Shown one piece after another: positions 1 through 64,000 of a stretch of DNA of 64,000 nt. Numbering within the stretch: position 1 is the first letter of the stretch; every line of letters starts with the position of its first letter. Where the stretch lies: positions 62,001 through 126,000 of the forward strand of contig JAAXWO010000001.1 of NCBI GenBank assembly GCA_013334965.1. Direction: 5' to 3'. Below the pieces are notes generated by a model, which searched no databases, was not told the origin of the DNA, and saw only the letters and a list, made by a program, of their open reading frames with translations. This stretch comes from Chlorobiaceae bacterium. GTDB taxonomy: Bacteria > Bacteroidota > Chlorobiia > Chlorobiales > Chlorobiaceae. The translations under genes were made by a program, and so were the position numbers.

Positions 1-1
1 G

Positions 2-1381
2 TCCATCCCTCTCGAAGCCCCCCAGATCCCGGTTCCCGATGCAGGCATCGGTTATGGCCAGGACCTCCTTGAGCAGTACAAGGCATCAATCGGATACAAT
101 CCGAATCAGGAACCTCAATATGCCGGTATGCCTCCTGGAGGTGCACGGCAACCCTCCGGTATGGGTCCCCAGGATGCCATTCGCGGCGGTATAGAGGCGA
201 TGTTGCCGACCGATCCTGCGTCACTCAAACGTATAGCAGATCAGATCAAGAACATGGTTGGCGATGCTCCATTCAAGCTTCGTGACCAGGTAATGAAAGA
301 CCTGCAGCACGTTCCGGGCGATGTGGCCACGGTTCTGACCGCACTCAACGAACTCCTTTCGAATATTGCGGGCAACCCGATGGCAGAGCGTTTCGTCATG
401 AATGCCATAAAGACGGCCGTCGTCAACGACGGAGTCCTTGGTTCGCTCACCAAAATCATAAAGCTGACTTCCGGTGGAGGCAAGAAACCGGCCAAGCCGG
501 CATCTGCTCCGTCTCATGATGATCAGCCGTTCGAACGGTCAAATGAGTCTGGACGTAACGATGATTCGGATGACGATACGACGATTCGCAGAAAAAAGAT
601 AAGCGTCAGGGACGAAGAGCCGCGTAGGCCTTACAGCCCGTTCGAGGATAACGACGATCCGATCGTTTCACGGGAGAGCCGCCCGCAGGCTCCTCGCAGC
701 AAGCCGTCGATGGATGACGATTTCGGTGCCGATACGGTAGCTCCGAGAAAGAAGATCTCCATCAAGATGGATGATGACGGCAATCAGGATATTGCACGCA
801 AACTGATGAGTTACGACGAGTCTGAGCGTGATGCGCCGACAGGGTCCATCCTTGACAGCACCTTCAGCCAGCCGGTTGCTGAAGAGCCGCCGATTCGCAA
901 GAAGAAGCTTTCAATAAAAGCTGAAGAAGGCAGCGGAGCTCAGGCGGAGATCGCACGAAAGATGATGAGTTACGACGAGGCTGCGCGACATGGGGTCGCT
1001 ACTGCTGAACCTGAGCCGGTTTCGGAGACTCCTGCCCAGGAGATTCCTGTGCCGGAGGACATTCAGGAGACGCCCCGTAAAAAAATCCAGATCAAGGCAG
1101 AGCCTGAGGTTGAAGAGATTGCCATGCTGGAGGATATCGTTATTTCAGCTTTTGGCGAACCTGAAGCCGATGATCGCGTTAATGAGTACATGATAATTGA
1201 GTCAGACGATTCGGCAAAAAAACCAATTATCGATAAAGCTCCGGAACCAGTCGTGAACCCGTCCGGCAATGCAGGAGTGGCGGCAACGGCTGAGACATCG
1301 CCCCGCAAGAACGGCAAAAGGGAGAAGGGCGATGAGTTGGATGGAGACAAGCATTCAGTCACAGTCAAGATTACACCATAG
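2..1381 (+). CDS. Hypothetical protein, 5'-truncated by the window; C-terminal half low-complexity with repeated RKK(I/L)S(I/V)K motifs
   Basis: Frame of the 128..1381 ORF stays open to base 2 (SIPLEAPQIPVPDAGIGYGQ...), so the true start is upstream; charged disordered region with motif repeats. Confidence 0.75.
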   Translation, partial: SIPLEAPQIPVPDAGIGYGQDLLEQYKASIGYNPNQEPQYAGMPPGGARQPSGMGPQDAIRGGIEAMLPTDPASLKRIADQIKNMVGDAPFKLRDQVMKDLQHVPGDVATVLTALNELLSNIAGNPMAERFVMNAIKTAVVNDGVLGSLTKIIKLTSGGGKKPAKPASAPSHDDQPFERSNESGRNDDSDDDTTIRRKKISVRDEEPRRPYSPFEDNDDPIVSRESRPQAPRSKPSMDDDFGADTVAPRKKISIKMDDDGNQDIARKLMSYDESERDAPTGSILDSTFSQPVAEEPPIRKKKLSIKAEEGSGAQAEIARKMMSYDEAARHGVATAEPEPVSETPAQEIPVPEDIQETPRKKIQIKAEPEVEEIAMLEDIVISAFGEPEADDRVNEYMIIESDDSAKKPIIDKAPEPVVNPSGNAGVAATAETSPRKNGKREKGDELDGDKHSVTVKITP

Positions 1382-1393
1382 TTTTTCAACACC

Positions 1394-2548
1394 ATGAGAA
1401 TCATTCTTTACCTGGGCAAAGGCGGGGTGGGCAAAACCACCGTTTCGGCATCCACCGCTACAGCGATTGCACGCGGCGGCAAACGTGTATTGATCATGAG
1501 CACCGACGTTGCCCACAGCCTTGCCGACGCTCTCGGCGCCGAATTGAGCTCAACTCCGCTGGAAGTTGAGAAGAATCTGTTTGCGATGGAGGTGAACGTC
1601 CTTGCAGAGATCAGGGAAAACTGGACTGAACTGTACTCCTATTTCTCTTCAATTCTCATGCACGACGGTGCTAACGAAATTGTCGCCGAAGAGCTGGCCA
1701 TCGTGCCTGGCATGGAGGAGATGATCAGTCTCCGTTATATCTGGAAGGCCGCCAAATCGGGCTTGTACGACGCAGTGGTTGTCGATGCGGCCCCGACGGG
1801 TGAAACGATGCGCCTTCTCGGTATGCCTGAATCCTACGGCTGGTATTCCGAGAAGATCGGAGGATGGCACTCGAAAGCCATTGGCTTTGCGGCGCCGCTT
1901 CTGAGCAAGTTCATGCCAAAGAAGAACATCTTCAAGCTCATGCCTGAGGTAAACGAGCACATGAAAGAGCTTCATGCCATGCTGCAGGATCAGAGCATCA
2001 CGACTTTCAGGGTTGTGCTCAATCCCGAAAACATGGTTATCAAGGAGGCCCTGCGTGTCCAGACCTATCTCAACCTTTTCGGTTACAAGCTTGATGCTGC
2101 AGTCGTCAACAAGATCCTGCCCTCCAGCTCCAACGATCAGTATCTCCAGAGCCTGATCGACATGCAGGCCAAATATCTGCGTGTTATCGAGAACTGTTTC
2201 TATCCAGTGCCGATTTTCAGGGCGAAGCAGTCTTCAAAAGAGGTTATTGCTCCCGACAGCCTGTATGAGCTGAGCAAGGAGCTTTTCAACGGCGCGAACC
2301 CTATCGACGTGCTCTACTCGAACGACAAGACCCAGACGCTCGAAAAGATCAATGGCAAATATGTGCTCAGCCTCTATCTCCCGAACGTCGAAGTGGAAAA
2401 ACTGGCCGTCAACATCAAGGGTGATGAACTCCTTGTCGACATCAACAATTTCCGCAAGAGCATTATTCTCCCGAACGTGCTGGTAGGACGAAAGACAGAA
2501 GGCGCCGATTTCGAGCAGGGAACGCTGAACATCACGTTCACCAACTGA
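1394..2548 (+). CDS. ArsA/Get3-family ATPase with C-terminal HSP20-like domain
   Basis: P-loop GKGGVGKTT near N-terminus, [12 protein letters not shown] and [13 protein letters not shown] motifs; C-terminal [20 protein letters not shown] resembles the ArsA HSP20-like domain. Confidence 0.9.
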
Positions 2549-2574
2549 CTCTTATCCGGGCTATAAAGTACTTG

Positions 2575-2609
2575 GGCGGACTGTTTTCAGCAGTCCGCCT
2601 TTTTTTTGA
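2575..2609 (+). terminator. Rho-independent terminator
   Basis: GGCGGACTG-TTTTCAG-CAGTCCGCC followed by a T-tract, just downstream of the ArsA-like gene. Confidence 0.8.
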
Positions 2610-3111
2610 TCAGGAGTTGTTCCGTTAGCCTTACCGGCACGGATGGATCACCGCAGGTTTTCAGGAGGTCGGCGATCGTGCAGTGCATCGCCGGATGCTC
2701 AGGGTTATCGATATCGAGCAAAGGGATGATAACGAATTTCCTGTGGTGAAGTTCGATATGGGGGATGCAGAGGATATCGCTTTTGATGCACTGGTCGCCA
2801 TAGAGCAGAATGTCGAGATCGATCGTTCTCGGGCTCCATCGGCGATATTGGTCAGGTCTTCCGAGGTCGTGTTCAATCGATTTGCAGTGTGCCCGAAGCA
2901 CGTCGGGCTCCAGTGATGTGGCAATGGATACGACAGCATTGAAAAAACGCTCCTGTTCGGTATCCCCCACGGGCTCAGTCATATAGACTCTCGATACCCC
3001 GGCAACCGTTGTTTCCGGTAACGTTCCGAGCAGGTCGACCGCTCCCTGAAGGTTGGCGAACCGGTCGCCGACATTCGATCCTATGCCGATATATGCGGTA
3101 ATGAGAGGCAT
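2587..3111 (-). CDS. folK: 2-amino-4-hydroxy-6-hydroxymethyldihydropteridine pyrophosphokinase
   Basis: IGIGSNVGDR, FFNAVV, RTIDLDILLYG motifs. Confidence 0.92.
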   Translation of the reverse strand: MPLITAYIGIGSNVGDRFANLQGAVDLLGTLPETTVAGVSRVYMTEPVGDTEQERFFNAVVSIATSLEPDVLRAHCKSIEHDLGRPDQYRRWSPRTIDLDILLYGDQCIKSDILCIPHIELHHRKFVIIPLLDIDNPEHPAMHCTIADLLKTCGDPSVPVRLTEQLLIKKKADC

Positions 3112-3113
3112 CG

Positions 3114-3491
3114 TCAGGACTTTTCGATCCGGTGTTCAGCTTCTGCGTAATCGCACAATCCTCCCAGCGGCAGGTTGATTTTGCGCACCCTTATGGTGAC
3201 GCTGTCGAGCACGGGGAACTCTTCCATCAGCCCGACGGCAATCCGGTAAGCAAGCGTTTCGATCAGGGCGGTCGGCTGGCCGGTCATGATTGTCCTGATG
3301 GATGCATAGGCAAGCTGGTAATTCACCGTTTTTGACAGATCGTCGGTTTCTGCCGCCGGACAGCTGTCGAAAATGAGTTCGGCATCTACCTCGTATTTTC
3401 CACCCAGGCGCTGTTCTTCAGCGTGGACGCCGTGCTGCGCATAAAAGATGGCATTCACGAGCCTGATGCATGAGCGATGACGAAGGTTCAT
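3114..3491 (-). CDS. folB: Dihydroneopterin aldolase (internal ATG at 3491 preferred over the 3620 ORF start)
   Basis: FYAQHGVHAEEQRLGGKYEVDAEL and VRKINLPLGG; adjacent to folK. Confidence 0.85.
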   Translation of the reverse strand: MNLRHRSCIRLVNAIFYAQHGVHAEEQRLGGKYEVDAELIFDSCPAAETDDLSKTVNYQLAYASIRTIMTGQPTALIETLAYRIAVGLMEEFPVLDSVTIRVRKINLPLGGLCDYAEAEHRIEKS

Positions 3492-3861
3492 GACGATCGA
3501 GTTGGCAAAGTTCTGTTTTCGGACAGGCTGGCCCGGATTGTTCGAGGGTTTCAGCTCACTGTACGACCTTGAAGTAGCGCCTGACGGACGGCACAAGTCA
3601 ATTCTGGTCAGTCGGTTCATCCTCAGATATCCGTCGGTTTATCCTCAGATAACAGTCGGAAGAATATAAACATTTAAAGGGCTCTTTTGCAGGGGCTCCA
3701 AATTCGGAAATTGAGGCTTTATCTCACGTTGCCAGAGCATTCCCCTACGAGATTTCCGCTGAGTCGAGCATCTTTCCAAGCCGACCAAAACCGTAAAAGA
3801 CTGGAGGCAGAAAGCCCTGATACTGGGGCGGGGCAGCAGTGGCATGACTATGTGGCGCCAT

Positions 3862-4554
3862 CTAGGGGCAACAACCGCCGTCGATATAATGGCTGTAGAA
3901 GGCCATTATGCTCCCTTTGGGATGTTCGCTTACAAGCCGTTCATACTCACTCTTCATCACTTTACGTCCGAATGCAGCTTCAATCGTTGGGGTAACCAAT
4001 ATCCTGAATATCTCATCCATCTTTTCCGGTGGGTGCGGCATATGGTTGTCAAGCCACCAGGTCATAAGGGAGAGCAGCGAACTGACAAGAACGTGCGTCG
4101 TGATCTCGATGGGCACCGGTGGGGAATTCCGGTTCCTGACAAGCTCTGCGTGGGGCACGATCAACAGGTTGTAGAGATACTTGTGGAGGTATTTCAGGAT
4201 CATCTCCCCGCTTTGCTTTCCTGCGATAGCCTGGTACAATTTATGATGCTGCCCTGTGTGACGGAAGAGTTCAAGAACGAAATTGACCTCCGGTTCCCTG
4301 CCGGAGCCACGCGATGCCACGATGGCTTGCTGCTGCTGTTCGAAAAGTGTGCGCAGATGCTCAAAGCTTGAGAGAAGCAGTTCGTCCTTGTCCCGGTAAT
4401 GTGCATAGAAGGTCGATCTTCCCACGTCCGCGCGATCAAGGATATCCTGAACGGTAATAGCCTCATATCCCTTTTCCACGATAAGTGACATGAGTGCCTC
4501 ATGCATCAGCTTTCGCGTGCGGCTTATCCGCCGGTCCTCCTTTTTTTCTTTCAT
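3862..4554 (-). CDS. TetR/AcrR family transcriptional regulator
   Basis: N-terminal HTH: ALMSLIVEKGYEAITVQDILDRADVGRSTFYAHYRDKDELL. Confidence 0.9.
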   Translation of the reverse strand: MKEKKEDRRISRTRKLMHEALMSLIVEKGYEAITVQDILDRADVGRSTFYAHYRDKDELLLSSFEHLRTLFEQQQQAIVASRGSGREPEVNFVLELFRHTGQHHKLYQAIAGKQSGEMILKYLHKYLYNLLIVPHAELVRNRNSPPVPIEITTHVLVSSLLSLMTWWLDNHMPHPPEKMDEIFRILVTPTIEAAFGRKVMKSEYERLVSEHPKGSIMAFYSHYIDGGCCP

Positions 4555-4599
4555 ATGCCCTCTTTATTGCGTGACATAAGCAGCGGTTCTGTTCGCTAC

Positions 4600-4672
4600 T
4601 GAACAATGTTCACAACATTGATTGTTGACTGAACAATCAAATATAGGTATTGTTTTTATGAACACAGTGTTC
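4600..4672. promoter_or_regulatory. Cluster of three perfect inverted repeats, candidate operators for the divergent TetR gene
   Basis: TGAACA-A-TGTTCA (4600-4612), GATTGTT-GACTG-AACAATC (4620-4638), GAACAC-A-GTGTTC (4660-4672), between divergent genes at 4554(-) and 4718(+). Confidence 0.7.
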
Positions 4673-4717
4673 GATATCGAATAAAATATCTTTTAAATAG
4701 TAGAAGCAGGAGCGTGT

Positions 4718-5557
4718 ATGATGGATGAAAGAAGAGTACGGGATATGGTAAAAGAGCGTTATGCCTCAATAGTCGCGCAAAGCGGTCCGAGTGGTCCATC
4801 CCAGAAGAGCAGCTGTCTCGACCCCCGGTTTATCCATTCGGCAGGCAGGCTCGCCGGATATTCCGGTCAGGAGCTGAAGCGCATTCCTGATGGATCCAAT
4901 CTTGGCCTCGGTTGCGGGAATCCCGTCGCATTTGGGGCGATCAGGGAGGGTGACAGGGTTCTTGACCTCGGATCAGGTGCCGGAATGGACAGTTTCCTTG
5001 CTGCTGACATCGTCGGCGAAAAGGGGTTGGTTATCGGAGTGGATATGACGCCGGGGATGATTGACCGGGCAAGAATGAACGCCATGAAGGGCGGGTTCCG
5101 TAACGTCGAGTTCCGGTTGGGAGAGATCGAGAACCTTCCTGTTGAGAACTCGATCATTGACGTTGTGATCTCAAACTGCGTGATCAACCTGTCGACCGAC
5201 AAGCCGAAGGTTTTTCAGGAGGCCTGGCGCGTCATGAAACCCGGGGGGACGCTTATGGTTTCAGATATGGTCCTTCTTGAAGAGCTGCCCGGTTATCTGG
5301 AGCGTTCGGTCGAAGCATATGTCAGGTGCATTTCGGGAGCCATTCGAAAGGAAGAGTATCTTGAGGCTGTACAACAGGCCGGATTCGATGAACTGTCGAT
5401 CCTTGGAGAGAGTCATTTCCCGGCTGAGCTGATTGCCGAACACTCTCTCATGAAAGAGATCGTCAATAAAATGAGGATCCCGATGAGTGAGCTGCAGCGC
5501 ATCGGAAGCACCGTCGTCAGCTTGAAGATATCGGCGAAAAAACCCCATCAGCATTGA
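4718..5557 (+). CDS. Arsenite methyltransferase-like SAM-dependent methyltransferase
   Basis: VLDLGSGAGMDSFLAA motif I; ArsM-like Cys contexts NLGLGCGNPV, SNCVINLS, VRCISGAI. Confidence 0.82.
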   Translation: MMDERRVRDMVKERYASIVAQSGPSGPSQKSSCLDPRFIHSAGRLAGYSGQELKRIPDGSNLGLGCGNPVAFGAIREGDRVLDLGSGAGMDSFLAADIVGEKGLVIGVDMTPGMIDRARMNAMKGGFRNVEFRLGEIENLPVENSIIDVVISNCVINLSTDKPKVFQEAWRVMKPGGTLMVSDMVLLEELPGYLERSVEAYVRCISGAIRKEEYLEAVQQAGFDELSILGESHFPAELIAEHSLMKEIVNKMRIPMSELQRIGSTVVSLKISAKKPHQH

Positions 5558-5839
5558 TTGAAAGGCTGTATCTGCAGAAATCGGGCGAGGATGCATGAGG
5601 GGAGCGTGGTTCAGTCTCTCTTCGCTGGGGGGTTGCTGAGAGGCAGCATGCTTACAGGGTGTTACGAAAAAGGTTATATTGCTCTCGGTTCCCGGTTTGG
5701 CGAACCATCCGGCGAAATGTTTACGAACCGGCCATTTTCAGCGTTATTTTCGCAACGGCGGCGACAACGATCATTTTCAGCGAGGCCTTGAGGCTCCGAC
5801 GGTTACAGCTTCCGCAAACGTTCACATTTTATTCCATTA

Positions 5840-6733
5840 ATGGTAGACAACAGGACCAACCACGCGTTCAGGGATTTTTTTGAGGTATGCCGGATAAAGG
5901 CCGTGCAACAGGCTCTTGAAGAGGACCTCTACAAAGGTGACATTACGACCCTGGCGACCATCGACCAGGAGCAGCTTGGGGTCGCCTATATCGAGGCAAA
6001 GGCCGAAGGGATCATTGCCGGGGTTGAGGTCGCAAAGCAGGTTTTTCAGGCATCTGATGCAGAACTCCAGGTCACGGTTATCTCCAGGGACGGTTTGCGG
6101 GTTTATCCTGGCGAGAAGATTCTCGAAGTCAGGGGACGCATAGCTTCCATTCTGTCAAGTGAGCGAACGGTGCTTAATTTCATGCAACGGATGTCCGGGA
6201 TTGCAACCAGGACGAACATGTTTGTCGAGCGGGTAAGCCATACGAACGTTTCCATACTCGATACCCGGAAAACAGCCCCTTCGCTGCGTTATTTCGATAA
6301 GGACGCAGTTAGGATCGGCGGCGGGATCAACCACCGCTTCGGTCTTTTTGATATGATCCTCATCAAGGATAACCACATTGATGCCGCAGGCGGCGTAGAA
6401 AAGGCAATATCCAGGGCCAGGGCCTACTGCACGGAGCGCTCCGTCAACGTGAAAATAGAGACGGAGGTTCGGAGCATCTCAGAGCTCAAGACGGCCTGCT
6501 CGTGCCGTCCCGACATCATATTGCTCGACAATTTCATGGTCGACGGGCTTGCCGAAGCGGTGCGCTGGGTGAAGGCAAGCGGTTACGCGGAGATCCTTCT
6601 CGAAGCTTCAGGCAATATCAGCCTGCACAACGTCGCAGAGGTGGCCATGACAGGGGTAGACTTCATATCGGTCGGGGAGCTGACGCACAGCGTCAAGGCG
6701 CTGGATCTCTCCATGAAGGTGGAACTTGCCTGA
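5840..6733 (+). CDS. nadC: Nicotinate-nucleotide pyrophosphorylase (carboxylating)
   Basis: DTRKTAPSLR, GGGINHRFGLFDMILIKDNH, IETEVRS, ILLDNF motifs. Confidence 0.95.
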   Translation: MVDNRTNHAFRDFFEVCRIKAVQQALEEDLYKGDITTLATIDQEQLGVAYIEAKAEGIIAGVEVAKQVFQASDAELQVTVISRDGLRVYPGEKILEVRGRIASILSSERTVLNFMQRMSGIATRTNMFVERVSHTNVSILDTRKTAPSLRYFDKDAVRIGGGINHRFGLFDMILIKDNHIDAAGGVEKAISRARAYCTERSVNVKIETEVRSISELKTACSCRPDIILLDNFMVDGLAEAVRWVKASGYAEILLEASGNISLHNVAEVAMTGVDFISVGELTHSVKALDLSMKVELA

Positions 6734-6740
6734 TGCGCTG

Positions 6741-7094
6741 ATGGAGATTGGTGTCGACATTGTCGAGATATCCCGGATTCGCGCCATATATGAAAGGTTC
6801 GGCGCGGTTTTCATGAGGAAGATCCTGACGGAGGCGGAAATCGATCAATGCCTGTCCAAGCCGGATCCTGTAGCCAGCCTTGCCGGACGTTTCGCGGCAA
6901 AGGAGGCGGTATCCAAGGCTCTCGGAAGCGGCATCGCACGTAGCCTCTCATGGCGATCCATCGAAGTGCTCAACGATGATGCAGGCAAGCCGGTGGTTTC
7001 CCTGCATTGCCCTGATCCACCTCGCAGGATCAGCATCTCCATCTCCCACGACCGTCACTCCGCCATAGCCATGGCCCTCGTCGAACCTGCCTGA
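6741..7094 (+). CDS. acpS: Holo-[acyl-carrier-protein] synthase
   Basis: MEIGVDIVEISRI, GRFAAKEAVSKALG, ISISHD motifs; start overlaps the 3' region of nadC. Confidence 0.92.
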   Translation: MEIGVDIVEISRIRAIYERFGAVFMRKILTEAEIDQCLSKPDPVASLAGRFAAKEAVSKALGSGIARSLSWRSIEVLNDDAGKPVVSLHCPDPPRRISISISHDRHSAIAMALVEPA

Positions 7095-7464
7095 GGGCCT
7101 TTTTATCCCTGCACATCGGAATCGAAATTCCTGAGAGAGTGGACACACAGGTCCGCTTTTACAATTTCTGTTTTTCATCCGCCTTACCCCAAAGAGGCTG
7201 TCTCAACAGATAAATCAGTAACGCCACCCCTCTGGGAGCGACGGGCTCCAGCCCGGTAATTCATACCCGAACTTCGAATTATGCATTGAAAGGATGGAAT
7301 TATTGTCTGGTAACGTTGATACAGGGTCATTGCCTATCCAGACAGATGCCAAGCTGGTGCCTGGCGCTCCCGGGGGAGGATGAGTCGGCATCATTTTGAC
7401 GTATGAGACCGCCTCCTGCAGATGGCAATACACAGCAACGGACAAATGATGTTTTACCGGGGAT

Positions 7465-7493
7465 AAAAAAAAGGGGCCCTGGATAGGGGCCCC
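7465..7493 (-). terminator. Rho-independent terminator for tig
   Basis: On minus strand GGGGCCC-CTATCCA-GGGCCCC followed by 8 T, just past the tig stop. Confidence 0.8.
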
Positions 7494-7519
7494 TATAACG
7501 ATTCTGTCGATCGACGACA

Positions 7520-8803
7520 TTACATCTCGTGTGCCGGAAGCGGAGTGGCCTCTTTGGTGATGGTCACTTTTGACTTGATGACATCGTAGATCTTGTCTTT
7601 CATGAGCGTATCGACGATGTAATCCCTGAATTCCGACGACATGTAGGTGTTGAGCAGCTCCTCAACGTTCAGTGAAGTATCTTTCTCAGCCTCTTTTTCA
7701 GCGTAGGCCCTGATGTCCTCGTCGCTGACCTTCAGGTCGTTGAGCTGGGCGATCTTCTGGCTGACGAGGAGCCAGCGTGCGTGCTTTTCGGCGTTCGGCT
7801 TCATTGCGTTGAGGAACTCGCGTTCGTCGAGGCCTTTGGGCAGTTTGCCGCCGACCTGACGCTTCGCATTTTCCAGGAGCATGTTCTGGAAGGATGCGAC
7901 CATCGATTTCGGGGTCGGGATCTCATGAGCTTCGATCAGCTTTTCCGAGATGGATTCGAGCAGGTCCTGATCGGATTTGTGGGTGAAATGCTGTTCGAGC
8001 TGTATGCGGACGTCAGCCTTGAAGTCGGCGACGTTTTCAAAGCGCTGATGGGTCAGCTCCTTGACCAGTTCGTCGTTCAGTTCGGGAAGTTCGAGGCTTT
8101 TGACCTCCTTGACGTCTACGCGATAGCGGATCGTTTCGCCACCCTCTTCTTTGGGCTCGATGGTCACTTCGGCGACATCGCCGGCCTTTTTGCCTTCCAG
8201 AGCCAGACGGAACGGGTTGTCTGCCGGCAGGTAGTCGAGGTTGAAGTGGTGGTTTTCGTTCTGCTGGCCTTCGAGTGGTTCTCCTGCGTCGTCGAGTTTC
8301 GAAACGTCTCCGATGACCGTATCGCCCTCACCGGCAGGTTCGGTGCTGCTGACCAGGGTTCCGTGTCCTTTCAGGATCATGTTGATTTCACGGTCGATAT
8401 CTTCGTCGGTAACGGTGTATTCTGCCTGCGTGAAGGTAAAGTCGCTGAAATCCTTGAGTTCGAACTCCGGATGGATTTCGTAGATCATGCGGATCGTCAG
8501 CTTGTCGCCTTCGTAGTTGTAGCTTTCGATCTGTGCACGGCTGGCCGGGTTGATGTTCTCCTCTTCGGCGATGGCAGAAAAGTGCTTCGAGGCCATTTTT
8601 TCTGCTACGGTAGCTTCTATGGATGGTCCGACAAAGCGCTTGAGCATTCCGGCGGGCACATGACCCTGCCTGAACCCTTTGATTTTGACGGATCTGCGAG
8701 CCTCTTCCAGTTCAAGGTCAAGTTCGGGGGTGAATTCTTCGGCAGTCAATATGATTTCAAGTTCCTGCTCGGTGTCGCTTACATTCCTGATATTCTTTTG
8801 CAA
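7520..8803 (-). CDS. tig: Trigger factor
   Basis: Ribosome-binding region [20 protein letters not shown]; PPIase-like and C-terminal domains. Confidence 0.95.
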
Positions 8804-8892
8804 TGCTTTCGTGACCGGTTAATAGTTGAAAAATTAAAGTTCGAATTATACGATTTTTTCGACGCTTTTAAAAAACGCCTCGTTAAAGGCTT

Positions 8893-10248
8893 TTATCGTG
8901 ATGGTTTGTAGACCAGTGTCGACAACAGGGCGGGTATGCCGAGTTTTTCCGCAGCAACGGCCACATCGTCGGCAGTAACCGCTTCAATGAGGCAAGCCTT
9001 TTCGGAGGGGGTCTGATGCTGGCCGTTATAGAAGATATCCTGCGCGAAATGGGACATGCGGCGGGTCATTTTTTCCATGCCCATGATCAGCGAACCGAGC
9101 ATTTTAGATTTTGCCGCTTCGAGTTCCGCCTGATCGGGTTTCTTCAGGCTTCCGCCTGTGAACAGGTCCGTGATGGTTTCGAGGGTCTTTGCTGTTTTTC
9201 CCTTGTCGGTTCCGGCGTAGATGTTGAACGTCGTGACATCGTCGAGAAACGCCATCGAAGAGTATGCCTGATAGACCAGTCCGCGTTTTTCCCGCAGCTC
9301 CAGGTTCAGGGTGGAGCTCATTCCGCTGCTCAGCATGGTGTTCAGCACCATGAGGCCCCAGAAATGGGCGTCGTCTCGGGGAATGACGGTACCGAGAAGG
9401 ATCTGGGCCTGGGAAACGCTCTTTTTCAGCGTCGCCGTGAACGGTTTGTAGCCTGCGAGGTCGAAAAAGTTGCGTGCCGCAGCATCAGGCGTGGCCCGGC
9501 AGAGGTTGCCCAGATATGACGACGCAAGGCTTTCAAGCTCATCGTGATCGACGTTGCCGACTGCCGTGATGAGCATCTTTTCCGGCACGTAATGTTCGCG
9601 CATGAAGTTTCGAAGGTCTCCTTCCGTGATTGCTCCGACGCTCTCTTCAGTGCCGAGTATCGCCGTGCCGAGAGGATGGCCGGGAAACGACCGGCGGTCG
9701 AAATCTTCGAAGATAAGCTCTTCGGGCGTATCGTTCACGCTGCTGATCTCTTCGAGCACGACCTCTTTTTCCTTTTCGAGCTCTTCAGGAGGAAAGACCG
9801 GATTGCAGACCAGGTCGGCCAGGAGGTCGAAGGCAAGGCCGAGATGCTCCCGCAGGCACCTCACGTAGATGCAGGTCTGCTCCTTGGTGGTCCATGCGTC
9901 GATGTAGCCGCCGGTCTCCTCGATGCATCTGGCGATCTCCACATAGTCGCGCCGGATGGTCCCCTTGAACACGGCATGTTCGATAAAGTGGGCCAGCCCC
10001 TCCCGGCCCCCGGGGTCCTCCCTGGAACCTGCATTGATCCAGACGCCGAGCGTTATGCTGTGCACATAGGGCACCAGGTTGCTGATGATGCGGAGGCCGT
10101 TGGTAAGGGTGCCGGTCTGGATAATGCCGGCAGACAGTCGCTGTTCTGAAGTGCAGGTGTCGCCGGATGTCGATGTGATATTTTTTCTCACGCTTGTGGA
10201 TGGATTTGAGTGCAATGTAAGTTTTATTCTTCTTATTATTATGTACAA
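8893..10248 (-). CDS. M16 family zinc peptidase (start uncertain)
   Basis: HFIEH (HxxEH) with downstream Glu-rich LEKEKEVVLEEI; C-terminal RREGLVYQAYS-like segment. Confidence 0.9.
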   Translation of the reverse strand: MYIIIRRIKLTLHSNPSTSVRKNITSTSGDTCTSEQRLSAGIIQTGTLTNGLRIISNLVPYVHSITLGVWINAGSREDPGGREGLAHFIEHAVFKGTIRRDYVEIARCIEETGGYIDAWTTKEQTCIYVRCLREHLGLAFDLLADLVCNPVFPPEELEKEKEVVLEEISSVNDTPEELIFEDFDRRSFPGHPLGTAILGTEESVGAITEGDLRNFMREHYVPEKMLITAVGNVDHDELESLASSYLGNLCRATPDAAARNFFDLAGYKPFTATLKKSVSQAQILLGTVIPRDDAHFWGLMVLNTMLSSGMSSTLNLELREKRGLVYQAYSSMAFLDDVTTFNIYAGTDKGKTAKTLETITDLFTGGSLKKPDQAELEAAKSKMLGSLIMGMEKMTRRMSHFAQDIFYNGQHQTPSEKACLIEAVTADDVAVAAEKLGIPALLSTLVYKPSR

Positions 10249-10464
10249 ATCGGCGCGGGGCCGTCAGGTCCGTATTGCGCAAAGGGTCATCTCCCGGAAA
10301 TACCGTACATGAAGCGCACGCGTTGCCGTGCGGATTCGGGGGGATTACATAAGGGCACCTTTAAAAACCGTCGTGGACGGTTCGAGTGCAAGGCGGACGG
10401 CTGGAAGCCCGCAGCAATCGAATCGCGGAACAGGTTTTCAGAGAGGCCTATAAGCCAGGTTTTC

Positions 10465-11463
10465 ATGTCAGGTATTCCTATACTCATCACAGGTGCTACG
10501 GGTTACATAGGTGCTCAGCTCGTCTTCGACCTGATCCGCAGGTTCGGCGACGGTGTCCGGTGCCGTGTCACGGTCAGGGACGGTTCGAATGCCGGTTTTC
10601 TCAAGGGGTTGCCGGTTGAGATCGTCAGGGCGGATATCCATGATCCGGTCGCTGTCTCCGAGGCTGTCAAGGGCGCGGAGGTCGTTTTTCATTGCGCGGG
10701 GCTGATCGCCTACACCATGAATTTCCGGAACCGTCTCTACGATACCAACGTTCTTGGTACCAGGAACGTCGTCAACGCCTGTCTTGCGTCCAATGTGCGG
10801 CGGCTTGTGGCTACCAGCTCCATCGCAGCGGTCGGATCGGCCAGGGTCGGCGAGGGTGACAGGGAGTCGAACGAGCACTCATCTTTCAGCGAATGGCAGC
10901 GCCATAACGTCTACATGGAGTCGAAGCACCTTGCCGAACTCGAGTGCCGCCGCGGAATTGCCGAAGGTCTCGATGTGGTGATGGTCAATCCGGGTGTGGT
11001 GATCGGCAGAGGCGAACTCAAGGGCGCACCGGACAGCTCTTCCAACGAAGTGCTCAAGATGATCTACAGCGGCAGGTTGCCGCTCTGTCCCGACGGCGCC
11101 ACGGGGTTCGTCGATCTCCGTGACGTGGCTGAAGCCCATATCGCGGCCTGGCAGAAGGGCCATGCCGGTGAGCGGTACATCATCGTGGCGGAGAACCTTT
11201 CCTTCATGGAGCTTTTCGACCGCCTCGCCTCACTGCCCGGCAGCAGAGCAAAAAAGCCTTTTCGGGTTGCGGGAACAGCGGGGCTTGTCGCGGGTTTCGG
11301 AGGGGAGATATGGTCGCTTCTTACCGGGCGCCCATCGTTCATCAGCCTTGAAAGCATCAGGCAGGCTTCCCATAAAGCCCATTACAGCAACAAACGGTCG
11401 CTCCAGGAACTCGGGATTACCTACCGTTCCCTGGATGATACCTTCAGGAGCTTTATTCCGTAA
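10465..11463 (+). CDS. NAD-dependent epimerase/dehydratase (SDR) family protein
   Basis: ITGATGYIGAQL Rossmann motif and YMESK active site; ATG at 10465 preferred over the 10210 ORF start. Confidence 0.87.
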   Translation: MSGIPILITGATGYIGAQLVFDLIRRFGDGVRCRVTVRDGSNAGFLKGLPVEIVRADIHDPVAVSEAVKGAEVVFHCAGLIAYTMNFRNRLYDTNVLGTRNVVNACLASNVRRLVATSSIAAVGSARVGEGDRESNEHSSFSEWQRHNVYMESKHLAELECRRGIAEGLDVVMVNPGVVIGRGELKGAPDSSSNEVLKMIYSGRLPLCPDGATGFVDLRDVAEAHIAAWQKGHAGERYIIVAENLSFMELFDRLASLPGSRAKKPFRVAGTAGLVAGFGGEIWSLLTGRPSFISLESIRQASHKAHYSNKRSLQELGITYRSLDDTFRSFIP

Positions 11464-11505
11464 CGTTCAGCAACGCATTCCAACATTTCAATATCGAATA
11501 CCCCT

Positions 11506-12543
11506 ATGGAAAAAGAGATCCAGCAGCAGCAACAGCCAACAGTCGACCCGGCAAGACTCAAACAGCTCAACCTTGCCATAGATGCACTTGAAAAGCAGTT
11601 CGGCAAGGGTTCGATCATGCGCCTGGGTGACGATTCTGCCGTCATGCACGTCCAGTCGATTTCGACAGGTTCGATGGCGCTCGACTACGCGCTTGGCGTC
11701 GGTGGATTTCCACGGGGCAGGGTGACCGAGATTTACGGCCCGGAATCGTCCGGCAAGACCACGCTCGCCCTCCATGCGATCGCCGAGGCGCAGAAGGCGG
11801 GAGGCATAGCGGCCATCGTCGATGCGGAACACGCATTCGACCCGATCTACGGCCGTAAGCTCGGCGTCGATATCAATGCGCTCCTGATCAGCCAGCCGGA
11901 ATCGGGTGAGCAGGCTCTTTCCATCGTTGAGACCCTGGTTCGCAGCGGGGCGATCGATATCATCGTCATCGATTCGGTCGCCGCCCTCGTGCCGCAGGCC
12001 GAGCTTGAAGGCGAGATGGGCGACAGCGTCGTCGGGCTCCAGGCAAGGCTTATGAGCCAGGCCCTGCGCAAGCTGACCGGAGCCATCTCCAAGTCCAGCA
12101 CCGTCTGCATTTTTATCAACCAGTTGAGGGACAAGATCGGCGTGATGTACGGAAGCCCCGAAACCACCACCGGCGGCAAGGCCCTGAAATTCTACTCGTC
12201 AGTCCGCCTCGACATCAGGAGGCTTGCCCAGATCAAGGACGGGGAGGAGATCACCGGCAACCGCACCAAGGTCAAGGTGGTCAAGAACAAGGTCGCCCCT
12301 CCGTTCAAGACCGCCGAGTTCGATATTCTCTACGGTGAAGGCATTTCGATGCTCGGTGAGCTGATCGACCTTGCCGTCGAGTTCGGCGTCATCAAGAAGG
12401 CCGGCGCCTGGTTCAGTTACGGCACCGACAAGCTTGGCCAGGGTCGTGAAGCTGCAAAGAAACTGCTTCGCGAGGATGACGCCCTGCGAAACAAGATCCG
12501 GGAACAGGTTCGTGAACTGATGAGAACATCGGTAAAGGAATAA
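11506..12543 (+). CDS. recA: Recombinase RecA
   Basis: [48 protein letters not shown]. Confidence 0.98.
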
Positions 12544-12552
12544 GCTGAACGC

Positions 12553-13596
12553 ATGCGTATTGGAACGATCGATATCGACCGCCCGGTCATGCTCGCTCCC
12601 ATGGAGGATGTGACCGACCGTGCGTTCAGGCAGCTTTGCAAGCGCCATGGGGCCGATATCGTCTATACTGAATTCATCAGCGCCGAAGCGCTCAGGCGCG
12701 GTGCGGAAAAATCGATCCGCAAGCTGACCGTAGACGAACATGAGCGGCCTGTAGCCGTCCAGATTTTCGGCAGCACGGTCGAGTCGATGGTCGAGGCCGC
12801 GGCGATCGCAGAAACCTACGAGCCCGATTACCTCGACATCAATTTCGGGTGTCCGGTCAAGAAGGTCGCAGGACGGGGGGCAGGGGCCGCCCTGCTGAAA
12901 GAGCCGGAGAAACTTTCCGATATCGCCGCTGCAGTTGTGCGTGCCGTCAGCCTCCCGGTTACGGCAAAGACCAGGATCGGCTGGGATCACGACTCGATCA
13001 ACATCATCGAAATCGTCCATCGCCTCGAAGACGCCGGCATTCAGGCCGTGGCGGTCCACGGGCGGACGCGCAGCGACATGTACAAGGGTAAGGCCGACTG
13101 GGACCGCATCGCGGAGGCGAAGGCCGCCAGCGCCATTCCCCTTATCGCCAACGGCGACGTCTGGAACGCCGACGACGCCGTCGCCATGTTTGCCCACACC
13201 GGAGCCGACGGCATCATGATCGGCCGCGGCTCGATAGGCAATCCGTTCATTTTCGAACAGTCGACGAGCCTCGTCCGTCAGGGTGTCCGATTGTCCGCTC
13301 CCTCCTATCGCGACCGCATCCGTGTCGCCATCGACCATATGCGCCTGTCGGTAGAGTACAAGGGAGAGAAATACGGCGTACTTGAAATGCGCCGCCACTA
13401 CTCGACCTATCTTAAAGGGTTGCCGGGCGTTTCGATCGTGCGCAACCAGCTTGTCCGCGAAATCGATCCCGTTGTTATCGTCGAACTTCTCGAAGCGTTT
13501 GAAGCCCAATGCGAGGCACTCGACAAAGAGGGTCGTTTGAAGGAGGCCGGAGAGTTCCTGAACGATCATTCGCCCAAAATTATCCTGAATTATTAA
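12553..13596 (+). CDS. dusB: tRNA-dihydrouridine synthase B
   Basis: LAPMEDVTDRAFRQLC, DINFGCPVKKV, GRTRSDMYKGKADW. Confidence 0.93.
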   Translation: MRIGTIDIDRPVMLAPMEDVTDRAFRQLCKRHGADIVYTEFISAEALRRGAEKSIRKLTVDEHERPVAVQIFGSTVESMVEAAAIAETYEPDYLDINFGCPVKKVAGRGAGAALLKEPEKLSDIAAAVVRAVSLPVTAKTRIGWDHDSINIIEIVHRLEDAGIQAVAVHGRTRSDMYKGKADWDRIAEAKAASAIPLIANGDVWNADDAVAMFAHTGADGIMIGRGSIGNPFIFEQSTSLVRQGVRLSAPSYRDRIRVAIDHMRLSVEYKGEKYGVLEMRRHYSTYLKGLPGVSIVRNQLVREIDPVVIVELLEAFEAQCEALDKEGRLKEAGEFLNDHSPKIILNY

Positions 13597-13622
13597 TCCG
13601 TTATCAAACCATTTTCATTCGT

Positions 13623-14642
13623 ATGAGCAGTGCAGAATCCGGCTATCGTGTAGCAGTTCTCGGCGCAACCGGCCTGGTTGGCAGAACCATGATCCAGGTG
13701 CTTGAAGAGCGCCGTTTTCCTGTCAGTGAACTGGTGCCGCTCGCCTCGTCGCGCAGCAAGGGGCAGGTCGTCACTTTCCAGGGCAGGGAGTTCAGTACAG
13801 AGGTGCCGTCGGCAGAAATATTCAAGGGTGTCGACATTGCGCTCTTTTCTGCCGGAGCTACGGCCAGCAGGGAGTGGGCGACAGTGGCCGCTGAGGCTGG
13901 AGCCGTCGTGATCGACAACTCATCGGCATTCCGCATGGATGAGGGGATTCCCCTGGTCGTGCCGGAGGTCAATCCCGAAGCCATATTCGATATTGAGGGC
14001 AAACCCGCAAAGATCATCGCCAACCCCAACTGCTCCACCATCCAGATGGTTGTGGTGCTCAAGCCGCTCTTTGACCGTTATGGCATCAGGCGCATCGTGG
14101 TTTCGACTTACCAGTCGGTAACCGGCAAGGGCAAGGCCGGGCGCGATGCGCTCGAGAGCGAACTGGCCGGCAACGTTCCCGAGCAGTTCACCCACTTCCA
14201 CCAGATAGCCTTCAACGCGGTGCCCCAGATCGATTCGTTTACCGACAACGGCTACACGAAGGAAGAGATGAAAATGGTGAACGAGACCAGAAAGATCATG
14301 GGCGACCAGACCTTGTCGGTATCGCCGACCACCGTGCGCATCCCGGTTTACGGCGGCCACGGCGAATCGGTGAACGTCGAGCTCGAAAGCGATTTCGATA
14401 TCGACGATGTCCGCAAGCTGCTTGCCGGGTCACCTGGCATCGTGCTTCAGGACGATCCTTCAGCAAGGCTCTACCCGATGCCGCTCACATCATACGAGAA
14501 GGATGAGGTGTTTGTCGGCCGTCTGCGTCCGGATTTCTGGAATCCCCGTACCCTGAACATGTGGATCGTAGCGGACAACCTCCGCAAAGGCGCCGCAACC
14601 AACGCGGTCCAGATCGCCGAGGTTCTGGTAGGGAAACTGTAG
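13623..14642 (+). CDS. asd: Aspartate-semialdehyde dehydrogenase
   Basis: VAVLGATGLVGRTM, ANPNCSTIQ catalytic Cys; ATG at 13623 preferred. Confidence 0.95.
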   Translation: MSSAESGYRVAVLGATGLVGRTMIQVLEERRFPVSELVPLASSRSKGQVVTFQGREFSTEVPSAEIFKGVDIALFSAGATASREWATVAAEAGAVVIDNSSAFRMDEGIPLVVPEVNPEAIFDIEGKPAKIIANPNCSTIQMVVVLKPLFDRYGIRRIVVSTYQSVTGKGKAGRDALESELAGNVPEQFTHFHQIAFNAVPQIDSFTDNGYTKEEMKMVNETRKIMGDQTLSVSPTTVRIPVYGGHGESVNVELESDFDIDDVRKLLAGSPGIVLQDDPSARLYPMPLTSYEKDEVFVGRLRPDFWNPRTLNMWIVADNLRKGAATNAVQIAEVLVGKL

Positions 14643-14661
14643 ATTTCAATTACCCGATTCT

Positions 14662-14990
14662 GCGCAGGATCAGTCCCATATTCAGGAGGGATTTATCCCG
14701 ACGGACATTCAGATCTTACATTCCCATCAGTTGCCCCAGGCATCAGTCCGGGGTGATGGTTGGATGGGATAAGCGCCGCGCAGGATCAGACCCATCCTCA
14801 GGAGGGGTTTATCCCGACGGACATTCAGATCTTACATTCTCATCAGTTGCCCCGGGCATCAGTCCGGGGTGATGGTTGGATGGGATAAGCGCCGCGCAGG
14901 ATCAGTCCCATATTCAGGAGGGATTTATCCCGACGGACATCAAATCTTACATTCCCATCAGTTGCCCCGGACTTCAGTCCGGGGAATGGG
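14662..14990. repeat. Tandem repeat, 116-bp period, about 2.8 copies
   Basis: GCGCAGGATCAG... restarts at 14662, 14778 and 14894; each copy carries a CCCC(G/A)G(G/A)CWTCAGTCCGGGG hairpin. Confidence 0.9.
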
Positions 14991-15003
14991 GCTTCCAGCG
15001 GGG

Positions 15004-15861
15004 TTATGACAGCGCCATGAGCGCCGTGCTGACGGCCCTGACCATGGAGGTCATGGACTTGCCGGTACCGGCATCTTTTGTTGACGTGACCCTGGGCGGC
15101 ATTCCAAGGGGTTCGACGGTGCGTGCGGTTTCGCGGCGAATGCGTTGCAGCGACGGTGCGTCAGCAGCAGTGCCTGTTATCCAGACAGGTGCACCGTTAC
15201 CCGGCGATGACGTCAGCTCTGAAATGGCAAAATAGTCCCTCTCGTGGCCGTTTTTGACCGGCCAGTATCTGAAGTATCCTATTATTCCGTTCACCGACAC
15301 GTAATACGCGGCGTAGCGCTCTTCAAGTTCGAGCACGGAGAAGGGTTCCGTGGTTCCTGCCGAAAGGCTTGCGACCGGTTCGATATGCAACCCGCTCATG
15401 CCTACCGTGTGACCCTGCTTCAGCTCTTTTTCTAGGGAGCGGGAAGGTTCGGCCGGGTAGAACATCAGCATTTGCCTTTCGAGTCCGACAGGATGGTCAG
15501 GGGTTTTTGTCATGGACATGACATGCCATGACCACTGTTCGATGTTTTTCAGGAAGTATCCGGCTTCGATTCTGCAGAGCCTGTCGCGACTGTCCCTCGT
15601 GGCGGAGGCCGGGAACCATGCCGGCAGGGTCAGGATCTCGGCAGGAGAGTACGAAACCGCAACCGGCTCGTCCTTCCACTCCCTGAGCATCGAGCAGAGT
15701 TTCATGGCCGCTTTTTTCCCTTTTGGACCGCTCATGGCCTCAAGACCTGTATTCAGGGTGCGGCACATGGTCATGCAGAAAGACGCGGCGCCCGTCGATT
15801 TGACTCTGACGATGGTCGTCGTGCTGGCGTCGATCGCGCACGCTATCTGGCTCCTGCTCAT
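15004..15861 (-). CDS. Hypothetical protein, possibly PilM/ASKHA-like
   Basis: IACAIDASTTTIVRVKS N-terminus; start overlaps the stop of the upstream ComEA-like gene by 1 bp. Confidence 0.6.
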   Translation of the reverse strand: MSRSQIACAIDASTTTIVRVKSTGAASFCMTMCRTLNTGLEAMSGPKGKKAAMKLCSMLREWKDEPVAVSYSPAEILTLPAWFPASATRDSRDRLCRIEAGYFLKNIEQWSWHVMSMTKTPDHPVGLERQMLMFYPAEPSRSLEKELKQGHTVGMSGLHIEPVASLSAGTTEPFSVLELEERYAAYYVSVNGIIGYFRYWPVKNGHERDYFAISELTSSPGNGAPVWITGTAADAPSLQRIRRETARTVEPLGMPPRVTSTKDAGTGKSMTSMVRAVSTALMALS

Positions 15862-16376
15862 TATTCGAGGGTAAGATGCTGTTTGAGTACTTCAAGCTTT
15901 TTTTTGCCGATGCCCTTTACTTCAAGAAAATCGTCAAATTGTTTCACTTTTCCCCCCTTTTCTGCACGAAACGTGATGAGTTTCTTCGCCATTACCGGGC
16001 CGACACCGGAGATCTGCTGCAGCTGCGACGCTGACGCAGTGTTGAAACGAACGGTTCCGGTGAACATTTTCTTCGCAGTACGGGAGGGTTTTCCATGACG
16101 CTCGCCCTGTTTCTCGTCTGCTTCGTCGCTGGCTTCCGGGCTGCCATTTTCTTCAGCGGCATAATCAACGATCGAAGCGAGCCGGAGCAGGCTGTCCACT
16201 TCGGCTTCGGAGTACCGGGCCACCTCCGCTTTCCTGATGAGCTGGTCCGCCTCCTGGACCGACCTGCCATACTTTACCACTCCTCCCAGAATGAGGAACA
16301 GGATCAGGAGCGTCACTGCTGTCATTTCAGCCCGGGTGATTCCGAGCTTTACGGAGAGATCCTTCAGAATATTCAT
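15861..16376 (-). CDS. ComEA-type helix-hairpin-helix DNA-binding protein with N-terminal TM segment
   Basis: FNTASASQLQQISGVGPVMAKKLITFRAEKG...FLEVKGIGKKKLEVLK. Confidence 0.85.
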   Translation of the reverse strand: MNILKDLSVKLGITRAEMTAVTLLILFLILGGVVKYGRSVQEADQLIRKAEVARYSEAEVDSLLRLASIVDYAAEENGSPEASDEADEKQGERHGKPSRTAKKMFTGTVRFNTASASQLQQISGVGPVMAKKLITFRAEKGGKVKQFDDFLEVKGIGKKKLEVLKQHLTLE

Positions 16377-16602
16377 AGGGGTGAATGTCCTGTTTATTGG
16401 GGATGTATCGCTGAATATATAATTATAAGTTGGTTATGGATTCGTTTCGGCCAACCTCGCGAGGCTGGTCCCTTCGTAATAAAAAAATGACCAGGTATTT
16501 CTGTCCTGCGCGAAATGCGTGCGCCTGTGGCTCACGGTAATTTGCTGTAAAATGATGCCGCTTTGCCTATAATATCATGAAAGGAAACAATTTCTCTGAG
16601 TT

Positions 16603-17973
16603 TTGTATTACCGTAAACCGGGCGAGTTCCTGATGGTCAACATGCACGATCCTGTCCTGATGAGCCAGCTTACTTCGGCTGGACTCACCAACATCGATTC
16701 TTACCTCATTGCCCTCGCCGCCTTTCAGCGGGGCCTGAGTGTTTCGTTCCACCGTTTCACCAGCACCGAAGAGTTCCATTTCAAGTCAGACGAAGGCTAT
16801 CTCGCAGAGCTTTTCAGCGTCACGGACGGCAGGCATACGCATTACTTCAATCGTACGATAGGCGACCTGACACCGCCGGAGTTGAGCGTCATTACGACAG
16901 ACAAGCATAGAACCAAAGAGCGCTTGCAAAAGCACGGCATTCCGGTTCCAGTCGGTATTGTCGCGAATAAAGGGCAACAGGCCCTGGTCGAAAAGTTCAT
17001 CAGGATATCTTCGGCCAGGGAGTTTGTCGTCAAGCCTTTTGACGGTTCTTTATCGCGTGATGTCCGGGTTGGCGTTCCGCCAGCCGAGCTTCTCTCGTGC
17101 GTGCAGGAGCATCCCGACGCCCGGGTGGTTATAGAAGAGCAGATCAAGGGTGATGAGTATCGGGTAAGCGTGGTCGACGGAAAGGCTGTTGCCATTACCC
17201 AGGCCCTTCAGCCGCATGTGATCGGCGATGGTGTCAGGACGATCGAGGAGCTGGTGGCGGAGAAGAACCGCTCTCGGGTTGCCAATCCGGTATTTCGCTA
17301 CCTGCCGCTCAAGATCACGCCCGACATGGTGAGCTATCTGGCCGCCGGGGAGTTGACGACGCTGTCCGTACCGGAGCCGGGGCAGAGGGTGATTCTTTCT
17401 CACTCCTTTTCGATCCATCAGGGGGGTGACATCATTGAAGTCACCGACGCTGTTTCCAGCGAAGTGAAAGAGGTCGCCATTCGGGCTTGCGAGGCGTTCG
17501 GAATGCTTTTTGCCGGTGTCGATGTGATCGAGAGGAGGCAGGGCGGAAAAACGGAGGTTTACGTTCTGGAGCTCAATTCTCGCGGATCCATTGAGGCTCA
17601 CTCCTATCCACTTGCAGGAGAGGGACGAAACAACACCGTCGCAGAAGCCATCATTGATCGGTATTTTCCCGATTCCATCCACAATAGACGATTTCCCGAA
17701 GCCGTGATCAATGTCAAGGGAGTGCTCGAAGCATTGCAGAACGGATTGTTCTCTTCAGTCACACTCCCGACGTTGGCCTCCGACTGGGTTCACAAACGGA
17801 TCAAATTGGGCCCCGAATCAGGGGATCGTGTTCTGCGTCGGATCAAGTATTCGTTTCTGCGCCATAAGCTCTATGGCCTTCTTCATAAAACCGATACGGG
17901 GGAGTTCATTTTTGATTGCGCCGGTCCGGAGGCGGATTTCCAGGATTTCATGAAGATGTTTTCGCCAAGGTAA
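16603..17973 (+). CDS. ATP-grasp protein (cyanophycin synthetase/GshF-like) with an uncharacterised C-terminal domain
   Basis: FVVKPFDGSLSRDV, VIGDGVRTIEELVAEKN, VYVLELNSRGSIEAH ATP-grasp motifs. Confidence 0.8.
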   Translation: MYYRKPGEFLMVNMHDPVLMSQLTSAGLTNIDSYLIALAAFQRGLSVSFHRFTSTEEFHFKSDEGYLAELFSVTDGRHTHYFNRTIGDLTPPELSVITTDKHRTKERLQKHGIPVPVGIVANKGQQALVEKFIRISSAREFVVKPFDGSLSRDVRVGVPPAELLSCVQEHPDARVVIEEQIKGDEYRVSVVDGKAVAITQALQPHVIGDGVRTIEELVAEKNRSRVANPVFRYLPLKITPDMVSYLAAGELTTLSVPEPGQRVILSHSFSIHQGGDIIEVTDAVSSEVKEVAIRACEAFGMLFAGVDVIERRQGGKTEVYVLELNSRGSIEAHSYPLAGEGRNNTVAEAIIDRYFPDSIHNRRFPEAVINVKGVLEALQNGLFSSVTLPTLASDWVHKRIKLGPESGDRVLRRIKYSFLRHKLYGLLHKTDTGEFIFDCAGPEADFQDFMKMFSPR

Positions 17974-18037
17974 TGGCAGATCATTCCGGCCTGATGAGAT
18001 CATGAGACGGAACGATCTGTTACGATCGGGCAGGTGT

Positions 18038-19192
18038 TCAGACGAACACCCTGCGGACCCTTCTCGATACTGCGCAGAGAAGTTCGTAGCTGATCGTGCC
18101 GGCTGCGATGGCCTGCTGGCCTGCAGTCGGGCCTTCCCATCCGAAAAGCACCACGGCATCGCCAACGCTGACCGAAAGGTCGTCACCGAGATCGACCATC
18201 GTCTGATCCATTGTGACCGTGCCGACCTGGTGGTATGTCCGTCCGTTGATGAAGACCGTCGCACGGTTGGAGAGCGTTCGATGGAAGCCGTCGGCATACC
18301 CCGCCGATATCGTCGCGATCCTCCTCCGGTCAGGTGCGCTCCAGGTCCTGTTGTAGCTGATCGTCGTGCCCGCCGCCACCTCCTTGACGAAGATGACCCT
18401 GCACTGGAACTGCATGACAGGCCTTACCGGCAGCGTCGACGGCTTGCTGTCCAACGGGTGGCAGCCGTAGAGCAGTATTCCCGGGCGTACCATGTCGAGC
18501 GCGGAGTCGGGCAAGCAGATGATTGCGCCGCTGTTGGCTGCATGCTTGAGGACGTTTTTTCCTGAAGCGCGCTCGTAGGCTCCGGTCACCTGGAGGAAGC
18601 GCTCGAGCTGAAGGGCGGTGAAGCCGTCGGGTATGTGGCTTTCGGCAAAATGGGTGTAGATGCCCGTCAGTTCGAGGTGCGGGGAGCGATCGATCGTTTC
18701 GAGCAGCGATGCGGCCTCTTCAGGGGTGACGCCTAACCGACCCATGCCGGTATCGACCTTTACCTGTACCCTCAGTTTTTTCCCTGCGGCAGAGGCCTCC
18801 GCCTCACCTGCAATGGCGGTTTCATGGTCGCAGACGGTCATTTCAACGTCGTGTCGCAGGTAGAGCCCGATCTGCTGCACCAGGGGGGAGGCGAACGCCA
18901 GGACCCGTGAATCCGCCTGCATGCGATAGCTTTGCTTGAGCTCGATGGCTTCCTGGATGTTGGCGACGCCGAAATCCCTCACCCCCTCCTGCTCGAGAGC
19001 AGCCGTAATCTCCGGAGCGCCATGGCCGTAAGCGTTGGCTTTGACGATTCCCATGATGCGGCAGGTCGGTTTTATTGCGGCCCGGATGGTGGCCAGGTTG
19101 TGCCGGAGGTTGCCGAGCGAGATGAACGCTTCCGAAAGATGGAGGTCAGGGGCCGTTCCGCTGCAGGTGCTGTGTTCTTGATCGGCGCTCAA
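18038..19192 (-). CDS. alr: Alanine racemase
   Basis: GIVKANAYGHGA PLP-Lys motif, VKVDTGMGRLG, VGDAVVLFGW. Confidence 0.95.
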   Translation of the reverse strand: MSADQEHSTCSGTAPDLHLSEAFISLGNLRHNLATIRAAIKPTCRIMGIVKANAYGHGAPEITAALEQEGVRDFGVANIQEAIELKQSYRMQADSRVLAFASPLVQQIGLYLRHDVEMTVCDHETAIAGEAEASAAGKKLRVQVKVDTGMGRLGVTPEEAASLLETIDRSPHLELTGIYTHFAESHIPDGFTALQLERFLQVTGAYERASGKNVLKHAANSGAIICLPDSALDMVRPGILLYGCHPLDSKPSTLPVRPVMQFQCRVIFVKEVAAGTTISYNRTWSAPDRRRIATISAGYADGFHRTLSNRATVFINGRTYHQVGTVTMDQTMVDLGDDLSVSVGDAVVLFGWEGPTAGQQAIAAGTISYELLCAVSRRVRRVFV

Positions 19193-19371
19193 ATCGATGG
19201 AAAATCTTGTTGGGTCGGGTTGGCGGGCATGAGTTGTCCGAAACCCTGATATGCTGTAAAAAACACTTTTTGCCCATGATTTTCAAGACAATGAGCAAGA
19301 GGGTTTGCCTCGATGTCAGAAAATGAACAATTATTGTTTTATTATTAATCAAAACTCTATACCGGATAGCC

Positions 19372-20742
19372 ATGACCAACGACATTTTCGAAATTGCGGG
19401 CAATACCCCCCTGGTACTCATGAAACAGCTGTCCAGGCTGAAGCGTCCACGGTTCATGGCGAAGCTCGAGTATATGAATCCCTGCTTTTCCCACTATTGC
19501 CGGGTCGCAGCTGCAATCATCAGGGACGCCGAGGATCGGGGCATCATCCATCCCGGCATGACGCTGGTCGACTGGACGTTCGGCACCAGCGGGATCGCAC
19601 TGGCCATGGCAGGCGTCAGCAGGGGCTACAAGCTCCTTCTCGTCGCGCCTGACAGCATCTGCCTGGAAAAACAGGAGGTGCTCAGGGCCCTCGGCGCCGA
19701 AATGGTATTCACCTCATCGGACGCAAGGCCTCACGAACCGCGTAGTTGCGTCGCCGTGGCGGAAAACCTTGTCCGTACCCTTCCGCATGCGTGGTTTGCC
19801 AATTTGTATGAAAATCCCGTCAGCAGTCAGGTCCACGAGTCCGGTACTGGGCCAGAGATTTTCAGCCAGACGGGGGGCAAGGTAACGCACGTGTTCGTAC
19901 CCATGGCTTCCGGAGCCATGATTTCCGGGATCGGACGTTATCTGAAGTCCGTCAATCCATTGATCCGGATCATAGGCGTCGAGCCCGAAGGGTCGGTCTA
20001 TCAGGGCCTTCACAGCGGAAAGTCCACCGGCACTGTCAAGCCGTTCCAGCTTGAGGATATCGGGGCTCTTCAGGCTACATCTTTCTGGGATACCTCCGTG
20101 ATCGACCAGATCGTCCAGGTCAGCGATGCCGATGCGTTCAACTGCGGCAGGGAACTGTTTCGTTCCGAAGCTGTGTTTGCCGGTGGAGCTTCAGGTGCGG
20201 CCATGGCGGCAGCCCTCAGGGAGGGGGAGGAATTCGGAGAAGACGCGGTCGTGGTGGTGATGATGACCGATTTCGGGCCCTACGACCTGTCACGGATGTA
20301 CAACGACGACTGGATGCGCAGGAACGGCTTCTACCGCAAATCCAAAACTGCGCTCGACCAGATAACCGCCGACGACATCCTTCAGCGCAAGGCTCGCAAG
20401 GACCTGATATTTGCCGTACCCGAGCAGACGCTCTCGGATGTGTTCGAAATGATGAAGCAGAACGATGTTTCACAGATGCCGATCGTCTCTTTCGGCGCTC
20501 CCATCGGCAGCATCAGCGAGAACCAGATCCTGTCCATCCTTATCGAGAACGATGCCGCCATGAATGCCGAGGTCGTCGCCTTCATGGAGAAACCGTTTCC
20601 CGTATGCCAGCCCGACGCGACGATATCCGAACTGTCGGAAAAATTGCAGAAAAACGCTGCGGGCGTGCTTATCAGCCTGAGTGATGGGCGTTTGCAACTG
20701 ATTACGAAATCTGATCTTATCGATGCGCTTACCCATAAGTGA
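19372..20742 (+). CDS. Cystathionine beta-synthase-like fold-type II protein with tandem CBS domains; PLP-lysine not conserved
   Basis: CBS/CysK-like scaffold (NTPLVLMKQL, RALGAEMVFT, TGPEIFSQTGGKVTH, VEPEGSVYQG) plus C-terminal CBS pair; NPCFSHYCR in place of NxGxSxKDR. Confidence 0.85.
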   Translation: MTNDIFEIAGNTPLVLMKQLSRLKRPRFMAKLEYMNPCFSHYCRVAAAIIRDAEDRGIIHPGMTLVDWTFGTSGIALAMAGVSRGYKLLLVAPDSICLEKQEVLRALGAEMVFTSSDARPHEPRSCVAVAENLVRTLPHAWFANLYENPVSSQVHESGTGPEIFSQTGGKVTHVFVPMASGAMISGIGRYLKSVNPLIRIIGVEPEGSVYQGLHSGKSTGTVKPFQLEDIGALQATSFWDTSVIDQIVQVSDADAFNCGRELFRSEAVFAGGASGAAMAAALREGEEFGEDAVVVVMMTDFGPYDLSRMYNDDWMRRNGFYRKSKTALDQITADDILQRKARKDLIFAVPEQTLSDVFEMMKQNDVSQMPIVSFGAPIGSISENQILSILIENDAAMNAEVVAFMEKPFPVCQPDATISELSEKLQKNAAGVLISLSDGRLQLITKSDLIDALTHK

Positions 20743-21032
20743 GAGGGCTCTGAATTAAGGGGTTGTTTTTTAGGGTGGATTTACTTATTTAAGCAGTCCT
20801 GAACATGCATCTTTCTGGTGCCGTCACCAGGGGGTTCTGCTGACCAGCGGTACCCGCAGAAGCGCATTACCATCTTCATTTTAGTTTGACATGAAGCGGA
20901 ACGATGGCCCGGAACGTTGTGGAGTAGCCATCGACCAGTGTCGCCTGTTCAGGAGGGGGTTCCGTTGAATCCATCTTTTTTTAGCGCATGACAGCGGGAC
21001 ATGATGAATGTCTCCAATAACAGCGACAGTTT

Positions 21033-21593
21033 ATGAAGGTAGAGTCCAGAAAAAGGCAGTATATTCTCGAAGGAAAAATCAAGCCCGGTTTTTGCGATGG
21101 GTGCGGAGGCATCACCGAACAGGCGTTCGTCGGTGAGTGGAAGCCCAGCGACAAACCGAAGGATGACGATCTACTGCTCGGATCGCCCGAGAAAAAGTCG
21201 AAAGAAAAGAGATCTGCTCACGGCCAGGCGATGTCGGCCTCCGAGAACCAGTACTGGATCCGGTGTTCGGCCTGCAACCAGGTCCATCTTCTCAAAGAGT
21301 GGCAGATTCAGATCGACAAGGAGTTGAGCCCGGAAGAGCTCAAGCCTGAAGATTGCCAGGTTTATACCCCTCACGGCATTTATGCCCAGGGGGATGCTGT
21401 TTTTCATGAATCGCTCGGCGAGGTCGGCGTGGTCCGTGAAAAGCAGGCTACAGGAAGCGGCGCCCACGTCATCATTGTGGAATTCTGCAAGAGCGGGCGG
21501 AAGCAGCTTCTCGAAAATGTGCAGCTCAATCAGGGTAAACAGAAAAGCTCTGAATCGCTGTCCGATATTATTAAACTAAAATTAAGACGTTGA
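21033..21593 (+). CDS. Hypothetical protein with two CxxC pairs
   Basis: CDGCGG and CSACNQ pairs; long ORF upstream of rpsU with coding character. Confidence 0.65.
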   Translation: MKVESRKRQYILEGKIKPGFCDGCGGITEQAFVGEWKPSDKPKDDDLLLGSPEKKSKEKRSAHGQAMSASENQYWIRCSACNQVHLLKEWQIQIDKELSPEELKPEDCQVYTPHGIYAQGDAVFHESLGEVGVVREKQATGSGAHVIIVEFCKSGRKQLLENVQLNQGKQKSSESLSDIIKLKLRR

Positions 21594-21618
21594 TCTTCAA
21601 GGAAGGGGGTGAATTTCA

Positions 21619-21816
21619 TTGGTTAGTGTTCAGATAAATGAAAACGAATCCATCGACAAGCTTCTCAAGCGTTTCAAGAAAAAGTATGAGAGAGCCGGGG
21701 TTCTTAAGGAGTTTCGTAAAAAGGCCTACTTCGTCAAGCCTTCGATCGATAGCCGCCTGAAACGTTCAAGAAGCAAGCGCCGGGCTCAGAGAGCCAACGA
21801 AGAGCGCAATTCCTGA
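21619..21816 (+). CDS. rpsU: 30S ribosomal protein S21 (TTG start)
   Basis: [37 protein letters not shown]. Confidence 0.92.
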
Positions 21817-21835
21817 TATATTGCCAGGTACTCAA

Positions 21836-21868
21836 AAAGCAGCTCCTCGTGGAGTTGCTTTTTTTTTG
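21836..21868 (+). terminator. Rho-independent terminator after rpsU
   Basis: AAGCAGCTCC-TCGT-GGAGTTGCTT followed by a T-tract. Confidence 0.82.
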
Positions 21869-21888
21869 TCAACGATAAACAGCCATCC

Positions 21889-23193
21889 ATGAGCGTGTTT
21901 CAAGGTGAGGTTTCAACCCTTCCGCCGGATAAATCGATTTCCCATCGCGCAGCGCTTATTGCAGCCCTGGCCGAAGGGACCACAGAGATCACCAATTTTT
22001 CGGGAGGTTACGACAACCAGTCGACCCTGTCGGTGCTGAAAGATGCCGGTATCTCCGTCTCCCAGCAGGAATTGCCGGCTGAAGATGGACGTATTGTCAG
22101 GAATGTGGTGATAGAGTCCCGCGGTCTCTGGAGCTTCAGGGAGCCTTCGGGTCCGTTGATGTGCAACAATTCAGGGAGCACCATGAGGATGCTGGCCGGT
22201 ATTCTTGCCGCACAGCCCTTCAGGAGCGAACTGATCGGGGACGCCTCCCTGATGAAACGCCCGATGAAGAGGGTCGCCGATCCGCTTCGGCAGATGGGCG
22301 CAGATATTTCGCTCTCTCCTTCAGGAACGGCTCCGGTGGTTATCATGGGCACCAGGGAGTTGACGCCCATTGAGTACCATCTTCCCGTTCCCTCGGCCCA
22401 GGTCAAATCGCTGGTGGCTTTCGCCGCCATGCATGCCGACGGACAATCGAAGATCATCGAGCCGATCCGGTCACGCGACCATACCGAACTCATGCTCGGC
22501 CTGGAGACCATCGACCGCCCGGACGGTGTCAGGGAGATCATCATCGACGGACGCAAACCGATTGCGGCAAGGCCGTTCCATGTTCCGGCAGATCCCTCTG
22601 CGGCATGTTTCATGATCGCTCTCGGACTACTGGGTGAGAAATCGGAGGTCGTGCTCAGGCAGGTATGCCTCAACCCTACCCGTGTCGCCTACATCGACCT
22701 GTTGCAGGAGGCAGGCGCAGGTCTCGGCATGGAGAACGCGCGTTCGGTCGGTGGTGAGATGATCGGCGACATCGTGGTCAGGAGCTGCTCTTCGCTCAAA
22801 CCGCTCAGGATCAGCGATCATGCCGTCGTTGCCGGAGTCATCGACGAGATTCCCATGCTTGCCGTGCTTTCCGCTTTCGCTTCGGGCGAGTTCGAACTCC
22901 ACAACGCAGCCGAGCTGCGGACAAAGGAGAGCGACCGTATCGACGCCATCGTCATCAATCTCCAGCGTCTCGGATTCGACTGCGAGCAGTATCTTGACGG
23001 TTTTGTCGTGAAAGGCAGGACTGGCAATATCCCGCAGGAAGCCGTCATCGAATGCTTCGACGACCACCGCATCGCCATGAGCTTCGCCATCGCAGCCGAA
23101 GCTGCAGGCGCATCCCTGGTGCTTTCTGACCGCCACGTCGTCGGCGTATCGTTCCCCAACTTCTTCAGCATCATCGAATCGCTGAGACAGTAA
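21889..23193 (+). CDS. aroA: 3-phosphoshikimate 1-carboxyvinyltransferase
   Basis: [41 protein letters not shown]. Confidence 0.95.
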
Positions 23194-23212
23194 AGGAGAG
23201 TTCGCGGATATA

Positions 23213-23264
23213 AACACAAAAGAGGCCGTCTCATTATCCAAAATGAAACGGCCTCTTTTGTGTT
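23213..23264. repeat. Long near-perfect hairpin (17-bp stem plus 5 bp after one mismatch) between convergent genes; probable bidirectional terminator
   Basis: AACACAAAAGAGGCCGT...ACGGCCTCTTTTGTGTT, loop ATCCAAA. Confidence 0.85.
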
Positions 23265-23342
23265 CAGTCAGTATCTGCCCCCGGGAACGCCGGGCCCCTG
23301 CCCGTGATCTTCCACGCAAAAGCATTGTTCATGCAGGAGGCC

Positions 23343-23470
23343 GTCTCAGTATGTTTTCTGAGACAACCTTCTTGTTTTCGAATTTTCAATAACGGAGGGC
23401 GGAAACTCCTGTCCGCCATTTGATATTGCGATACTCGAAGAGGGTAATGGCGGGGAGGAAAACCCGCCAT
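23343..23470. repeat. Group of small intergenic hairpins
   Basis: GTCTCAG/CTGAGAC (23343-23364), GGCGGA/TCCGCC (23398-23417), ATGGCGGG/CCCGCCAT (23447-23470). Confidence 0.7.
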
Positions 23471-23541
23471 CCTGTGATGAATCAGGGGAGAGCCTCTGAT
23501 TTGGATGGCGGACGGAAGACAGACGCTGGCACTCGCAGGTT

Positions 23542-24312
23542 CTAAATGCTTTTCAGGTGTTCAAGCAGCAGGCGATTGAAGAGATCCGGCTGTTCGAGGT
23601 TCGAGAGGTGACCTGCATCGGGCAGGATTTCGAGTTTCGAGCCGGGGACAAGCGAGTGCATCGAGGCTGCCGTTTCCGGCGTCGTGACGCGGTCTTCAGC
23701 GCCGTTCAGGATGAGCACCGGGCATTTGATCTCCGGCAGCAGGCCTGTGGCGTCGGCTCTTCCTGCAATCGCCTTCATGGCGTCGCTGATAGCCTCGGCC
23801 GGTTGGCGGGTGATCATCTCACGGGTTTTCGCGACAAGTCCGGGGTTCGAGTCGTAGGTTCGGGCGGCAAAAAAGTTCGGCACCATCCGGTCAGCGGCCT
23901 CCTTCGGGCCATTAGCCTCGACAGCCCTGCAGAACTCCATGCGCTGGGCATAAGCTTCCGGTGCATCGGCGTTCGCACGGGTATCGCAGAGTACGATAGA
24001 AGCTGTTCTTTCAGGAAAGAGCCTGTAGAAAGCGAACGCCTGGTATCCTCCCATCGACAGACCGGCTATGGTAGCCTTTTCGACGCCGAGGGAATCAAGC
24101 AGCCTCGCCAGAGCATGGGCATAATCCGCCATGTTCCAGTCGATTCGCATGGGCGATCCGTCGAATCCGTAGACGTGAGGCGCGATGACGCCGAACCCTG
24201 CCTGAAGAAGCGCCGGGACCTGTGGCTCCCACATCGCCCCCGAAACAGGGAAAGCATGTAACAGGACAACGTTGCCGGCATCGCCTCCGGCAGTACCTGA
24301 GAATGTCAGCAT
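23542..24312 (-). CDS. Alpha/beta hydrolase
   Basis: LLHAFPVSGAMW oxyanion region, AGLSMGGYQ nucleophile elbow, DAGHLSNLEQP His. Confidence 0.9.
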   Translation of the reverse strand: MLTFSGTAGGDAGNVVLLHAFPVSGAMWEPQVPALLQAGFGVIAPHVYGFDGSPMRIDWNMADYAHALARLLDSLGVEKATIAGLSMGGYQAFAFYRLFPERTASIVLCDTRANADAPEAYAQRMEFCRAVEANGPKEAADRMVPNFFAARTYDSNPGLVAKTREMITRQPAEAISDAMKAIAGRADATGLLPEIKCPVLILNGAEDRVTTPETAASMHSLVPGSKLEILPDAGHLSNLEQPDLFNRLLLEHLKSI

Positions 24313-24315
24313 GGA

Positions 24316-24639
24316 TCAGTTCTCAAGGCTTTTTGACTGGCCGCGGATGTCCCTGATGATGTTGTTCGCCTCGTCGAGGATCTTGCGGGCTTCGTCCCTG
24401 GCGCTGTCGATGATCTCCTGCGAACGGTGTTTGGCTTCGTTGCTGTAAACACCATCCTCCTCCTGGCCTTCATATAGCTCGGCAGCCTTGTCGATGGCGT
24501 GCTTCACCTTGCCCGAAATGATCATCTGGGTATCCGCTCCCTTGCGGGGTGCGAACAGCAGACCCATGATGGTGCCTACGGCCGCTCCCAGCATTGCGCC
24601 GAAAAACAGCCCCTTGTAGTATTTGTCCTGATTTTCCAT
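24316..24639 (-). CDS. YtxH domain-containing protein
   Basis: GLFFGAMLGAAVGTIMGLLFAPRKGADTQ. Confidence 0.85.
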   Translation of the reverse strand: MENQDKYYKGLFFGAMLGAAVGTIMGLLFAPRKGADTQMIISGKVKHAIDKAAELYEGQEEDGVYSNEAKHRSQEIIDSARDEARKILDEANNIIRDIRGQSKSLEN

Positions 24640-24677
24640 GGTCATTGGGATTGAGTTGACTATCAATATATGAAAAA

Positions 24678-26087
24678 TTAATGCAGCAAGATTTCCATGA
24701 CCTCATCCTCAAGGCCAGAAAGCGGTTCGACGAGATCAGGGCGGCAGAGCACGCGGAATTTCTTCGTGTAGCGTTCGAACGAAAGGATGAAGTCTGACCT
24801 GAAGACCGATTCACGGAAATCATCGAACCGGATGTATCTGCCCGATTCAATGTCCTGCAGTTGACGATGCTCGTTTTTCGTCGGGTAGACCCGCAACTCC
24901 CTGAAATCGTCATAATCGAACACATCCTTCGGGGCCGGAGCGTCGATCAGCACCTCATGTCCCAGCAGCGGTCTGCTGATTTTCCTGCCCAGCATGGCGC
25001 ATATCTCCTGCTCCTTAAGCTTGCGCCTGCGGTGATCGGTGCTGTAGGCGAACCATTCCGGGGCGATCTCCATGGATGGCTCGATGTATGGGCGTACCGT
25101 CATGGCCCTCTTGTAAACTTTACGGTTAAGGATCGATTCGAGCAGGTCGCGGGCGGGCAGCCCGATGCCGCCGATCAGCTGGTCGAGCTCGAAGAGCACC
25201 CGGTCGTCCGAGTTGAAATAGAACAGTTGGCGCAGTGCGTCCGTGGATAAGGCGCGTTCGTCGACGATATCCTGCAGGAGCCTGCGGAGCATGGCCGAGA
25301 AGGTCCTGCTCGTATGGTGCCAGTAGACGTTGCGCATCATCATGTACTTGGCGAACAGCAGGCTTTCGAGCGGTGCGATACCCTTTTCGGTGATCGCGAA
25401 CCGTTCCCGTTCGGGATCCGGAACGAAGGACTCCACAAGGCGCTCGATGTCGATGCTGCCATAGGGGATGTTGCAGTGATGGGCGTCGCGCATCAGGTAA
25501 TCCATCTTGTCCGGGTCGAGGGTGCCGCTGATGAGCTTGCCCAGCCGGTGTGACGATTTCCCTGAAATGATGTCGATGACGGTATCGGGATCGACTTTCC
25601 AGTCGTCGTGCAGAATGGCTGCAATCGGCGCCGTCCCGGGGTGCGTCTGGTTGATGAACATGCCGGTCAGCGCCTCATGGTGCGCAAAAACGCTGTCCGA
25701 AGCGCCCGCCGGAGCGATCTCTTCAAGGACGTGCGCGTGCGGGTAGTGGCCGATATCATGCAGGAGGCAGGTAGAGAGGAGCGTCCTGCATGCATCGTCG
25801 TCGAACCTGAACCGGTCGCTCTGCAGCTCCATGGCAAGGGGATTGGTCACCATACGCTGAAGGATCAGCTTCATCAGGTGATAGACGCCGATCGAATGTT
25901 CGAAACGGGTATGCGTCGCGCCGGGATAGACCTGCTGCGAAAACGAAAGCTGACGGATGCCCTTCAACCTGAGGAACGACGGGTGGGCAAGGATCTTTTT
26001 CAGGGGCGTGCTCAGCGGGATATGGCCCCAGATGGGAATCCGGATGAAGCCGCCTTCTGAACGGAAGAGAAACTGTTCTGCGATCAT
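24678..26087 (-). CDS. HD domain-containing phosphohydrolase (dGTPase/SAMHD1-like)
   Basis: RFEHSIGVYHL, HDIGHYPHAHVLEE, DPDKMDYLMRDAHH. Confidence 0.88.
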   Translation of the reverse strand: MIAEQFLFRSEGGFIRIPIWGHIPLSTPLKKILAHPSFLRLKGIRQLSFSQQVYPGATHTRFEHSIGVYHLMKLILQRMVTNPLAMELQSDRFRFDDDACRTLLSTCLLHDIGHYPHAHVLEEIAPAGASDSVFAHHEALTGMFINQTHPGTAPIAAILHDDWKVDPDTVIDIISGKSSHRLGKLISGTLDPDKMDYLMRDAHHCNIPYGSIDIERLVESFVPDPERERFAITEKGIAPLESLLFAKYMMMRNVYWHHTSRTFSAMLRRLLQDIVDERALSTDALRQLFYFNSDDRVLFELDQLIGGIGLPARDLLESILNRKVYKRAMTVRPYIEPSMEIAPEWFAYSTDHRRRKLKEQEICAMLGRKISRPLLGHEVLIDAPAPKDVFDYDDFRELRVYPTKNEHRQLQDIESGRYIRFDDFRESVFRSDFILSFERYTKKFRVLCRPDLVEPLSGLEDEVMEILLH

Positions 26088-26108
26088 GGGGTTATTTTAC
26101 TTCAAGAT

Positions 26109-26150
26109 AAGCACTAAACCTTCAGTCGGCAAACAGTGGGTTTAGTGCTT
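26109..26150. repeat. 12-bp perfect inverted repeat
   Basis: AAGCACTAAACC...GGTTTAGTGCTT between the radical SAM stop and the HD gene start. Confidence 0.75.
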
Positions 26151-26173
26151 GTCTGTAAAAAAACCCGGGCCGG

Positions 26174-27673
26174 TCAGGTGACGCTTGGCCTCTCTTTGAG
26201 GTGCAGCGCGCAGACCTTCCTGAAATGGTGGCCGTAAATGGCCAGCGTGACGGCCATAGGCAGTGAATTTTGCCGGTTGAAAACAGTCCAGCCCAGCATT
26301 CTCCAATAGTGGACCCGTTCCCTTCCGATTACCCCGAGGATGAAGGTCGAACGCATGAACGCCATGAGCTGGCTCATCCGTAGCCGGGTTTTGAACTCCG
26401 GGGCAGGGAACTCCTTCAGAAGAGTCCTGATGCGCTGGTAGTAATGTTTGGGCGCGTAAAGATGGTTCATCATCTCCCGATACCCTTTCCGCAGCACCTC
26501 AGGATCCATGATCGGGATGATGTTGGTATTGCTGTCGGCGTTGTCGCCGCTGGAAATGCTCAGCAGTCGTCCTTCGGTTTTCATGCGCTCGTAAAGCTTC
26601 GTGCCGGGCAGGGCCTGAAGGATGCCGACCATGGCGGTCACGATACCGCTTTTCTGAATGAACTCGATCTGCTTCTGGAAAATCGACGAAGTGTCGGTGT
26701 CGAATCCGACGATGAAGCCACCCTGAACCTCCATGCCTGCATTCTGGATCCGACGGACGTTTTCGAGCATGTTCCGCGAGGTGTTGTGCTGTTTGCCGCA
26801 CGCCTGCAATGCCGAATCCTCAGGGGTTTCGATGCCTATGAACACCTGGTTGAACCCGGCCTGTACCATCAGGGCCATCAGTTCGTCGTCGTCAGCCAGG
26901 TTGATTGAGCATTCCGTATAGAAGGCGTTCTTGACGCCGTTCTTTTTGCGCCATGCTATCAGGGCAGGCAGCAGCTCCTTCTTGAGATACGACCTGTGGG
27001 CGATGAAGTTGTCGTCGACGAAAAAGATGTTCTCATGCCAGCCGCGCTTTTTGATTCCGTCGAGCTCTGCGATGATCTGGGCGCTCGTCTTGGTGCGGAT
27101 TTTGTGGCCGAAGAGCGTGGTGATGTTGCAGAAGTCGCAACGGTAAGGGCAACCCCTCGAAAACTGGAGGGCCATCGACGCATATTTCTTTATGTCGAGC
27201 AGCTCCCATTCAGGGACCGGCGTTTTGGTGATGTCAGGAAACTCGGTGCAGGAGTAATGCCTTTGAGGCATGCCCTGTTCCAGATCTTCGAGGAATCTCG
27301 GCAGGGTTATTTCAGCTTCGTTCAGTACGAAATAATCGACTTCAGGGAACTGCTCGTATCCAGTCGTGAAAAGCGGCCCTCCGGCAACGACAGGCAATTC
27401 CGCTTCCTTGCATCGCGCGATCAGCCGGTGTGCAGAGTCCTGCTGTACCGCCATGGCGCTGACGAACGCAATGTCAGCCCAGGCCAGGTCTTCGTCTTGC
27501 AGGGGCTTGACGTTGAGGTCGACGAGCCTGCGCTCCCACGATTTCGGCAGCATCGCCGCCACGGTGATCAATCCGAGCGGAGGAAGAGATGCCTGTTTTT
27601 TGACGAATTTGAGCGCATGCTTGAAGCTCCAGAAGGTGTCCGGAAACTCCGGATAGAGAAGAAGAATGTTCAT
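26174..27673 (-). CDS. B12-binding domain radical SAM protein (DUF4070-type C-terminus)
   Basis: Radical SAM CxxxCxxC in SRGCPYRCDFCNI; N-terminal cobalamin-binding-like fold; PKHYYQRIRTLL C-terminus. Confidence 0.88.
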   Translation of the reverse strand: MNILLLYPEFPDTFWSFKHALKFVKKQASLPPLGLITVAAMLPKSWERRLVDLNVKPLQDEDLAWADIAFVSAMAVQQDSAHRLIARCKEAELPVVAGGPLFTTGYEQFPEVDYFVLNEAEITLPRFLEDLEQGMPQRHYSCTEFPDITKTPVPEWELLDIKKYASMALQFSRGCPYRCDFCNITTLFGHKIRTKTSAQIIAELDGIKKRGWHENIFFVDDNFIAHRSYLKKELLPALIAWRKKNGVKNAFYTECSINLADDDELMALMVQAGFNQVFIGIETPEDSALQACGKQHNTSRNMLENVRRIQNAGMEVQGGFIVGFDTDTSSIFQKQIEFIQKSGIVTAMVGILQALPGTKLYERMKTEGRLLSISSGDNADSNTNIIPIMDPEVLRKGYREMMNHLYAPKHYYQRIRTLLKEFPAPEFKTRLRMSQLMAFMRSTFILGVIGRERVHYWRMLGWTVFNRQNSLPMAVTLAIYGHHFRKVCALHLKERPSVT

Positions 27674-27745
27674 GGTGTCATTGCCTCCGGCAATTCACTT
27701 AACTGAATATTCGATATTGTATTGAAAGCTGCTGGGCGCCCTAAT

Positions 27746-27761
27746 GATTAGGCACCTAATC
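27746..27761. promoter_or_regulatory. Perfect palindrome, candidate operator upstream of the radical SAM gene
   Basis: GATTAGG-CA-CCTAATC, about 73 bp upstream of the minus-strand start at 27673. Confidence 0.55.
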
Positions 27762-27834
27762 AATATATATCTAAAAGCTATAACTATAAACATCAATCGT
27801 ATTCAAATAATTGCGTATTGCGGCTGCGGGTGGG

Positions 27835-28569
27835 TCAATACCGTTCAAGGGTAAACTTTTCGCCGAGGTAAAGCTTGCGCGCATCAGCGTTTTCGGCGAT
27901 CTCTTCGGGGGTGCCCTGCATGAAGATGCTGCCGTCGAACAGCAGGTAGGCATGATCGGTTATCGACAGCGTTTCGTGTACGTTGTGGTCGGTGATGAGC
28001 ACCCCGATGTTTCGTTTCACGAGTCCCTCGACGATCTGCTGGATATCTTCCACGGCGATCGGGTCGACGCCCGCGAAGGGCTCGTCGAGCAGGATGAACT
28101 TAGGGTCGAGCGCGAGCGCACGGGCGATCTCCGTCCTGCGGCGTTCGCCGCCCGAGAGGGCATAACCCATGCTTTTGCGGATATTGGTGATGTTCAGGTC
28201 CTCAAGCATCCGGTCGGTCTTCTCCCTTTGCTCGGACTTTGACATGGAAGTGAACTCCAGCACACCCAGGATGTTCTCCTCGACGGTCAGCTTCCTGAAT
28301 ACCGAGGCCTCCTGCGGCAGATATCCGATACCTTTTCGCGCCCTTTTATACATCGGCAGGGCGGTGATCTTCTCCTTGTCGAGCAGAACCTCGCCTGCAT
28401 CGGGCTTGACGAGCCCGACGATCATGTAGAATGTGGTGGTCTTGCCAGCGCCGTTCGGGCCGAGCAACCCAACGATTTCACCCTGCCTGACTTGCAATGT
28501 CGAGCTTTTGACCACCTCACGTTTGTTGTAGATCTTCTTCAGGTTGGTGCAGCTCAGTATCGAACTCAT
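27835..28569 (-). CDS. lptB: LPS export ABC transporter ATP-binding protein
   Basis: [50 protein letters not shown]. Confidence 0.94.
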
Positions 28570-28636
28570 ATCCTTGGCTTCAAATGGTTATCGGTGCCGG
28601 TCGGTAATTCCAGGTGAAATGTCCAAACGGTCAGGC

Positions 28637-28993
28637 TTACGTGTAACCGTATTTGCTGATGAACTCCTCATCGCTCATCACCAGCAGGAAAATCCCCTCG
28701 ATGAATCCCACGATGGCCGGAATGCCTGTCCAGCATAACAGCAGGTAGACGACACCCCATCCGGTCATGCCGAGATAGAACTTGTGTATGCCCAGCGATC
28801 CCAGAAAAATGGCGAAGAGCGCGGCCGCAAGCCGGTTTCGTCCATTAGGGGCGACAGCGCCGAGATTGACGGTAAACGGCGGAGGCGTTTGCCTGACTCC
28901 GCACTTCGGGCATATTTCAGCTTTAGCCCTGATAATTTCCCCGCACTCCGTACAGAACTTCTCGTCCGGACCTTTCGTTGTTGTTTCGTTCAT
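28637..28993 (-). CDS. Zinc-ribbon + TM2 domain protein
   Basis: FCTECGEIIRAKAEICPKCGVRQ ribbon; LGSLGIHKFYLG TM2 motif. Confidence 0.88.
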   Translation of the reverse strand: MNETTTKGPDEKFCTECGEIIRAKAEICPKCGVRQTPPPFTVNLGAVAPNGRNRLAAALFAIFLGSLGIHKFYLGMTGWGVVYLLLCWTGIPAIVGFIEGIFLLVMSDEEFISKYGYT

Positions 28994-29290
28994 GATCTTT
29001 TCAACTTGAGCATTTGTTCGTATGGGAACCTATCGTGCAACATACTGCTTCTCCCGAACGACGGTTGTAAATAAATATAGCAATCATCACGATGTTTCGA
29101 CGTCGAAACTCTCCCGTACCAAGCGCCGGAAACATGGCGGTGCAAGCTGACACTGCTTCAGGGAATGGGGTTGGTCAGAATACAAGGCTCTTCATATGCT
29201 GAGGGCGGATGTTTCAAGTAAGCTCATGAGCGATCGAAAAGATATGGCGGGTCAGTAAATAGTGTGACTTAATCTTTTCGATAGTCAAGT

Positions 29291-29305
29291 AATAGTTTTA
29301 CTATT
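29291..29305. promoter_or_regulatory. Perfect inverted repeat upstream of the XRE gene, candidate autoregulatory operator
   Basis: AATAGT-TTT-ACTATT, flanked by two direct GATAGTCAA copies. Confidence 0.55.
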
Positions 29306-29337
29306 TTTATGTGATAGTCAAACAAAAGCTTTACTGT

Positions 29338-29796
29338 ATGAGTGAAAAGACACTGTCGATAAGGCACTTAAACGAGAAAATGCTTTCGTTTGAGTCGCTG
29401 CGTCAAGTTCCTGTTCCTTCGACTGGTTGGATTAAAGCCATTCGGCTTGCTCTTGGAATGTCCATGAAACAGTTGGGTGACAGGCTTTCGATCACAAAGC
29501 AAAGTATTCAAAGCATCGAAAAGAGGGAAAAGGAGGGTTCTATAACCATCAAAGCTTTGAGAGAATTGGGCGAAGCCCTTGACATGCAACTTGTCTATGG
29601 CTTTGTGCCTGTAGACGGTTCTCTCAACGCACTCATTGACAGGAAGGCTGTCGAGCTGGCTACAGAAATAGTCATGCGTACGTCGAATACCATGAAACTG
29701 GAGAACCAGGAAAATTCCAAAGAGCGAATCGCAGAAGCCGTCAGGGAGAGAGCCTACGATATCAGGAAAGAGATGCCCAAAATGCTATGGGATTAG
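29338..29796 (+). CDS. XRE-family HTH protein, 'mobile mystery protein A'
   Basis: WIKAIRLALGMSMKQLGDRLSITKQSIQSIEKREKEGSITIKALRELGEALDMQLVYGFVP; overlaps the following Fic gene. Confidence 0.88.
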   Translation: MSEKTLSIRHLNEKMLSFESLRQVPVPSTGWIKAIRLALGMSMKQLGDRLSITKQSIQSIEKREKEGSITIKALRELGEALDMQLVYGFVPVDGSLNALIDRKAVELATEIVMRTSNTMKLENQENSKERIAEAVRERAYDIRKEMPKMLWD

Positions 29797-30398
29797 ATCT
29801 TGATTATCTATCAGGCAAGACACCTCTGGATGAAGACGAAAAAGATGGGCTGCTTTTTCCGACCAAATCGACAAGGCAGGAACTGGACGAGTTCGAGCAA
29901 CAGAATATCGAACAGGCAATGTTATGGTCCATGAAACGGAATTTTAGGCAGGAGTATGTTTTTTCAGAAAAATTCATCAGGGAACTGCATCGGCGAATGT
30001 ATGGCAGGACATGGTCATGGGCCGGTGAATTCAGAAAATCCAACAAGAATATCGGTGTGGATAAGCGGGAGATAGGTGTTGAACTGCGGAAACTGTGCGA
30101 TGATGCACTATTCTGGATAAGCGGGAGCATTTATGTCCCTGATGATATAGCCGTCCGATTCAAGCATCGCCTGGTCAGTATCCATTGTTTTCCGAATGGA
30201 AATGGTCGTCACAGTCGATTGATGGCCGATATTATCATCAATAAAATATTCAGGCAGCCGGTTTTCGACTGGGGTAGGGGAGATTTGACTCATGATGGTG
30301 ACATCAGGGGAATTTACCTCAAAGCCATAAGAGCAGCAGATGCCGGTAATTACGATCTGTTGACCTCATTCGCTCGTTCAGGGATGCGTGATGGTTAG
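29787..30398 (+). CDS. Fic/DOC family protein, 'mobile mystery protein B'
   Basis: Fic motif HCFPNGNGRHSR; overlaps the upstream XRE gene by 10 bp. Confidence 0.9.
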   Translation: MGLDLDYLSGKTPLDEDEKDGLLFPTKSTRQELDEFEQQNIEQAMLWSMKRNFRQEYVFSEKFIRELHRRMYGRTWSWAGEFRKSNKNIGVDKREIGVELRKLCDDALFWISGSIYVPDDIAVRFKHRLVSIHCFPNGNGRHSRLMADIIINKIFRQPVFDWGRGDLTHDGDIRGIYLKAIRAADAGNYDLLTSFARSGMRDG

Positions 30399-30508
30399 CC
30401 TTGCGCACATTCTTTCGTAAAACCAATTGAGGATCATTTATTCGTGATCTGCTTTTTTGTGGATCTAAAAAGAGCTAAAGTAAGTTACTGACGATTTTCA
30501 ACCTGTAG

Positions 30509-31051
30509 ATGAATGAGACGATGAGAAAAGTAATGCCATACCGGGGGATGCACCCGGAGCTTCATGATTCGGTGTTTCTCGCCGATGGGGTGTATGTGAT
30601 CGGGGACGTTAAGATAGGCGCTCATTCCAGCGTCTGGTTCAACGCGGTGGTCAGGGGCGACGTGTGCCCGATCAGGATCGGGGAGAAGACCAGCGTGCAG
30701 GATAATGTGACCCTGCATGTGACGCACGATACCGGGCCGCTTGAGATCGGCAGCAACGTGACCATCGGTCATGGGGCCGTGCTGCACGCCTGTACGGTCG
30801 AGGACAATGTGCTGGTCGGCATGGGGGCGATCCTTCTGGATCACTGTGTGGTCGAGCCGTGGTCGATCGTGGCAGCGGGAGCGATGGTGAAGCAGGGGTT
30901 CAGGGTGCCTTCGGGAATGCTTGTCGCCGGGGTGCCTGCGAAGGTGATCCGCCCGATCACCGAGGAAGAGCGGGCCAATATCGCTGAGTCTCCGGAAAAT
31001 TACGTGCGATATGTCGCCCATTATCGTCAGGACGGATACGAAGGCCGATGA
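30509..31051 (+). CDS. Gamma carbonic anhydrase-family (left-handed beta-helix) protein
   Basis: Hexapeptide repeats; NVTLHVTHD, IGHGAVLHAC His ligands. Confidence 0.9.
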   Translation: MNETMRKVMPYRGMHPELHDSVFLADGVYVIGDVKIGAHSSVWFNAVVRGDVCPIRIGEKTSVQDNVTLHVTHDTGPLEIGSNVTIGHGAVLHACTVEDNVLVGMGAILLDHCVVEPWSIVAAGAMVKQGFRVPSGMLVAGVPAKVIRPITEEERANIAESPENYVRYVAHYRQDGYEGR

Positions 31052-31176
31052 ACTTTTTGCCCGGCTGGATTTGTGATCATTTCACTACATTACCTCTGAA
31101 TTTGTGAGGGCATATCAGGAGTGAACATTAGGCCCGGAAGGCATCGGTTTTCTTCATTTGAAACATTTATTCTCTC

Positions 31177-32376
31177 ATGGCGCAAAAAGAGGTGGTCATT
31201 GTCGGAGGTGGCATCAGCGGTCTCAGCATGGCGTTCTACTGTTCGCAGGCCGGACTGAAAACCACATTGATCGAAAAGGACAAGACGGTCGGAGGCTCGT
31301 TCGCTTCCCATCAGTATTCGAGCAACGGCGACAGCTTCTGGCTGGAAATGGGTGCCCACACCTGTTACAGCTCCTACCAGAACCTGCTCGGCATTGTAGA
31401 AACCTGCGGGATCGCCGATACGATCATTCCTCGCGAAAAAGTGCCATTCTCCCTTCTGAAGAACGGTGAGGTGAAATCGATCATGGCCGGTCTCGACCTG
31501 TTCGAGCTGGTTCGCTCGGTGCCGAACCTGTTTTTCCTTAAAAAGGATAACCAGACGGTTCGCTCCTACTACTCGAAAATCGTGGGTGAGAAGAACTACC
31601 GCAACACGGTGAGCCATTTCTTCAACGCGGTTCCCTCTCAGCTTACTGACGATTTCCCTGCCGACATGATGTTCAAGAGCCGTCCGAAACGGAAGGATGT
31701 GCTGAAGAACTACACGTTCAAGGGCGGATTGCAGAGCGTGGCCCATACCATCGCCGCCCTCAAGGGTATCGATGTGCGGGCGGGTGCTGCTGCCGAACTG
31801 GTAACGAACACCGGAGGCAAATATGTCGTCAGGACGACGGACGGCCAGGATTATTCCGGCGATGTGCTCGTACTGGCCATGCCATCGGACCCGGCGGCCA
31901 AGCTGCTGCAGAATGTGAACCAGGCGGTTGCGTACCATCTCACGAAGCTGAAGTATGCCGATGTCGATTCGGTCGGCGTGGTGGTCAGGAAGGGGAGCAT
32001 CTCGCTCAAGCCGCTGGCGGCCATCATCTCCCCCAACGATATTTTCTATTCGATGGTGTCGAGGGATACGGTCAAGGACGACAACTTCAGGGGATTCGCC
32101 TTCCATTTCCGTCCAGGTATCGACGACAATACGAAGTTCAAGAGGATCACCGAGGTGCTCGGCGTCGGCATGCCGAAGATCGAGCATACCTTCACCAAAC
32201 AGAACGTCGTTCCGTCACTTCGACAGGGACACCGTGAGTGGGCCAAAAAAGCGGACGACCTGCTCGGCGGGGCACGTAACCTGTTCCTGACCGGCAACTA
32301 CTTCGGCGGCATGGCCATCGAGGATTGCGTCAGCAGGTCGCGTGAAGAGTTCGACCGCCTGGCAGGCATGCGCTGA
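31177..32376 (+). CDS. FAD-dependent oxidoreductase (protoporphyrinogen oxidase-like)
   Basis: VVIVGGGISGLSMAFYCSQAGLKTTLIEKDKTVGG; C-terminal LFLTGNYFGGMAIEDCV. Confidence 0.83.
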   Translation: MAQKEVVIVGGGISGLSMAFYCSQAGLKTTLIEKDKTVGGSFASHQYSSNGDSFWLEMGAHTCYSSYQNLLGIVETCGIADTIIPREKVPFSLLKNGEVKSIMAGLDLFELVRSVPNLFFLKKDNQTVRSYYSKIVGEKNYRNTVSHFFNAVPSQLTDDFPADMMFKSRPKRKDVLKNYTFKGGLQSVAHTIAALKGIDVRAGAAAELVTNTGGKYVVRTTDGQDYSGDVLVLAMPSDPAAKLLQNVNQAVAYHLTKLKYADVDSVGVVVRKGSISLKPLAAIISPNDIFYSMVSRDTVKDDNFRGFAFHFRPGIDDNTKFKRITEVLGVGMPKIEHTFTKQNVVPSLRQGHREWAKKADDLLGGARNLFLTGNYFGGMAIEDCVSRSREEFDRLAGMR

Positions 32377-32400
32377 CCGGTTTCCCGGCCGCTTTTTATG

Positions 32401-32431
32401 ACGTCCCGGAAGGCCACTCCTTTCGGGACGT
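32401..32431. terminator. Hairpin, probable terminator downstream of the FAD oxidoreductase
   Basis: ACGTCCCGGAAGG-CCACT-CCTTTCGGGACGT (one mismatch) followed by TTTCC. Confidence 0.65.
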
Positions 32432-32514
32432 TTCCGTTTGCACTCCCCCTCCTTCGTCGTACCTTTAAGGAAGACAGCTCCAGAACCCTGGTGCAAAACC
32501 TTCAACTGAAAACG

Positions 32515-33570
32515 ATGAACGGAGCCCTCCTTCCCGAACTCTGGATCATGCCTGCGGTCGTTGCAATGATCGCGCTGCTGCTCTACCTGTTCGGCAACTC
32601 ACTGCTCAAAAGCTATCTCGACCGCATACGCAGGTCGATCATTGGCAGCGGCGTCCCGCTGGGCCTGCTGGTGCTGCCGATCAGGCTGCTGTTTCTCCTG
32701 ATAGCTGTCGCCGGCATCGTTCATTACGTCAGGGTATCCGCCGAGCTGAAGGAGCTGATGATCCATGTCCTTTCGATCGCTTCGATAGTCGGGGTCGCAT
32801 GGTTCATCCTCAGGATGTTCGCCGTCGTGGAGGGGGTGATCCAGCAGCGCTACAAAGAGGCGGACAAGGGCAACATCGAAGCGCGGCGGGTGGCAACCAA
32901 CGTGAGCCTCGTCAGGAAGATCATGAACGTGCTGGTCATCGTGCTGGCCGTTTCGGGGGTGCTGATGACCTTCGATACGGTCCGTCAGATCGGCGTGAGC
33001 ATCCTCGCGTCGGCCGGACTTGCCGGTATCGTGATCGGTTTCGCCGCCCAGCGCAGCCTGCAGACCCTGATTGCAGGAATCCAGATCGCCATTGCCCAGC
33101 CCGTCAGGCTGGACGATATCGTCGTGGTCGAAAACGAAACCGGAAAGGTTGAGGAGATCACGCTGACCTATGTCGTGGTTTGCCTCTGGGACCAGCGGCA
33201 CATCATCGTACCCATCACCTGGTTTATCGACAAACCCTTCCAGAACCTCACGCGCTCATCTTTTGAGCTGACCGGCGCGGTCTTGTTCAACGTGAGCTAC
33301 AGCGCGCCGATCGAACTTATCCGCACGGAGCTTGAAAAGATCATATCCTCAAGCCCGCTCTGGGACAAGCGCCTGGTCCGGCTCGAAGTGACCAATGCGG
33401 CTGTCGGGTTCGTCGAGCTGCGGGCGCTGGTCAGCGCGGCAAGTCCGGCAGACCTCTGGGCGCTTCGATGCTACGTCAGGGAGTCGATGATAGGGTACCT
33501 TCGAACACTCGGCAAAGAGATATTCCCGGAACTGACGTCGCAGGCTCCGGCCAGGGACGGCACTCCATGA
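32515..33570 (+). CDS. MscS-family mechanosensitive ion channel
   Basis: ILASAGLAGIVIGFAAQRSLQTLIAGIQIAIAQPVRLDDIV; ATG at 32515 preferred because the hairpin overlaps the 32398 start. Confidence 0.88.
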   Translation: MNGALLPELWIMPAVVAMIALLLYLFGNSLLKSYLDRIRRSIIGSGVPLGLLVLPIRLLFLLIAVAGIVHYVRVSAELKELMIHVLSIASIVGVAWFILRMFAVVEGVIQQRYKEADKGNIEARRVATNVSLVRKIMNVLVIVLAVSGVLMTFDTVRQIGVSILASAGLAGIVIGFAAQRSLQTLIAGIQIAIAQPVRLDDIVVVENETGKVEEITLTYVVVCLWDQRHIIVPITWFIDKPFQNLTRSSFELTGAVLFNVSYSAPIELIRTELEKIISSSPLWDKRLVRLEVTNAAVGFVELRALVSAASPADLWALRCYVRESMIGYLRTLGKEIFPELTSQAPARDGTP

Positions 33571-33606
33571 TGGTGAGCAACCCTTAAGGGAAGAGGAGTC
33601 GCTTCA

Positions 33607-34842
33607 ATGGGAGATACGAGGCGAGAGCCGGGAGGCCGTTCCGATAAAGGCGGTGCTGACATAGGGCTGAAGCAGATTCCTGTCGGCGTCTGGGTGCTTG
33701 GTGTCGTCAGTATGCTGATGGACATCTCATCCGAGATGATTCACAGCTTGCTGCCGATGTTCATGGTGACGACCCTTGGAGCCAGCGCCCTTGCGCTCGG
33801 CCTGATCGAGGGACTCGCTGAATCGACTGCGCTCATCGTCAAGGTATTTTCCGGGGTACTCAGCGACTATCTGGGAAAACGAAAGTGGCTCGCGGTGTTC
33901 GGGTATGCCCTTGGCGCGATGACCAAACCGCTTTTCGCCATTGCTCCAGGGATCGGCACCGTGCTGGCTGCCCGCCTGCTCGACAGGGTCGGCAAAGGGG
34001 TGCGCGGCGCACCCCGCGATGCGCTGGTCGCCGACATCGTACCTCCGGAGATGCGCGGCGCCGCCTTCGGCCTTCGTCAGTCTCTCGATACCGTCGGGGC
34101 CTTTATCGGCCCGCTCCTTGGCGCCGGGCTGATGATACTCTGGGCCAACGATTTCCGGAGTGTCTTCTGGATAGCGGTCATTCCGGGCATCGCGTCGGCA
34201 TCCCTGCTTGTTTTCGGCCTCCGCGAACCTGCGCACCCCGACGAAACAAAGCGGGTGAATCCGATACGTAGGGAGAACATTCGTCGGATGGGTCCTGCCT
34301 ACTGGTGGGTGGTCGGGCTCGGTGCGGCATTTACCCTCGCACGTTTCAGCGAGGCCTTTCTTGTGCTGCGCGCACGTCAGGCTGGCGTCGCAATCGCGAT
34401 GGTGCCGCTCATCATGGTGGCCATGAACATCATCTACTCCCTTTCGGCCTATCCCTTCGGAAAACTGTCGGATCGCATGAACCACTCCAGCCTGCTGGGA
34501 ATCGGGCTCGTCGTGCTGATCGCGGCCGACCTGGTGCTTGCGCTTGATGGCGGGTGGGGCACCATGCTTGCTGGCGTGGCACTCTGGGGAGTGCACCTCG
34601 GCATTACCCAGGGACTGCTTGCGACGATGGTTGCCGACACGGCGCCTGCCGACCTGAGAGGCACGGCATTCGGATTCTTCAACCTGGTCAGCGGCCTTGC
34701 CATGCTCCTTGCAAGCGCCTTGGCAGGCTTTCTCTGGCAGGAGTACGGCGCTTCGACGACCTTTCATGCGGGTGCGGCCTTCTGCGTGCTCACCCTGGCC
34801 GGGCTTGCTGTGAAGCCGGGGAGTGCTGCTGACCGGCACTAA
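33607..34842 (+). CDS. MFS transporter
   Basis: About 12 hydrophobic segments; GKRKWLAVFGYALGAMTKPLFA and DRVGKGVRGAPRDAL. Confidence 0.88.
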   Translation: MGDTRREPGGRSDKGGADIGLKQIPVGVWVLGVVSMLMDISSEMIHSLLPMFMVTTLGASALALGLIEGLAESTALIVKVFSGVLSDYLGKRKWLAVFGYALGAMTKPLFAIAPGIGTVLAARLLDRVGKGVRGAPRDALVADIVPPEMRGAAFGLRQSLDTVGAFIGPLLGAGLMILWANDFRSVFWIAVIPGIASASLLVFGLREPAHPDETKRVNPIRRENIRRMGPAYWWVVGLGAAFTLARFSEAFLVLRARQAGVAIAMVPLIMVAMNIIYSLSAYPFGKLSDRMNHSSLLGIGLVVLIAADLVLALDGGWGTMLAGVALWGVHLGITQGLLATMVADTAPADLRGTAFGFFNLVSGLAMLLASALAGFLWQEYGASTTFHAGAAFCVLTLAGLAVKPGSAADRH

Positions 34843-34991
34843 AACGGAGCAATGATATTTTGCCTTGTGTATCGTAACGCAAAAGATGCTATCTTTGCGC
34901 CATGTTTTTTTAAGATGGGCAGGCCTTTCGTGAACAGAGCAGGTCAGATGCGCAGGCTTCCCGAATTTATTATTGAACAAGAAGGAGAGTT

Positions 34992-35420
34992 ATGGCAAAG
35001 GTAAAATCAGGAGATATCGTCAAGGTTCATTACACCGGCACCTTCGACGACGGAACCGTGTTCGACACGTCGGCTGATCGCGAGCCCCTGGAGTTCACCG
35101 TCGGAGCCGGCCAGGTTATCGCAGGCTTCGACCTGGCGATGATGGACATGGAACCGGGTGAAAAGAAGGTCGTCAACATTCCCGCCGATCAGGCATACGG
35201 CCCCCGCAGCGAAGAGCTCGTGGCAGAGATCGGCCGCGACAGGCTTCCCCCAGACCTTCAGATTGAAATCGGCCAGCAGCTTCAGGTCGGCCTTGCCGAT
35301 GGCGAACAGGCTGTGGTGCTGATCGTCGATGCCACCGAAACCACCGTCACGCTCGACGCGAACCACCCGATGGCAGGATTCGATCTGAACTTCGACCTGG
35401 AACTGGTTGAGATCGTTTGA
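34992..35420 (+). CDS. FKBP-type peptidyl-prolyl isomerase (SlyD-like)
   Basis: VKVHYTGTFDDGTVFDTS, DANHPMAGFDLNFDLELVEI. Confidence 0.94.
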   Translation: MAKVKSGDIVKVHYTGTFDDGTVFDTSADREPLEFTVGAGQVIAGFDLAMMDMEPGEKKVVNIPADQAYGPRSEELVAEIGRDRLPPDLQIEIGQQLQVGLADGEQAVVLIVDATETTVTLDANHPMAGFDLNFDLELVEIV

Positions 35421-35442
35421 ACTACTGGATTTGATCTTTTTT

Positions 35443-35467
35443 CAAAGGCGCCTTCGTGGCGCCTTTG
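35443..35467. terminator. Hairpin terminator after the FKBP gene
   Basis: CAAAGGCGCC-TTCGT-GGCGCCTTTG, 10-bp perfect stem. Confidence 0.75.
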
Positions 35468-35559
35468 CTGTTTATTGTCAGAATACGGACTAAATCTCGC
35501 GTTCAGCAAAATGCTGTAATGATGTTCATGTAAATCGTTCTTGTTTTCTGGCGGTGATT

Positions 35560-35574
35560 GTGTATATTATACAC
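35560..35574. promoter_or_regulatory. Perfect inverted repeat in the promoter region of the type I RM operon
   Basis: GTGTAT-ATT-ATACAC, 28 bp before the GTG start at 35602. Confidence 0.5.
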
Positions 35575-35601
35575 GAATGACATTTCTGTAATATTAGAGG
35601 A

Positions 35602-36192
35602 GTGCTGTTGAGGGTAATGGTAAGAGAAATAGCGTCAGTTCAGACGGGATACTCTTTCAGGGTGCGTCTTGAGTCTGACTCGTCGGGCAATGTGGCTGTC
35701 ATCCAGATGAAAGACCTGCGTGATGACCATACGGTTGATTGCAACGATCTGGTGAGAGTCGATATGAAGGAGCTTAAAGAGCATCATTTTGTACGCAATG
35801 GGGATTTGGTGCTGAGGACACGAGGATTGGTTACAACATCGGCGATACTTCTTGAAGCGCCTGAGAATGTCGTTGTTTCGGCCCCTTTATTGAGAATCAG
35901 AATCAGCCAACCCGACAAGGTGTTGCCTGAGTACCTGAACTGGTACATCAATCAGCGGGAAGCTCAGGCATTCCTCGATAGCAGGGCGATAGGAACAGCA
36001 CAAAAGATGATTGGCAAGGAGGCGATAGATGATCTTGAGGTTATCCTGCCAGGCATTGAGCGGCAAAGATGTATCGTGGAAATGGCGTTATTGTCGGCTC
36101 GTGAGCAGTGCCTGCTTCAGGAGCTTGCTGAAAAACGGGGTCAGTATAGTTCAATAGTACTTATGGAGTTAGCTAAAGGAGAACAAGAATGA
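35602..36192 (+). CDS. Half-size HsdS-like specificity protein (single TRD plus conserved region)
   Basis: IQMKDLRDDH, NGDLVLRTRG, SAPLLRIRI...PEYLNWYIN, LPGIERQRCIVE; overlaps the hsdM start by 4 bp. Confidence 0.78.
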   Translation: MLLRVMVREIASVQTGYSFRVRLESDSSGNVAVIQMKDLRDDHTVDCNDLVRVDMKELKEHHFVRNGDLVLRTRGLVTTSAILLEAPENVVVSAPLLRIRISQPDKVLPEYLNWYINQREAQAFLDSRAIGTAQKMIGKEAIDDLEVILPGIERQRCIVEMALLSAREQCLLQELAEKRGQYSSIVLMELAKGEQE

Positions 36193-37757
36193 GCGGTTTA
36201 ATCGACCAGAAAAATATCAATAACGCCGCATGGTCTGCATGTGACACCTTCAGGGGGGTAGTCGATCCGGCTCAGTACAAGGACTACATCCTGGTGATGC
36301 TGTTTCTGAAATACATCTCCGATGTCTGGCAGGATCATTATGAGGAGTACCGGAAGCTGTATGGGGATGATGATGAACGTATTCGCCGAAAGCTTGAGCG
36401 CGAAAGGTTTGTCCTTCCTGTGGTTACGCTGACGGAAAAGAGTGCGGAGACAGGCGCGATTACGGTACTCGATACGTTTGAGGCCACCTATTACAGCCTT
36501 TATGAACGAAGGTCGACACCTAACATCGGTGAGCTGATCAATATCGTACTCGATCACATCGAAGAAAAAAACAAGGCCAAGCTCGAAGGGGTTTTCCGCA
36601 ATATCGATTTCAACAGCGAATCAAATCTCGGAAAAACCAAGGATCGTAACCGGCGCCTGAAGCAGTTGCTTGAGGATTTTCATAAAGCTGAACTCGATTT
36701 GCGTCCAAGTCGCGTTTCCGAAGATGTTATCGGCAATACCTACATCTACCTGATCGAACGATTCGCTTCGGATTCGGGCAAGAAGGCAGGAGAGTTCTTT
36801 ACCCCGTTCAAGGTGAGTGAACTGGTGGCAAAACTCGCAGGTCCGAAATCAGGTGATCGAATTTGTGATCCTGCCTGCGGTTCGGGTGGTTTGCTGATCA
36901 AGGCGGCAAAAGAGGTGGGTGACAGGAATTTCGCTCTCTTCGGGCAGGAGTCAAACGGAAGTACCTGGGCGCTGTGTCGCATGAATATGTTCCTGCACAG
37001 TTTCGATAGCGCCAGAATTGAGTGGTGCGATACCCTGAACAGCCCCTTACTGGTGGAGAACGACCGCCTGATGAAATTCAACTGTGTCGTTGCAAATCCG
37101 CCGTTTTCTCTCGATAAATGGGGTGCCGAACATGCCGAGGATGACCGGTATAACCGCTACTGGCGGGGTGTACCTCCGAAAAGCAAGGGTGACTGGGCGT
37201 TCATCAGCCATATGATTGAAACTGCCCTTGAAAAGGCGGGGCGCGTGGCTGTCGTTGTGCCGCATGGTGTTCTGTTCAGGGGTAGCGCAGAAGGGCGTAT
37301 CCGCCAGAAAATGATTGAGGATAACCTTCTCGATGCCGTGATCGGATTGCCGGGGAACCTGTTCCAGACAACGAATATTCCCGTGGCGATCCTCGTATTC
37401 GACCGTTCGCGTGAAAAAGGCGGTTCGCGTGAGGATTGTAGGGATGTCCTGTTTGTCGATGCGAGCCGGGAGTTTGTATCCAGCAAAAACCAGAACACGC
37501 TTTCAGACGAGCATATCGCGAAAATCATGCAGACCTTCAGGGATAGACGGGATGTCTACAGATTTGCCCATCTGGCGGATGTAGCCGAGATCAGCGAAAA
37601 CGATTTCAACCTCAATATCCCCCGTTACGTCGATACCTACGAGGAGGAAGAGGAGATCGACATCGATGCCGTACAGCGGGAGATCGAACAGCTCGAAAAA
37701 GAGCTGGTTGAAGTTCGGGCGAAAATGGCAGAGAAGCTGAAGGAGATTCAGCGATGA
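36189..37757 (+). CDS. hsdM: Type I restriction-modification methyltransferase subunit HsdM
   Basis: GEFFTPFKVSELVAKL, DPACGSGGLLI, VANPPFSLDKW (NPPF). Confidence 0.96.
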   Translation: MSGLIDQKNINNAAWSACDTFRGVVDPAQYKDYILVMLFLKYISDVWQDHYEEYRKLYGDDDERIRRKLERERFVLPVVTLTEKSAETGAITVLDTFEATYYSLYERRSTPNIGELINIVLDHIEEKNKAKLEGVFRNIDFNSESNLGKTKDRNRRLKQLLEDFHKAELDLRPSRVSEDVIGNTYIYLIERFASDSGKKAGEFFTPFKVSELVAKLAGPKSGDRICDPACGSGGLLIKAAKEVGDRNFALFGQESNGSTWALCRMNMFLHSFDSARIEWCDTLNSPLLVENDRLMKFNCVVANPPFSLDKWGAEHAEDDRYNRYWRGVPPKSKGDWAFISHMIETALEKAGRVAVVVPHGVLFRGSAEGRIRQKMIEDNLLDAVIGLPGNLFQTTNIPVAILVFDRSREKGGSREDCRDVLFVDASREFVSSKNQNTLSDEHIAKIMQTFRDRRDVYRFAHLADVAEISENDFNLNIPRYVDTYEEEEEIDIDAVQREIEQLEKELVEVRAKMAEKLKEIQR

Positions 37758-38884
37758 TTGTCCCTTTAGACTGGAACGAAACAACTTTAGGCGAGTTCGT
37801 GTCTTTGCAACGAGGATATGACCTTCCGGATCATAATCGGGAAAATGGAGAAATTCCAGTTGTTGGAGGAGGCGGCCCAAATGGTTACCATTCCGAAGCA
37901 AAAGCTATTGGTCCTGGAGTTGTTATTGGTCGGAGTGGTGCAGGTTTTGGAACAGCATTCTACGTAAAAGAGAATTACTGGCCACACAATACGGGGCTAT
38001 TTGTGACCGATTTCAAGGGTAATGATCCACTATTTGTATTTCATTTTTTAAATGCATTTGATTTTTCCTCTTACAACTCGGGTGGGGCTCAGCCATCCTT
38101 AAATCGGAATTATATTTACCCCATTTCAATATCCTATCCTTTCCTCTCCGAGCAAAAAGCGATTTCCGATTTACTTTCTACTTGGGATGAGGCTATCGAG
38201 AACACTGAACGACTGATTCGGGCGAAGGAACAGCGGTTTAATGGACTGTTGTGTGAGTTAATGTCAGAACAACGAAATAGACAGAGAGAGACGAGATGGA
38301 AAAAGGTGAGAATTGGATCATTTCTGACTGAGAGTCGGATTCCAGATCGTGTTAATGACCCCAAGAAGCGACTAAGTGTAAGGCTGCATTTGAAGGGCGT
38401 TGAGGTTCGAGAATATCGAGGAACTGAGGCTGATGGAGCAACTGCATATTTTATCCGTAAGGCAGGTCAGTTTATCTACGGTAAACAAAATGTGTTTAGA
38501 GGGGCTTTAGGCATAGTACCCCTTGAATTAGATGGCTATAGCTCAACTCAAGACATACCGACGTTCGATATAGCTGATCACGTCAATAAGAATTGGCTTC
38601 AGTTTCTCTTTTCAGATCCAAACTTTTATAAAAAATTAGAGCTATATGCGAGTGGGTCGGGTTCAAAGCGACTTCATCCGAAAGAGCTTTTCAGAGTAAC
38701 AGTTACATTGCCACCACTTGAAGCCCAGCATAAAATTAACGATACACTATCTTCAGCCCAGCACGAAATCGACCTACTGAAACAGCTTGCAGAAAAATAT
38801 AAAACCCAGAAGCGTGGTCTGATGCAGAAGATGCTGACTGGGGAGTGGCGTGTGAAGCCGGATGTGGTGAAAAGTTATGAGTGA
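37754..38884 (+). CDS. hsdS: Type I restriction-modification specificity subunit HsdS
   Basis: Two TRD-like halves separated by FLSEQKAISDLLSTWDEAIENTERLI; C-terminal LPPLEAQHKI...KRGLMQKMLTGEWRV. Confidence 0.92.
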   Translation: MIVPLDWNETTLGEFVSLQRGYDLPDHNRENGEIPVVGGGGPNGYHSEAKAIGPGVVIGRSGAGFGTAFYVKENYWPHNTGLFVTDFKGNDPLFVFHFLNAFDFSSYNSGGAQPSLNRNYIYPISISYPFLSEQKAISDLLSTWDEAIENTERLIRAKEQRFNGLLCELMSEQRNRQRETRWKKVRIGSFLTESRIPDRVNDPKKRLSVRLHLKGVEVREYRGTEADGATAYFIRKAGQFIYGKQNVFRGALGIVPLELDGYSSTQDIPTFDIADHVNKNWLQFLFSDPNFYKKLELYASGSGSKRLHPKELFRVTVTLPPLEAQHKINDTLSSAQHEIDLLKQLAEKYKTQKRGLMQKMLTGEWRVKPDVVKSYE

Positions 38885-39587
38885 AGCACATGGGAACGCG
38901 GAGCCCCAGCTCCGCAACAAAGACGTCAACGAATGGCGATCTCGTGGGTATCTTCCTCATCGAGACTGTTTCGGGTTGTTGCAATCCATCACCTGTCGTT
39001 TAGCCGACAGCTTGCCACAAGAAAAGCTACGGCAGCTGGATGAGGAGTTGGTGAAGATGAAGGGGGATGCGGAGCTGGGGCTCCGCGTTCCCAGTGAAAA
39101 CGGTCCGGAGCTGGGGCTCCGCGTTCCCGGTAAAGACCACATTTCCAGCCTGGAAACGGAAAAGCATAAACGGATAGAAGCATGGCTTGATGCCGGAATG
39201 GGTTGCTGTGCTTTGCGTCATCCGCAGATGGCTGCTGTGATGCAAGACACCTTACTGAAATTTGATCAGGAGAAATACCACCTTTTGGCGTGGTGCATCA
39301 TGCCCAATCATCTGCATGTGCTGATTGAGCCCAAGGTTCCGTTGTCAGCAATAGTTCAGTCGTGGAAATCATTTACAGGCCGTTGGGCGATGAAATATGG
39401 TGCGGAGCTGGGGCTCCGCGCTCCCAGGTTTTGGATGCCCGATTATTGGGATCGTTATATCCGGGATGAAAAACACCTGCGGTCGGTCATTGACTATATA
39501 CACAACAACCCGGTGAAAGCAGGTCTGTGCCGGAAAGAAACTGACTGGCCCTGGAGCAGCGCATATATTTTCAATCCTGCAATATAG
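38877..39587 (+). CDS. REP-associated tyrosine transposase (RAYT, Y1/HUH family)
   Basis: RGYLPHRD, LLAWCIMPNHLHVLIEP (HUH), WDRYIRDEKHLRSVIDYIHNNPVKAGL, WPWSSA; overlaps the hsdS stop. Confidence 0.92.
   Translation: MSEAHGNAEPQLRNKDVNEWRSRGYLPHRDCFGLLQSITCRLADSLPQEKLRQLDEELVKMKGDAELGLRVPSENGPELGLRVPGKDHISSLETEKHKRIEAWLDAGMGCCALRHPQMAAVMQDTLLKFDQEKYHLLAWCIMPNHLHVLIEPKVPLSAIVQSWKSFTGRWAMKYGAELGLRAPRFWMPDYWDRYIRDEKHLRSVIDYIHNNPVKAGLCRKETDWPWSSAYIFNPAI
38892..38915 (-). repeat. REP-like palindrome, copy 1 (inverted relative to copies 2-4)
   Basis: GGGAACGCGGAGCCCCAGCTCCGC. Confidence 0.88.
39069..39092 (+). repeat. REP-like palindrome, copy 2
   Basis: GCGGAGC-TGGG-GCTCCGC-GTTCCC, encodes AELGLRVP in frame. 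Confidence 0.9.
39105..39128 (+). repeat. REP-like palindrome, copy 3
   Basis: CCGGAGCTGGGGCTCCGCGTTCCC, encodes PELGLRVP in frame. Confidence 0.9.
39402..39425 (+). repeat. REP-like palindrome, copy 4
   Basis: GCGGAGCTGGGGCTCCGCGCTCCC, encodes AELGLRAP in frame. Confidence 0.9.
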
Positions 39588-39610
39588 AACCAATATAGGG
39601 GTGCGTAATT

Positions 39611-39844
39611 ATGGCAATCGGAAAGAACCAACATGTGGTGAAGCATCCGGAAGGATGGGCTGTCAAAGGGGCAGGGAATAGCAAGGCAACGAGAGTAACC
39701 CCAACACAGGCCGAAGCGATACAGATCGCACAGAATATCGCCAGAAACCAGCACTCGGATACCAAAATTCATGGCGAGAACGGCAGGATCAGGGCCGGCA
39801 ACAGCTATGGACCGGATTCCTGCCCACCAAAAGATCAAAAGTAA
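39611..39844 (+). CDS. DUF2188 domain protein
   Basis: QHVVKHPEGWAVKGAGNSKATRVTPTQAEAIQIAQNIARNQ. Confidence 0.85.
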   Translation: MAIGKNQHVVKHPEGWAVKGAGNSKATRVTPTQAEAIQIAQNIARNQHSDTKIHGENGRIRAGNSYGPDSCPPKDQK

Positions 39845-39855
39845 GATAAACTGTT

Positions 39856-40689
39856 ATGGGTAAGAAACTGGTGAATATGGCGATTGCCTATGATTTCGAT
39901 GGAACGTTGGCTCCGGGTAACATGCAGGAGTATGATTTTATTCCGAAACTCCGCATGAAATCGAAGGGCTTCTGGAATGATGTATCCAGCCATGCTCGGG
40001 AACAGAATGCTGATCAGATTCTGGCTTATATGCATCTGATGCTCAAAAAAGCTGAAAGCGCAGAGGTTCAAGTGAGGAAGAGTGATTTTCACAAATACGG
40101 TGAGCAGATAAAACTGTTTCCCGGAGTGGTCGAATGGTTTCAGCGTATCAATGAGTATGGAAGGGAGAAGAACATACGGGTCGAACATTACATCGTGTCG
40201 TCAGGCCTCAGGGAGATGGTTGAGGGGACTCCGATATCCAAAGAGTTTCAGGCGATCTATGCTTCCGGATTCATGTATGACCATCATGGCGTTGCCTGTT
40301 GGCCAGCACTTGCCATTAACTACACCACGAAAACCCAGTATCTCTTCCGGATCAACAAAGGCAGTTTGGACGTCTCTGACAACAGTGTCATCAATTCATA
40401 TGTGCCGCATGAACAACGCCCAGTTCCATTCGAAAACATGATTTTCATCGGTGACGGTGAAACCGATATTCCCTGCATGAGGCTGGTCAAGGATCAGGGA
40501 GGGCATTCGATTTCGGTTTATAAGTCTAATAAAAACGGAGCGAAAAAAGCCGCTGAGCAATTGCTTAACGACAAAAGGGTGACGCTCATTGCTCCTGCTG
40601 ATTATCGTGAAGGCAAGACAATTGATATGGCGGTCAAGGCGATGATCGATAAGGTTGACGCACGATCAAAGATTCTCGGGATGAAATAG
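39856..40689 (+). CDS. HAD-family hydrolase
   Basis: AYDFDGTLAPGN (DxDGT), VSSGLREMV, FIGDGETDIPCM. Confidence 0.87.
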   Translation: MGKKLVNMAIAYDFDGTLAPGNMQEYDFIPKLRMKSKGFWNDVSSHAREQNADQILAYMHLMLKKAESAEVQVRKSDFHKYGEQIKLFPGVVEWFQRINEYGREKNIRVEHYIVSSGLREMVEGTPISKEFQAIYASGFMYDHHGVACWPALAINYTTKTQYLFRINKGSLDVSDNSVINSYVPHEQRPVPFENMIFIGDGETDIPCMRLVKDQGGHSISVYKSNKNGAKKAAEQLLNDKRVTLIAPADYREGKTIDMAVKAMIDKVDARSKILGMK

Positions 40690-40702
40690 ATGCAGAATAA
40701 TT

Positions 40703-40888
40703 ATGCTTGACTTCAATATGCTCGACAAGCTCAAGCGAAGGCTTGACTCGTTCCTCCCGCTTCCTCCAGAGATGGTGTTCAATCTGCATCAATATCTTGT
40801 TCTGCGATGGACCTATAATTCGAACGACACAGAATGGAGATGTTGTCGAAGAAGGATTCAAACCATATTGGCAAGCCTTGGGAGTTAA
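40703..40888 (+). pseudogene. Possible truncated N-terminus of a Fic-family protein
   Basis: DKLKRRLDSFLPLPPEMVFNLHQYLVLRWTYNSN resembles the Fic N-terminal segment before (A)IEGN; the frame then diverges and stops. Confidence 0.45.
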
Positions 40889-40891
40889 CTC

Positions 40892-41905
40892 ATGAGCGAT
40901 TCTGAATTTTTGCTTTATCAGGCTTCCGACGGTAAGATCACCGTTGATGTCTGGTTGGAGGATGAGACTGTCTGGTTGACGCAGGCGCATTTATGCGATC
41001 TGTTCCAGAAATCGAAACCGACGATCAGTGAGCATATCAAGCACATTTTTGACGAGGGTGAACTGGTCGAAACGTCAGTTGTTCGGAATTTCCGAACAAC
41101 TGCTTCTGATGGAAAAGCCTATGACGTTCGTTACTACAATCTCGACGTGATTATTTCGGTCGGGTATCGGGTTAAATCGCATCAGGGTACCCAGTTCCGG
41201 ATTTGGGCAACCCAGCGCCTGAAAGAGTACATCGTCAAAGGTTTCGCCTTGAATGATGAGCGCTTCAAGAGCGGCAGTTCAATGAACTATTTCACGGAGT
41301 TGCAGGAGCGCATCCGCGAAATCAGGCTCTCCGAACGGTTATTCTACCAGAAAATCAAGGATATCTATGCCACCAGCATCGATTACGACCCAAAGGACGA
41401 GAAGACGATAGAGTTCTTCAAGATCGTCCAGAATAAATTGCTCTGGGCAATCAGCGAGCAGACGGCCGCGGAACTGGTGTACCGTCGAGCAAATGCGGAT
41501 TTGCCATTGATGGGCATGCAGTCGTTCGATAAAAAAGGTGTTCCGGTTCGCAAGGACGATGCGGGGATTGCCAAGAACTATCTCGATCATGATGAGATCA
41601 GACTGTTAGGGCTGCTGGTGGAGCAGTATCTGGCATTCGCTGAAGCCATGGCACAGCAGCGAACACCCATGTCGATGCAGAACTGGATTCAGCGGCTGGA
41701 TGCGATCATTCAGCTTAACGGACGTGAGCTGCTTACCCATGCAGGAAAGATCAGTCATCAACTGGCGATTGAGAAATCAAGTCGTGAGTATGAAAAATAT
41801 AGAGAGAATCAGAAGCAGCAGCAGCGTGAAGAGAGTCTGAGGGAGTTGGAAACGGATCTCAGGAAACTTAAGCCAGGTAAACAAACGGGTAAGGGAAATG
41901 AGTGA
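40892..41905 (+). CDS. RhuM-family protein
   Basis: LWLTQAHLCDLFQ-like VWLTQAHLCDLFQKSKPTISEHIKHIFDEGEL, YYNLDVIISVGYRVKSHQGTQFRIWATQRLKEYIVKGF. Confidence 0.92.
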   Translation: MSDSEFLLYQASDGKITVDVWLEDETVWLTQAHLCDLFQKSKPTISEHIKHIFDEGELVETSVVRNFRTTASDGKAYDVRYYNLDVIISVGYRVKSHQGTQFRIWATQRLKEYIVKGFALNDERFKSGSSMNYFTELQERIREIRLSERLFYQKIKDIYATSIDYDPKDEKTIEFFKIVQNKLLWAISEQTAAELVYRRANADLPLMGMQSFDKKGVPVRKDDAGIAKNYLDHDEIRLLGLLVEQYLAFAEAMAQQRTPMSMQNWIQRLDAIIQLNGRELLTHAGKISHQLAIEKSSREYEKYRENQKQQQREESLRELETDLRKLKPGKQTGKGNE

Positions 41906-44900
41906 TTTTCAGACAAATGAACAGTATCTGTCCCAGATTCCGGCTTTGCAGCTCCTGACAGGGCTGGGCTATGAATACCTTACACCGGCTGAGGCGCTCC
42001 GTGAACGGCAGCAGCGGACTTCGAATGTCTTGCTCGAGAACATCCTGCGCAGCCAGCTCAAGGAGATCAACCGTATCAGGTACAAGGGGAGTGAGTATCT
42101 CTTCAGCGAGGAGAATATCCAGTCTGCCATCCAGAAGCTGAAAAACATCAAGTACGATGGGTTGCTGAGAACCAATGAGGCGGTGTATGATCTCATTACG
42201 CTCGGAACAGCCATGGAACAGGCCATCGAGGGGGATTCCAAGAGCTTCAATCTGAACTACATCGACTGGCGCAATCCGGACCGGAACAGTTTTCATGTCA
42301 CGGTTGAGTTCAGCGTTGAGCGCTCCCGGAGCACAGAGACGACCCGGCCGGATATCGTTCTTTTCGTCAACGGCATCCCGTTTTGCGTGATCGAGTGCAA
42401 GTCTCCGACAACCGAAATCGATCAGGCGGTTTCACAGTCCATCAGAAACCAGAACGACGACTTTATCCCGAAGTTGTTCGTCTATACCCAGTTGCTTCTT
42501 GCTCTGAACAAAAATAGTTCCATGTATGCTACGACGGGAACAGCGGTCAAGTTCTGGAGTGTATGGAAAGAATTCGGAAAAGATCAGGCGGGTGTGCCGA
42601 GTAAGATGTTGACCACATTGAAGCAGAAGCCTTTGTCTGATGAACTGCGAAAGAAAATCTCGAATACCTTTCATTGCCAATTGCCTGAAGTCCAGTCTCA
42701 ACTGGTAACCCCACAGGATGAAGCCCTGTATTCGCTTTGCCGACCGGAAAGGCTTCTTGAACTGGCCTGGAAGTTTACTGTTTTTGATGGCGGATTCAGG
42801 AAAATTGCCCGGTATCAGCAGTACTTCGTCGTCAAGTCGACGTTGAACCGTGTCAAGCAATACAATAATAGCGGAACTCGCAAAGGCGGGGTTATCTGGC
42901 ATACGCAGGGGTCGGGCAAATCCCTGACCATGGTGATGCTGGCCCGCAATCTTGCCCTCGATCCCGAAATACAGAATCCCCGTATCGTTCTTGTCACAGA
43001 CCGCGACGATCTGGACCGGCAGCTTGGCAATACCTTTGCGGCCTGCGGTCTTGAAGCCAATCGTGCAACGTCGGGCAGGAACCTGCTTGAACTGGTGTCC
43101 GAAAAGAGGTCCGGTATCGTCACCACACTTATTCACAAGTTTGACAAGGCATTCTCCATCAGCAAGTACCGTGATGATTCCCCCGATATTTTCATTCTTG
43201 TTGATGAGAGCCATCGAACCCAGTTTGGTTCGTTTGCCGCCAGGATGCGCCAGATGTTCCCGCATGCCTGCTACCTTGGATTCACGGGAACTCCGTTGCT
43301 GAAGAAGGAGAAAAACAACTTCACCAGATTCGGGAAACTTGTCGAGCCCCATTATTCGATTTCACAGGCGGTTGAAGATGGTGCGGTCGTTCCGCTGCTC
43401 TATGAGGGGCGTCATGTGGAGATGACCCAGAACAAGGCTGCAGTGGATCTGTGGTTCGAGCGTCATACTCAGGGATTGACCAGAGAGCAGCAGGCGGACC
43501 TGAAACGCAAGTATGCTCGTGCTGAAATGCTGAACAAGACGGATCAGGTTATTTTCATGCGAGCTTTCGATATCAGCGAACATTTCCGCGCCAACTGGCA
43601 GGGAACGGGGTTCAAGGCCCAACTGGTTTCGCCAAACAAGGCGTCCGCGCTGAAATATCATGCCTGTCTCAACGAGATCGGGGTGGTCAGTTCCGAAGTC
43701 CTCATTTCTCCTCCGGATATGCGCGAAGGCTTTGAAGAAACCGATGATGAGCCGCGCGACGAGGTGGTGAAATTCTGGCAGAAGATGATGAAGCGCTATG
43801 GCTCCGAGGAGGAGTACACCAAGCAGCTTATCAACCAGTTCAAGCATGGCAGCGATCCGGAAATCCTGATTGTGGTCGATAAACTCCTGACCGGTTTCGA
43901 TGCGCCCCGGAATGCTGTTCTCTATTTATGCAGGGTTCTCAAGGAGCATACGCTGTTGCAGGCTATCGCACGGGTGAACCGTATTCATGAGGGAAAGGAG
44001 TTTGGCTTTATCGTCGATTATGCGAACGTGCTCGGGGAGTTGGACAAAGCCCTGACCATGTACAGTGCGTTTGAAGGGTTCGATGAAGCCGACCTTGCCG
44101 GAACCCTTACCTCCATCAACAGCGAGATCGAAAAACTGCCGACTCGGTATTCGGACCTGTGGGACCTTTTTAAAACCGTTAAAAACTCTTACGACGAGGA
44201 GGCTTATGAGCTTTTGCTTGCCGATGATGAACTGAGGGCTGAGTTTTACAGGCGACTTACCGAATTTGGCAAGAGTCTCGCTATTGCGCTCTCATCCGAG
44301 AAGTTTCTGGAGGAGACGGCTGAACAAATGCTGTCACGATATAAAACTGATCTCAGGAAGTTTCAGTCTCTCCGGGCATCCGTCCAGTTACGTTATGCCG
44401 AATCCGTTGATTACCGGGAATACGAGCCTAAAATCAGGAAGCTGCTTGATACCCACATTCAGGCTGACGAGGTGATCCAGCTCAATGAGCCGGTGAACAT
44501 TTTTGATGACCACATGTTCAATCAGGTCAAAGAGGAGCAGGGTGTATATCGTAAGGGGAAAACAACGGCTTCCCGTGCTGATACGATTGCCCATGCCACA
44601 AAAAAGGCGATAACGGAAAGAATGGATGAAGATCCTGCTTTTTACCAGAAGTTTTCCCGATTGATCCAGCAAGCCATCGAGGATTTCAGGGCAAAAAGGA
44701 TATCTGACCTGGAATATCTGCATAAAGTCGTCGATATCCGGAACAATGTTGTCGGCAAGGTTCATGACGACGTTCCCGATACCCTTGCCGGAAATGAAGA
44801 TGCCATGGCCTATTACGGAGTGTTGAAGCCCTTTCTTGAAAAGCAGGATCAGGATGCACAGGTGCTTGAGAGTGCTGCTTCCTGTATGGCAGTGGCGATA

Positions 44901-45095
44901 TGTGAGATTCTCGTGAAACACAGGAAAGTTCATTTCTGGGATGACGAAGATGCTCAGAACCAGGCTATAAACGAAATTGACGATTACCTCTACGATGAAC
45001 TGAAAATCAGCAGAGGGTTCGCCTTGTCTGTTGATGAGATGGACGAGATCATTGCCAAAGTCATGCTGGTGGCCAGGCACAGAAGTCATGGATAA
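41898..45095 (+). CDS. hsdR: Type I restriction endonuclease subunit HsdR
   Basis: FCVIECKSP nuclease motif, HTQGSGKSLTM Walker A, LVDESHRTQFG DEAH-like motif, helicase C-terminal RVNRIHEGKEFGFIVDY. Confidence 0.96.
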   Translation: MSDFQTNEQYLSQIPALQLLTGLGYEYLTPAEALRERQQRTSNVLLENILRSQLKEINRIRYKGSEYLFSEENIQSAIQKLKNIKYDGLLRTNEAVYDLITLGTAMEQAIEGDSKSFNLNYIDWRNPDRNSFHVTVEFSVERSRSTETTRPDIVLFVNGIPFCVIECKSPTTEIDQAVSQSIRNQNDDFIPKLFVYTQLLLALNKNSSMYATTGTAVKFWSVWKEFGKDQAGVPSKMLTTLKQKPLSDELRKKISNTFHCQLPEVQSQLVTPQDEALYSLCRPERLLELAWKFTVFDGGFRKIARYQQYFVVKSTLNRVKQYNNSGTRKGGVIWHTQGSGKSLTMVMLARNLALDPEIQNPRIVLVTDRDDLDRQLGNTFAACGLEANRATSGRNLLELVSEKRSGIVTTLIHKFDKAFSISKYRDDSPDIFILVDESHRTQFGSFAARMRQMFPHACYLGFTGTPLLKKEKNNFTRFGKLVEPHYSISQAVEDGAVVPLLYEGRHVEMTQNKAAVDLWFERHTQGLTREQQADLKRKYARAEMLNKTDQVIFMRAFDISEHFRANWQGTGFKAQLVSPNKASALKYHACLNEIGVVSSEVLISPPDMREGFEETDDEPRDEVVKFWQKMMKRYGSEEEYTKQLINQFKHGSDPEILIVVDKLLTGFDAPRNAVLYLCRVLKEHTLLQAIARVNRIHEGKEFGFIVDYANVLGELDKALTMYSAFEGFDEADLAGTLTSINSEIEKLPTRYSDLWDLFKTVKNSYDEEAYELLLADDELRAEFYRRLTEFGKSLAIALSSEKFLEETAEQMLSRYKTDLRKFQSLRASVQLRYAESVDYREYEPKIRKLLDTHIQADEVIQLNEPVNIFDDHMFNQVKEEQGVYRKGKTTASRADTIAHATKKAITERMDEDPAFYQKFSRLIQQAIEDFRAKRISDLEYLHKVVDIRNNVVGKVHDDVPDTLAGNEDAMAYYGVLKPFLEKQDQDAQVLESAASCMAVAICEILVKHRKVHFWDDEDAQNQAINEIDDYLYDELKISRGFALSVDEMDEIIAKVMLVARHRSHG

Positions 45096-45825
45096 TCGGG
45101 CATGTTGTATGAATGAGATTGATGGCTTTCAACTGAAATACGGCGGGAGGACTATCGAATACAATCTGTTGTATTGCGACAGAAAGACCATGGAAATTGC
45201 AGTTCTTCCTGACTGTTCAGTCATCGTGAAAGCTCCGCTTGACGCCGGTATGGATTTGATTGAAAGCAGGTTGGCAAAGAGAGCGCGATGGATTGTGCGG
45301 CAGATGAACTACTTCGGGCAGTTTAACCCCAAAACGCCCGAGCGTTGCTATGTCTCAGGAGAGACCCATTTGTACCTTGGTCGGCAATACCGTTTGAAAA
45401 TCGTTCAAGGTACAGAGAATACGGTCAAACTGACCCGTGGTTATTTCCTTGTGACCACAAAAGATATGCTGGGTTCTGATGTTGCAGGAAAGCTTATGGA
45501 AAAGTGGTATCTGGAAAAAGCAAAGGAGCAATTCAAGGAAAGCCTTGATCGTTGCCTGGTAAAGTTGAAGGAATATCCGGTTGTCAGACCTCATGTATCG
45601 ATAAAGCGAATGCAGAAACGGTGGGGAAGTTTGTCAGACAAAGGAACCATGACGCTCAACAGGGATTTGATCCGGGCACCCCGGGAGTGCATTGACTATG
45701 TTGTTACCCATGAGTTGTGTCATCAGCTATGCCGGGATCACAGTTCCGACTTCTATAATTTGCTCGATGCCGTTATCCCTGGTTGGCAAAAGGTCAAGCA
45801 CCGGCTTGAACTCAGCATGATATGA
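45088..45825 (+). CDS. YgjP-like (M48/SprT-related) metallopeptidase
   Basis: VTHELCHQLCRDHSSDFY zinc motif, KRMQKRWGSLSDKGTMTLN; start overlaps hsdR. Confidence 0.88.
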   Translation: MDNRACCMNEIDGFQLKYGGRTIEYNLLYCDRKTMEIAVLPDCSVIVKAPLDAGMDLIESRLAKRARWIVRQMNYFGQFNPKTPERCYVSGETHLYLGRQYRLKIVQGTENTVKLTRGYFLVTTKDMLGSDVAGKLMEKWYLEKAKEQFKESLDRCLVKLKEYPVVRPHVSIKRMQKRWGSLSDKGTMTLNRDLIRAPRECIDYVVTHELCHQLCRDHSSDFYNLLDAVIPGWQKVKHRLELSMI

Positions 45826-45826
45826 A

Positions 45827-45998
45827 GGACCAAAAGGACGAAGAGCAGGAGTGTCTTTTCGGGGGGTTGAGTTTTTGGTTTGCTGATGATATGTACAAGG
45901 TTCCCGAGATAAGAGGGACTTAAAGGACCAAAAGGACAAGAGAAAATATTCTTCTCTTCGCCCTTGAGTCCTTTAAGTCCCTTTCGTCCTTTTGGTCC
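45827..45998. repeat. Nested inverted repeats between convergent genes
   Basis: Outer GGACCAAAAGGACGAA (45827-45842)/TTCGTCCTTTTGGTCC (45983-45998); inner GGGACTTAAAGGAC (45915-45928)/GTCCTTTAAGTCCC (45968-45981), all perfect. Confidence 0.88.
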
Positions 45999-46013
45999 CT
46001 TGAGTTATTGCCT

Positions 46014-47288
46014 TCAATGCACCGAGCACGAAATGCAGGGATCGTAGGATCTCACCAGCATCACGCAGAGTTTTTCTGTCTCCTGTTCGCTCTTGCCTTC
46101 CGCAAGCGCCTGTTCGGCCAGGGCGTGCAGGTCGTAGTGGATGTTGGCGTTGTTCTGTGTGGTCGGGATGATGCAGTCGGCCTTGATGACCTTGCCCTCA
46201 TCGTCGGTTTCCATGTGGTGGTAGAGAATTCCCCTTGGGGCCTCCACGGCTCCGGTGGCCGATCCAGCTTTCGGTTTGTATGAAACCCTGATGTCGCGCA
46301 GTTCGTCATCGAGCAGCCAGTTGATGAGCGTATCGGCCTCCTCGATGATCTGGTGGCACTCCACGAGCTGGGCGACGTTGTTCATGAAGGGGTTGTGACA
46401 GACCGGTTCCAGCCCGAAAGCTGCGGCAGCCGCTTTCGCGCCTGGAAGGAGAAGGTCGTAATTGTTGTTGAATCGCGCCAGTGAGCCTGCTGCCGAAGAC
46501 TGCCTGCTCAGTTTCGTGAACTTCGAGGTCGAGAAATCGGTCAGGTACTCGTTGGTCATCTCCAGGTAATCGTTTTCGTCGCGGACGACGCCGTCTGTTG
46601 AAACCAGATCTCCGCCGATGTATGGGTAGCTCTTGCCGTCATGCAGCGAGATGAATTCGGTTTCACGCACGAAGTCCGGCAGGGTGAGCGTCCTGAAAAA
46701 TGCCGTCGTTTTTTCGAGTGCGGGCCTGCATTCGGCGATCTTCGTCTTGAGCTCCAGAAGCCGTTGTTTCGACGGCGCCTTGCTCAAACCGCCGAGCACG
46801 AGGCTGACCGGGTGGGTGCAGCGTCCACAGGTGGCGATGCTCAGCGCGTTGCCGAGCTCCTTGAGCATGAGGCCTGCCTGTACGATCTCCGGGTGCGATT
46901 GCATGATCGGCAATGCGCTCGGTGCGTTCAGGAAGTCGGGGGCGGCAAGGAAGAACAGGTGAAGCGCATGGCTCGACAGGGTCTCCCCGTGCATGGCAAG
47001 GAGCCTGATGATCCTTGCTGTTTCAGGCGGAGTGATCTCCATGGCGCGTTCGAGCGCCCGGATGCTTGCCAGCGTATGGCTGATGGAGCAGATGCCGCAG
47101 ATCCTCGATGTCAGGAAGGGCGCCCTTTCTGCGCTGATGCCCTTGATCATCGCTTCGAAGAACCTCGGGGTTTCGATTACGGCCCATTTCGCTTCGGTGA
47201 GCCGTCCCTCCCTGACCGCGATGTGGATGTTTCCATGCCCTTCGACCCTGGTCAGGTGGCGGATATCGATGTTGAAATCAACGTTCAT
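46014..47288 (-). CDS. NiFe hydrogenase large subunit (group 3 sulfhydrogenase-type alpha subunit)
   Basis: RICGIC (L1), terminal DPCISCSVH (L2). Confidence 0.93.
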
Positions 47289-48043
47289 GTGTCAAGGTAT
47301 TCTGCGAACCCGTTGTAGAATGAAAGTTTTTCCCTCATGTCGGCAATGCTGAGCTGTTTGTCCTTGACCAGCTGCTTGAACGAGGCGAAGTTGATGTCAT
47401 CTGCCGGACCCCGGCAGCCGAGGCAGGGGGTTTTTCCGGTAGGACATACCGCATCGCAACCGGCCCTCGAAATCGGCCCGAGGCAAATTTCGCCAAGGTC
47501 GAAGAGGCAGGTGTTGAGTTTCTGCTTGCAGTCCACGCAGACCGGGTATTTCGGCAGGCTGACCTGCGAGCGTGTGACCACGCCGATCACAATCCTTTCG
47601 ACCTCCTCTTTGGATACCGGGCAGCCGGGGATCGACAGATCGACCTGGACGATGTCGCTGATCTTCATGGAGGGCATCGTGTCGATCGTTTTGCCGTCAT
47701 AGACCTCGCGGATCGCTTCATCCTGCGGAATACGGTTCTTGAGGTTGTTGACTCCGCCGAAACAGGCGCAGCTTCCGAAGGCGATGAGGACCGTTGCCTG
47801 TGCCCGGATCGCCTTGAGCCGGTCGATCTCGTCGCTGCGGGTGATGCTGCCTTCGACCAGGGCGATGTCATAGTCGTTGTGCCGCTCCGAGGAGATCTCC
47901 CTGAAGTTGCGGATGTCGAGCAGGTTGAGGAAGTCCGGAAGGGTCGACTCTTTGTTGGCCAGTTGCAGCTGGCACCCTTCGCAGCAGGTGAAGTCGAACG
48001 AGCCGACCTTCACCTTATCCATTTTAAAGCCGAGATGGTTCAT
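47285..48043 (-). CDS. NiFe hydrogenase small (delta) subunit
   Basis: [29 protein letters not shown], further Cys-rich C-terminus. Confidence 0.92.
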
Positions 48044-48053
48044 GAGTGTTTTG

Positions 48054-48971
48054 CTATATCGCTTCCTTGAGGTTCATGACCGACCAGTAGTCGAACACCG
48101 GTCCGTCCAGGCAGGTGAAGGTAGAGCCGACCATGCAGCGGCAGCACTTGCCCATGCCGCAGTGCATCCTGCGCTCAAGCGACACGAACATCCGGTTCAT
48201 CGGGATGCCCATGCGGTCGAGGTGGCTGCAGACGAACTTGAACATGACCGGCGGGCCGCAGACGATGGCGTAGGTCTCCTTGGGGTTGAAGCTGAATTCG
48301 TCGAGCAGGGCGGTGATCATGCCGCTCCGGCCTGTCCATGACTGATCTGGTTTTTCGACGATGGTGCGCATCTGTACGTGGCTCACTTTCTGCCACTCCT
48401 CGAACTGGTAGGTGAAGAGCATCTGCGACGGCTCTTTGGCACCGTACAGCAGGAAAACCTCCTTGTACCTGTCGCGATGGTCGTTGATCCAGAAGAGGGG
48501 GGCGCGCATCGGGGCTATACCGAGTCCGCCGGCGATCAGGAGGACGTTCTTGCCCTGCATTTCGGCCATCGGGAAGGCGGTTCCGAACGGCCCCCTGACG
48601 GAGACGAAAGCTCCCTGGCGAGCTTCGAAGAGCGCTGAGGTGACATGGCCCGCCTTGCGGATGCAAAGCTCGATGAACTCGTGGTTGCTGGTCGAACTCG
48701 AAATCGAGATCGGAGCTTCGCCATATCCCGGCACTTCGAGCATGAGGAACTGCCCCGGCCTGAAGTTGAACACCTCACGTTCGAGCGGATCGACGATTCG
48801 GAGCTGGAACACCCTTTCGTGGCTTGAGAGCGGCACGATGTTCGTTATCCGGCACTTGTACCCCTTGTCGGTGATCATGACCTCGGACTTTTTCTGGAAG
48901 TCCGGGATCCGGCCGGCGAACGGCTCGAGGTTCAGGTTTTGCTCGGGGATGGTAAAACGCATGTCAGGCAT
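48054..48971 (-). CDS. Hydrogenase gamma subunit, FAD/NAD(P)-binding oxidoreductase
   Basis: [22 protein letters not shown] flavin motif, [25 protein letters not shown] FeS motif; ATG at 48971 preferred over the 49313 ORF start. Confidence 0.92.
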
Positions 48972-50011
48972 GATTCTCGCTCCAGTCTGAGGTCGTTTAT
49001 GACGTCTTTCGGGTTGATGTCTGCAAGGCATGCCCGCCCGCAGCGGTTGCATCCTACGCAGATCTGCTGGTTGTCGTTGGCCGCGAACCCACGGTAATGG
49101 TGGTAGTAGCGGTACTTGAGCCTGTCGCCGTTCTTTGGCCTGAAGTTGTGGCCGCCGGTGACCTGCGCGAAATCGACCAGGTTGCACGAGTAGAGATGGT
49201 TCTGCCGTGTCGAGCCTTCGAGGTCGATATCGAAACGCTCTTCGACGCTGTAGCAGTAGCAGGTGGGGCAGACCATCGCACAGGTTCCGCAGCTGAGGCA
49301 CTTGTCGCCCCATTTCTGCCAGATCGGGGAGTCGAATTCGATGTCGAGGAAGCAGGGCAGTCCCGATACCTCGATCTTGGTTTCAAAACTGTGCTTGATA
49401 TCCTTGCGCCGTTCGATCAGGCGGCAGTTGTCTTCGTACGTCGGCTCCTGGAGCTCGAACTCTTTCAGGAAGCTGTAGGCTTTCGAGGAGTTGATCGACA
49501 GGTAGTAGCTCTCGCCGATATCCGAACAGAAGAGGTTGAAGCCGTGGTTGACCGTGTGCCTGTTCATCGAATGGCAGAAGCAGTCCGGCAGGGGCAGGTG
49601 GTCCATGCCGATGATGAAGTTGTTCTTGCGACGGGCCAGGTAGTAGGGAGAGGGATAGGCACCATGGAGCATCACGTCGTCGAGGATGTTGATCGCGTTG
49701 ATGTCGCAGGGCCTGAGCCCGATAAGGATGGTCGGGGGGGCTTCGTAATTTACCTCCTGTTCCCAGTTGCCATCGGTGAAGTTGAAGTGTGAGAGCTCGT
49801 CGCGGTAAGGCAGGAAGAAGTGCTTGGCGGATGAGTGGGTGACCGTGTAGTCGAAATCGATTTCGGCGGCGGATTTTACCGGCATGAACTGGTAGATCGG
49901 TTTGCCGTTGCTCCCTGTGTCGACCTTCTGCGGTCCGTAAGCCCTGTTCTCCTTGACGATGGCGTCGATGAAAGCCCTGAATTCGGTTTTCGATATGACC
50001 TTGTAGATCAT
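48932..50011 (-). CDS. Hydrogenase beta subunit, 4Fe-4S dicluster protein
   Basis: [16 protein letters not shown] and [17 protein letters not shown] clusters; [12 protein letters not shown]. Confidence 0.92.
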
Positions 50012-50219
50012 GGGATCCCTCCGGTTTCACGACAATAGATGGAACTGCCCTGAGGCACGGGCGCTTTCCTGTCGTGGAGGGACGGTAATTCTGCGTCATC
50101 GAACCGTCGCGGCGGCGGGAGGGCGCCTTTGCGATTTTACAATTTTATAAATGTACGCAAATGCACTCCAAAATAATGCATCAATCGCCATGTTTTCGAG
50201 ACCCGGAATTGCCGGATCG

Positions 50220-51503
50220 TCAATTTTTTTTCAGGAGATAGACCTTGTCGTTCCTTCTGACCCGTCCACATCTGACCGTGAAGAGATCTCCCTGCACCAC
50301 CTGTTCTACCGGTGCGTTATCGATGTAGAACTCGGCATCTGCCACGGTGACCAGCCCTGACGCGGGCCCCTGGATCGAGAGGGTCTCTCCGGCCTCAAAC
50401 CCCTGCGGGGCGTGCACCAGGATCTCCGCGACGCCTGCCTTCGGGAAATACTTTCTGACTATGCCCAGGTAGACCTTTGTTTCCGTCGCCTCCGAGCCGG
50501 GGAATTTCGTCCATTCGCTTGCCGGGCGCCCGAAGTAGAAGCCGTTGGAGAATCCCCTGTTGTAGACCTTTGCGAGCTCTTTCTCAAGATCGGCCGAAAA
50601 CTCGCAGTACGATTTCCTGAAGCCTGCTTCGTCGCGATGGGCCGCGATGAAGTCGATCGCCTTGCGGTAGCTCGCCGTGGTCGTGGACACATATTCGGGG
50701 CTCCGGTTCCTGCCTTCGATCTTGAATGCGCCGATACCGGCGTGGCAGAGCTGGTCCAGGAAGGTGATCGTGCAGAGGTCTTTCGGGCTCATGACATAGT
50801 CGGTGCCGATTTCGAGCTGGTGGTCCTCCTCGTCGTCGGTGATCAGGTAGGAGCGGCGGCAGGGTTGGAGGCACTCCCCGCGGTTGGCCGAGCGCCCGAA
50901 GAGCTCCTGCGAGATGAAGCAGCGTCCCGAGACGGCCACGCACATGGCGCCGTGTACGAAACACTCCATGGTGACCGGCAGCTTCTCTTCATCGATGCGG
51001 GCCGTGATCGACGCCGCCTGTTCGAGGGAGAGCTCCCGCGCCGGCACGATCATCGTCGCTCCCTGCGATGCGTAGAACCTGACGGCCTCGAAATTGCTCA
51101 CCGATGCCTGCGTCGAGAGGTGGATCGGCATGTCGTGCCTCCTGCAGGCAGCTATGACGGCCAGGTCCCAGCAGATCACGGCATCCACTCCGCCCTTTTT
51201 CGCGGCCGATACGATTTGGTCGATGACCTCGATCTCCTCATCGTAGACTATGGAATTCAGCGCAAGGTAGTTTTTTGCGCCGTGGCTGCGGCACAGCCTT
51301 GCGACGCCTCCGAAGTCGCCCGGCCCGAACCCTTTGCTCGAAGAGCGCATGTTGAAGCCTTCGGCCCCGAAATAGACGGCGTCGGCCCCGGCGTCGAGCG
51401 CAGCCCGCATCGAGGTCCAGTTTCCGGCAGGAGAGATGAGTTCAGGTCTGTTGCGTAATTTCGACACAGCTGCAGGGAATGGGTGAACGGTTAGAAACTT
51501 CAC
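50220..51503 (-). CDS. Peptidase U32 family protein
   Basis: ELISPAGNWTSMRAALDAGADAVYFG, FVHGAMCVAVSGRCFIS, NRGECLQPCRRSY. Confidence 0.93.
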   Translation of the reverse strand: MKFLTVHPFPAAVSKLRNRPELISPAGNWTSMRAALDAGADAVYFGAEGFNMRSSSKGFGPGDFGGVARLCRSHGAKNYLALNSIVYDEEIEVIDQIVSAAKKGGVDAVICWDLAVIAACRRHDMPIHLSTQASVSNFEAVRFYASQGATMIVPARELSLEQAASITARIDEEKLPVTMECFVHGAMCVAVSGRCFISQELFGRSANRGECLQPCRRSYLITDDEEDHQLEIGTDYVMSPKDLCTITFLDQLCHAGIGAFKIEGRNRSPEYVSTTTASYRKAIDFIAAHRDEAGFRKSYCEFSADLEKELAKVYNRGFSNGFYFGRPASEWTKFPGSEATETKVYLGIVRKYFPKAGVAEILVHAPQGFEAGETLSIQGPASGLVTVADAEFYIDNAPVEQVVQGDLFTVRCGRVRRNDKVYLLKKN

Positions 51504-51581
51504 CGCGTTCGGCCAAGAACGGCGGAAACCGAATTATTCGTTATAATATGAGCAAAAATAATCAGTCACCCCGACATCACC

Positions 51582-52370
51582 ATGAATGAAAGATTGGCCT
51601 CCGGCCTTCTTGCCGGTCTATCCGGCGCGCTGATCACCGCCGAAGCCCTGCTGGTCTCCATATACGGGTTTCAGCCGGGAATAGTCCTGTTCTGCCTTTC
51701 GATCTATGCAGGGGCGGTTGGCTTCCTGTTTTCGATGCGTACCCTTCTGGACGAAAGAAGCGGCGGAGTCGAAAGCGTTTCTGAACGAAGGGCCAAGGCG
51801 ATGCAGGACCGTGGCATGAGCTCTATTCTCCAGGGTTATGACGTTGACGAAGAGTTCCTCGGCCGTGGACGGGGCGGAAGCAAGCCCACGTCGGCAAAGG
51901 CCGCCGGGCGATCCGCCGATGCAGGGGATCTGCCGCCTGACGACGAAGCCCTGAAGTCGGCAATTATCGCTTATGCCGGTATGGCCGGAGGTTTGGAGGG
52001 GCTGCGACAAACGCTCGAATCGATGGACGACTCCTCTTTCAGGACCATGGCCCGCAAGGCGGGGATTGCAGGCGTAACCAGGGAGCGTGCGATTGCCGTG
52101 GCGACTGGGCTTGCTGCCGGCGGGCAAACGGAACATGAGCATTCCCGGCCTCCGCTGGAGCTTTCCATTGACCGCGAAACCTTCGATGACTACATCCGGC
52201 GTGGGATGAACGAAGGGGACTCCTGTCCCGACGATGACGATTGCGTCGGTTATTCCATCGGACTCGATGCCGCAGGCCTGTCCGGTCTGCCGTCGGAGCC
52301 GCCGACCGATTTTTCCCACGATCCGAAGGCGATCTTTTCCAGGATCAACCGGCCGGGCGGCAGGCGATGA
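51582..52370 (+). CDS. Hypothetical membrane-anchored protein
   Basis: Two N-terminal hydrophobic segments; acidic C-terminal region; overlaps the start of the following methyltransferase gene. Confidence 0.65.
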   Translation: MNERLASGLLAGLSGALITAEALLVSIYGFQPGIVLFCLSIYAGAVGFLFSMRTLLDERSGGVESVSERRAKAMQDRGMSSILQGYDVDEEFLGRGRGGSKPTSAKAAGRSADAGDLPPDDEALKSAIIAYAGMAGGLEGLRQTLESMDDSSFRTMARKAGIAGVTRERAIAVATGLAAGGQTEHEHSRPPLELSIDRETFDDYIRRGMNEGDSCPDDDDCVGYSIGLDAAGLSGLPSEPPTDFSHDPKAIFSRINRPGGRR

Positions 52371-53161
52371 AAGGGCCGATTTATCCTCCGCTGAGCAAGG
52401 CGATGCTCAGTCGCCTGGTCAAGCTCGGCCAGAAAAAACATCGCGATATCGAAGGGATGTTCCTCGCAGAGGGAGTTCGCACGGTGAGCGAGCTGCTCGA
52501 CGGGTTGCCAGATCCTGGGCTGCTTCAGGCGCTCGTTCTCGAAGAACATGCCGTCGCCCGCATGAGCGGCCTGAAACGCTTCAAAGGGAAGGTGTTCATC
52601 GCCGATGCAGACTCCTTTTCGCGCCTGGCTCAGACCACGACGCCCCAGGGGGTGTGCGCGGCATTCAGGAAGCAGTCGGTCGCCAGATTCCAGCCGGCGT
52701 CCGGCCGATCGTTTGTCGTTGCGCTCGACGACGTCCAGGACCCCGGCAATGTCGGCACCATAATCCGCACCGCCGCCTGGTTCGGCGCGGATGCCGTCAT
52801 CTGCGGCGAGGGCACCGCCGATCCCTACAACGCCAAGTCGGTCAGGTCGAGCGCAGGCAGCATCCATGCCATCAGGATACTTTCCGTACCGAGCATCGCG
52901 AAGGAGCTGCAGCGACTGCAGGGCGAGGGGTTCATGGTGACGGCTGCGTCGCTTGACGGCAGCGATTACCGCAGTTTCGATGATTGGCCTCTCCGTAGGG
53001 CGCTGGTCATAGGCAACGAGGCGAACGGTATCAGCCCCGATGTGCTCGAACTGGCCGATCGCCTGCTCCTTATCCCCCATGCCGGAAGCGAACCGGCTGT
53101 TGAATCGCTGAACGCCTCTGTTTCGGCAGGCATCCTTATGGCCGGTCTGTCGTTCGTCTGA
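52367..53161 (+). CDS. TrmH/SpoU-family RNA methyltransferase
   Basis: ALDDVQDPGNVGTIIRTAAWFGADAVI, IGNEANGIS, ESLNASVSAGILM. Confidence 0.93.
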   Translation: MKGPIYPPLSKAMLSRLVKLGQKKHRDIEGMFLAEGVRTVSELLDGLPDPGLLQALVLEEHAVARMSGLKRFKGKVFIADADSFSRLAQTTTPQGVCAAFRKQSVARFQPASGRSFVVALDDVQDPGNVGTIIRTAAWFGADAVICGEGTADPYNAKSVRSSAGSIHAIRILSVPSIAKELQRLQGEGFMVTAASLDGSDYRSFDDWPLRRALVIGNEANGISPDVLELADRLLLIPHAGSEPAVESLNASVSAGILMAGLSFV

Positions 53162-53255
53162 TGGTTCTCCATTACCGTCGTCCCGATTTGTCGGGACTCC
53201 TGCATGTGAGAGGTTAACAACCAACCCCAAACCGGCCCGCCAAAAGGGAGAACGC

Positions 53256-54305
53256 ATGATTCAGGCTTTTGAACAGATGATTTTCCGGAACCTTACCCCG
53301 TTGTCGATCCGGCATCTTCAGCCGCCCGATATCGGCAGGGCGACAGGGCTTTCAGCGGCGGTTTACCGGCAGCTCGAACAGGAGTTCCAGGCGGTTCCTC
53401 CCATCACGATGCACCATCTGAACCCGCAACTCATGGCGGGGGTATGGAGCGCATGCCGGGAGTCGCTGATCGCCGGTCCGGACCGTGCGCTCAAGGAGGC
53501 GGTGGCGGTATCGGTTTCCAGGTCTAACCGTTGTCCCTACTGCGTGCAGGCGCATACCTCCATGCTTCGGGGATCAGGAGACATGTCGGCGCTCAGGGCG
53601 GCTGAAGGGAGTTCGGAGGGGCCGGAGGCTTTCAGCGAGGTCGTCGCCTGGGCCGCCGCGACAGGAACGCCGTTTCCAAAACCGTCCGTTCTGCCTTTTT
53701 CAGAAGAAAAGGCTCCTGCGGTCATGGCCACCGCCGTGCTGTTCCACTACATCAACAGGGTGGTCAACATCTTTCTCGACGATACGATGATGCCCATTGT
53801 CGGCAAGGTGCCGGTGATCGGCGAGCAGGCGTTCAGGATCTTCAGCAGCGTCGTCTCCGGACGGATCGTCACGGTTGAAGTCGCTCCAGGTGTTTTCCTG
53901 ACGGAAGCCCCGGATACGCCTTTGCCGGAGGCGTTCGGCTGGGCGTCGGGCGATGCCGATGTTTCCGGCGGGTTGCACAGGTTTGCGGCTGCGGCCATTG
54001 CTGCCGCCGCGGACTCTGTCGATGCCGGAGTGCAGGAGCTGGTGAGAGATCGCGTGGCGGGATGGAAAGGCGAGCCACAGGGACCCGGAAAGGGATGGGT
54101 AGACAGGGCGGTATCCGTTTTGCCGGAACAGAAGCGTCCGCAGGCCCGCATGGCCCTGCTGTCGGCCATTGCGTCCTGGGCCGTGGACGATGCGGAGGTC
54201 GCTGCGTTCAGGCAAACCGGCCTCGGCGACAGGGAGTTGCTCGATACGGCGGCCTGGGGCGCCTATCTCGCGGCGGAAAGAGTCGCCGGATGGATTGCTT
54301 CCTGA
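53256..54305 (+). CDS. Carboxymuconolactone decarboxylase/AhpD-like protein
   Basis: EAVAVSVSRSNRCPYCVQAHTSMLR. Confidence 0.83.
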   Translation: MIQAFEQMIFRNLTPLSIRHLQPPDIGRATGLSAAVYRQLEQEFQAVPPITMHHLNPQLMAGVWSACRESLIAGPDRALKEAVAVSVSRSNRCPYCVQAHTSMLRGSGDMSALRAAEGSSEGPEAFSEVVAWAAATGTPFPKPSVLPFSEEKAPAVMATAVLFHYINRVVNIFLDDTMMPIVGKVPVIGEQAFRIFSSVVSGRIVTVEVAPGVFLTEAPDTPLPEAFGWASGDADVSGGLHRFAAAAIAAAADSVDAGVQELVRDRVAGWKGEPQGPGKGWVDRAVSVLPEQKRPQARMALLSAIASWAVDDAEVAAFRQTGLGDRELLDTAAWGAYLAAERVAGWIAS

Positions 54306-54373
54306 TTAATAAAAAAGGGCTTTTCCAGAAAGCATAGCCGGGTTTCAGGCGCTTCCGGTTTAATTGGTTTCTC

Positions 54374-55225
54374 CTACTCCGGCCTGACCATCAGCACCGG
54401 GTAGTCGATCTCGTCGACCAGAGTCCTGAGGATCTCTTCGGGGATATTCAGGCGGTTGCCCAGGACAAGGAGCCCTGAGTCGATCATCCTGACATAACGG
54501 GCAAACTGATGGGGGTCGGTCAACGCAAGATGGTGGTACTCAGCGGCAATGCCTGACGATTCCACCAATGCGCCGACCTCATGCCGGCAGTGCTCTTCGG
54601 CGTCAGGGTCGGGGTTGGTGACGATGAGATGGAGCGAACTCTCCGGTCCGGAGATAGCCAGGGCGGTTTCAAGGGCGTGCCTGGAACTTTCCGATCCGTC
54701 GTAGAGCACCATCAGGGGACCGTCGGCGGCTGTAACGCCCGGACGCATAAGCATCACACTCTTTTTGCCTTCCCAGAACGCAGCCATTGCAGTCGAACCG
54801 AGTCCCTTGCGGCACGACGGAGACCTTCCGCTGCGTCCAAGCACGATCATGTCCGCGTCTGTTGCTGCCGACATGATTATTTCCGGCACAATGCCCCGAA
54901 GTGCCCGGAATGTATGCCGGAGCCGGAACGTTTCGGAGGTGCGCTGCAGCATCTCCCCTGCCTGGCGAGCCTGGAGCCTGAGCAGGCGTTCGAGCTGGTC
55001 GGGATCGAGTTTTTCAGTCGTCGTACTGTAAAGCCTCACCTCCTCGAAGAACGGTAGCCCTGCCAGATGCAGAAGGTTGATGTCTTCGACAAAGATGCCG
55101 ATGAGTTCGGCCTTGAGCCTGGCCGCCAGCTCTGCGGCCGCGTCGAGCGAAGCCCTGCTGTGTGGCGAACAGTCCAGTGCGACGGCTATCGAGCGGATTG
55201 CTCCGGTTTTGATCGATGACGGCAT
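54374..55225 (-). CDS. Universal stress protein (tandem UspA domains)
   Basis: IAVALDCSPHSRASLDAAAELAARLKAELIGIFVED; second half VLYDGSESSRHALETALA. Confidence 0.87.
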   Translation of the reverse strand: MPSSIKTGAIRSIAVALDCSPHSRASLDAAAELAARLKAELIGIFVEDINLLHLAGLPFFEEVRLYSTTTEKLDPDQLERLLRLQARQAGEMLQRTSETFRLRHTFRALRGIVPEIIMSAATDADMIVLGRSGRSPSCRKGLGSTAMAAFWEGKKSVMLMRPGVTAADGPLMVLYDGSESSRHALETALAISGPESSLHLIVTNPDPDAEEHCRHEVGALVESSGIAAEYHHLALTDPHQFARYVRMIDSGLLVLGNRLNIPEEILRTLVDEIDYPVLMVRPE

Positions 55226-55242
55226 TGCAGTTTCGCTTCCGG

Positions 55243-57675
55243 TTACCGTCTCTTTTTCGGTTTTTCCTTCGCATCGACTTCGTACGACTTCTGCTTTTCG
55301 GCCATCGCCTTGAGCCGTTCCACGACTCTCCTGTTGACCGTTCCGGGAGGCCATGCTCCATCGGGACCGGCTTCACCGGCCGGAATTCCGGTAAGGAGCT
55401 CGATGCCCTGGTCGATATGGGAGACGGGGTAGATGGCAAAGAGACCAGATTCAACAGCCTTGACGATATCGTTCCTGAGCATCAGGTTCGAGACGTTTGA
55501 TGCTGGAATCAGCACTCCGTGTCGTCCGGTCAGCCCCCGCTGGGAGCATAGATCGAAATAGCCCTCGATTTTTTCATTGACGCCCCCGATCGCCTGTACT
55601 TCGCCGTACTGGTTCACTGAACCGGTTACGGCCAGCCATTGCCGGATGGGGATGGCTGCTATGGCGGAGAGCAATGCGTAAAGCTCGGCCGAAGATGCGC
55701 TGTCTCCCTCGACTCCGCTGTATGATTGTTCGAAGACCAGGGTGGCAGAGAGCGAGAGCGGCTCGTCGGCGGCATAGCGTGCGCCGAGGAATCCCGACAG
55801 GATCATCACCCCTTTCGAATGGATGGGTCCTCCCATGTCGACCTCACGTTCAATGTCGATCACCTCGCCTTCGCCAAGCCTTGCCCTTGCCGTGATTCTG
55901 CATGGAAGGCCGAAGCTTCGGTCTCCGAGCGAATAGACGGACAAGCCGTTGATCTGGCCGATTTTTTCCGAGTCGGTGTCGATCAGGATGGTGCCGCGCA
56001 TTATGGCCTCCCGGAGGCGCTCCTGCATGCGGGAGGCCCGGTAGAGCTGGGCATCGAGCACCGCCTGGATGTCCTCGGCAGTCACGATATCCCTGCCGGA
56101 TCCGGATGCGCGGTGGTTCGCCTCATGCACGAGGTCGCAGATGCTTTGCAGGTTGGTGGTGAGCTTGGTCGCGTCGCCGGTCAGTCGGGATCCCTGCTCG
56201 ATCACCCTGGCAACGGCTTCCCGGTCGAAATGGCAGAGTTTTTCGCGCACAGCCATCGAGCCGATCAGGCGTGCGTAGGCAAGATGGGTCTCATGGTTCC
56301 GATCCATTTCATCTTCAAAATCGGCAGCCACCTTGAACAGTTCGTTGAAGTCGGGATCATAGGTGCTCAGCATGTAATAGAGCCTTCGTTCGCCGAGCAG
56401 GATGACCTTGACATCCAGGGGAATCGGTTCCGGTTCGATTGAGATCGTGCTGACCAGGCTGTAGAGCTGCGCGAGCGATTCGATGCTTACCTGCCGGGTG
56501 CGGAGCGCTTTTTTCAGGGCTTCCCATGCGAATGGTTCCAGGAGCAGCCGTCGTGCGTCGAGGATGAGGTAGCCGCCGTTGGCCCGGTGGAGCGCGCCCG
56601 GTTTGATCAGGGTGAAATCGGTGACCAGTGTGCCCAACTGCGACGTGTGTTCGATGTCGCCGATCAGGTTCTGGCATCCCGGCTTGTCTTCGATGATCAC
56701 CGGCGCGCCGTTCATCCGGCTGTTGTCGATCATGACGTTGACCCGGTAGCGGATGAAGAAGCGGCTCCTGTTCATCGGCTTCCGGAATGTATGCGTCCTG
56801 GGAGGCTCATCGTCGGAAGGCTCCTGATCGAGGAACTGTTCGAAGTTCTCGACGATATCGTTTTCAATGGCATCGAGGTGTCGGACGACGTCGCCCAGGT
56901 CCCGGTATTTGGTCCTGATCTCAGCGAAAAGGGGTTTTATGGTGAAACCGGAGACATCCCTGTTGAGGGCATTGAGTTTCTCAAGAGTTTCACGGTTCCA
57001 TTTGGGTATCTGCGCCATGATCGACTGGAGGCTGTCCCTGAGCCTTTCGATCTCCATTTCGATGGTGTCGCGCTTCTCCTTCTTCAGGCGCATGTAATCG
57101 TCGGATTCGATCACTTTGCCTTTCAGGGTAGGCGCGAACGCGAAGCCTCCGGGAGTTCGGATCAGGGAGACGTCGTGCTGCTTCGCATCCAGTTCGAGTT
57201 TGTCGATAGCGCTGGCCTGCTTCTCCTGGAACGACTCCCGGATCTCCTTTTCCCTCGACTGGTACTCTTCGCTGCTGAAGGCAGCGGGCATGACGTTGAA
57301 AAGGGTGTCGACGAGGTGATCCAGGTCGTTGCTGAGCATGCATGCCTTGCCGGGGGGCAGGCGCAGTGCCTTCGGGGTTCTCGTTTTTTCGAAGTTGTAG
57401 ACGTAGCACCAGTCGTCCGGGCATGGAGCTTCGGGGGTAAGGGTGCTGAGGAACTGAAGTACGGTCGACTGCTTGCCTGTTCCGGATGGGCCGAGGGCAA
57501 AAAGGTTGAATCCGTCGTGCCTTATGCTCATTCCTAACCTTATGGCATCAAGGGCTCGTTGCTGGCCTGCGATTTCGGTCGTGCCGTCAAGGTCGGCAGT
57601 GGTCTTGAAGTCGAACTCTCCGGGATCGCATCTGATGAACAACTGGGAAGCGGCAAGTTTTTCAGGTGCCTGCAT
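55243..57675 (-). CDS. Lon-like ATP-dependent protease (AAA + S16)
   Basis: [35 protein letters not shown] catalytic Ser, [14 protein letters not shown] catalytic Lys. Confidence 0.92.
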
Positions 57676-57763
57676 GTCGGGTGCTCCTTTTTCAGGTCGG
57701 GTGGAGGCCGGTGATGTACGAACGGCCCCTGCCGGAATCAGCGGTTCGATTCACAATGTCCGC

Positions 57764-57810
57764 CACCATGAATCCCGGACAGGCTTGCGACAGGTGCGCG
57801 ATTCATGGTG
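57764..57810. repeat. 11-bp perfect inverted repeat in the terC-lon intergenic region
   Basis: CACCATGAATC...GATTCATGGTG. Confidence 0.7.
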
Positions 57811-57865
57811 ACGAACTCATATGCTGAAACAGCCGGTTTGCCTGTAATGGTTCCCGGCGAAGGTT

Positions 57866-58621
57866 TCAGGCCTCATCTGGCTCTTCGATGGCTTTATGCA
57901 GGTGAACAGGTTCAGTATCCTTTTTCCTGAGCCTGAGGTTGAGCATCTCAACGCAAACGGAGAAGGCCATGGCGAAATAGATGTACCCCTTCGGGAATTC
58001 AAAACCGGCCCCCTCGGCGAACAGGGTGACGCCCACCAGGATCAGGAAGCTGAGCGCCAGCATCTTGATGGTGGGGTGGCGCTCGACGAAATCTCCGATC
58101 GATTTGGAAGCTACCATCATGATGAGGACGGCGATCATTATGGAGATGATCATGACCGGAATATCCTTTGCAAGTCCTACGGCAGTGATGACCGAGTCGA
58201 GTGAAAAGACGATGTCGATAAGGGCAATCTGGATGAGCGTCGAAACGAATCCCGAGGCGGAGCGCTCCTTTGCGTCTTCATTTTCGCTGCCCTCAAGGCT
58301 CTGATGGATCTCGTGGGTGCTTTTTGCGAGAAGGAACAGGCCGCCTCCGAGGAGGATCATGTCCCGGCCGGTCACGGCGTGTCCGAATACGGAAAAGAGC
58401 GGGGAGACAAGCCCCATGACCCAGGTGATGGAGAGCAGCAGGGCGATACGGGTCAGCATGGCCAGCCCGAGGCCGAGAACCCGCCCCGAACTCCGCTGTT
58501 CGGCAGGCATCCGGCTGACGATGATGGTGATGAAGATGATATTGTCGATGCCCAGGACGATCTCAAGGGATGTCAGGGTTGCCAGGGCGATCCATGCTTC
58601 AGGACTAAAAATCCATTCCAT
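57866..58621 (-). CDS. TerC family integral membrane protein
   Basis: SLEIVLGIDNIIFITI, DIVFSLDSVITAVGLA. Confidence 0.94.
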   Translation of the reverse strand: MEWIFSPEAWIALATLTSLEIVLGIDNIIFITIIVSRMPAEQRSSGRVLGLGLAMLTRIALLLSITWVMGLVSPLFSVFGHAVTGRDMILLGGGLFLLAKSTHEIHQSLEGSENEDAKERSASGFVSTLIQIALIDIVFSLDSVITAVGLAKDIPVMIISIMIAVLIMMVASKSIGDFVERHPTIKMLALSFLILVGVTLFAEGAGFEFPKGYIYFAMAFSVCVEMLNLRLRKKDTEPVHLHKAIEEPDEA

Positions 58622-58768
58622 GCGGGGTGAGTCAGGAAAACGTTGTTAAAGGAGTATTCTCAAGTTGAAATGTACGCCCTAAGCACATGACTGGCAAAAT
58701 CCCTTTTCTTTCATGCGAATATTCTACATTTAATCAAGGGCGGCTCTATTAGTCTGCCTGGTACAGTT

Positions 58769-60157
58769 ATGACCGATTTTTACGATCCAGGGGTGCATTC
58801 CGGGCTGAAACGGTGTTTCGACAGCGGAAGGACCCGGCCTCTCGAATGGAGAGTTTCACAGCTCCGGGGGGTTGCCTCATTCCTTCATGGAAATGAGGCT
58901 GCGATCGCCCGGGCCGTGCGTGCCGATTTCGGCAAGCCGGAGGCCGAGATGTTCCTGACCGAGACCGGTTATCTTGCAGGTGAAACAAGGCATGCCATAA
59001 AAAACCTCCATCGATGGATGAAGCCCCGACGGGTGGGAGTGCCTCTGCACTACCTGCCAGCAAGGGCTTTCGTTGAGCGCGAGCCGCTTGGCGTCGTGCT
59101 CGTCATCGGCGCGTGGAACTATCCTCTTCAGCTTTGCCTGGCTCCGCTCATCGGTGCGCTTGCAGCAGGCAACTGCATTGTCCTTAAACCGTCGGAGCTT
59201 GCTCCGGCCACTTCGAACCTGCTTGCGTCAACCCTGCACAACTACCTCGATCCTGAAGCCGTGAAAGTGGTTGAGGGGGGAGCCGAACAGATCGAAGTGC
59301 TTCTTCGCCACAGGTTCGACCGTATTTTTTTCACCGGAAGCCGACAGAAAGGCCAGGAGGTGATGCTGGCCGCGGCGCGTCATCTCACCCCGGTGACTCT
59401 CGAACTCGGAGGAAAATGTCCCTGCATCGTGACGGAACATGCGGATCTGCGCGTTGCGGCCCGGAGAATCGTCTGGGCCAAATTCCTTAATGCCGGACAG
59501 ACCTGCGTGGCGCCGGATTATCTTCTTGTGCATGAATCCGTCGAAGAGCGCCTTTCGGGGTTGATGATGGATGCCCTGGATCTTTTCTATGGCCCCGACC
59601 CGAAATCCAGCCCCGATTATTCGCGCATCGTGGATGGCCGGAATTTCCTGCGCCTCAGGGAGCTTCAGCATCAAGGTACGTTCATCGCCGGAGGCGGTTC
59701 GGACGAGTCCGATCTCTATATCGCTCCCACTATCGTCCGTGGCGTCGAGCCGGAGTCTCCGCTTATGCAGGAGGAGATCTTCGGGCCCGTCCTTCCTGTG
59801 ATTTCTTTCCCTTCGCTGTCAAAAGCCCTGGAGATCGTCCGTCGGCAACCGGATCCGATCGCCGTTTACCTGTTTTCCCGAGATCGCCGCGAGCTAATTC
59901 AGTTAAGGGAGCAGACCAGGAGCGGAGGCATATGCTGCAACGACCTTCTTTTTCAGGCATCCATTCCTGACCTTCCTTTCGGCGGCAGGGGGTTGAGCGG
60001 CATGGGAGTCTATCACGGCAGGGCCGGGTTTGAGACCTTTACCTCTCCGAGGAGCGTGCTGAACCGGACCGGTTTTCCAGATCCGGATTTGCGTTACCCG
60101 CCATATGGCGCCGCCAAATTCAGCCTGCTCAGGAAAATCGTCACAATGTTTTCGTAG
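58769..60157 (+). CDS. Aldehyde dehydrogenase family protein
   Basis: [53 protein letters not shown]. Confidence 0.95.
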
Positions 60158-60158
60158 C

Positions 60159-60965
60159 ATGGATATACAGAAGGGTCAAACGGCGGGCTCGTTGAAGGAG
60201 CCGGAATCAAGGATAGGCCTCGCGTTGGGTGGGGGTGCCGTGCTCGGGGCGGCGCATGTCGGCGTACTGAAGGCGATGCATGAGCTGGATATCAGGCCGG
60301 ATTTCGTATCCGGCACCAGCATCGGGTCGTTCATCGCGGCGCTGTATGCGTTCGGCAAAAGATGGGACGAGCTCGAAACGTTGGCCAGGGAACTTGACTG
60401 GTCGGACCTCTCGGGCCTCACGATCTCCGGATATGGCCTGCTGTCGAACAGGAAGTTCGGCGATATCGTCAAACGCCTCCTCGGATCATGCCGGATCGAA
60501 GACGCTCCGCTGCCCCTGGCGATCGTCTCGACCGATATCTGCACGGGAAGAAAGGTGGTGATGCGAAGGGGGGATGTGGCTATGGCCGTCATGGCCAGCT
60601 CTTCGATCCCCGGTATTTTCCGGCCTGTCGAGTGCCGCAGCATGTTGCTGGTCGACGGGGTGCTGACCGAAAATGTCCCGATTTCACCCCTGGTCGACAT
60701 GGGTGCGGAGAGGATCATCTGTGTTGACCTGCTTGGCATGCATACCTTCAGGCGCCCGGAACATATGGCCACACTGCTGCTCAACGCGTTTTACAGCGCA
60801 ATGCGTGCCATTTCGCAGATTCAGATACAGGGGGCCGACCTGGTTATCAGCCCGGATCTCTCCGGCTTCAGCCTCGTCGATATGTCTGCAGTCCCGGAGA
60901 TTCTCGAAACCGGATACCGTGCGGCGTATCCTTTGCTCAAGGCCTGGAAGGAGCAACTCGAATGA
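60159..60965 (+). CDS. Patatin-like phospholipase
   Basis: [28 protein letters not shown] nucleophile, [14 protein letters not shown] at 60159 preferred. Confidence 0.92.
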
Positions 60966-61546
60966 ACGTGCGTCTCGCCTTCCTTGTCATCGCCATGCTG
61001 CTGTTCAGGCACTCCTCCGCTGTCGCGGTCGGTTCTCAGCCTGAATCCTTTACAGGGATTGCCTGGCCCTGTAAGTCTGGAGTGAAAATCAACGGGCCAA
61101 GCCTTGGTGACGCCGATTACGACATCTCGCGGACAAAAGGGGGGAAGGTGTCCCTCAAAGGAGAAAAGGGGAGCCTTGTCGGCCGGGCCGTATACCAGGG
61201 TAGCGGGCTTGACTTTCAGGGGAGCACCTTCTCCGTGTTTACCCTCTCGGCGGATGGCATGCTTGAGTGCCGTAACGCCGACGGACTCGTTTTTCGGCCC
61301 TACATCTCCAGTGGGTTGAGCTACGCGACGATCGACGTGGAGCGCCTGGGGATGGATGCCGACGATACAGCGTTCATCCTGCAGTTTGGTGCAGGAGTCG
61401 GCATACAGCTGTCGCCTCTCGTCATCGTTGATGCCCGTTACCGTTACATCCATCCGTTTGATCGATTAATGCAGGTGGACGCATTACCTGTCCGGCTGGA
61501 TTCAGGCACCCATAACCTTCTCATCGGCATGAGGTTCATGTTCTGA
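60962..61546 (+). CDS. Putative outer-membrane beta-barrel protein
   Basis: N-terminal signal-like segment; terminal aromatic strand [11 protein letters not shown]. Confidence 0.65.
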
Positions 61547-61922
61547 ATCCAGTGCACTCAAGTGGCGTGCCGTCTGGGGGCAGTTTTATTTCAACGAAGC
61601 GTAAAGAGTGGAAATACGTTTGCGCCTGATCCCCTTTTTTCGTAAAATTTTACTGTAGATGCTCTTTTCTGTTCAATCTGTTATGTACACGTAGTTACAC
61701 GTGGGACAGGTCTGGCAGCCTTTCTTTTTGTATCGTGCGCTTTTGGTGCCACGTATTCTCTCCCGATTCCTCCACAGCCGGTGATCTTCCCGGCCTTTTT
61801 TGTCAGCCGGGCAAAACTCCGGCCATGTATGTTCAATGTTTTAAGCTGCTGATTTGCTTTATCTGGCTGATGTTTTGTCTCAGCTTGCACGACGGTGATC
61901 AACATTAACAGGACAATCGATT

Positions 61923-63350
61923 ATGGCACACAACTCAAAACGCTTAGTCACCGGGTTTGTAGGTTCGCTTCTTATGTTCAGCGCACTGAATGCAGGTACA
62001 GTTATTGCGGACCCACTTCGTCCCGAACCGCTTTCTCCTGCAAGACCGGACGCAGGTATTATAAGAGTCGACCCTGAAGCCCGCATGAGGCCTCATCTAC
62101 CTCGCATTCTGCAGCCTGACCTGGTTATCGACGATATCTACCTGGATCCCGCCTGCAATGTGGTGGTCAAGGTCCGGAACGCAGGTCCCGGAGCGCTTCC
62201 TGACGAGGTCTGGAGTAAAATCACACCTAAAAGCTCAGGGATCTACCTGACGATCAACGGTTCCAGATGGGGAGGAGCGAGTCTCTGGAAGATCGATCCG
62301 GGCCGGGCCCTGCAGCCCCCGGGCGGTACGGCGGTTTATACCAGCAATCTCAAGGTGAACCGTATCGCAGCCGTCAAGGCCGAGGTCGATATATGGAACG
62401 TGGTCAGGGAGTCAAATGAAGCGAACAATGCAAAAATCGCAAGGCTTCGTTGCCAATCGATGCAAAACGCCAGCGACTTGTCGGTGTCCATTGCCGGGTG
62501 CCCCCAGGCCGTGCGTCCGGGGCAGGAGCTTGGCGCGTCATTCTCCGTAACCGCCAACAGTACCTTTCCCAAGCCGATCGGCGGTGTGGCCGTTGACCTT
62601 GTGCTGACTTCGGTTGCGTCATATCCCGTACCGGCGCCATTCGCTGTCTACAGCCCGAATTACACGAACGGCGTGCTGCTGAAAGGCGGCCGTGAGCACA
62701 TCTCTTTTGCCGGCCCCGGTTCAGTTCCTGTCAAGCTTAACGGTTCGAACCCCATTCCTGCAGATACTCCTCCCGGGGACTATTTCCTGGCTGCCGTGGT
62801 CGATGCAGGCAACCGTTACGGCGAGACCAACGAAAACAATAACGTCGCTTACTGCAGGCTCAGGGTGCTTCCGCCCACGGGCTCCGTTTCACCTGTCGCA
62901 GAAGATTGCGTGAGGTTCAATCCCGCTACGATTGAAGTCAGGCAGTTCGACGGCCGCTGGAAGATTGTCGACGGAAGCCACTGGGTTTTTGATTTCGGCT
63001 CAAACAGGGGCGAGGCTGATCAGGCTTTCAGGATTATCAGGCATTACGGTATGAACCAGAGCTGTTTTGTCGGCCGTCCCGACCCATCGTTCAAATACCT
63101 TCTCGTTGCCGGTGACGCTCCGACCGGGACTTTCCCCGGTGAGGATGCCGTGAGGTTCAACCCGGCTACGATCGAAGTCAGGCAGTTCGATGGCCGCTGG
63201 AAAATCGTCGACGGAAGCCACTGGATTTTTGATTTCGGCTCAAAGAGGGATGAGGCGGAACAAGCCTTTTCCATCATCAAAAAATACGGCTTCAGTTCTG
63301 TCTGTTATGTCGGACGTCCCGATCCGAGTTTCATCTATCTGAAAAAGTAG
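61923..63350 (+). CDS. Secreted CARDB-domain protein with C-terminal duplicated module
   Basis: Signal peptide; CARDB-like LVIDDIYLDPACNVVVKVRNAGPG and YGETNENNNVAYC; two copies of VRFNPATIEVRQFDGRWKIVDGSHW(V/I)FDFGS. Confidence 0.8.
   Translation: MAHNSKRLVTGFVGSLLMFSALNAGTVIADPLRPEPLSPARPDAGIIRVDPEARMRPHLPRILQPDLVIDDIYLDPACNVVVKVRNAGPGALPDEVWSKITPKSSGIYLTINGSRWGGASLWKIDPGRALQPPGGTAVYTSNLKVNRIAAVKAEVDIWNVVRESNEANNAKIARLRCQSMQNASDLSVSIAGCPQAVRPGQELGASFSVTANSTFPKPIGGVAVDLVLTSVASYPVPAPFAVYSPNYTNGVLLKGGREHISFAGPGSVPVKLNGSNPIPADTPPGDYFLAAVVDAGNRYGETNENNNVAYCRLRVLPPTGSVSPVAEDCVRFNPATIEVRQFDGRWKIVDGSHWVFDFGSNRGEADQAFRIIRHYGMNQSCFVGRPDPSFKYLLVAGDAPTGTFPGEDAVRFNPATIEVRQFDGRWKIVDGSHWIFDFGSKRDEAEQAFSIIKKYGFSSVCYVGRPDPSFIYLKK
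62905..63347 (+). repeat. Intragenic duplication, 240-bp (80-codon) offset
   Basis: TGAGGTTCAA(T/C)CC(C/G)GCTACGAT(T/C)GAAGTCAGGCAGTTCGA at 62911 and 63151. Confidence 0.9.
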
Positions 63351-63456
63351 GATCGCGATAGAGCCATTTTCTGCAGATGTTAGTCGCCGCACGGGCAGGA
63401 GATGGCCCGTGCGGCGTTATGGCCGCCGATTTTCCCAACATGCAAAGGAGCTTCTT

Positions 63457-63924
63457 ATGCCTATTCGAAGATTACGGGATTATCTCGACAGCAGTCATGT
63501 CAGATATTTTGTCATCAGCCACACTCCGGCCTACACGGCCCAGGAGATCGCCCAGGCAGCCCATGTGCCGGGAAAGACGATGGCCAAAACCGTGATGGTC
63601 TCTGTCTCCGGCAAAATGGCCATGGTGGTCATTCCGGCATCCATGCATCTCGATTTGGGGTTGCTTCGTGAACTTTGCGGAACCCAGGATGTGAAGCTTG
63701 CTGAAGAGAACGGGTTCAGCGGCATGTTTCCGGAATGTGAAATCGGCGCCATGCCGCCGTTCGGCAATCTCTACGGCATGGATGTGTTCGCCGACGCCGA
63801 ACTGGACGAGGCCGATGAGATTACTTTCAATGCAGGGGTACATACCGAATTGCTCAAGCTTTCATGGGCAGACTACAAAAAGCTGGTCAATCCCCTGATA
63901 GGTATGCTCACACTGAAGTTGTGA
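63457..63924 (+). CDS. YbaK/ProX aminoacyl-tRNA deacylase-family protein
   Basis: TAQEIAQAAHVPGKTMAKTVMV, FPECEIGAMPPFGNLYGMDVFAD, FNAGVHTELLKLSWADY. Confidence 0.9.
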   Translation: MPIRRLRDYLDSSHVRYFVISHTPAYTAQEIAQAAHVPGKTMAKTVMVSVSGKMAMVVIPASMHLDLGLLRELCGTQDVKLAEENGFSGMFPECEIGAMPPFGNLYGMDVFADAELDEADEITFNAGVHTELLKLSWADYKKLVNPLIGMLTLKL

Positions 63925-64000
63925 CGCTTCGATCTTCGTGAGGGTTTTTACGTGGGATGTATTACCTTTGACAGTGCAAACGCCTGTCAAATGGATTCGA

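Follow-up and report, generated by a model that had tools for sequence, protein, structure and literature searches.

A cystathionine beta-synthase orthologue of Chlorobiaceae without the PLP lysine and with its strongest conservation in the Bateman module

The locus and its product

The window, the whole 64,000-nucleotide stretch of Chlorobiaceae DNA analysed here, contains an unbroken plus-strand reading frame with an ATG start that encodes a protein of 456 residues (Table 1). Pfam places a PALP domain at residues 7-300 (E 2.6e-59) and a CBS domain at residues 341-391. The second CBS repeat lies under the Pfam threshold, yet aligns end to end with the M. tuberculosis cystathionine beta-synthase Rv1077 (MtbCbs; PDB 7XNZ), the closest solved relative by sequence. 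With its PALP domain, the CBS pair behind it and an alignment from end to end, the protein belongs to the CBS family by descent. The preliminary description of this DNA, which had reported an intact frame, a scaffold of the CBS/CysK type over the whole length and a persisting Bateman (CBS) pair, is borne out on these points. The predicted fold resembles several PALP/CBS catalytic cores (rmsd 2.0-2.9 A); the model is usable for the PALP domain and of low confidence in CBS1 (pLDDT below 50), probably because the alignment there hardly varies. The NCBIfam model for cystathionine beta-synthase, TIGR01137, gives the protein 341.7 bits against a curated cut-off of 510.25, a shortfall dropped as evidence because all catalytic CBS in the order fall short too (best score 481.9).

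Table 1. Features of the pseudo-CBS gene and its neighbour, with positions in the window
Feature	Position	Strand	Basis
Pseudo-CBS coding sequence, 456 aa	19372..20742	+	Intact ORF; PALP and CBS domains; Chlorobiaceae orthologues
Former catalytic domain (fold type II PALP), residues 5-320	19384..20331	+	Pfam PALP 7-300; predicted fold
Degenerated NxGxSxKDR segment, NPCFSHYCR, residues 36-44	19477..19503	+	Alignment of 74 orthologues with 10 sister-family and 62 other catalytic CBS
Tyr42 (codon TAT) at the Schiff-base lysine position	19495..19497	+	Aligned with K44 of MtbCbs
Degenerated TSGNTG loop, TFGTSG, residues 69-74	19576..19593	+	Alignment
Leu145 (Met in most orthologues) at the Gln site of catalytic relatives	19804..19806	+	Alignment
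Degenerated PLP-phosphate loop GTGGT, ASGAM, residues 179-183	19906..19920	+	Alignment; MtbCbs contacts mapped
GGASG, residues 271-275, with Ala273 at the PLP-contact serine	20182..20196	+	Alignment
TDFGPYD, residues 299-305; Tyr replaces the invariant Arg304 of catalytic relatives	20266..20286	+	Alignment
Bateman module (tandem CBS repeats), residues 332-454	20365..20733	+	Pfam CBS; Rv1077 alignment; hyperconserved in Chlorobiaceae
T-K-S-D (445-448), nucleotide-binding TxxD of the second CBS repeat	20704..20715	+	Orthologue alignment
Downstream neighbour, 186 aa, zinc-ribbon-like, CxxC pairs, SH3-like-looking end	21033..21593	+	No Pfam family

Throughout Chlorobiaceae, and at most loci of the sister families, the 186-residue gene is the next gene downstream of CBS. 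A functional link between the two was set aside, since the gene adjoins catalytic CBS as well and has a homologue in family f2, where no full-length CBS match was found; such a link does not account for the change in the pseudo-CBS. Upstream, a minus-strand ORF of 285 residues (15004-15861) is conserved in Chlorobiaceae (27-74% identity) and has no Pfam match. A search for a riboswitch upstream of the pseudo-CBS gave nothing credible: two matches, both under the Rfam gathering score, were to eukaryotic or archaeal small RNAs. Phage records yielded distant PALP relatives only, below 60% identity.

Loss of the PLP site

The PLP lysine is replaced by Tyr42, aligned with K44 of Rv1077, and TFGTSG, (M)ASGAM and GGASGAA stand where catalytic relatives have TSGNTG, GTGGT and GGSSGAA, as had been read from the sequence by eye. 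Three further changes at cofactor or substrate positions extend that earlier list: D43 to Cys/Tyr, Q145 to Leu/Met and R304 to Tyr. Position 145 is Gln in 30/30 sequences of the catalytic set and in 0/74 of the Chlorobiaceae sequences. Eight residues of MtbCbs are reported to contact PLP (PMC9232105), and the protein of the window differs at six: K44 to Y, N74 to T, G181 to A, T182 to S, T185 to M, S269 to A. Entropy at these eight positions is zero in the catalytic clades and unremarkable in Chlorobiaceae (0.63, against 0.79 at the remaining positions). The extended pocket is somewhat better conserved than the rest of the PALP domain in Chlorobiaceae (entropy 0.50 vs 0.83, a value as low being reached by 0.5% of random sets), so the old pocket might hold a new ligand.

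Another lysine at the Schiff-base position, which would have overturned the preliminary description, did not emerge: the comparison of Chlorobiaceae with catalytic sequences reveals no newly conserved lysine in the PALP domain. The only conserved PALP lysines, 31, 87, 100 and 192, are just as conserved in enzymes that also have K42. The PLP lysine, the GTGGT phosphate loop and the pyridine-contact serine expected of a CBS enzyme are all missing, and the loss of PLP binding is near certain.

Occurrence and origin

Orthologues were found in 79 of 86 Chlorobiaceae genomes from two genera, under the organism names Chlorobaculum, Chlorobium and Pelodictyon; three of the 79 (G028, G067, G074) have a partial match only. 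The seven genomes without an orthologue are mostly incomplete assemblies, two of them (G045, G073) being listed as 92% and 97% complete. Of 74 distinct full-length Chlorobiaceae sequences, 72 have Tyr at position 42, and the other two have Asp and Ser. All 72 catalytic relatives compared have Lys there (10 of sister families, 20 sampled across the phylum, 30 of a single genus and 12 of a single family). The two exceptions to Tyr, L054 and L081, show that there is no strict need for tyrosine at this position. The earlier proposal to look for the lysine loss in other Chlorobiaceae is thereby answered, and a sequencing error at position 42 is excluded because the lysine is missing from all 74 distinct sequences. 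One genome of the second genus (G042) encodes, alongside its pseudo-CBS, a second, distant CBS (31% identity) with all catalytic motifs.

Sister families of the same order (f3, f4) have CBS with all catalytic motifs. Their proteins (L105-L114) are encoded at the same locus, share 43-46% identity with the pseudo-CBS and fall with it in a supported common clade, but retain NPGGS[IV]KDR, TAGNTG, GTGGT and GGSSG, which the pseudo-CBS does not. The sister-family order is mostly CBS, the unnamed zinc-ribbon-like gene and aroA, with one or both CBS neighbours undetected at a few loci. In a maximum-likelihood tree, Chlorobiaceae and the sister families are joined at 100/100, and Chlorobiaceae form one clade, also at 100/100, whose stem is long (0.92 changes per site). 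The common locus and the 100/100 clade establish orthology with the catalytic CBS of relatives, and both count against a recent lateral acquisition, which was rejected. Given the catalytic CBS that the sister families have at this locus, the tree indicates that the PLP site was most likely lost once, on the Chlorobiaceae stem.

Selection and inverted conservation

Selection on the protein is purifying, with a median dN/dS in Chlorobiaceae of about 0.12 in the PALP domain and about 0.06 in the Bateman module, both rough values given synonymous sites near saturation in many pairs. The ratio of Bateman to PALP pairwise distance has a median of 0.40 in Chlorobiaceae (5-95% range 0.22-0.62) and medians of 1.78, 2.73, 2.82 and 3.10 in four catalytic sets, none of which has a 5-95% range reaching into the Chlorobiaceae range. 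Each value is a median for a group of related sequences and so of non-independent pairs, and Bateman distances to other members of the phylum are so large as to be rough. Mean entropy across PALP, CBS1 and CBS2 is 0.79/0.28/0.40 in Chlorobiaceae, 0.50/0.78/0.84 in the sister families and 0.97/1.94/1.98 across the phylum. Since the ancestor shared with the sister families, the PALP domain has changed by 0.72 on the way to Chlorobiaceae vs 0.25 to the sisters, and the Bateman module by 0.38 vs 0.40. On the way to Chlorobiaceae, change in the catalytic domain has therefore sped up roughly threefold and the Bateman module has kept its pace; constraint was relaxed on the catalytic domain alone. In Chlorobiaceae the strongest selection now falls on the Bateman module and no longer on the catalytic domain.

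Pseudoenzymes are a known kind of protein. The catalytic residues are gone and purifying selection acts on the protein, which makes it a pseudoenzyme. A selected, non-catalytic role, as first suggested from the intact frame and the persisting Bateman pair, now finds strong support in the family-wide loss of the PLP site, the dN/dS values and a Bateman module conserved above the catalytic domain.

Tetramer positions and the Bateman ligand

In MtbCbs, the catalytic core forms dimers, and the Bateman module drives tetramer formation and binds SAM (PMC9232105). Five MtbCbs positions tested for their part in the tetramer correspond to F358, E383, S388, K446 and I450, all invariant in 74/74 Chlorobiaceae sequences. 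The second CBS repeat retains the ribose-binding TxxD motif, with T445 in 68/74 and D448 in 74/74 orthologues; by pattern alone, it corresponds to the SAM residues T535 and D538 of human CBS (PMC9232105). The four SAM residues proposed for MtbCbs (PMC9232105) are not conserved in the pseudo-CBS, which makes SAM specifically doubtful. Because the tetramer positions and TxxD are kept and the MtbCbs SAM residues are not, assembly together with an adenosyl-type ligand is proposed here, although the conservation of the Bateman module could reflect assembly instead of ligand sensing.

Proposed role and competing explanations

The best explanation, favoured with moderate confidence, is a PLP-free CBS pseudoenzyme in which the Bateman module has become the selected part, acting as an adenosyl-type sensor that signals through a CBS-like tetramer. 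An ancestral CBS would have turned into such a protein on the Chlorobiaceae stem with its whole fold retained. It would still form a CBS-like homotetramer, its Bateman module would bind an adenosyl-type ligand (SAM, AMP, ADP or ATP), and the former catalytic body would relay the ligand state to a partner protein. Such a relay would have parallels in proteins of the same fold that act as partners. The cysteine-synthase-like CYSL-1 of C. elegans is described as binding and inhibiting EGL-9 under modulation by H2S (PMC10942545). In CYSL-1 a fold type II scaffold serves in signalling, much as it might in the pseudo-CBS, but CYSL-1 belongs to a different lineage, and the text consulted mentions no Bateman module. 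CysK likewise binds other proteins, such as CdiA-CT (PMC5562914); there the PALP fold serves as a protein-binding platform, comparable to the role proposed here, in what is a working biosynthetic enzyme. In a broader and more tentative version, possible but doubtful, green sulfur bacteria would use the protein for signalling throughout the family, with the Bateman module as functional core and the dead body as output or ligand-binding surface, so that sulfur or photosynthetic metabolism would be linked to adenosyl or energy status.

Two other readings also keep the protein functional, and each is unlikely. The protein might be a pseudo-subunit that uses its retained PALP dimer face to pair with active CysK and imposes Bateman control on it; partnership with an active paralogue had also been suggested in the preliminary description, and no result favours it specifically. 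The same genome does encode an active-looking CysK that keeps the lysine (NPLGSVKDR), a serine acetyltransferase-like gene whose product ends in Gly-Ile lies at another locus, and the predicted model retains the PALP fold, but CysK is encoded at other loci and the PALP domain, taken as a whole, is the faster-changing part. Alternatively, the old PLP site might bind a new ligand or run PLP-independent chemistry, a use that would fit the recurrent bulky or aromatic replacements (Y42, F/Y70, M145, M183, F301, Y304) and the better conservation of the extended pocket. Against such repurposing, positions 39, 43, 70, 72 and 179 drift freely, the eight PLP contacts are conserved no better than average, and constraint is strongest in the Bateman module.

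Much less probable is a residual PLP enzyme that holds the cofactor without a Schiff base or by another lysine. Asn72 is present in 49/74 orthologues, and Ser40 and Gly181 are mostly kept, but the phosphate loop, the pyridine-side Ser and the Gln are all replaced, the conserved PALP lysines are kept equally beside K42 in enzymes, and mutation of the lysine in MtbCbs (K44A) abolishes the 412 nm peak (PMC9232105). A decaying gene or sequencing artefact has next to no probability: the lost active site would fit it and nothing beyond does, the frame is open in all full-length copies found, and the locus is maintained across two genera. The orthologue set and the low dN/dS rule out a pseudogene.

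Relation to known systems

The pseudo-CBS has the domain order of MtbCbs (Rv1077, PDB 7XNZ) and human CBS over its whole length. Such CBS enzymes are its best match by both sequence and predicted fold, and its residues at the MtbCbs tetramer interface are identical or similar. Unlike these enzymes, the pseudo-CBS lacks the lysine and most PLP contacts, so that catalysis is not expected from its sequence, and its conservation is shifted to the Bateman module. The open-access literature searched, a coverage that leaves most subscription journals outside, yielded no account of a green sulfur bacterial CBS lacking the lysine; within it, a family-wide CBS pseudoenzyme with inverted domain conservation appears to be new. 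The passage from an enzyme to a probable regulator can be placed on the tree, since sister families still have the catalytic orthologue at this locus and the exchange of the conserved domain is measurable. Annotation as CBS by homology carries a risk, crediting Chlorobiaceae with a transsulfuration step that is unlikely to come from the pseudo-CBS gene.

CysK of the same genome scores over its curated cut-off and adjoins a gene of the cystathionine gamma-synthase/lyase family; with its lysine, it is predicted to be a PLP beta-replacement enzyme that remains in the genome. Two near-identical cysK 3-prime pieces (L003 and L004, on contigs C9 and C18 of G000) lie apparently at contig ends, one of them followed by a serine acetyltransferase-like gene, and are perhaps a duplicated or split repeat in the assembly.
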